From Candidatus Zambryskiibacteriota bacterium (GTDB lineage: Bacteria > Patescibacteriota > Minisyncoccia > Phycocordibacterales > DATDWN01), in assembly GCA_026394775.1 (NCBI GenBank), contig JAPLZY010000031.1, positions 1 through 33,684 of the forward strand: a stretch of 33,684 nucleotides of DNA, given 5' to 3'. The translations under genes and the position numbers were made by a program. The number at the start of each line of letters is the position of its first letter. The stretch's first letter is position 1. Of the stretch, positions 1 through 33,684 are shown one piece after another. The notes under the pieces were generated by a model. It did not search any database and was not told the origin of the DNA. It was given only the letters and a program-made list of their open reading frames with translations.

Positions 1-99
1 CATTCTCAACTTAATCCTCTGATTTTAAAGAAAGAAATTGAACGATTGAAAACCTCGATGTATGATATCCAAAGGAAACTCGGTGGACCTCAGATCTAA
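1..99 (+). CDS. C-terminal fragment of an unidentified protein (…HSQLNPLILKKEIERLKTSMYDIQRKLGGPQI*)
   Basis: Open frame 1 from the window edge to TAA at 97-99; 5' end lies outside the window. Confidence 0.5.
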   Translation, partial: HSQLNPLILKKEIERLKTSMYDIQRKLGGPQI

Positions 100-160
100 T
101 CAGTTGGGTAACAGTTAATTATTATCTATTACGGAGAAGACTGGGTTAGATTAAGGTAGC

Positions 161-235
161 AGGATTAAAGATTAAGGAATGGGAAACGAGTCTTTTTCTT
201 ATTCATTAATCCTCAATCTTTAATCATTAATCTTC
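161..235. repeat. Imperfect palindromic repeat, copy 1 (overlaps the prfA stop codon)
   Basis: ggattaaagattaaggaatgggaa…attcattaatcctcaatctttaatcattaatctt; reverse complement of the 1211-1278 element. Confidence 0.75.
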
Positions 236-1198
236 CCCCTCTGTTCCTTCCACAGCCTCCCCGTTAAAGTCCTTAAAAGCCTCTAAAACAGGCTCTATTT
301 CTCCTGCCAGGATCTTGGTGATATTGTGCCAAGAAACTCGAATACGATGGTCTGTAATACGGTCTTGGAGGATATTGTATGTACGTATCTTCTCAGAACG
401 GTCAGCTGTTCCCACCTGGTCTTTACGGTCAGCTGAGTACTTCTTAGCCTCCTGCTCGTCTTTGAGGACCTGGAGCTTTGCAGTCAAAATAGAGAGAGCC
501 TTTTCTCGGTTTTTAAGCTGACTTCGCTCTGCCGTAGAACGCACGTCGAGCCCTGTTGGTTTGTGGATAATACGCACCGCAGTTTCCACCTTGTTTACGT
601 TTTGCCCTCCCGCTCCTCCTGAACGAGAAAACTCCATCTCGAGGTCAGTTGGATTTATATAAATATTTGTTTTTTTTCGTACTGGAAGTATCGCGACAGA
701 GGCGGTAGAGGTGTGCACACGGCCCATTTTTTCTGTTGCAGGCACTCTCTGAACTCGGTGCACTCCTGTCTCATATCTCAAGAGCTTGTAGACATCTTTC
801 CCTCTAATCTCAAATGCCGCTTCTTTGTAGCCACCTACAGCACTTCGAGACTCATCTACCACAGCCATACTCCAACCCCTGATCTCTGCGTATCGAGCGT
901 ACATACGAGCAAGCTCCTCTGCAAAAAGTGATGCTTCTTCCCCTCCCGCTCCTGCTCTTACTTCCAAGATAATTTCATTAGGGAATTCTTCTTCTTTTTT
1001 CTCTACCTCAATAATCTCTTTCATTTGAGACATCAGTGCATCCTTCTGGGCATCAATATTTGCTCGTTCAGTTTTTACCATTTCGGCCATGCTCGGGTCA
1101 GCTTCGAATACAGCAAGTTCCTCCCCATCTTTCTGGAGCTTTGAATACATCTCATAGAGATATGCTGTTTTTGAGTTTTCTTTAAACTGATCGTCCAT
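227..1198 (-). CDS. prfA: Peptide chain release factor 1
   Basis: GGQ motif ([18 protein letters not shown]) and RF1-type PxT region ([18 protein letters not shown]). Confidence 0.95.
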
Positions 1199-1210
1199 AA
1201 GTAGAGACTT

Positions 1211-1278
1211 GAGATTAAAGATTAAGGATTAATGAATAAAGACACAGGATTATTTCCCATTCCTTAATCTTTAATCTT
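1211..1278. repeat. Imperfect palindromic repeat, copy 2, inverted relative to copy 1
   Basis: gagattaaagattaaggattaatgaat…tcccattccttaatctttaatctt matches copy 1 in inverted orientation. Confidence 0.75.
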
Positions 1279-1304
1279 ATTACTTTAATCACTCAAAGAA
1301 AAGC

Positions 1305-1565
1305 TTAGCTATTCTTTGAAGCCTTTGCCTGCTTTGCCTTAAAGCGTTCTACACGTCCAGCGGTGTCGAGTGACTTTTCGTTTCCAGTATAAAAAGGGTG
1401 AGATGCGCTTGAGATTTCAACTCGAGATACAGGATATTCTTTGCCGTCTTTAGCGATCCCTTTCTCTGTAGTCTTTACAGTAGACGCGATAATAAACTCA
1501 ACACTGTTTGAGTTGTCGATAAACAAAACGTCTCGATAATTTGTAGGATGGATGTCTTTTTTCAT
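1305..1565 (-). CDS. rpmE: 50S ribosomal protein L31 (type B-like)
   Basis: MKKDIHPTNYRDVLFID…SRVEISSASHPFYTG is typical of L31. Confidence 0.92.
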   Translation of the reverse strand: MKKDIHPTNYRDVLFIDNSNSVEFIIASTVKTTEKGIAKDGKEYPVSRVEISSASHPFYTGNEKSLDTAGRVERFKAKQAKASKNS

Positions 1566-1672
1566 TGCCCGAATACTCTACCAAGAATTCTCGTTTTTTG
1601 CAACTCTCCGTAGTAGAGGGGTTTACGTCACTTCTTGTTTCCCAAAATCGTCCTCGCCTTTTATCAACCAAA

Positions 1673-1756
1673 GCGCAATTTTCTCTGCCTTACCGCAAAC
1701 TCCCTCTGGTCGGTCCTGAGTACAGGACTTAGTGCTCACGGCTAGAGAAAATTGCT
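1673..1756 (-). other. Candidate structured element upstream of rpmE (long stem plus inner hairpin)
   Basis: GCAATTTTCTCTGCC (675-689 within the 1.6-1.7 kb block, i.e. 1675-1689) pairs with GGC-t-AGAGAAAATTGC (1740-1755) with one bulge; inner GTCCTG-AGTA-CAGGAC (1713-1728). Confidence 0.5.
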
Positions 1757-1882
1757 GCTGTTTGAACTAAAAGCCTGCGAATGCTTTTGAAAAGCAAGAA
1801 GATGAACTAAATGTAGGTGAGTGGAGGCTGTGCAATGTTGTTTGAAAATTGTATTTTCGCCCTGATGCTTATAAAACAAAAA

Positions 1883-1919
1883 CCCCGTCCAAACAGGCAC
1901 GGGGCTTGTTTGGACGGGG
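1883..1919 (-). terminator. Rho-independent terminator downstream of the 196-aa gene
   Basis: 13-bp perfect stem CCCCGTCCAAACA/TGTTTGGACGGGG followed on the minus strand by TTTTTGTTTT. Confidence 0.85.
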
Positions 1920-1926
1920 TACTGCA

Positions 1927-2517
1927 CTACTTAGTCGAATCTATCACGGTGTACATTCTCTTGATGAAATGTCGCTGGACGACGATAGTACTAATCGCTC
2001 TTTGTAACCACAATCCTTCAATACAATGATCAGTTTCAAACACAAGTTGATTACTGTCTCGTCCAACCCAACGATCATTGTATGGAGGGTAGCGCTTTGC
2101 GACAGCGACAATCTCGGCCGGATGAATGCCCAACTGGGTGATACGAATATTGATAATCTTTATCATCCGCTCACCTACCTGCTCCATGATAGCCTGCCTA
2201 TCAAAATCCCCCTGTGGTACATCCTTCAGACCAGAAACAAGTCCAACCTTAATGAGATCATGCTCGTCATAGCAGGTAAAGCAATCTTTACCCAACCACT
2301 CGAAGAATTCTTTCACAGCTTCGACTGTCGGCATCTTGTCGATGTCGATCTTGTGTTTTTCAATAGCCGCTATGTGTGGCGCAAGTGACATCACGATCTT
2401 GAAAGCTCTCTCACTCTGAGCAAGAGAACCCCAAAAGTGAGAGTCTGCAGCAACCTTACGGCCAGTGATTACTGCCTCATGAAGAACACCGAGATCTTTT
2501 CCAAAATCTAAAGCCAT
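1927..2517 (-). CDS. Hypothetical protein, 196 aa
   Basis: ORF with a strong SD (GCAGGAGGTAATTTGAAATG), consensus promoter upstream and strong terminator downstream. Confidence 0.75.
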   Translation of the reverse strand: MALDFGKDLGVLHEAVITGRKVAADSHFWGSLAQSERAFKIVMSLAPHIAAIEKHKIDIDKMPTVEAVKEFFEWLGKDCFTCYDEHDLIKVGLVSGLKDVPQGDFDRQAIMEQVGERMIKIINIRITQLGIHPAEIVAVAKRYPPYNDRWVGRDSNQLVFETDHCIEGLWLQRAISTIVVQRHFIKRMYTVIDSTK

Positions 2518-2605
2518 TTCAAATTACCTCCTGCGACACACTCCATTTCTGGGACACACCGCAGCCTACTGTTTAAGGCACAGTCGCCAAATTATTTCCA
2601 AAAAA

Positions 2606-2635
2606 ATTATAACACATTCAATACAACAGTGTCAA
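2606..2635 (-). promoter_or_regulatory. Consensus sigma70-type promoter for the 196-aa gene
   Basis: Minus strand TTGACA (2630-2635) - 18 nt - TATAAT (2606-2611). Confidence 0.7.
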
Positions 2636-2827
2636 ATTATACTAAACTTTAACTTAAGACTCTTTTTGGTAAAGATACAATACACTCGGATCGTGGTATT
2701 TACAGGTTGGAAATTGCCTCAGATACTAGGCGCATAATAATTTTGAGGTGAGGCGTACTAATGTACGATGAGCATCAAAATTTGATATGCAACAACGTAG
2801 ATGAGGTGATTTTACGAGCTGTTAACG

Positions 2828-4192
2828 TTAAAAATTCAAAGGGTCGATCATCGTTTCCTGGATGTTCTTCGCCTTCGCCATCACCTGATTCCCATAAAAA
2901 GCATTCGCTGGTTTGTTCCAGTTCCCTCCTGCATAGTACCTCAGTGCCGCTGTTCGCTCTGCTGTGTAGGCTTGGCTTCCTGCTCCTAAGTCAGTAAGGA
3001 AAAGTGATGATGCCATAAACGCATCTTCTGCATTCCACGGGTTTGCTATGCTTTTTCCGAGTGCTTTAGCCACTCTTGGTGCATAAGACTCCCATGTCGT
3101 AGGGATAAACTGAGATGGACCCATCGCACCTCCCCAACCCACCCCTCCAATCTGACATGAGAGCACTCGATCACGCGGACCAATACCCAAAGACTCTACA
3201 ATACGCAAAAATGCACTTTCATCATCACGTCTTGAAAGACCTGCTTTAATATCATCAGGTCCAGGCATAATAGCCTGCCACTGTTTTTCTATTGGACTGT
3301 CTGGCTTATTACATGCCCCGAGGTTTTTCCCGAGATTCGTCTCTTGGGTTAAAATAGCAAGAAGAAACGCAGGTCTGATACCTGTCGCTTTCTCTGCTTC
3401 CAGTGCGTATTGATAGGCAGTACCAAAAGGGATCGCTGCAGTGTCACGCAATGCAAAAAGTGCTGCACGTATTTCAGCAGCTTTCTTCTGCCGTTCTTTG
3501 ATCACTTGTTCGTAGCTTTTTTCTTGGGTCTTGTTTACCGTGATCAAATACTGCTTTTCTTTTTCATTTTTCTCTACCCGACTTTTTTCAGCTTCAATAG
3601 TGGCTTTAATGTCTGCCTCTTCGTTTCTCTTTTTTGACAAAAGTTCACGCTCTTTTTCTGTCAGATTTTTTGTCTCTCTAATAGTATCAAGAAGCTCCTT
3701 AAGTGACCTGTTTATCGTGCGAAACGAATCTGCATCACTAAAAAATTCTGATAAATCTTTCTTTGCTAAAATAACTTCAGGGAGTGTGTACGAGTCTATC
3801 TCATGAGTTTTACGCAACAGCTGTGCCAAAGAATCTTGGCTGTTTCCTATCTTTTCTTCAAGCGTTACTATGGCCCTGTTTTTTCCATCAATATCGAGCC
3901 TTAGTTTTTCGATCGCTATATTTCTTTTTTTAATAAAAGCTTTCGCCTCGTTAATTTTAGCATTTAAAATACTCGCCTCTTTCTGTAAAGACGCCGTGCC
4001 TTTTTTAGTATTATTTAAAACATCTTGCCATTTGGCAATATCACGCTCTGTTGCTTCGAGCTCTATTTTCCACTGTGCTTCTTGAGCCGCCACCTCTTCT
4101 GGTGTTTTTTGTTGTGCGGAAACAAAAACGGGAAAAAAGCCTGAGAACGCAAAAACAGAGAAACAAAGTAAGGTGATGGATTTAAATTTCAT
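2828..4192 (-). CDS. Secreted murein lytic transglycosylase (MltB/SLT-like domain) with N-terminal coiled coil
   Basis: Signal peptide MKFKSITLLCFSVFAFSGFFPVFVSAQ, long coiled coil, then GWGGAMGPSQFIPTTWESY and NPWNAEDAFMASSLFLTDLGA. Start moved to the internal Met at 4192 (ORF track 4288). Confidence 0.85.
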   Translation of the reverse strand: MKFKSITLLCFSVFAFSGFFPVFVSAQQKTPEEVAAQEAQWKIELEATERDIAKWQDVLNNTKKGTASLQKEASILNAKINEAKAFIKKRNIAIEKLRLDIDGKNRAIVTLEEKIGNSQDSLAQLLRKTHEIDSYTLPEVILAKKDLSEFFSDADSFRTINRSLKELLDTIRETKNLTEKERELLSKKRNEEADIKATIEAEKSRVEKNEKEKQYLITVNKTQEKSYEQVIKERQKKAAEIRAALFALRDTAAIPFGTAYQYALEAEKATGIRPAFLLAILTQETNLGKNLGACNKPDSPIEKQWQAIMPGPDDIKAGLSRRDDESAFLRIVESLGIGPRDRVLSCQIGGVGWGGAMGPSQFIPTTWESYAPRVAKALGKSIANPWNAEDAFMASSLFLTDLGAGSQAYTAERTAALRYYAGGNWNKPANAFYGNQVMAKAKNIQETMIDPLNF

Positions 4193-4286
4193 AGATTTAA
4201 GTGGTTGAAACAAAGAATACAGACAAGAGAGAAGAAGAAAACAACCAAGCTCTATTATACACCAACCCATAAGCCTGGTCGATAGC

Positions 4287-4316
4287 AAAAAAGAGCCTTT
4301 CTAGGAGCTCTTTTTT
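4287..4316 (-). terminator. Terminator downstream of rplY
   Basis: AAAAAAGAGC…GCTCTTTTTT perfect inverted repeat. Confidence 0.75.
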
Positions 4317-4339
4317 GATTAGATTGAGATCTATTGAAA

Positions 4340-4984
4340 TTATTCTGCGGAAGCACCTTCTTCGTCTTCTTTTTTACCTTTTTTCGCTACTTCAATAGTT
4401 GAGAGATCTGGAGCTGCTACTGGTTCATCCACCTCTTCTGCTTTTGGAGCAGATACTGACACAACCACATCTTCTGAACTATCTACGAGCGTTACTCCAT
4501 TTGGCAACACAAGGTCTGATGCGAGTATTTGTGAATCAAAATCAACAAGTGAAGAAATATCGATAGAAATGTCGTGTGGTAGGTTTTCAGGTGAGGCTTC
4601 GATATTTACTTCATGCATCACTTTAACCAAGTTACCTCCAAGATCTTTAACCGCAGGACTCACACCAACAAAGATAAGTGGAATAGATACTTCGATTTTT
4701 TTACCTTTTTCGAATACATAAAAGTCTGCATGCCGAGGCATCTCAGAAACTGGGTGAACATCGACATCATGAATCAATACATCTATCTTTCCCAAAGATC
4801 CAGATAAAGACACAACACTTGACTCACCAGCCTGTTTCCAAGTTTTAATAAACTCACTTGTCTTAACAGCCACAGATGTAGTGGCTTGTTTTTTACCATA
4901 AAATACCGCAGGAATATAGCCTGTTTCTCGCAAGCTTGTACTATCCCCAACGTCTTTTCGTTCGATGTAATTAAGAGTTATCAT
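4340..4984 (-). CDS. rplY: 50S ribosomal protein L25/general stress protein Ctc
   Basis: N-terminal L25 pattern (LRETGYIPAVFYGKK…VHPVSEMPRHADFYVF) plus Ctc C-terminal domain. Confidence 0.9.
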   Translation of the reverse strand: MITLNYIERKDVGDSTSLRETGYIPAVFYGKKQATTSVAVKTSEFIKTWKQAGESSVVSLSGSLGKIDVLIHDVDVHPVSEMPRHADFYVFEKGKKIEVSIPLIFVGVSPAVKDLGGNLVKVMHEVNIEASPENLPHDISIDISSLVDFDSQILASDLVLPNGVTLVDSSEDVVVSVSAPKAEEVDEPVAAPDLSTIEVAKKGKKEDEEGASAE

Positions 4985-5035
4985 AGGGCCAATTATACAG
5001 AAAAATAGAGTTTATGCAAGAGTTACTAGAGTGTA

Positions 5036-5578
5036 CTACCAAGTTACTCCTGCTCCACGGTAAATTTTCCAAGACCATATTCCTGCACCATCAACAATTG
5101 AAGCATTTGAGCCACCATCTCGAGCCGGATCAACAAGCTCTGGATATGTGCTATAGGTAAAAGGGGATGTTCGCAAATCAGCAACATCATGGTCTAAAAG
5201 TGCGTAATTTACCCCATCTGATGCATATAAGTAACAACTTGTATTCGCTGCTTTATCCATTCCTGGGTCACTTGGCATATTACTCATATAGTTTGGAACA
5301 AGTCCCGGGATCACAGCACTTGGCGCATATCCACCCCAAGCAGAGCATTCACTTCTCCAAAATCCGGATGTTGTTGGGTACGATTTGCTTACCGCATAAT
5401 AAAATTCTAATGCATTTTGAATATTCTTTATATCTGTCACGCGTTTTGAAACACGAGCTCTTTCCTGAGACTGGGCAAATGATGAAAACGTAACTGCACT
5501 CAAAAGCCCAATGATTGCTATTGAAACGAGAAGTTCTACTATAGTAAAACCTTTTTTTAAGTTATTTTTTTGAAACAT
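5036..5578 (-). CDS. Type IV pilin-like (prepilin) protein
   Basis: Class III signal peptide KKGFTIVELLVSIAIIGLLSAV. Confidence 0.88.
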   Translation of the reverse strand: MFQKNNLKKGFTIVELLVSIAIIGLLSAVTFSSFAQSQERARVSKRVTDIKNIQNALEFYYAVSKSYPTTSGFWRSECSAWGGYAPSAVIPGLVPNYMSNMPSDPGMDKAANTSCYLYASDGVNYALLDHDVADLRTSPFTYSTYPELVDPARDGGSNASIVDGAGIWSWKIYRGAGVTW

Positions 5579-5590
5579 GTATTTTTAATA

Positions 5591-6136
5591 CTACCACACC
5601 CGTGCTCCAGGTGAAGAAACTTTCCATGCCCACACTCCTGCACCATCAACAATCGAAGTGCTCGAGCCACCATCTCGAGCTGGGTCAACAAGCTCTGGAT
5701 ATTTTAAGTAAGTTGCTCCAGAATTTCCCGCTTCAAGCTCAGTAACCCAGTGATCTAAAAGTGCATAGTCAGTACCGTTTGAAGCATAAATGTAGCAATT
5801 GCTGTTTGAGTTGGCCGCAGTTTGAGGATCAACAGGTATTGTATTTATATATGCTGGAGCAAGGCCAGGAATAACTGCATTAGGACTCAGTCCTCCCCAA
5901 GCTGGACAGACACTTGACCATGTTTGACCAACAGATACTGGATACGACTTATTGTTTGCATAATACCTCTCAAGAGCACCTTGAACCTGTTTCAAATCTG
6001 CTATTCGCTGCAACACACGAGCACTTTTTCTTGTACCTGCAACACCAGAAAGCACAAGAGTCGACAAAAGCATGATAATAGAGATGGAAACCATCAGCTC
6101 TACAAGAGTAAAACCTTTTGTGCGTAGTTTAAACAT
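5591..6136 (-). CDS. Type IV pilin-like (prepilin) protein, paralog of the adjacent gene
   Basis: TKGFTLVELMVSISIIMLLSTLVLSG; C-terminus near-identical to 5036..5578. Confidence 0.88.
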   Translation of the reverse strand: MFKLRTKGFTLVELMVSISIIMLLSTLVLSGVAGTRKSARVLQRIADLKQVQGALERYYANNKSYPVSVGQTWSSVCPAWGGLSPNAVIPGLAPAYINTIPVDPQTAANSNSNCYIYASNGTDYALLDHWVTELEAGNSGATYLKYPELVDPARDGGSSTSIVDGAGVWAWKVSSPGARVW

Positions 6137-6372
6137 TAGCGTTGCGAGGTCGGTGCATTTTTAAATGCTTTATCTATTTGTTCTTGAGAGACTGTAGAGG
6201 AAGTGGTCTTAAAATTCTGATACGCAAGCACAAATGTAATTGCAAAAACAACAACAGCTATAAAAAAAAGTACAGTTTTTGCTTGTTGTGCGTCTTTTGC
6301 CAAACCAAGACGCATAACTAATACACCCAACACACCCGCTTCTTCTTGATTTGAATATTGTTGATTATTCAT
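6136..6372 (-). CDS. Small single-TM protein in the pilin operon
   Basis: MNNQQYSNQEEAGVLGV…TVLFFIAVVVFAITFVLAYQNF; stop overlaps the pilin start (TAATG). Start refined to 6372. Confidence 0.65.
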   Translation of the reverse strand: MNNQQYSNQEEAGVLGVLVMRLGLAKDAQQAKTVLFFIAVVVFAITFVLAYQNFKTTSSTVSQEQIDKAFKNAPTSQR

Positions 6373-6453
6373 GATGAACTCAGTATACACCACAATGCAG
6401 CACTCTTTCTATGTAGTTTTCCACTTTTTTTGTATGCAATCCTTTGGAACAGC

Positions 6454-7425
6454 CTACACCTTAACAGCATTTTTTGGTTCTCTGCCTTCAAAAAAGTCTA
6501 TAATATTAGTTACAGCCAGCACGGCCATCTCGTCACGAGCTTTTACGGTAGCAGATGCAATATGCGGAGTAAGAACTACGTTTGAAAGTTCAGAGAGGCC
6601 AAGAGCAAGTGACGGCTCATGTTCGAATACATCGAGACCTGCTCCGGCAATGACTTTGTTTTTTAGTGCATCAACAAGCGCTTCCTCGTCGACTACTGGT
6701 CCACGAGCAGTGTTAATGAGAAATGCTGTTTTCTTCATCAGAGAAAGTCTCTCTTTATTGATAAGATGATGTGTTGTATCCATAAGTGGCACATGGAGAG
6801 AGACAATATCAGCAATAGGTAAAATACTATCTATTGAGTCATAGAAAGTTGCATTCAAATCTTTTTCAAACATTTCATTTCTCACCACATCGTAGTAGGC
6901 AATATTCATTCCAAAGCCTTTACCTAAAATATGACCTGCTCGATAGCCAATTCGCCCTCCACCGATAATAGCTACAGTCTTATTTTCAAGATCAGTCCCC
7001 ATCAAAAGCATCGGGTCCCAGCCTTTATACTTCCCCGCTCTTACATAGGTATCACCCTCTACAATGCGTCCTGTGAGCGCCAAGAGGAGTGCCACTGTGT
7101 GCTCACCTACTGTGTCAGCGAGTGCTCCGGGAGTATTTGTAATAGTAATGCCCCTCTCTTTTGCACCAGGTAAGTTTATATTATTGAAACCAACCGCATA
7201 GTTTGCAAATATTTTAGCAGTAGGTACGGCATCAAATACTTCTTTATCAATTTGATCAGTCAGGAGAGAAAGTACTGCATCGTATGGTTTCAGAGAAACC
7301 ACATGGATCAATTCTTCTTTTGTAAGAATTCTATTTTCTAGATTGATATCTACTTCATATCCCTTTTCTTTCAACATACTGATACCGATTTCCGGGATTC
7401 TCCGTGTTATGTAGACTTTTTTCAT
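6454..7425 (-). CDS. D-isomer-specific 2-hydroxyacid dehydrogenase (glyoxylate/hydroxypyruvate reductase family)
   Basis: NAD-binding IGGGRIGYRAG, NTARGPVVDEEALVDAL, HIASAT. Confidence 0.9.
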   Translation of the reverse strand: MKKVYITRRIPEIGISMLKEKGYEVDINLENRILTKEELIHVVSLKPYDAVLSLLTDQIDKEVFDAVPTAKIFANYAVGFNNINLPGAKERGITITNTPGALADTVGEHTVALLLALTGRIVEGDTYVRAGKYKGWDPMLLMGTDLENKTVAIIGGGRIGYRAGHILGKGFGMNIAYYDVVRNEMFEKDLNATFYDSIDSILPIADIVSLHVPLMDTTHHLINKERLSLMKKTAFLINTARGPVVDEEALVDALKNKVIAGAGLDVFEHEPSLALGLSELSNVVLTPHIASATVKARDEMAVLAVTNIIDFFEGREPKNAVKV

Positions 7426-7441
7426 AAAGCGTCTGTTGAGA

Positions 7442-8308
7442 TTAAAGATTATTAAACATGCGAAGCTTTGCTTCAGCTACAGTTTGCACCTCTTTAACAG
7501 CTTGTCGTAAAAATTTGTATGGGGCTACTTCGTCCGGGTTTTCCTGAAGAGCGAGCTGTAGGCCTTTTTTGTAAGCAACACGGATCTCAGTGTTAATATG
7601 TACAATAGAAACACCGTTAGCAATCGCTTGTTTAAAGTCTTCTTCTGAATTTCCTGAACCTCCATGAAGTACTAGCGGCACCCCTACAGCTTCTTTAATA
7701 CTCTTTACAACGTCGATACGGAGCTTTGGGTCAACACCTCCACGGAGCATACCGTGCACATTACCTACTGCTGGTGCAAGCATGTCGATACCAGTAAGCT
7801 CTATAAATTCTTTTGCTTTCGAAGGTGAAGTAAGTGAAGCGTCATCAAAAGACACACCTTCAGGGATTTCATCCAAAATTTTGGATGATTGACCGATAAA
7901 ACCAAGCTCACCTTCAACAAGTACATCACGACCGCATGCCCGTGCATAATCAACGCATTGTTTTGCCAAGCGTACGTTTTCTTCAAATGAAATATTAGCG
8001 CCATCAAAGATCACTGAGTCATAGCCAGCGTCGATCACTTCTTTAACACGCTCAAATGAATACGTGTGATCGGCATTGAGGAAAATAGGATAGTCGTATT
8101 CTTTTTGTATCGAATCAACAAGAGCTTTTACCTGTCGCACACCCATAAAATCTCTTTCACCTTCTGAGACCCCGATAATAACAGGGACATTCAAAGACTG
8201 CGCTGCTCGAAACACTCCCCAGAGTCCCTCAAGGTTTGAAATATTAAAATGTCCGATGGCTACTTTTTTTTCTTCTGCTTCCTGTACTGCTTCTCGTAAT
8301 GTTTTCAT
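7442..8308 (-). CDS. fba: Class II fructose-bisphosphate aldolase family protein
   Basis: NADHTYSFERVKEVIDAGYDSVIFDGA, VHGMLRGG, PLVLHGGSGNSEEDF. Start refined to 8308. Confidence 0.92.
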   Translation of the reverse strand: MKTLREAVQEAEEKKVAIGHFNISNLEGLWGVFRAAQSLNVPVIIGVSEGERDFMGVRQVKALVDSIQKEYDYPIFLNADHTYSFERVKEVIDAGYDSVIFDGANISFEENVRLAKQCVDYARACGRDVLVEGELGFIGQSSKILDEIPEGVSFDDASLTSPSKAKEFIELTGIDMLAPAVGNVHGMLRGGVDPKLRIDVVKSIKEAVGVPLVLHGGSGNSEEDFKQAIANGVSIVHINTEIRVAYKKGLQLALQENPDEVAPYKFLRQAVKEVQTVAEAKLRMFNNL

Positions 8309-8352
8309 CTCAGTATTGTAGCATAGTAAAAATTCTCTGCTATACTGTTTGT

Positions 8353-9336
8353 ATGAAAAATATTGATATCTTAGCAATTGGAGACATCGTTACCGATGCA
8401 TTTATTAAAATTAAAGAAGCAACAGTTACCTGTGAAGTGGATCATAAAAACTGCAAACTCTGCGTTGCGTTTGGAGAAAAAATCCCCTATGAATCTGTTG
8501 ATGTTTTAAAAGCAGTGGGTAACAGTGCAAATGCAGCCGTATCCGCAAGTCGTCTTGGCCTCTCTTCAGCACTTCTTTCGTATGTAGGAGATGATATGGA
8601 TGGAAAAGACTGTATCCTTGAGCTTGAGAAAAATAATGTCATTACCGATTATGTTCGCACTGAAAAAGGAAAAAAGACCAACTACCATTATGTACTCTGG
8701 TACGACGTTGAGCGCACAATCCTCATCAAACACGAACAGTTTAGCTATAGTCTAGGAGATATTGCTGCCCCACGTTTTATTTACCTTTCTTCTCTTGGAG
8801 AAAACTCCCTCCCTTTTCACACTGAAATCGTAGAGTTTGTAAAAAACAATCCTGAAACAAAGCTTGCATTCCAACCAGGTACATTCCAAATTAAACTTGG
8901 TAAAGATGCACTTAAAGAAGTGTATGCTCACACCGAAGTATTTTTCTGTAATGTAGAGGAAGCTCAGAAAATCCTTTCTGTCACATCGAGAGATATAAAA
9001 TCTCTTATGAAGAGCATAGGAGAATTAGGACCAAAATATGTTTTTATTACCGATGGTATCGAAGGTGCCTACGCATACGACGGCACAGAATACTGGTTTA
9101 TGCCCGTATTTCCACACACACCTTTTGAACGCACTGGCGCAGGAGATGCATTTGCATCTACTGTAGTTTCAGCTCTCCTTCTTGGACTTTCAACCAAAGA
9201 AGCACTCATGTGGGGACCAATCAACTCAATGTCAGTAGTGCAACAGGTAGGTGCGCAGAAGGGACTTCTTTCAAGAGAAGCTCTCGAAGAGCATTTAAAG
9301 AATGCGCCAGACACTTACAAAGCTCAACAAATATAA
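8353..9336 (+). CDS. PfkB-family sugar kinase
   Basis: RTGAGDAFASTVV catalytic signature, NSANAAVSASRLG, VFITDG. Start refined to 8353. Confidence 0.9.
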   Translation: MKNIDILAIGDIVTDAFIKIKEATVTCEVDHKNCKLCVAFGEKIPYESVDVLKAVGNSANAAVSASRLGLSSALLSYVGDDMDGKDCILELEKNNVITDYVRTEKGKKTNYHYVLWYDVERTILIKHEQFSYSLGDIAAPRFIYLSSLGENSLPFHTEIVEFVKNNPETKLAFQPGTFQIKLGKDALKEVYAHTEVFFCNVEEAQKILSVTSRDIKSLMKSIGELGPKYVFITDGIEGAYAYDGTEYWFMPVFPHTPFERTGAGDAFASTVVSALLLGLSTKEALMWGPINSMSVVQQVGAQKGLLSREALEEHLKNAPDTYKAQQI

Positions 9337-9550
9337 TATGAAAACCGCATCCCTTAGGATGCGGTTTTTTTGACGGTCTCATTTCTTTGTACTTGCTCTT
9401 AAAAACTGACATTTCGATTAAGCGAACGGTCATACCTGGCCCATCGAGTGTCACGAAGCCCTGATCCTTTCGTTTAACTTTTCTCAAAGTATACTTGTCT
9501 TTTGTAGATATCTTCCGATAAACCAGCACTGGCTCTGTAATTGATGACAT
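9221..9550 (-). CDS. Small hypothetical protein, ORF reads through the terminator and antisense into the pfkB 3' end
   Basis: SD-like AGGAG 5 nt before ATG at 9550; plausible N-terminal ~60 aa; C-terminal part doubtful. Confidence 0.35.
   Translation of the reverse strand: MSSITEPVLVYRKISTKDKYTLRKVKRKDQGFVTLDGPGMTVRLIEMSVFKSKYKEMRPSKKPHPKGCGFHIIFVELCKCLAHSLNALRELLLKEVPSAHLPVALLTLS
9341..9371 (+). terminator. Terminator after the PfkB kinase
   Basis: AAAACCGCATCC-cttа-like loop-GGATGCGGTTTTTTT; 12-bp stem followed by a T run. Confidence 0.88.
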
Positions 9551-9577
9551 GAACACTCCTATCTTTTACAATACCCT

Positions 9578-10573
9578 CTATTTCCTCTTGAGTACAGCCT
9601 TCACTGCATTTGTAATAGAAAATTCACCCATACCATAATATTCAATGAGCTCATCTGGCGTACCCGACTGACCAAACTGATTATGCACGCCAATAAATTC
9701 AATTGGTGTAGGGCGCACTGTTGCTAAGTACTCTGCGACTGCTCCACCGAGTCCTCCAGTGATCTGATGTTCTTCAACAGTAACGAGAGCCCCACAATCT
9801 TTTGCAAGTGTGAGCACCGCATCTTCATCGAGCGGCTTGATCGTATGTACATTTAAAACTTTTACAGAAATTTTTTCTTTCTTGAGTGCTTCTGCAACCA
9901 AGAGTGCTTTGTATACCAGAGCTCCTGTTGCAACAATACCTACATCAGCTTTAACATCTGGAGTTCCGTACAGAAGATTTGCTTTTCCAATTTCAAATGG
10001 AGATTCATCTGTCGTGATAACTGCAGTTTTTTCTCGAGCAAGGCGAAGGTAGACCGGAGTACCTAAATTGGCAACAGCGAGTGTTGCTTTCCGAGCCTCA
10101 ATATGGTCGCAAACAGATATAACTGTCATGTTTGGTATGACTCGAGTGATTGCAAGATCCTCAATCGCTTGATGTGTTCCCCCATCGGGACCCACAGACA
10201 CTCCTGCATGAGAGCCAACAATAATGACCTGGCGATTGTTGTAGCAAATAGTCGTACGAATCTGTTCCCAGTTTCTCCCTGGACTAAACATTGCATAACT
10301 TGATATAAATGGAATTTTACCCATAGCTGCCATACCAGAGGCTACCGATGCGAGATTTTGTTCTGCTACGCCAATCTCTACAAAACGCTCCGGAAATTTT
10401 GCTTTAAACAAATGCATTTGAGTTGACTCAGTAAGGTCAGCGCACAATCCCACCACCTGTGAATTTGCTTCACCAGCCAATACCAAACCTTCTCCAAAAC
10501 CTTTTCGGATTGGAACCTTTTCAACATCTTTGTCAAAAATTTTTGGATTCAAATGTTGGAGAGAATTTTTCAT
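9578..10573 (-). CDS. Transketolase, C-terminal subunit
   Basis: GVAEQNLASVASGMAAMGKIPFISSYAMF, SHAGVSVGPDGGTHQAIEDLA, VTVEEHQITGGLGGAVAE. Start refined to 10573. Confidence 0.93.
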   Translation of the reverse strand: MKNSLQHLNPKIFDKDVEKVPIRKGFGEGLVLAGEANSQVVGLCADLTESTQMHLFKAKFPERFVEIGVAEQNLASVASGMAAMGKIPFISSYAMFSPGRNWEQIRTTICYNNRQVIIVGSHAGVSVGPDGGTHQAIEDLAITRVIPNMTVISVCDHIEARKATLAVANLGTPVYLRLAREKTAVITTDESPFEIGKANLLYGTPDVKADVGIVATGALVYKALLVAEALKKEKISVKVLNVHTIKPLDEDAVLTLAKDCGALVTVEEHQITGGLGGAVAEYLATVRPTPIEFIGVHNQFGQSGTPDELIEYYGMGEFSITNAVKAVLKRK

Positions 10574-10574
10574 A

Positions 10575-11471
10575 TTATTCGTGTTCGCTCTTAATCTGCC
10601 CTCCAAGGGTACGCAATTCATGAAGTGCGATTTTTACTTGCTCAGCTTTTGGCGGCTCTCCCTTCATATCAGAAATTCCCGGAGGTGCGCCATGCCATTT
10701 GAAATCTCGCTCCATGTAGCTTACGCCCTTTCCAGGTATCGTGCGTGCAACGATAACACTCGGACCATCAAAGACTGCCTGGGCCCGCCCTACAGCCTCC
10801 ACAATTGAGCTAAAGTTATGCCCATCAATCTCCTCTGTGTGCCATCCAAAACTTTCAAATTTATGACTCAGAGACTCAAGTGGCATAATATCTTCAGTGT
10901 ATCCATCAATTTGAATATTGTTACGATCTACAAACACAATGAGTTTTCCGAGGCGCTCTTTAGCAGCGAGCATGATCGCTTCCCAGTTTTGCCCTTCATT
11001 GAGTTCACCATCTCCAACGAGACAGTAGAAAAAACGGTCACTAGAAACGCCATTGTCCATGCGGTCTGCCAAAGCCATCCCTACTGCCTGAGAAAGTCCT
11101 GCTCCGAGTGGTCCTGAGCTCGTTTCTGCATACGGGTAAAACTCACGATGCGGGTGACCCTGCAAACGAGATTTAAATTTACGTAATGTTAAAAGCTCTG
11201 ACTTTGGAAAATATCCTGCATGTGCCATCGTGGCATACATGACCGGGCAAATATGTCCATTTGAAAGAATGAGTCGGTCACGTTCTTCCCAAAATGGGTT
11301 TTTTGAATCGTGTTTTAAAATATGAAAATAGAGTGTCGTGAAAATATCTGCCATACCGAGGGGCCCAGCTGAGTGTCCAGAGCCTGCAGCAACAAGCATT
11401 TCGATGATTGAAATGCGAATGTCATTTGCTTTTTCTTTTAGAAATTGAACTTTACCTGGAGTGAGATCCAT
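10575..11471 (-). CDS. Transketolase, N-terminal (TPP-binding) subunit
   Basis: GSGHSAGPLGMADIFTTLYF, GPLGAGLSQAVGMA, GDGELNEGQNWEA. Confidence 0.93.
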   Translation of the reverse strand: MDLTPGKVQFLKEKANDIRISIIEMLVAAGSGHSAGPLGMADIFTTLYFHILKHDSKNPFWEERDRLILSNGHICPVMYATMAHAGYFPKSELLTLRKFKSRLQGHPHREFYPYAETSSGPLGAGLSQAVGMALADRMDNGVSSDRFFYCLVGDGELNEGQNWEAIMLAAKERLGKLIVFVDRNNIQIDGYTEDIMPLESLSHKFESFGWHTEEIDGHNFSSIVEAVGRAQAVFDGPSVIVARTIPGKGVSYMERDFKWHGAPPGISDMKGEPPKAEQVKIALHELRTLGGQIKSEHE

Positions 11472-11566
11472 ACCTACTTAGTATACCAAAAAAGAACACA
11501 AGGTGTATTACGTATGTGGATTAAAAATTGACGACAACTATATTTAAATATATTGTAGAGAAAGAT

Positions 11567-11701
11567 ATGCTACTTGAGCCGACATACTTTTACACAAAGA
11601 TCGGACTGATATGCCTTGGATGTACAGTCATTGGAATACCTCTCTATGGTTGGTTTCTCCTTAAAAAATGGGAGACTCAATCAAAAAAACAAAAGCCATA
11701 A
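11567..11701 (+). CDS. Putative 44-aa single-TM peptide
   Basis: MLLEPTYFYTKIGLICLGCTVIGIPLYGWFLLKKWETQSKKQKP*, not in the supplied ORF track; purine-rich GAGAAAG upstream. Confidence 0.4.
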   Translation: MLLEPTYFYTKIGLICLGCTVIGIPLYGWFLLKKWETQSKKQKP

Positions 11702-11731
11702 AGCCCATCTTGATTTACATCGATGTGGGCC

Positions 11732-12400
11732 TTAACCTTGTCTAAGATTTTCAATCGCTTCTGCGATATTTTCTGCATCAAAGATAGCAGATCCGGCGAT
11801 GAGCGTATCTACACCTGCATCAATCAAACTCCCTGCAGTATCAGCATGGACTCCGATATCAATTGCTATAGTCATGTCTGGATACTTTTCTCGCAATATT
11901 TGTATTTTTTCTAAGACAGATACATCAAGTGGTGCACCGTGACGGCCAAGCTCTGCGTTTCCCATACACTGAATACAACTTATGTCTTCGATGTAAGGTG
12001 TTAAAAGTTCAATGTCTGTAGCGGGTTTTAATGCAATTCCTACCTCAACTGATGTAGCTTTACAGAGGTCAATAATCTCCTGCATTTTCTCTGTACTTTC
12101 AATCTGAATAATAATTCGAGAAGCTCCCATTTTAATCCACTCAGATACAGTCTCCTCGGGCTTTTCTATCATCAAGTGAAATTCATAGTCTACTTCTTCC
12201 CAAAAAGGTAAGCCCACTTCTTCAGTTGCAAGTTGTGCATATTCACCGTTATCTCCAACATATGGCCAGGTGGTATTGTGTGTAAACTCTCCATCAGTAA
12301 TATCCACCTGCACAAAATTGCAATAGTCTTTTACTAAAGCAATTTTTTCATCAAGCTGCTTAAAATTTTTTACAATAATTGCTGGAATAATTTGTATCAT
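11732..12400 (-). CDS. rpe: Ribulose-phosphate 3-epimerase family protein
   Basis: QVDITDGEFTHNTTWP, FHLMIEKPEE, IDIGVHADTAGSLIDAGVDTLIAGSAIF. Confidence 0.85.
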   Translation of the reverse strand: MIQIIPAIIVKNFKQLDEKIALVKDYCNFVQVDITDGEFTHNTTWPYVGDNGEYAQLATEEVGLPFWEEVDYEFHLMIEKPEETVSEWIKMGASRIIIQIESTEKMQEIIDLCKATSVEVGIALKPATDIELLTPYIEDISCIQCMGNAELGRHGAPLDVSVLEKIQILREKYPDMTIAIDIGVHADTAGSLIDAGVDTLIAGSAIFDAENIAEAIENLRQG

Positions 12401-12843
12401 ATATTTTCAATTTGTTTTATTCTTCGCATATGACGCTCATCCCCCGTAAATTTTGTTTCAAGCCAGAGTTTTGTCGCTTCTTTCGCTTCATTTTCACCTA
12501 CGAACCGAGCCCCGAAGGAGAGAATGTTTGCATCATTATGCTCTCGAGAAAGAGTAATAATATTCAATGGTCCACCGTAAAAAACAGTTGCCCTTACACC
12601 CTGAAATCTATTTGCAACCATCGCTTCGCCCTGCCCTGAACCACCAAAAATAATTGCTCTGTTGTCGTTCGGATTTTCTGAGACTTTTCTTGCTGCACGT
12701 GCCATTATTTCCGGATAATCATCTTCTGGAGTTTCATTGTGTGCACCCATATCTTCAACCTCATACGAAAGTTCACCTAGATACTTTTTAATTACTTCTT
12801 TCTGCTGGAACCCCGCATGATCAGATGCTAAATATATTTTCAT
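12397..12843 (-). CDS. rpiB: Ribose-5-phosphate isomerase B (RpiB/LacAB family)
   Basis: MKIYLASDHAGFQQK…GGSGQGEAMVANRFQGVRA…REHNDANILSFGAR. ATGA overlap with rpe. Confidence 0.93.
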   Translation of the reverse strand: MKIYLASDHAGFQQKEVIKKYLGELSYEVEDMGAHNETPEDDYPEIMARAARKVSENPNDNRAIIFGGSGQGEAMVANRFQGVRATVFYGGPLNIITLSREHNDANILSFGARFVGENEAKEATKLWLETKFTGDERHMRRIKQIENI

Positions 12844-12845
12844 AT

Positions 12846-13301
12846 TTATATGCTAACACAATAATTGTAGATCGCACCCCCTGCACAGCCAGAATAGTTA
12901 TACGACTGACCGGTTGATTGTTCTAGGTTTGCACATAATGTAAAATTACCCGCTGCATTGTTGACATTGTAGTACAAATAATCACCCACTTGGTTTGATG
13001 TAGTTGGATCAAGTGGTACTGACTTTATATACGTTGGACTAATATCTGCCTGGAAACTTGGCCCCCAACTGTTTGTTGGATTTGAAATATATGTACACCA
13101 CCCACTTCCATTTCGTGGCAAATATCCAAATGCGTCAAAGTACATAATGGCTGCTCGCTGTATTTGACCAATATCTTGTTTTCGTTTTGCATCTCGAGCT
13201 TTAGCTCGAGCTTGATTAAGAGAGCCAAGCACTACTGAAGAAAGCATCCCAATAATTGCAATCACAACAAGTAATTCAATAAGAGTAAATCCTTTCTTCA
13301 T
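12846..13301 (-). CDS. Type IV pilin-like (prepilin) protein with multiple Cys
   Basis: MKKGFTLIELLVVIAIIGMLSSVVLGSLNQARAKARDAKRKQDI. Confidence 0.9.
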   Translation of the reverse strand: MKKGFTLIELLVVIAIIGMLSSVVLGSLNQARAKARDAKRKQDIGQIQRAAIMYFDAFGYLPRNGSGWCTYISNPTNSWGPSFQADISPTYIKSVPLDPTTSNQVGDYLYYNVNNAAGNFTLCANLEQSTGQSYNYSGCAGGAIYNYCVSI

Positions 13302-13310
13302 TTTTTTGTA

Positions 13311-14339
13311 TTATAGAAAAGAGCCAGTTTTTACTACGTGTTCTACCAAGCTATGTGTATACCCCATTTCATTGTCATACCAAGCCATGACTTTCACGAG
13401 GTTTCCGTCTACTACACGAGTGAGCCCGAGGTCTGCAATAGATGCATACGGAAGTCCCAAGACATCAGAAGAAACAACAGGGTCTTTAGTAACTGTAAAT
13501 GTTTTTTTCCAATGGTCAGTCCCTGCCGCTTTTTCTAGAATACTATTTACTTCTTCGACAGTTGTATTTCGTTTTGCGATAAAGGTAATATCAGCAATAG
13601 ATCCAGCAATTACTGGTACGCGAATTGAAATCCCATCAAATTTTCCTGCAAGTTCTGTAATTACTTTTGTTACAGCAATCGCAGCACCTGTTGAAGTTGG
13701 AACCATATTGTGAGCACCTGCTCGCCCTTCTTTAAAGTCCTTTGCATTCGGACCATCAACAATACTCTGACTTGCTGTGTATGCATGAGTGGTATTGAGA
13801 ATTGCTTTTTCAATCCCAATTTCTCGATTCAAGATATCAATCACCGGACTTCCTCCATTTGTTGTACACGATGCATTTGAAGTCACCACCATATCCTTGA
13901 GAGTGTCACAGTTGATCCCCATCAAGATAGTTCCCTCATCCGCTGCAGAGGTGCCATCTTTTGCAGGAGCAGAAATCACCACTTTTTTAGCACCCGCGGT
14001 TACATGCATGCGAGCTTTTTCAAATGAAGTAAAGAAACCAGTTGACTCCACAGCCACATCGATATCGAGATCTTTCCACGGCAAAAGAGATGGGTCTTTT
14101 TCTGACAAGAACTTTACTTCTCGTCCGTCAATTATCAAACTTTTTTTATCATCGGATACTTTTACATCAAGACCTGATCGTCCGTAGGCAGTATCGTATT
14201 TCAAAAGATACGCAATATTGTCGATGTTTCCCAGGTCGTTGATTGCTACCACCTCAACATCTTCTCGTTTTTCTGCAATCTTAAGAAACGCTCGCCCTAT
14301 CCGCCCTGCACCATTGATACCCACTTTGATTTTTTTCAT
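13311..14339 (-). CDS. gap: Glyceraldehyde-3-phosphate dehydrogenase
   Basis: KVGINGAGRIGRAFLK, SNASCTTN, WYDNEMGYTHSLVEHV. ORF may begin at 14351. Confidence 0.95.
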   Translation of the reverse strand: MKKIKVGINGAGRIGRAFLKIAEKREDVEVVAINDLGNIDNIAYLLKYDTAYGRSGLDVKVSDDKKSLIIDGREVKFLSEKDPSLLPWKDLDIDVAVESTGFFTSFEKARMHVTAGAKKVVISAPAKDGTSAADEGTILMGINCDTLKDMVVTSNASCTTNGGSPVIDILNREIGIEKAILNTTHAYTASQSIVDGPNAKDFKEGRAGAHNMVPTSTGAAIAVTKVITELAGKFDGISIRVPVIAGSIADITFIAKRNTTVEEVNSILEKAAGTDHWKKTFTVTKDPVVSSDVLGLPYASIADLGLTRVVDGNLVKVMAWYDNEMGYTHSLVEHVVKTGSFL

Positions 14340-14403
14340 TCCGTATTTCAAATTAAAATTAAATATGCCGATATTATATCACGTCAAACTATTTTTTGTG
14401 TGC

Positions 14404-14429
14404 AAAAGGCCTGCGTATGCAGGCCTTTT
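14404..14429. terminator. Hairpin between gap and nrdB
   Basis: AAAAGGCCTGC-GTAT-GCAGGCCTTTT perfect inverted repeat; just downstream of nrdB on the minus strand. Confidence 0.8.
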
Positions 14430-14443
14430 GATTTTCTATATCT

Positions 14444-15469
14444 CTATTCTGTAGCTTGCAATACCGGTACTTCTTCTTTCTTTTTAGTCTGATGTGCATG
14501 ACCATCTACTTCATAACTCGTGTTTTGTGCTTCAAAGAAGTTTACGAGTTCAAACACATCGGTCGCAGTCGACATCCATTTTGCTGGGTTTGTCGCTCCG
14601 TAATGCTTTGGAAGACCGAGCTCTTCGAGTCTTCGGTCTGCTACATACTGTACATACTGATTTACATAATCAGCATTAAGTCCGAGAATTCCATTTGGGA
14701 AAAGATCTCTGTTGTAGTCAACTTCTCGATCTACTCCCTCAATCACAATATTTCGAATCTCTGCTGCAAACTCTTCAGTTAAGAGCTCTGCATTTTCTTC
14801 CAAGATATTGTGGATCAAATTCATCCCGAACTTGAGGTGAAGTGACTCATCTCTGAGTACCCAGTTGATCATTGAGCCAAAGTTTCGAAGTTGATTTCGC
14901 TGTCGGAAAGAAAGAGCCACCATGAAGCCCGAGTAAAACCAGATCCCTTCCATTACAATGTTTGTAGCAACCAGGTTTCTGATAAAATCTTTCTTCCCTT
15001 CTACAGTCTCAATATCAAGCGAGTCTTCAGTCATTCGCTTCATGTACTTGTTGATATAGTTTTCTTTTGCAAGCATTGATGGCACTTCGAGGTGAAGTCC
15101 AAAAATAGTCTCACGGTCAAAAGGAAATGTTTCAAGTACGTATTCAAAAGCCACACAGTGGTTTGCCTCTTCCCACATTTGCTTTGCAAGATAAAGGTGA
15201 CACTCAGGAGACTTGATATACGGATACACTCCGAGCGCAAGCGAACGGTTTACGATAAGTTCTGCAGGGTTGAAAAACGCCATCAGAAACTTTACTGCGT
15301 GTTGCTCGTCTGGTGTCATCTTTTCAAAATCCTGCAAGTCTTCGTTGAGCGCAATCTCGTGTGGAAACCATGTGTTTCGCACTGCTTGATTATAGAGATC
15401 ATACGCCCACTTATACTTAATAGGGTGCAAGTTCATATCTTCAGGTGATGCTTTTCCAATTAATGCCAT
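14444..15469 (-). CDS. nrdB: Ribonucleoside-diphosphate reductase subunit beta (class I; Tyr-less, class Ic-like)
   Basis: AELIVNRSL (E70), WEEANHCVAF (E101, H104, F108), IVMEGIWF (E174), RDESLHLKFG (E208, H211). Confidence 0.92.
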   Translation of the reverse strand: MALIGKASPEDMNLHPIKYKWAYDLYNQAVRNTWFPHEIALNEDLQDFEKMTPDEQHAVKFLMAFFNPAELIVNRSLALGVYPYIKSPECHLYLAKQMWEEANHCVAFEYVLETFPFDRETIFGLHLEVPSMLAKENYINKYMKRMTEDSLDIETVEGKKDFIRNLVATNIVMEGIWFYSGFMVALSFRQRNQLRNFGSMINWVLRDESLHLKFGMNLIHNILEENAELLTEEFAAEIRNIVIEGVDREVDYNRDLFPNGILGLNADYVNQYVQYVADRRLEELGLPKHYGATNPAKWMSTATDVFELVNFFEAQNTSYEVDGHAHQTKKKEEVPVLQATE

Positions 15470-15539
15470 ATGTTTTTTGTTTAATGAATAATTGACTTTT
15501 TTGTCTTAAATTTTAAGGAACCATGTAAGCACTTTGTGA

Positions 15540-15658
15540 GACATCCAGATTTGAGCAAAGTTCTAGGCGGACTAGAAAAATAATTTGAGCCTGCCTGAGT
15601 GTGCAGGTGAGAATTATTTTTTGAAGTCCAACAACGAAATTTGCCAAATATGGATGTC
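15540..15658. repeat. ~119-bp imperfect palindrome in the nrdA-nrdB intergenic region
   Basis: GACATCCA…GCAAA…GGACT..AAAAATAATT..CCTGC / GCAGG..AATTATTTTT..AGTCC…TTTGC…TGGATGTC. Confidence 0.8.
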
Positions 15659-15659
15659 G

Positions 15660-18464
15660 CTACTGGCAACTGTCGCACTGGGCTCGTTCAGCGGGGTCTA
15701 TCGGACAAACTTTCGCAGCGTCTGAAGATTGGACAACAGCTGCAGGCTTCGCTACATGCACTTTCTCTTCTTCAAACGATGCCTGCATAACCGGACTCAC
15801 TGGCTCAGGCATTTGTATAGCAGACATACTCTGATACCCTGTGGACACCACTGGTGCTGGTGCCACTTTCGCAAAACCACCTACAGTCGGTTTGACCGCT
15901 TGTGTGCCAGGTGTCTGCACGGTATACACTGGGGCATTTTGTAATATTTTTTCTGCTGTTACCAACGCTTCACTTTCTTTCACTACTATTGTTGGTACTG
16001 CTCCTGGTACAACCACCGGCACTTCGACAGACGCATCGAGAGATTTCTGTAATGGCAGTGCAAATGCACCACTCTGTTTGGTAAGCCCAAGTGCCCCGAA
16101 ACCACTCTTACCGATCTGTTGACCTTTGTTTACAGTCACAGTCGACTGCTCTGCAGTATGTCGAGGCTTCATGTGCAAGTAGTAAGTAGTCTTCACGCCT
16201 TTCTCCCACGCTGTACTGTATATCTTCATTGTCTCGTCAATATCGCGAGTTTCAAGATACATATTTCGAGAAAGTCCCTGGTCTACCCATTTTTGTGCTC
16301 GGGCAGCTACCTCGATATACGCATAGGGCGATGTCGTAAATGAAGTCTTATAAATATCTTTGATATGCTGTGGGATACCTCCAATATCTGCAATATCTCC
16401 CTGTCGTTCTACTATCTCATCTTTTACTTTTTCCCAAATACCCATGTTCTTCAAATCTTTCACCAAGTTATGGTTGATATCAATATATTTTCCTGAAATC
16501 TTGTTTCGAGAAAAGATCTGCGCAAAACGTGCGTCGATACCTGGAGTTGTTGCAGCCACAAGACCAATGTTTGCATTAGGAGCCACCGCCATAAGTGTCG
16601 CATTTCGTATACCCATTTTCACTTTCGCTCGCAACACATCCCAATTCAGTCCTTTGTGCTTACTTTCTTTATCCACAGTCAACGGTCGTCCTCGCTCTGC
16701 TTCTACTTTTGCAAGTGTGTCATAAGGTACTTTTCCTTTTGACCATTCTGAACCTGCAAAATTTGTGTAGCTACCGCGCTCTTGTGCCAAGTTTGCAGAC
16801 TCGTCTATTGCCATGTATGAGATAAACTCAAAGATACGATCAGCAAAATTCCATGCATGTTCAGAGTCGTATGACATACCGAGTTGTTCTATCGTATCTG
16901 AAAAGCCCATCACCCCAAGACCAATCGCTCTGTTTTCTTTGTCAGACTTTGCCGCCTCAGGGATCGGAAGAACATTGATATCGATGAGGTTGTCGAGCTG
17001 TCGTATCGCAAGACGTACAGACTCTTCAAGCAAAGACCAGTTGATCTCTTTGTTTTTAATATGTGCTGCAAGATTGAGTGATGCCAAGTTACATACCGCT
17101 ACATTGTCTTTATCTTGAGGAAGACAGATTTCAGTACACAAATTACTCATGTGAATTGTCCCTGTATTGTTGTTGAGTGCTCGAAGATTTACGGTGTCTT
17201 TCCATGTAAGCCATGGGTGTGAAGTGGTCTGGAGTGCCACCAAGATCTGTCGATACTGTTCTTTTGCCGGTACTTTTTTAAATGTTCGAAGCTTTCCTGC
17301 ATCCGCCATAGCTACGTATTCAGCATAGCGTTTTGAAAACGCTTGTCCATAGAGTTCATTTAAATCTGCAGTCTCTGCAGGGTCAAACATATACCACTCT
17401 GCTCCATTGTGCACTCGAGTCATAAATTCATCTGACATCCACACTGCTGTGTTGGCAGTTCGCATTCGCATATAGTCGTCTCCTGCATTGTGTTTCCAGT
17501 CAAGAAATTCAGGAAAATCAATATGCCAATTTTCCATGTAAAAACAGAGCGCACCTTTTTTCTTACCTCCACGCTGGATCGCACGGATCGCTGTATCAAT
17601 GATTTTAGCAAACGGAGTAGGGCCTGTTGAAATACCGTTGTTAGATTTCAGCGGTGAGCCTGATGCTCGAAGCTTGGTGACTGATGCCCCAATTCCTCCA
17701 GAACCTTTTGAAAGCATCATTACATCTGACACTGACTTTGCAATATGAGCCATGTCGTCGTGGATTTCAAGAAGATAGCAGTTTGAAAGAGCTGGATTAA
17801 TAGTCCCCGCTGCGAGGTTTGTCGAGCCTCCTGCTACGTACTGAAGCTTTGACATTTTGTTGTAAAACTTGATCGCCATTTCTGTCGGACTAGCTTCATT
17901 GTATGCCAGTCCCATTGCAATGCGCATAAAGAAAAACTGAGGAGTCTCCCGTGGAGTCTGATTCATATTTTTCATTGCATATCGAGAAAGCAGACTGTCG
18001 AGGCCGGCGTACTGGAAAAGCTCGTCTCGCTCCACCTTGAGTGCAGAAGCGATTGTTTCGAGGTTGAATCGGTCTTTCATTGCAGGATGCAGTCGTCCAT
18101 CTGCCACACCTTCGGCGATAAACTGCAAGAAAGCTTGCTTATGCTTGAGTTCCAAATCTGCCGCATCGTCTTTATTGTATTCACCAACCACTCGTCGATA
18201 CACTGTCTTCAAGAGAAGTCTTGTTGCTACAACATCGTATTCAATATCAGAGATGATATTTTGCACCGCTGCATTGATCGTCGCCTGATCCATCTCGTCT
18301 GTCGTAATACCATCGTAGAGCGTGAGTCTCGTTTCTGTTGCTATTTGAGTGACCTTTGCTACAGGATCAAAAAGCCCTTTACATGCTCGTTCGATAGATC
18401 GGTTGATCTTGTCTGCATTAAAGGGTGCCATAGTGCCGTCGTGTCGTTTGATTGAAATATCCAT
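15660..18464 (-). CDS. nrdA: Ribonucleoside-diphosphate reductase subunit alpha (ATP-cone, class I)
   Basis: N-terminal ATP-cone (KRHDGTMAPFNADKINRSIERA), NLCTEICLP, ATLMAVAPNANIGLVAATTPGIDA, TTYYLHMKPRHTAEQ; C-terminal CDSC. Confidence 0.95.
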   Translation of the reverse strand: MDISIKRHDGTMAPFNADKINRSIERACKGLFDPVAKVTQIATETRLTLYDGITTDEMDQATINAAVQNIISDIEYDVVATRLLLKTVYRRVVGEYNKDDAADLELKHKQAFLQFIAEGVADGRLHPAMKDRFNLETIASALKVERDELFQYAGLDSLLSRYAMKNMNQTPRETPQFFFMRIAMGLAYNEASPTEMAIKFYNKMSKLQYVAGGSTNLAAGTINPALSNCYLLEIHDDMAHIAKSVSDVMMLSKGSGGIGASVTKLRASGSPLKSNNGISTGPTPFAKIIDTAIRAIQRGGKKKGALCFYMENWHIDFPEFLDWKHNAGDDYMRMRTANTAVWMSDEFMTRVHNGAEWYMFDPAETADLNELYGQAFSKRYAEYVAMADAGKLRTFKKVPAKEQYRQILVALQTTSHPWLTWKDTVNLRALNNNTGTIHMSNLCTEICLPQDKDNVAVCNLASLNLAAHIKNKEINWSLLEESVRLAIRQLDNLIDINVLPIPEAAKSDKENRAIGLGVMGFSDTIEQLGMSYDSEHAWNFADRIFEFISYMAIDESANLAQERGSYTNFAGSEWSKGKVPYDTLAKVEAERGRPLTVDKESKHKGLNWDVLRAKVKMGIRNATLMAVAPNANIGLVAATTPGIDARFAQIFSRNKISGKYIDINHNLVKDLKNMGIWEKVKDEIVERQGDIADIGGIPQHIKDIYKTSFTTSPYAYIEVAARAQKWVDQGLSRNMYLETRDIDETMKIYSTAWEKGVKTTYYLHMKPRHTAEQSTVTVNKGQQIGKSGFGALGLTKQSGAFALPLQKSLDASVEVPVVVPGAVPTIVVKESEALVTAEKILQNAPVYTVQTPGTQAVKPTVGGFAKVAPAPVVSTGYQSMSAIQMPEPVSPVMQASFEEEKVHVAKPAAVVQSSDAAKVCPIDPAERAQCDSCQ

Positions 18465-18651
18465 AAAAATATGATGCGTCAGATTTTACGTTTTATCTGT
18501 TAATAATTTTGTTTTTTTCAACTTTTTAGTCTAAAAAACAATTGGACAATTATTTTACCTTAAAACAGTCTAAAAAATCTCCAAAAAATAGTGGAAAAAC
18601 CCCTCTTCTTCCCACCGCGATACAAAAGTAAAGTGATGTAAAATTTTTCGT

Positions 18652-18676
18652 CAAAAAAAGCCCCTGTTCAGGGCTC
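18652..18676 (-). terminator. Terminator after the DUF192 gene
   Basis: Minus strand AGCCCTGAACAGGGGCTTTTTTT. Confidence 0.75.
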
Positions 18677-18727
18677 GTCGTCGGTGAACGAAATTTGAAA
18701 GTGGAAAAATGTATAAAAATGACCTAC

Positions 18728-19207
18728 TTATAGACCTACCGTATCCCCCACTTTCAAACCCGCTCGCTTTGCTTCCCCTGCAGGGATTTCGATTACGTAC
18801 TGAGTAAGGGTTTCCGGTCCAAAAGAGTCTGGGTAGGTAGACGGCGCAACATCATGTTCGATCAGTACCACTTTTTTATTTGCATCAAGCCAAATGATAT
18901 CAATCGGGAAATTCATATCTTTCATCCAAAACTGGTAGACGTCGGGCTCTGCGAACATAAAAAGCATACCGGTATTCGGAGCAAGTGTTGGGCGATATGA
19001 GAGACCGGTTTCTTGGAGTGCAGGTGTATCAGATATTTCCAGAGTAAAAGTTGAATTACCTAACACAACCTCTTTCTTTTTGTATGTAGCACCTGTTTCT
19101 CCAGAAGGAGTCAAAGTCACTTCTTCTCTAGCTACAGGACGTCGAAGAAAATACAAACCGCCAGCCACAAAGAGCCCGCAACACACAATAATTACTATTT
19201 TTTTCAT
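18728..19207 (-). CDS. DUF192 family secreted/membrane-anchored protein
   Basis: LQETGLSYRPTLAPNTGMLFMFAEPDVYQFWMKDMNFPIDIIWLD matches the DUF192 pattern. Confidence 0.88.
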   Translation of the reverse strand: MKKIVIIVCCGLFVAGGLYFLRRPVAREEVTLTPSGETGATYKKKEVVLGNSTFTLEISDTPALQETGLSYRPTLAPNTGMLFMFAEPDVYQFWMKDMNFPIDIIWLDANKKVVLIEHDVAPSTYPDSFGPETLTQYVIEIPAGEAKRAGLKVGDTVGL

Positions 19208-19222
19208 TTCTTTAGTATACCA

Positions 19223-19246
19223 AAATCCCGACAGATGTCGGGATTT
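19223..19246 (-). terminator. Hairpin downstream of the SulP gene
   Basis: AAATCCCGACA-GA-TGTCGGGATTT. Confidence 0.65.
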
Positions 19247-19252
19247 GTATTT

Positions 19253-20890
19253 CTATATAGTGTATCCGAGGCTTTGCAGAGCTTCTCGTGTGTGAGGGAA
19301 AATATGCTTTGCTTCCCGTATGCGTCTAAACGCTTTACTTTCTTCGAGTGACTTTTCAATGAGTGGGTTGACCCCTGTCAAAAGCACCTGCTTTCCTTGA
19401 GACTCAATGAGGTTTACAATCTCTTCGAATGCATCCACTCCATCGAGGTCGATAAAGAAGAGTTCTCTCATACGCAATACGACATGCTCGTATTTTGCAC
19501 TGAGCTTGGTTTCAAATCGAGAAATATGTGCTTGAGCATTTACATACGCAAGCTGACCTTTGATCGAGTACACGAGCGTATGGCAGTCTTTACACAAATC
19601 ACTGTCTTCAATATCATCTCCAAACACATGGTCTGTCATTTTCTTTTCAGTGTTGTTGACCATGAGCTCAAACTGACCCTTGGAAAGTTTTTCTACAAAG
19701 AGCAAAAGTGAGATAGCCGTACCGAACAAGATTCCCACGATCGGGTCTTCATAGATAGTGACGAATGCCACAAGGATTGAAATCCCAAAACTTTTCTTGT
19801 CGAGTGTAAACATGCGAGAAAAGTGTACTATCTCCACCATACGTACCGCTACGAAAACCAAGATAGCTGCCACTACTGCAAGTGGAATATATTTAAAGTA
19901 AGTTAAGAAGACAAAAGAAATAAGCGCGATACAGATACTCGAAACTGTCGCCGACATCTTGTCAGTTGCCCCTGTCTTTACGTTTAAAGAAGTACGGGCA
20001 AGTGCTGCGGTCGCAGGGATACCACCCATGAGACCAGAGACTGCATTTGCAATACCAAGACCAAACACTTCTTTACGTGGATTGTATTTACTTCCTGTCA
20101 TACCATCTGCAATCTTTGCTGAGATCATGGTCTCAAGTACCGCTACCACAGCTACCGTAAGTGCAGGTAGGAAAAGTGAGGAATCGAGGAAAAAGTGAAA
20201 GGGCTGGAAAAGCTTTGGGGCAATATCTGCATACTGCATGCCCAAAGTCTTGAGCTGGAAAGGTAATGCTCCTGTGGTTGAAAAATATCCCAAGAGAATA
20301 CCGATCGGTGTAAGCGTGATTGCTCCAGGAAGTTTTGGAGTAAGCTTTAAGAGTGTAAACAGACCAACTAAGAACAAGAGGAAAATCCCAAGTGTTGGTA
20401 GAGAGGTTTGAGAAATATGTGAAAACGTCTCAAGTACATTTTTAATAAACTCCGGATGCTTTGTAAGGCCTGAGAGACCAAATGCAAAGTTCATTTGATT
20501 GAGGCCGATAATAAAGGCAACACCGAGAGTAAAACCATGGACAGTCGAAGCTGGGATAAAGACAAGATAGCGTTCGAGTTTGAAGATATAGGAAATAAAA
20601 ATAAACACTGCTGAGACGATAGCCATCATCGAGAGAGCATCTGCTCCATGAACAAGTGCATACGCTGCCAAAATACCTGACAGCGCCCCTGTAGGACCTA
20701 CAATATTAAACTTACTTCCTCCAAAAAAAGAGGCCATCAAACCCGCCCAGATAGCGGTAATGATACCTGCGGTCGGCGTACTGTTTGATGCCACCGCGAG
20801 AGACACTGAAAGTGGTATAGAAACCAAAGCTACTGTTAAACCCGACTGCCAATTGGCCTTCATTTTCGAAAGTATTGATTGCATACACAA
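19253..20890 (-). CDS. SulP family inorganic anion transporter with STAS domain
   Basis: GIITAIWAGLMASFFGGSKFNIVGPTGALSG, NAVSGLMGGIPATAALARTSLNVKTGA, C-terminal STAS region. Confidence 0.92.
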   Translation of the reverse strand: MCMQSILSKMKANWQSGLTVALVSIPLSVSLAVASNSTPTAGIITAIWAGLMASFFGGSKFNIVGPTGALSGILAAYALVHGADALSMMAIVSAVFIFISYIFKLERYLVFIPASTVHGFTLGVAFIIGLNQMNFAFGLSGLTKHPEFIKNVLETFSHISQTSLPTLGIFLLFLVGLFTLLKLTPKLPGAITLTPIGILLGYFSTTGALPFQLKTLGMQYADIAPKLFQPFHFFLDSSLFLPALTVAVVAVLETMISAKIADGMTGSKYNPRKEVFGLGIANAVSGLMGGIPATAALARTSLNVKTGATDKMSATVSSICIALISFVFLTYFKYIPLAVVAAILVFVAVRMVEIVHFSRMFTLDKKSFGISILVAFVTIYEDPIVGILFGTAISLLLFVEKLSKGQFELMVNNTEKKMTDHVFGDDIEDSDLCKDCHTLVYSIKGQLAYVNAQAHISRFETKLSAKYEHVVLRMRELFFIDLDGVDAFEEIVNLIESQGKQVLLTGVNPLIEKSLEESKAFRRIREAKHIFPHTREALQSLGYTI

Positions 20891-20932
20891 ACGATTAAAA
20901 TAATAATTTTTTACTTAAGAGCTTTACTTCAC

Positions 20933-20949
20933 ATTCACAAAGTGTGAAT
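20933..20949. promoter_or_regulatory. Candidate operator palindrome upstream of the SulP gene
   Basis: ATTCACA-AAG-TGTGAAT perfect inverted repeat, 43 nt upstream of the start. Confidence 0.4.
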
Positions 20950-20990
20950 ACTACTCCTTTTTTTAAATTTGTGAAGTCTTTTCGGTGGAC

Positions 20991-21022
20991 AACAAAAAGC
21001 ACCCTCTCGGGTGCTTTTTGTT
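20991..21022 (-). terminator. Terminator downstream of the RRM gene
   Basis: AACAAAAAGCACCC-TCTC-GGGTGCTTTTTGTT, 14-bp stem. Confidence 0.85.
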
Positions 21023-21072
21023 AAACTAAGTTAGTTTAATGGATCTCATAACTAAACGTTATGGAAGTCCAA

Positions 21073-21390
21073 TTACCAAGAACGACCGCCTCGATCATTT
21101 CCTCGATCGAAAGATCCTCCTCCAGTTCGTGGTGCTCGTGGTTCCATTGGTCGAGCCTCGTTTACTGTAAGCTTTCGTCCGTCAAGTTCTTTTCCGTTCC
21201 ACATATCAATAGCTGCCTGTGCTTCCGCATCAGATGCCATTTCTACGAAACCGAAACCTTTTGATCGGCCTGTCATTTTGTCCATGATAATAGCAGCTGA
21301 TACTACATTACCTGCCTGAGCAAATGCGTCTTTTAATGATGCATCGCTTGTTGCATATGCAATACCACCAACATATAACTTCTGTGCCAT
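21073..21390 (-). CDS. RRM-type RNA-binding protein with Gly/Arg tail
   Basis: KLYVGGIAY (RNP2) and KGFGFVEM (RNP1). Confidence 0.93.
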   Translation of the reverse strand: MAQKLYVGGIAYATSDASLKDAFAQAGNVVSAAIIMDKMTGRSKGFGFVEMASDAEAQAAIDMWNGKELDGRKLTVNEARPMEPRAPRTGGGSFDRGNDRGGRSW

Positions 21391-21528
21391 TTTCTTATTT
21401 ACCTAGTCTTTATTTTAAACTGTAAGGCGACTAGTGTCTCTCCTTTTCTCACGAAAACTACGAGAACTTACATTACCTATAATAATACGGCATATGTACT
21501 TATAAGTCAAATACGGCTCCAAAGAAGG

Positions 21529-21990
21529 CTATTTGAGCGTAACTGTCTTAATAGTCACCGGACTGACTGGTAGGTCATTTGCGCCCACCTTTACATTTGC
21601 AATCTTGTCCACTACATCTTGACCTGCTGTTACACGGCCAAAAATAGTGTATGCATTTGGAAGCGGATAGTCTGCATGCATAATAAAGAACTGACTACCG
21701 TTGGTATTTGGTCCTGAGTTTGCCATCGCCACCACCCCTTTCTTGTAGCCTGCTTTGTAAGACGCTGTGTTCGGGTTTAATTCGTCTTCAAACTTGTATC
21801 CCGGACCACCTGTTCCATTACCATTTGGATCCCCACCTTGGATCATAAAACCTTTGATCACTCGATGAAAAGTTAGGCCATTGTAAAAACCTTTTTCTGC
21901 GAGTGTTGCAAAGTTTGTAGTAGTCTTCGGTGCGTCATCTCGATAGAGCTCGATTGTGATATTTCCGTAATTTGTTTCTAGGGTTACCAT
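21529..21990 (-). CDS. Peptidyl-prolyl cis-trans isomerase (cyclophilin type)
   Basis: FHRVIKGFMIQGGDPNGNGTGGPGYKFEDE, MANSGPNTNGSQFFI. Confidence 0.95.
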   Translation of the reverse strand: MVTLETNYGNITIELYRDDAPKTTTNFATLAEKGFYNGLTFHRVIKGFMIQGGDPNGNGTGGPGYKFEDELNPNTASYKAGYKKGVVAMANSGPNTNGSQFFIMHADYPLPNAYTIFGRVTAGQDVVDKIANVKVGANDLPVSPVTIKTVTLK

Positions 21991-22027
21991 TTTTGCTTTT
22001 GTATTATCCTGATTATTTGGTTGTGTA

Positions 22028-22729
22028 TTATTGGATACTACTGGGAGGCGCCGATATTTCGATCGGCATTGTGATGAGATTAAGAGTAAGTTCGATCTTG
22101 TCTGATATTACTTTGTCACCGAGTCCTTTAAAGAAAGAACTTGAGCCGTACTTCACATTGAAGTCTGCTCGGTTAAATGTAATTTTCCCTACTGCACTGA
22201 TCATGTTTGGCTCAACCACAGTTAATACTACAGGGAAAGAAAAATCTTTTGTCACATCGCGGATCGTGAGCTTACCTTTGGCAGTAAATGTATCTTTTGT
22301 TGTAGCTGCTACAAGTGACGTTAATTCAAATTTTGCTTCAGGATACATTTCTGCATTAAAGAAGTCATCTGATTTCAAATGTGTCTCAAGTTTTTCGTCA
22401 CCAGTAGATTCTTTGATTGAAGACATGTCGAGTACAAATGTACCTGATGTGATCATGCCATTTTCAAATTTACCTCCACTCTGCTTGAGAGCGATTGTTC
22501 CTGTGTGAGACTTTGCCCCTGATACAAAGCTTCCTTTCCACCCAACTGTGCTTTTTGATAAGTCGATTGCGTATGTATCTTTTGCGACCACTGGCGCTGT
22601 ATCTGCCACCACTGGTGTTGTTGTTGCCATCTGGTCTTGTGGAGCTTTCACTTCTTTAGATCCAAACAGTTTGTATCCGCCAAAACCCACGAGGGCAAGG
22701 ACGACAATACTTAAAATAATATTTTTCAT
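22028..22729 (-). CDS. YceI family protein with N-terminal TM anchor
   Basis: YAIDLSKSTVGWKGSF…FVLDMSSI…HLKSDDFFNAEMYPEAKFELTS. Confidence 0.9.
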   Translation of the reverse strand: MKNIILSIVVLALVGFGGYKLFGSKEVKAPQDQMATTTPVVADTAPVVAKDTYAIDLSKSTVGWKGSFVSGAKSHTGTIALKQSGGKFENGMITSGTFVLDMSSIKESTGDEKLETHLKSDDFFNAEMYPEAKFELTSLVAATTKDTFTAKGKLTIRDVTKDFSFPVVLTVVEPNMISAVGKITFNRADFNVKYGSSSFFKGLGDKVISDKIELTLNLITMPIEISAPPSSIQ

Positions 22730-22788
22730 TTTGCGTCTATAACTAGCTTCTAATGTACAGCCCGCAAAACAAATTAAATGAATTAATT

Positions 22789-25605
22789 TTATTTATTTTT
22801 GCGTCGTGTAGAATAGTATACACTACCCGATACAATAATGAGAAGAAGTATCCACAACCAGTAAGTATTGTCCCAATTTCCTGTGAAAAATACTGAAGCA
22901 AGACGATTTTCTTTCTTTACTGTTTCTTTAGTTTCAGTTGCCACGTCTTCAGTTGAAGAAGCGCTTGAAGAGTCAGAGAGCGAACCTGTTTCTGTAGTAC
23001 CAAAAGCTACTTGTGTTTTTACTGATTCGGAATAGTTTTTAGTTGTTGTTGGTGTAGATGTTGATGCTGATGCAGCTGGAGTTTTTTCTGCAGTTTGAGG
23101 TGCAGTATCATCTGCAATACCCCCCACCCCAAGAGCATTACCTCCTGCTGTCGAAGGGTTGCTTGGTGAACTAGCGCCTCCACCTACAAAGCTACCTACA
23201 ATAGGACCATTACCTGCTGGTGCCGGAGTTTCTTTTGAAGAAGGTGTGCCACCTGTTGAGTCTCCGCTGTTGCCTCCACCATTTCCACCTGTTTCAGGGG
23301 TTGGTGTGATTGGGGCTATTGGTGCAACATACACATACACACCAAAATTTTTCTGAAGATAGATATTGCCCGACTCTACAATAAGAGAATATGTACTTGA
23401 AGCAGGAACACTGTACAGAGAACCGGTAGGTGCCGTAATAGAGATTGAGTAAGTAGCAGGAACAAGGTCTGTAAAGACATACTCTCCTGATGCATTTGTC
23501 GTTGTAGTTTGAGAACCAAGAGACACTGCAATATTTGGAAGCACTGCTTCACCTTCATCTTTTACTCCATCTTGGTCAGTATCAGTAAATACAATACCGC
23601 TCACCTGCCCTTTACTCCAGTTTCCGAAATGTCTAGTTACTACATCTCCGAAAGCAAGTGTGACGAAATGTCCCTGTGAACCTCCACAGTCTTCACCTGA
23701 GGCAGGATAAGACTGTGTAAAATTAGGTTGCACTTCTTCACATACTTTATATATTCCCGGATTAAGCTGACCGAAGACATAGCCTGCACCCGTAGTTATC
23801 TTTGAACCAAGATATGTGACCACTTGCATTGAAGTGCTTGTAACAGTAGACTCACCTCCCTCTTCTTCAGAAGGTACAATACTTTCTACTATTTCTTCTG
23901 TAATTTTAAATAGTTTAACAGTCCATCCTGGAATAGAAACATCACTTACTTCAAGCACGCCGTTTGCATTCAGATCGTTAGATACATTTCCTTGGATTAC
24001 TGCAAACTCACCATGGTTGTATGTACATTGAATCTGCGCACCAGGTGCGATAACTAAAGATTCCGCTCTTGGGTCAACAGCCTGACCACCGACAATACAC
24101 ACCGCAGTCTCACCTACTGGCGCTCCATCGAGTATTTCAAGAAGATTGTAGGTGCCTGGAATAATATTTCCAAAGACATGAGACTCACCATTACCAAGTA
24201 CTACCGGTTCAAATGCAATTGGTTCACCGAGTACTCCTGGCTGTGACAAAGTAAATGAATACGTACCTTGTACTGGTTCAATATAATTTGTAACAGAAAG
24301 AGATGCTTTTTTTAGATTTGAAACTGTACAGGTCACCTCTTCTCCAGATGCGAGAGAGATCGAAGAAAGTGTAGTTGACTCTCCAGTATTTGAAATACAA
24401 GTAGTCTCTCCTTGTGCCCACCACGAAGGAAGAGTTTGGTTAAGTGAATATTCACCTGCTACCAAACCTCCAAAAACATATTCTCTCTGACCCGCAAAGA
24501 AAGTATGTGAAGTTGTGGTTGCTGCGTCTTTAAGCAAACTAAATTCAAACGCATCTTCAGTGAGTGTTGGATTTGTTTGGAGTGCTACTTTTACTGCACC
24601 ACCAACAGACACACCGAAATCAGGACCACTTACCATAGCTCCAGACACAGTCACTCGTGCACCATATGTATTACCTGGACAAAGAGCTCCAGACATTGGA
24701 AACTTTTGATATGTTGTATTTAAAGTACTTCGACACACCTTGTATTCACCTGAAGGAAGATTTGGCACAGAATACACTCCATTACTTGTTGTTGTAGCAG
24801 TGATAACACCTGTTTCATTGTAAACCCATATAAGCTCATCTGCTTGAGGTAGTTCACCTTCATCTTTTACTCCATTTAGGTTAAAATCATTCCATACGTT
24901 TCCTGTAATACCTCCTGCATTGTGACGATAGGTAACTTCAAGATATGGTTTACATGACTCACTTGGAGTACCGGCACAAAGACCAGTTTGGTCTGTATAT
25001 TCTCGTGATCGGAAAATTCCAAAATTTGTAGAACCTGAGGCACTTTCAAATCTATCTTTAATAACCCATCCGTTATTTGTAGATACTCCCGCAAGGATAT
25101 CTTTAACATCTGCAGTTACGTCAAATAGAACCCATGTATTTATACCCGGAGCAATACCAGTTACAGAAATAGGAATACCAAGTGTGTTTGGTTGATTATT
25201 CCAGTTAATTAGTGCTTCTGTCCACGCAGTATTAAGCTTACTAATACTATAAATTCGATAGTTTTGCATACTTTGCATATACATATGCAATTGCACAGAC
25301 TCAATGACTGCACCAACTGGAAGTACTGGCGTATTTGCTTGTATAAAAACCCTCTGGTTTTTACCCCTCAATGAATTTACTTGAATATTCTCTGCAGTGC
25401 CGTAGTTTAGAGTATTTTTGTCTCCTGCCACATCTTGATCTACGTATGAGTCCTGAAGGAGAGTTGTATCGTACACAGTATGAAGATCGGGATCATTTAT
25501 TGGCGCTATTGCATATACAACAAGAGGACTTGCTTGTGCAAAGAGCATAACAAAGAAACCTACGAAGGCGAGACCTTTTTTGATAGATGCTGGAAATGTG
25601 TTCAT
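22789..25605 (-). CDS. Large surface protein: DNRLRE-like domain, SdrD B-like/SpaA-like repeats, Ser/Thr/Pro tail, C-terminal TM
   Basis: Signal peptide; DSYVDQDVAGDKNTLNYGTAENIQV; GNVWNDFNLNGVKDEGE and GIVFTDTDQDGVKDEGE repeats; WLWILLLIIVSGSVYYSTRRKNK. Confidence 0.88.
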   Translation of the reverse strand: MNTFPASIKKGLAFVGFFVMLFAQASPLVVYAIAPINDPDLHTVYDTTLLQDSYVDQDVAGDKNTLNYGTAENIQVNSLRGKNQRVFIQANTPVLPVGAVIESVQLHMYMQSMQNYRIYSISKLNTAWTEALINWNNQPNTLGIPISVTGIAPGINTWVLFDVTADVKDILAGVSTNNGWVIKDRFESASGSTNFGIFRSREYTDQTGLCAGTPSESCKPYLEVTYRHNAGGITGNVWNDFNLNGVKDEGELPQADELIWVYNETGVITATTTSNGVYSVPNLPSGEYKVCRSTLNTTYQKFPMSGALCPGNTYGARVTVSGAMVSGPDFGVSVGGAVKVALQTNPTLTEDAFEFSLLKDAATTTSHTFFAGQREYVFGGLVAGEYSLNQTLPSWWAQGETTCISNTGESTTLSSISLASGEEVTCTVSNLKKASLSVTNYIEPVQGTYSFTLSQPGVLGEPIAFEPVVLGNGESHVFGNIIPGTYNLLEILDGAPVGETAVCIVGGQAVDPRAESLVIAPGAQIQCTYNHGEFAVIQGNVSNDLNANGVLEVSDVSIPGWTVKLFKITEEIVESIVPSEEEGGESTVTSTSMQVVTYLGSKITTGAGYVFGQLNPGIYKVCEEVQPNFTQSYPASGEDCGGSQGHFVTLAFGDVVTRHFGNWSKGQVSGIVFTDTDQDGVKDEGEAVLPNIAVSLGSQTTTTNASGEYVFTDLVPATYSISITAPTGSLYSVPASSTYSLIVESGNIYLQKNFGVYVYVAPIAPITPTPETGGNGGGNSGDSTGGTPSSKETPAPAGNGPIVGSFVGGGASSPSNPSTAGGNALGVGGIADDTAPQTAEKTPAASASTSTPTTTKNYSESVKTQVAFGTTETGSLSDSSSASSTEDVATETKETVKKENRLASVFFTGNWDNTYWLWILLLIIVSGSVYYSTRRKNK

Positions 25606-25780
25606 AAACAGTGGACAAATATTAACTCTGATTGTGTAATGAATCCCACCTTACTATGAAATAGATTATTGTCAAGCACTTTACAAGTTTTAAATACTAT
25701 GATAGGGTCCTCTCCAGACATCAGGAGGGACCTTAATTCGAAAAAGGTCCCAAAATACAACCTGATACGAGGAGTTTGAA

Positions 25781-26488
25781 ATGAAAACATTGAAAAAGAT
25801 GAGTGCAATCTTTGCACTCATGACAGCTTCTGTTGTAGGCGCTTTTGCGGCGCCTTGCCAGATGAGTGCGACGTACGACGTGTTTATGTCCGGCGGTGCT
25901 TGCACTGTCGGAAATATTGAGTTCTCGCTCTTTACATTGGTCTCGACGGCCAACCCCAATGCGAACATTATTCCAGCAAACAGCATCAATCTCACGCTCA
26001 ACAACCTCATTGCCGGCCAGATCGGCATGCAATGGAATCTGGGAATGACTGCGAGTGGCGCCGGAAACTTTCAGGACACCTATTTCACCTTTATGCTAAG
26101 AGGCCTCAATGGCCTCATGTTTACTGGTGACCAACTGTCGTTCAACGGCAGCGCGACAAACGGTGGGACAACAGGAGTTTCTTCTGTGGTTTGTACCGGA
26201 GGTGCACCCGTTAACGGCTGTGCTCCGGGGAACACCTACCAAGCATCGGTTTTCAACCCACCGGTGGTGCTGACAGATACGGTGATGTTTCCGGCGTCCA
26301 GCATCATCAATGCTTCCAAAGACTTTATAGTCGCAGGAGCAGGAAGTGGACAAAATGTCGGGACAGGGCAAATCTCCCGGGTCAACAACAACTACTTTTT
26401 TGTTGAAACCGCGGTCCCCGAACCGGCCACCTACGCCCTCCTCGGCGCCGGACTAGTCGCTCTCGGACTTTTCCGGAAACGCAAATAA
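25781..26488 (+). CDS. Secreted PEP-CTERM domain protein
   Basis: Signal peptide MKTLKKMSAIFALMTASVVGAFA and C-terminal VPEPATYALLGAGLVALGLFRKRK; SD GAGGAG upstream. Confidence 0.9.
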   Translation: MKTLKKMSAIFALMTASVVGAFAAPCQMSATYDVFMSGGACTVGNIEFSLFTLVSTANPNANIIPANSINLTLNNLIAGQIGMQWNLGMTASGAGNFQDTYFTFMLRGLNGLMFTGDQLSFNGSATNGGTTGVSSVVCTGGAPVNGCAPGNTYQASVFNPPVVLTDTVMFPASSIINASKDFIVAGAGSGQNVGTGQISRVNNNYFFVETAVPEPATYALLGAGLVALGLFRKRK

Positions 26489-26514
26489 ACGAAGGACTAA
26501 TCCTTCCCAACCAA

Positions 26515-26550
26515 CAACCCCTCGGCTTCACCGCTCAGGGGTTGGTTTTT
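26515..26550 (+). terminator. Terminator after the PEP-CTERM gene
   Basis: CAACCCCT…AGGGGTTGGTTTTTT. Confidence 0.8.
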
Positions 26551-26563
26551 TATACAAAAAAAA

Positions 26564-26582
26564 ACATAGGGGACCCCTATGT
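26564..26582. repeat. Perfect short palindrome
   Basis: ACATAGGGG-A-CCCCTATGT flanked by A run and ATTTTT. Confidence 0.6.
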
Positions 26583-26665
26583 ATTTTTAGCTTTTTAAAG
26601 ACAGGACCCTTTACTATCTTGATTGAGAAAATAAAATCGCTTTTTTAAGAACTTTCAGATTTGAC

Positions 26666-26720
26666 ACCACAAGAGTACTTCTTGTTTTCTAAGAAGATTA
26701 CTTCTAAGAAACCAAAGTCG
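26666..26720. repeat. 55-bp direct repeat, copy 1 (internally palindromic)
   Basis: ACCACAAGAGTACTTCTTGTTTTCTAAGAAGATTACTTCTAAGAAACCAAAGTCG. Confidence 0.85.
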
Positions 26721-26732
26721 GACAGGGGTCGC

Positions 26733-26799
26733 GTATAAAATTTAAAAAAGATCGGAGACGTGCTTACTGGTACGTTGAGAACTTTTTTAAATTTTATAC
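26733..26799. repeat. 18-bp perfect inverted repeat between the two direct repeats
   Basis: GTATAAAATTTAAAAAAG (26733-26750) / CTTTTTTAAATTTTATAC (26782-26799). Confidence 0.9.
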
Positions 26800-26852
26800 C
26801 ACAAGGGTACTTCTTGTTTTCTAAGAAGAGTACTTCTAAGAAAACAAAGTCG
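26798..26852. repeat. 55-bp direct repeat, copy 2
   Basis: ACCACAAGGGTACTTCTTGTTTTCTAAGAAGAGTACTTCTAAGAAAACAAAGTCG; 132 bp from copy 1. Confidence 0.85.
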
Positions 26853-26879
26853 AACTGAGATTGACTAAATGTGGAAGTT

Positions 26880-28130
26880 CTATCGAAGCTTGGTAATATC
26901 TCTGGGAAAAAAGAGAGCCCTGGTCCACTCAAACATAATCCCCCAGCGTTTGTTCCATGAATTAAATTTAAATAAATAGACTGTTCGCCAGATCCACCAC
27001 ATCAGTCTTCCTGAAAATGCCATACCGAAAATAGTACCTACTGCATACCACTGACCCAGAGAAACCAGAGTTCCTTTGGATGCATAGGTAAATGCTTTGA
27101 GAGGTCGGTTTTTTAGAGATGCAATAATGTTGTATGCCACCACCTCTGCTTGTTGGACAGCCACTTGAGCAACTGTAGGGTACCCTTTGCCATCTGGAGA
27201 TTCCACTAAAGCTACGTCTCCCAAACCAAAAACATCAGCATGCTCTACAAGAGCAAGCTCTTTTGTTACTTTGACATGCCCCATCGCCATCAAAACCTCT
27301 TCTTTAAATGGCGGAAGTATCGGTGTCACTCCGGCAGACCAGAAGATAAAGCGAGCAGAGAGCATCTCATTTGGAGAAAAAAGTATTTTGTCTTTTTGCA
27401 CTTCTGTTACCGGCATTCCGAGATGAAGCACCACACCCAACACGTCGAGGCGTTTTTTTGTCTGTATGCGCAATGACAACGGAAGCATACTCAAAAGCTC
27501 TGGGCCGGTGTTGAGCAAATGCAGGCTGTAGTCGCCTTCTTCGATACGAGTGCTTCCCTTAAAATGTCTGGTGTATAGTTCACAAGTAAACTCTGCAAGT
27601 TCGGAGACCATCTCCACACCGGTCGCACCTCCACCCACCACCACAAAAGTGAGCTGTTTTTTACGCTCAAGAGTGTCTTCCATGCACGCTGCATCTTCAA
27701 AAGCATCAATGATTTCTTCTCGAATTGAGAGAGCGTCTGAAAGAGTTTTGAGCACCCGTGTGTACTCTTGCGCACCAGGGATATTGTAATAGTTGGTCTG
27801 TGCACCGGTCGCCACCACAAGCCTGTCGTAAGACATCATGTGTCCATCAACAGAAAGATTTTTATCTGCCAGATGTATCGCATCTACAACACCCTGGATA
27901 ATACGCACACCTGTCCCTTTAAAAATTTCTCTTAAAGACTCAGTAGTCGAATATGAACCCAGTCCCCCTGTAGCTACTTCGTGCAAAAGCGGAGTGAAAA
28001 GAAAATAGTTTGTCTTGTTTATGAGCGTAACTTCGATCAAACCTTGTTTTACAAAAGGAACAAGCATTTGTGCCGTATACACTCCACCAAACCCCCCTCC
28101 GACAATAACTACGTGTGATTTTTTCATCAT
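26880..28130 (-). CDS. ndh: Type II NADH dehydrogenase (FAD-dependent NAD(P)H oxidoreductase)
   Basis: VVIVGGGFGGVYTAQML, FVVVGGGATGVEMVSELAE, DVFGLGDVALV. Start 28130 or 28127. Confidence 0.9.
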   Translation of the reverse strand: MMKKSHVVIVGGGFGGVYTAQMLVPFVKQGLIEVTLINKTNYFLFTPLLHEVATGGLGSYSTTESLREIFKGTGVRIIQGVVDAIHLADKNLSVDGHMMSYDRLVVATGAQTNYYNIPGAQEYTRVLKTLSDALSIREEIIDAFEDAACMEDTLERKKQLTFVVVGGGATGVEMVSELAEFTCELYTRHFKGSTRIEEGDYSLHLLNTGPELLSMLPLSLRIQTKKRLDVLGVVLHLGMPVTEVQKDKILFSPNEMLSARFIFWSAGVTPILPPFKEEVLMAMGHVKVTKELALVEHADVFGLGDVALVESPDGKGYPTVAQVAVQQAEVVAYNIIASLKNRPLKAFTYASKGTLVSLGQWYAVGTIFGMAFSGRLMWWIWRTVYLFKFNSWNKRWGIMFEWTRALFFPRDITKLR

Positions 28131-28202
28131 ATGTTTTTTAGTATAACAAGAAAACACTCCAGGTGCACAAAAACGCAATTTTTACGCAAGACCAATTTCA
28201 GT

Positions 28203-28231
28203 AGTGAAAGAAAAAACCTCCCATCTTCGTA
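28203..28231 (+). promoter_or_regulatory. Candidate ECF-sigma promoter, copy 1
   Basis: AGTGAAAGAAA-N14-CGTA just upstream of the sigma factor gene. Confidence 0.55.
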
Positions 28232-28244
28232 TATACTAGAGACA

Positions 28245-28808
28245 ATGGATTCTCCTCTAACACTTTCTGATGAAGAAGTTTTGAGACGCTCTAGCACAGA
28301 AAGAGAGCTTTTTGCCCATATTATCCAAAGATACGAGCACAAACTCCGCCTCTATATACAGAGAAAGTCACATGCCTCCCCAGAAGACATCGACGACCTG
28401 CTTCAAAATATCTTCATCAAAGTCTACAGAAACATAAAAGGATTTGATCCATCACTTCGTTTTTCTTCATGGATTTACCGTATCGCGTATAACGAAATGG
28501 TGGACTGGTATCGAAAAGAAAAAAGAACCCCTCATATTTCTTTTGATGCAGACGAAAGCATTCTCTATACTATTGCCGGAGATCAAGACACTACAGAAAA
28601 AGCTCTGAAAGAAGAACAGAAAAAAGTAGTGAGCACTGCCCTTTCTTCACTCGACCAAATCTACCAAGACATTGTTGAACTGCGGTTTTACGAAGAAAAA
28701 AGTTATGAAGAAATAGGAGATATTTTACAGATACCTCCCGGTACGGTCGCTATCCGGATCAGTCGAGTCAAGAAAATTCTTAAAACACTTTTACAAAACC
28801 ATGCATAA
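28245..28808 (+). CDS. ECF-type RNA polymerase sigma factor
   Basis: DIDDLLQNIFIKVYRNIKGFDPSLRFSSWIYRIAYNEMVDWYR (sigma2) and LRFYEEKSYEEIGDILQIPPGTVAIRISRVKKIL (sigma4). Start refined to 28245. Confidence 0.92.
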   Translation: MDSPLTLSDEEVLRRSSTERELFAHIIQRYEHKLRLYIQRKSHASPEDIDDLLQNIFIKVYRNIKGFDPSLRFSSWIYRIAYNEMVDWYRKEKRTPHISFDADESILYTIAGDQDTTEKALKEEQKKVVSTALSSLDQIYQDIVELRFYEEKSYEEIGDILQIPPGTVAIRISRVKKILKTLLQNHA

Positions 28809-29580
28809 CACCAAAGACAACTTCACACAGCACATCCTTCAGAAAATTGAGGATGAACATATCACACCTATCCCTCGGTGGCGTTTCGTTGTTCATCACA
28901 CACTACTCTGGGTTCCAGGTGCCTGTGTCACCCTGATCGGTGCATTTGCATGGGCAGGACTTTTGTTTGGTATCGAGCACGCAGGACTTGAATACCAGTC
29001 TATTGCAGCAAGTAAACTCAGACTTTTAGTAAAAACCATCCCTCTCATCTGGGCAACTTCTTTCTTACTCTTTACGGCAGTTATAGTAAAAACACTTCGC
29101 ATGACTCCAAAAGGCTACACCTTTAACTCACGAAAAATTTTGGGTGCGAGTCTCGGTATCAGTATTATATGTGGGACCATGCTCTACATTATCGATATGA
29201 GAGTCTATCAAAACCCGATCATACGCTACCCTGTGTTACGCCAGCAAAAAGAACTCTGGTCACACCCCGAATCCGGGCGTATCGCAGGACTGGTAAGTAT
29301 AGAAGACGATGGTGCATTTTTGACCGACCTCAACGGTAAAGAGTGGCTTCTTAATACTGTGTTTCTTTCTACAACCACAACACTCAGACACGAGACTATG
29401 TTTCGTATTGTAGGAAAAAAAATAGATGAAGATAATTTTCTCGTCTGTGCAATATTCCCATGGAAACTTTCTTCTGTGTCTCCACGTAAACACCTTACCC
29501 CTCCACAAAATATTTTTGTTTCTTTTTCCACAAGCACACAAGTTGGTCCCTGCAATGCAAACAGAGAGCCTGTATTTTAA
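28801..29580 (+). CDS. Multi-TM membrane protein, candidate anti-sigma factor
   Basis: Overlaps the sigma gene by 8 nt; three apparent TM segments; ~45-aa cytoplasmic-like N-terminus. Confidence 0.7.
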   Translation: MHNTKDNFTQHILQKIEDEHITPIPRWRFVVHHTLLWVPGACVTLIGAFAWAGLLFGIEHAGLEYQSIAASKLRLLVKTIPLIWATSFLLFTAVIVKTLRMTPKGYTFNSRKILGASLGISIICGTMLYIIDMRVYQNPIIRYPVLRQQKELWSHPESGRIAGLVSIEDDGAFLTDLNGKEWLLNTVFLSTTTTLRHETMFRIVGKKIDEDNFLVCAIFPWKLSSVSPRKHLTPPQNIFVSFSTSTQVGPCNANREPVF

Positions 29581-29581
29581 A

Positions 29582-29610
29582 AGTGAAAGAAATATGGGGC
29601 GCTATACGTA
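29582..29610 (+). promoter_or_regulatory. Candidate ECF-sigma promoter, copy 2
   Basis: AGTGAAAGAAA-N14-CGTA, same motif and spacing as 28203-28231. Confidence 0.55.
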
Positions 29611-29666
29611 GTAGTATATGTTGGAGAGATATCCCCCAACAGACATTACTATTCTAAAAATTATCT

Positions 29667-30305
29667 ATGAAAAAAAGAAAAGCTCTCATGACACTTGTTT
29701 TTGTAGGCGCCGCGTCTCTTCCATTTCTTGTCAGTGCTGCGTCTTCCGACACGTCTAACAAGTCTCGTTCAAACAAAACAGCATTCGAAAGTGCACTTGA
29801 ATCAGGCGATTACACTACATTTAAAAGCCTAACTGCTACCATGCCCAAACCAGCGGGTGCACCAGAAATTACAGAAGAAATATTTCAAAAACTTGTAGAA
29901 GCAAACAAGCTTCGAAAAGCTGGCGACAAAGAAGGTGCGGAAAAAATAATGACTGAACTTGGACTCAAAAAACCAAATCATGCTCACATGGAAAAGTTTT
30001 TCAACACTCTCACTCCTAAACAAAAAGAAATACTGAAGCAAGCAAAAGCTTTGACTGACGCAGGTAAACCCGAAGAAGCAAAAACCCTCCTTACAGACGC
30101 AGGTATCAAGATTCCTGAACACAAAGGACCATTTCTTGGTGAGGCACATCCTCGATTTGCAAACCTGACTGAAGCTCAAAAAACCGCAATGAAAGAAGCT
30201 CGTGCTTTAATCAAAGCAGGAAAAAAAGCAGAGGCAAAAGCGCTTCTTGATTCAGCGGGAATCATACACCCAACTTCATCTGCAACATCAACACAAAAAA
30301 ACTAA
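29667..30305 (+). CDS. Secreted helical-repeat protein in the ECF module
   Basis: Signal peptide MKKRKALMTLVFVGAASLPFLVSAA; three ~30-aa repeats (QAKALTDAGKPEEAKTLLTDAGIKIP, EARALIKAGKKAEAKALLDSAGIIHP and a more diverged copy). Confidence 0.8.
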   Translation: MKKRKALMTLVFVGAASLPFLVSAASSDTSNKSRSNKTAFESALESGDYTTFKSLTATMPKPAGAPEITEEIFQKLVEANKLRKAGDKEGAEKIMTELGLKKPNHAHMEKFFNTLTPKQKEILKQAKALTDAGKPEEAKTLLTDAGIKIPEHKGPFLGEAHPRFANLTEAQKTAMKEARALIKAGKKAEAKALLDSAGIIHPTSSATSTQKN

Positions 30306-30323
30306 TTACTCTCCTTACTCTCT

Positions 30324-30359
30324 AAAAATCCCCCCAGGCTATGCCTAGGGGGGATTTTT
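30324..30359. terminator. Bidirectional terminator
   Basis: AAAAATCCCCCCAGGC-TAT-GCCTaGGGGGGATTTTT. Confidence 0.9.
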
Positions 30360-31909
30360 TACCTATCTAACCACCGGCGGATATTTTCTTCAGTTCCTCC
30401 TGTCTTTTTATACGGATTTAAAATATGCATTGGATCAAACAATTCTTTAATCGTATGAAAAACATCAAACATATCCTCACCGTAAAATTCTTTCAAGAAA
30501 GGTGAGCGGATAATCCCGTCACTATGGTCCGCACTTGGGTTTCCTCCGAGCCTTGAAAGCAAGCTCACCACTTCTCGAGTGAAGGAAATAATAGTATCAG
30601 CCACATCTTCTTTTCTCATATCAAAAATAGGGATCACTCGCAGAGCACCTTCACCAATATGCCCATGATATGCATACGACAGGTTATACCGAGCCAGTAT
30701 CTCTATCAAACCTCCGACAAATACATCAAAAACCGCAAGTGGCACGATACTATCTTCAATACACGGCACTGCACGAAAACCACTTTCATTGTTGTCTCGC
30801 ATCAGGCTAAACGAGTGACGTCTCACATTCCACGCAGAAGCAAATAACACCTGGTCGTCAACATAGTGCACCCGAACAGAAAGTTTCTCGAGGTCAACTA
30901 CACACTGACGCGCCACACGGTCAGTCTCTTCTTGTGTATCTTCACTGAGCTCTACGAGCACAAGAGCATGAGTTTCATCTGCAAAACAAAATTTAATTCG
31001 TGATGCATCTTCTGCAAGATACTGCTCGGCACGTTTAAACGTATTCACATCAAAAGTCTCTACGCATTCAGGGTTGTGCGTGAGTACAGTTTTTAACACA
31101 GCAGGCAAAGCCTCAAGTGAATCAATAGAAACCAAAAGAAGTCGTGTGTATGTAGAGATAGGTACCAAACGCAACACTGCATGAGTAACAATACCCAAAG
31201 TCCCTTGTGCTCCGACAAAAAGAGGTGCTATATCAAACATGTTGTCGTGGACAATACGGTCCAAGCGGTAGCCCGAAGAAGTCTTCCGTACTCCTTTGAG
31301 ACGCTCTGCAAGACGTGACGCAAACTCAGCATGCAGATCAACAAGTATTTTGTCTGCCGAAGAATTCACTTTATCTAAAGAGACTTTTGTTGTATGTAAA
31401 AGTGATCCGTCAGCAAGCACCACCTGCAAAGAAATCACATTGTCGATGGTCGCCCCATGTCGAAGACTTTGTTCTCCTGATGCATTATTGCCGATCATCC
31501 CCCCAATACCGCAAATCATTTTTGAAGATGGGTATGATGCAAACATGAGGCCATGTTTTAAAGCTTCAGCTTCAATATCTCTAAAATACGCACCCATCTC
31601 CACAGTCGCAGTCAGAGCCTCTGGGTTCACTTCGATCTTATTCATGTATCGAGTGAGGTTTAAGATATATCCCGGATGCAAAGATCCCCCGCTCATACAG
31701 GTCCCTCCTGCGCGCACAGAAAGAGATACATCTTCACCCCCTTTTTTCTTTTCATGTAGTGTTTTTACCACCAGAGAAATATCTTCGACAGACCGTGGAT
31801 ACAGCACACCTTGTGGTCGTACCTTAAACACACTCGCATCTGTCGAGTGCTTAGTGAGCACCGCATCAGAATTTTCATAATCCCCCTCAAATCCAGAAAA
31901 AATATTCAT
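30359..31909 (-). CDS. FAD-linked oxidase (GlcD/D-lactate dehydrogenase family)
   Basis: SVRAGGTCMSGGSLHPGYILNLTRYM, GGMIGNNASGEQSLRHGATIDNV, AYHGHIGEGALRVIP, ELFDPMHILNPYKK. Start refined to 31909. Confidence 0.9.
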   Translation of the reverse strand: MNIFSGFEGDYENSDAVLTKHSTDASVFKVRPQGVLYPRSVEDISLVVKTLHEKKKGGEDVSLSVRAGGTCMSGGSLHPGYILNLTRYMNKIEVNPEALTATVEMGAYFRDIEAEALKHGLMFASYPSSKMICGIGGMIGNNASGEQSLRHGATIDNVISLQVVLADGSLLHTTKVSLDKVNSSADKILVDLHAEFASRLAERLKGVRKTSSGYRLDRIVHDNMFDIAPLFVGAQGTLGIVTHAVLRLVPISTYTRLLLVSIDSLEALPAVLKTVLTHNPECVETFDVNTFKRAEQYLAEDASRIKFCFADETHALVLVELSEDTQEETDRVARQCVVDLEKLSVRVHYVDDQVLFASAWNVRRHSFSLMRDNNESGFRAVPCIEDSIVPLAVFDVFVGGLIEILARYNLSYAYHGHIGEGALRVIPIFDMRKEDVADTIISFTREVVSLLSRLGGNPSADHSDGIIRSPFLKEFYGEDMFDVFHTIKELFDPMHILNPYKKTGGTEENIRRWLDR

Positions 31910-31911
31910 GC

Positions 31912-31927
31912 ACATAGTATACTATGT
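31912..31927. promoter_or_regulatory. 16-bp perfect palindrome overlapping the predicted -10 of the FAD oxidase gene
   Basis: ACATAGTATACTATGT, includes minus-strand TATACT at 31916-31921. Confidence 0.45.
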
Positions 31928-31967
31928 TTTTTATTTGAACTGAAAGTGGTGTGTGTATAAATTTTGC

Positions 31968-32010
31968 ACAAAAAAACCGCATGGTGCCCTTACAGGCGCA
32001 CCACACGATT
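31968..32010 (-). terminator. Terminator downstream of the 428-aa orphan gene
   Basis: Minus strand GTGTGGTGC…GCACCATGCGGTTTTTTT. Confidence 0.65.
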
Positions 32011-32024
32011 ACTCACATAAAGAA

Positions 32025-33311
32025 CTACAGCTTCCAAACCTTGAGAGTTCGGGCTTCGTCGGTATTACACCAAACGAACTTCCCGACACCCTCAATACGG
32101 ACGTTGTCGTACCGCGACACATTATCTATGTCACAATACACAGTCACTCCTTCCGCTACTAACACATGCTTTTGTCCATCATGGGGCGTTGTGTTGATGA
32201 GTTTTACCTCGTTGCCTAGCTCGGTTGCCCGAGCCAGAACCTCCTTTAAAAAGAGGTCTTTCTGCTCGTACGGCCTGTTGAAGACCGCCATCAGTCCGAC
32301 CGGGCAATAGCCCAGCATCTGCACATCGACCAACATCCCGTTTTCATAGTCGAACATCAGTCGACCATCCACGGTGAATGTTTTAGGTGCGAGCCATTCC
32401 AGACCTTTGGTAGGGTCAAGGAGCGCCTCGGCGAACTTTTTCTGTTCGCCTCCCAATATTCCGATCTGCGTCTGGTACGGGAGATTATTAAACCCCCGTG
32501 CCACTGCGTCTCGTTGTTCGGGACGCAAATAATACTGCCCCATCAACTTTAAGTTGCCCTCATGAAGAAAAATTGAGAATTTTTTCTCCCCTATTTTGAC
32601 CCCACAGGGATCTGTGCTCATTTGAACCCGGGAGGCGACCCATGCCCCCAGTGCACCAGCCTCTTGGGCTTCCCGCATTTCCAGAGTTGCCCCTGGACCG
32701 AATAAGTGCTCGACCATTTTCTGGCCGAGCTCCTTGACGTTGGTTTTATCTGTGACGTACACTTGCCCCACGAATGGAGCAAGCGAACTTCCTCCAGTTG
32801 TTCTCCAGCCAAAGGTAAACGCGTAGGAAAAATTCGAAATTTTTCCTTGTACCTTTTCCCCATAACAATGCTGGCTCTTGCGCCAGCTCTCACCCTCGCT
32901 CATCACTTTTTTTCCGTCCGTGGCCCATTCCCAATTTGCGTGGCCGCTACTAAGGTAGCAGCCGAGATTCTCTTTCTCTTCCGTAATCTCCAACGGCATG
33001 CCGCTGGAGATCTTAATATTAGAAAGCGGAACCTCACAAAGACGTAACACGCGCCGGATCGGGTCCGCCTCCTCGGAGGCTGGTTTGACCCGGCGCCCAC
33101 TCTCGGAGCTGAGAATATACTCACCATCCTTTATCATCTGGAGGTGATATGTCTGGTTACCTGTACGCGAAAACCTTACAACCGAGGGGCACTCCTCTCC
33201 ACGAAGGAAGAAAAACGTTCCCATCCCTACGGGATAGTGAAAGGCATACTTCACCTCTTCACCATTCATCAAAACACATCCGAGCCGAACATTTACATTA
33301 AGGTTAGACAT
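32025..33311 (-). CDS. Hypothetical protein (428 aa from the refined start)
   Basis: Long ORF, SD AAAGGAGAA upstream of ATG at 33311 (ORF track start 33341), GC-richer than flanks, own terminator. Confidence 0.75.
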   Translation of the reverse strand: MSNLNVNVRLGCVLMNGEEVKYAFHYPVGMGTFFFLRGEECPSVVRFSRTGNQTYHLQMIKDGEYILSSESGRRVKPASEEADPIRRVLRLCEVPLSNIKISSGMPLEITEEKENLGCYLSSGHANWEWATDGKKVMSEGESWRKSQHCYGEKVQGKISNFSYAFTFGWRTTGGSSLAPFVGQVYVTDKTNVKELGQKMVEHLFGPGATLEMREAQEAGALGAWVASRVQMSTDPCGVKIGEKKFSIFLHEGNLKLMGQYYLRPEQRDAVARGFNNLPYQTQIGILGGEQKKFAEALLDPTKGLEWLAPKTFTVDGRLMFDYENGMLVDVQMLGYCPVGLMAVFNRPYEQKDLFLKEVLARATELGNEVKLINTTPHDGQKHVLVAEGVTVYCDIDNVSRYDNVRIEGVGKFVWCNTDEARTLKVWKL

Positions 33312-33467
33312 GATAGATTCTCCTTTTCCCGTTAACGCCACATACTATCAAAGTGTGACCGGGTATCGATCTGCTGCAAGTAAAGCTAATTCTTGCAAGT
33401 CAGAAGAGTATGTTTATGGTTACATACTTACCGGTGCGCATTAAGGCTGCACACCATTCACCAAGAC

Positions 33468-33516
33468 TTTACGCCTCTTTTTAACAAGAATATTTCCAGA
33501 CAAAAAGAGACGTAAA
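33468..33516. repeat. 15-bp near-perfect inverted repeat
   Basis: TTTACGCCTCTTTTT (33468-33482) / AAAAAGAGACGTAAA (33502-33516), one mismatch. Confidence 0.7.
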
Positions 33517-33611
33517 ACCTTTCATATATTTAGTTTTCAACGAACCCCTAGCCACCTTTGAAGTAGGACAGTTAGAATTAATGTATTAGCCGAAAATTAA
33601 TTTTAATTGTC

Positions 33612-33684
33612 ATGAAAAAGAAATATGAACATTTGAAAGATACAGAGCGATTTGTCATCGAGACTCTGTATCAAGCTGGTACGC
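33612..33684 (+). CDS. Probable IS30-family transposase, N-terminal fragment running off the window
   Basis: MKKKYEHLKDTERFVIETLYQAGT… resembles the IS30 N-terminal helix-turn-helix start (HL..EER..I..L...G). Confidence 0.5.
   Translation, partial: MKKKYEHLKDTERFVIETLYQAGT

Follow-up and report, generated by a model that had tools for sequence, protein, structure and literature searches.

The locus and its protein

The window analyzed here, a stretch of 33,684 nucleotides, belongs to a 753-kb genome in 32 contigs, estimated to be 99.7% complete with 0.06% contamination; the phylum-mates listed span 0.4–1.7 Mb. Loss of ribosomal protein uL30 is a CPR marker, and uL30 (PF00327) is absent from this genome and present in 14 of 14 control genomes. 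Small size and lack of uL30 are those of a CPR (Patescibacteria) genome, probably that of a symbiont. Between a surface-protein gene and a gene for an NDH-2-like oxidoreductase lies an intact reading frame for a PEP-CTERM protein (Table 1). The initial annotation had read this gene as encoding a PEP-CTERM protein with a signal peptide, served by its own Shine–Dalgarno sequence and terminator and divergent from a surface adhesin gene, all of which we confirmed. Its G/C counts, 34 of 60 nucleotides at 26161–26220 and 24 of 60 in nrdB at 15121–15180, are exact.

Table 1. Features at the PEP-CTERM locus, in window coordinates.
Feature	Position	Strand	Basis
Divergent native surface protein, DNRLRE/CBM96 and SdrD-B repeats	22789..25605	-	Pfam/NCBIfam profile matches; hydrophobic segments
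Candidate sigma-70 promoter TTTACA-17-TAGGGT, TGA before the -10	25680..25708	+	Sequence
Shine–Dalgarno region ACGAGGAGTTTGAA ahead of ATG	25766..25780	+	Sequence; AGGAG
PEP-CTERM protein gene, orphan, 235 aa, foreign composition	25781..26488	+	Above the PF07589 and TIGR02595 cut-offs; GC 0.521, mean of genes 0.410
N-terminal signal peptide region MKTLKKMSAIFALMTASVVGAFAA	25781..25852	+	Hydrophobic residues 7–26 behind basic n-region; sequence inspection
PEP-CTERM tail VPEPATYALLGAGLVALGLFRKRK: PEP motif, TM helix, basic tail	26411..26485	+	PF07589 positions 1–23 of 24
Intrinsic terminator of the PEP-CTERM gene	26514..26552	+	Terminator scan; fold -18.4 kcal/mol
Bidirectional terminator-like hairpin, native-type DNA	26564..26582	.	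Scan; similar sequences elsewhere in own genome
NDH-2-like oxidoreductase, right flank	26880..28178	-	Pfam; syntenic in same-genus genome lacking the PEP-CTERM gene

The assignment rests on the C-terminal 24 residues, in which a PEP motif, a hydrophobic helix, and a basic tail (...TAVPEPATYALLGAGLVALGLFRKRK, with the ending also given as AVPEPATYALLGAGLVALGLFRKRK) score above the curated cut-offs of both PF07589 (E 1.2e-6, 28.8 bits, cut-off 20.7) and TIGR02595 (25.5 bits, cut-off 16). Judged by hydropathy alone rather than by a dedicated predictor, residues 7–26 and 216–232 are the only hydrophobic segments, leaving an N-terminal signal peptide and no intervening TM segment. The best NCBIfam match was floc_PepA (NF033554; residues 122–235, E 7.6e-11), at 42.3 bits against a cut-off of 80. 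When the tail was removed, the body matched no NCBIfam model, floc_PepA included, so the weaker whole-family PEP-CTERM matches depend on the tail. The protein also scored under the cut-off of VPLPA-CTERM (TIGR03370). AlphaFold2, run from the single sequence, returned a pLDDT of 34.5, too low for use beyond a hint of a β-rich body.

The candidate promoter falls outside the strict TTGACA pattern used below and is a weaker match than the promoters of its relatives. No sigma-54-like -24/-12 site, the upstream motif associated with PrsR and confined to Proteobacteria, was found within 300 nt upstream of the gene. A stable hairpin (25703–25735, -18 kcal/mol) coincides with the putative transcription start, and an Rfam scan gave nothing above the gathering score. 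The neighboring surface protein ends in a C-terminal TM segment and an RRKNK tail (...WLWILLLIIVSGSVYYSTRRKNK) and contains no sortase motif; a C-terminal helix followed by a basic tail is thus an anatomy that it shares with the PEP-CTERM protein.

Foreign composition and an empty site

Composition was computed over 752,759 of the 752,968 genome bases and 759 ORFs. The PEP-CTERM gene has a GC content of 52%, ranking 8 of 759, against a mean over the ORFs of 0.410 (SD 0.042), with a GC3 z of 2.9 and rank 14 among the same ORFs by codon-choice score; only 3 of 1042 gene-sized genome windows reach its GC. A GC-richer island had been proposed at 25690–26585. The foreign composition holds, while the limits narrow to about 25780–26545, approximately the CDS and its terminator. 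From the hairpin at 26564 rightward the DNA is native-like, placing the right boundary of the island before it. Since this hairpin and a palindrome of about 70 bp further right both have relatives elsewhere in the genome, the foreign segment is best described as CDS plus terminator. The palindromic element (26727–26799) recurs as at least 9 further, diverged copies in the genome, apparently a dispersed family of native repeats; it is flanked by a 71-nt direct repeat (89%; 26653–26723 and 26785–26855), a further copy of which lies in L112 at 15073–15162.

About 15–20 singleton ORFs in this genome are GC-rich and codon-odd like the PEP-CTERM gene, and among 10 foreign-looking ORFs scanned, one had a Pfam match above cut-off. 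The most codon-atypical ORF of the genome (32025–33341, minus strand, GC 0.51) is a second foreign-looking gene on the window contig and matched no Pfam family above cut-off. Elsewhere, L097 (3628–4479) and L113 (4304–4861) each carry one member of a GC-rich pair of paralogous ORFs, and the L097 protein has the C-terminal domain of RNA polymerase alpha (PF03118) at its end.

The one same-genus genome in the comparison (G001) carries, on contig C59, a sigma factor gene, an NDH-2 gene, a 160-bp spacer, and a surface-protein gene. Its NDH-2 is 59% identical to that of the window, and its surface-protein gene lies on the strand it has in the window and encodes another type of protein. With the PEP-CTERM gene absent from the corresponding site, this arrangement is the empty configuration of the insertion site. 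Also in G001 (L044, 4498–4707), a short reading frame ending in an IPEP tail sits between groEL and a LemA-like gene and is perhaps the remnant of another PEP-CTERM gene.

Horizontal transfer into this CPR genome, as the initial annotation proposed, is well supported by the foreign composition, the empty site within the genus, the single tail, and the absence of exosortase and uL30. The qualifiers "recent" and "from a host" fared worse: the search for a donor homologue came back empty, and two PEP-CTERM families persist at syntenic positions in genera other than this one, leaving both unsupported. Searches of genome contigs with the window protein and with the exact tail motif returned nothing, as did searches of plasmids, phages, and viral contigs, so we name no donor phylum. 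Nor do we propose transposon or cassette mobility, because an 11-nt inverted repeat (25704–25714 and 26600–26610) was no better than those in shuffled sequences (6 of 40) and consistent mobile-element termini were not found at other PEP-CTERM loci.

Orphan PEP-CTERM genes across the order

Among all ORFs of the window genome, exactly one was found by text scan to have a full PEP-CTERM tail, and neither an exosortase (PF09721) nor a sortase was matched in this genome. Bacteria with the PEP-CTERM/exosortase system encode a median of 8 PEP-CTERM proteins per genome (Haft et al. 2006, PMC1569441). Across the order, PF07589 scored above cut-off in 43 of 397 genomes (~11%), usually once or twice per genome and at ~0.14 hits per genome overall. 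PF09721 exceeded its cut-off in 0 of the 397, and TIGR04178 in 0 of the 43 PEP-CTERM-positive genomes; as a positive control, the Pfam and TIGR exosortase models reached the Methanocaldococcus archaeosortase. With the exosortase search negative and a single tail, the idea of a native system with many PEP-CTERM genes and an exosortase is unsupported. A sample of 287 genomes from the phylum contained 8 with PEP-CTERM, 4 with exosortase above cut-off, and none with both; the four exosortase-positive genomes (L158, L159, L160, L161) lack a PF07589 protein.

This recurrence of exosortase-less PEP-CTERM genes is a finding added to the original proposal. That proposal had called such systems unexpected in CPR; orphan genes recurring across the order mean that the window gene is no isolated oddity. 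No report of PEP-CTERM in Patescibacteria/CPR was found in the partial literature collection searched.

The bodies of the order's PEP-CTERM proteins are mostly unrelated to one another, and none of the other genomes searched has a close homologue of the window protein. Full-length members have a GC of 0.42–0.65, almost always above their flanks, and the mean profile runs from ~0.40 upstream to 0.59 in the CDS and 0.37 within 50–100 nt past the stop. Two congeneric pairs retain a family in place: between groES and secG in G025 and G108 (55% identity, pN/pS 0.47), and at a syntenic site after nusG in G179 and G379. Synonymous sites are near saturation, so only retention and pN/pS were used for these pairs, not dN/dS. 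Two further genomes (G334 and G367) hold small expanded families, several members of which bear a VPLPA-type tail. Tail-only short ORFs resembling remnants occur in G027, G085, and G001.

Strong promoters of the sigma-70 type precede many of these genes. TTGACA-15..19-TAnnnT occurs within 150 nt upstream of 17 of the order's 38 full-length PEP-CTERM genes (mean of 0.2 in dinucleotide shuffles), against 11 of 265 neighboring ORFs with free upstream DNA (Fisher p 1e-10, with crude ORF calling). About 8 of 27 other foreign-looking genes also have strong promoters, so these promoters characterize single foreign genes that have been retained and are not special to PEP-CTERM. Proteobacterial PEP-CTERM genes typically have a sigma-54 motif; in the order, all but one of the upstream regions lack it.

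Origin, likely role, and relation to known systems

The reading we favor, with modest confidence, is that the window gene encodes a single-gene PEP-CTERM protein gained by horizontal transfer into an exosortase-less CPR genome, one case of an order-wide recurrent pattern, with its tail acting as a plain membrane anchor. The foreign CDS would have entered the intergenic site between the surface-protein gene and NDH-2, and would be transcribed from the sigma-70-type promoter at the boundary. Sec would export its product, with cleavage of the signal peptide. The known route of tail processing is closed without an exosortase, and the PEP-CTERM helix and RKRK tail could act as an ordinary stop-transfer anchor, so that the protein would stay in the cytoplasmic membrane with its body displayed outside and uncleaved. 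We infer this export, topology, and anchoring, together with a role in surface interactions. That roughly one in ten sampled relatives in the order likewise carries PEP-CTERM genes and lacks the processing enzyme suggests that the tail may serve as such an anchor.

A broader and more tentative proposal, to which we give rather less than even credence, is that CPR of this order repeatedly recruit PEP-CTERM genes from exosortase-bearing neighbors as ready-made tail-anchored surface proteins under their own strong promoters. If true, the PEP-CTERM signal would have an exosortase-independent life, breaking the co-occurrence rule behind the system's discovery, and the recruited proteins may help CPR attach to their hosts' matrix or surface.

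Neutral capture is the serious rival, and we regard it as possible though not probable. CPR would take up DNA at random and occasionally catch PEP-CTERM genes, which are frequent in some environmental bacteria, as functionless passengers to be lost. The foreign-looking singletons of the window genome show how random capture could supply an occasional PEP-CTERM gene, and the observed hit rate per genome fits PEP-CTERM genes being an estimated ~1% of captured genes. Remnant-like ORFs fit the same account, which is possible for the window gene in particular because there is no close homologue elsewhere with which to test selection; strong promoters at other foreign-looking genes and the weaker window promoter count against the favored reading. 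Against it stand the promoter association in the order, syntenic retention across large divergence in two lineages, the small expanded family in G334/G367, and the intact window ORF with its Shine–Dalgarno sequence and terminator.

A native, highly divergent exosortase-like enzyme that processes these proteins is improbable. The exosortases of the few positive CPR genomes show that the phylum can harbor the fold, yet models sensitive enough to reach an archaeosortase found nothing above cut-off in PEP-CTERM-positive genomes, and in the phylum sample the two sets of genomes do not overlap. Least probable of all is an assembly join, chimera, or contamination by a bacterium of the same sample that is rich in PEP-CTERM genes, suggested by the sharp composition edges and fragmented assembly, since two joins would be needed within 0.9 kb with genes intact and native-type DNA on either side, estimated contamination is 0.06%, and the pattern recurs in 43 genomes, one of them (G018) a single 982-kb contig and others in contigs of 0.2–1 Mb.

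CPR are generally held to be without a canonical outer membrane, and to our knowledge PEP-CTERM has been found solely alongside exosortase, in two-membrane bacteria. The order examined here is a clear exception to that co-occurrence. Orphan PEP-CTERM genes may mark gene flow from exosortase-bearing bacteria to CPR, perhaps pointing to hosts, and offer a testable idea for how CPR acquire surface proteins. They also warn against inferring exosortase systems in metagenome bins from PEP-CTERM counts alone.

Among known systems, the closest is PEP-CTERM/exosortase (EpsH/XrtA; Haft et al. 2006, PMC1569441), with which the window gene shares a signal peptide, a variable body, the C-terminal PEP motif, TM helix, and basic tail, and a single-gene transcription unit. 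It differs in the lack of an exosortase, in having one copy rather than many, in its CPR lineage, and in a promoter of sigma-70 rather than sigma-54/PrsR type. Flocculation-associated PepA resembles it as the best NCBIfam match, albeit a tail-dependent one at about half the cut-off score, and VPLPA-CTERM describes the tail variant of the G334 family rather than that of the window protein. LPXTG/sortase-anchored surface proteins have the same tripartite C-terminal anatomy, whereas the window protein has no LPXTG motif and its genome no sortase.
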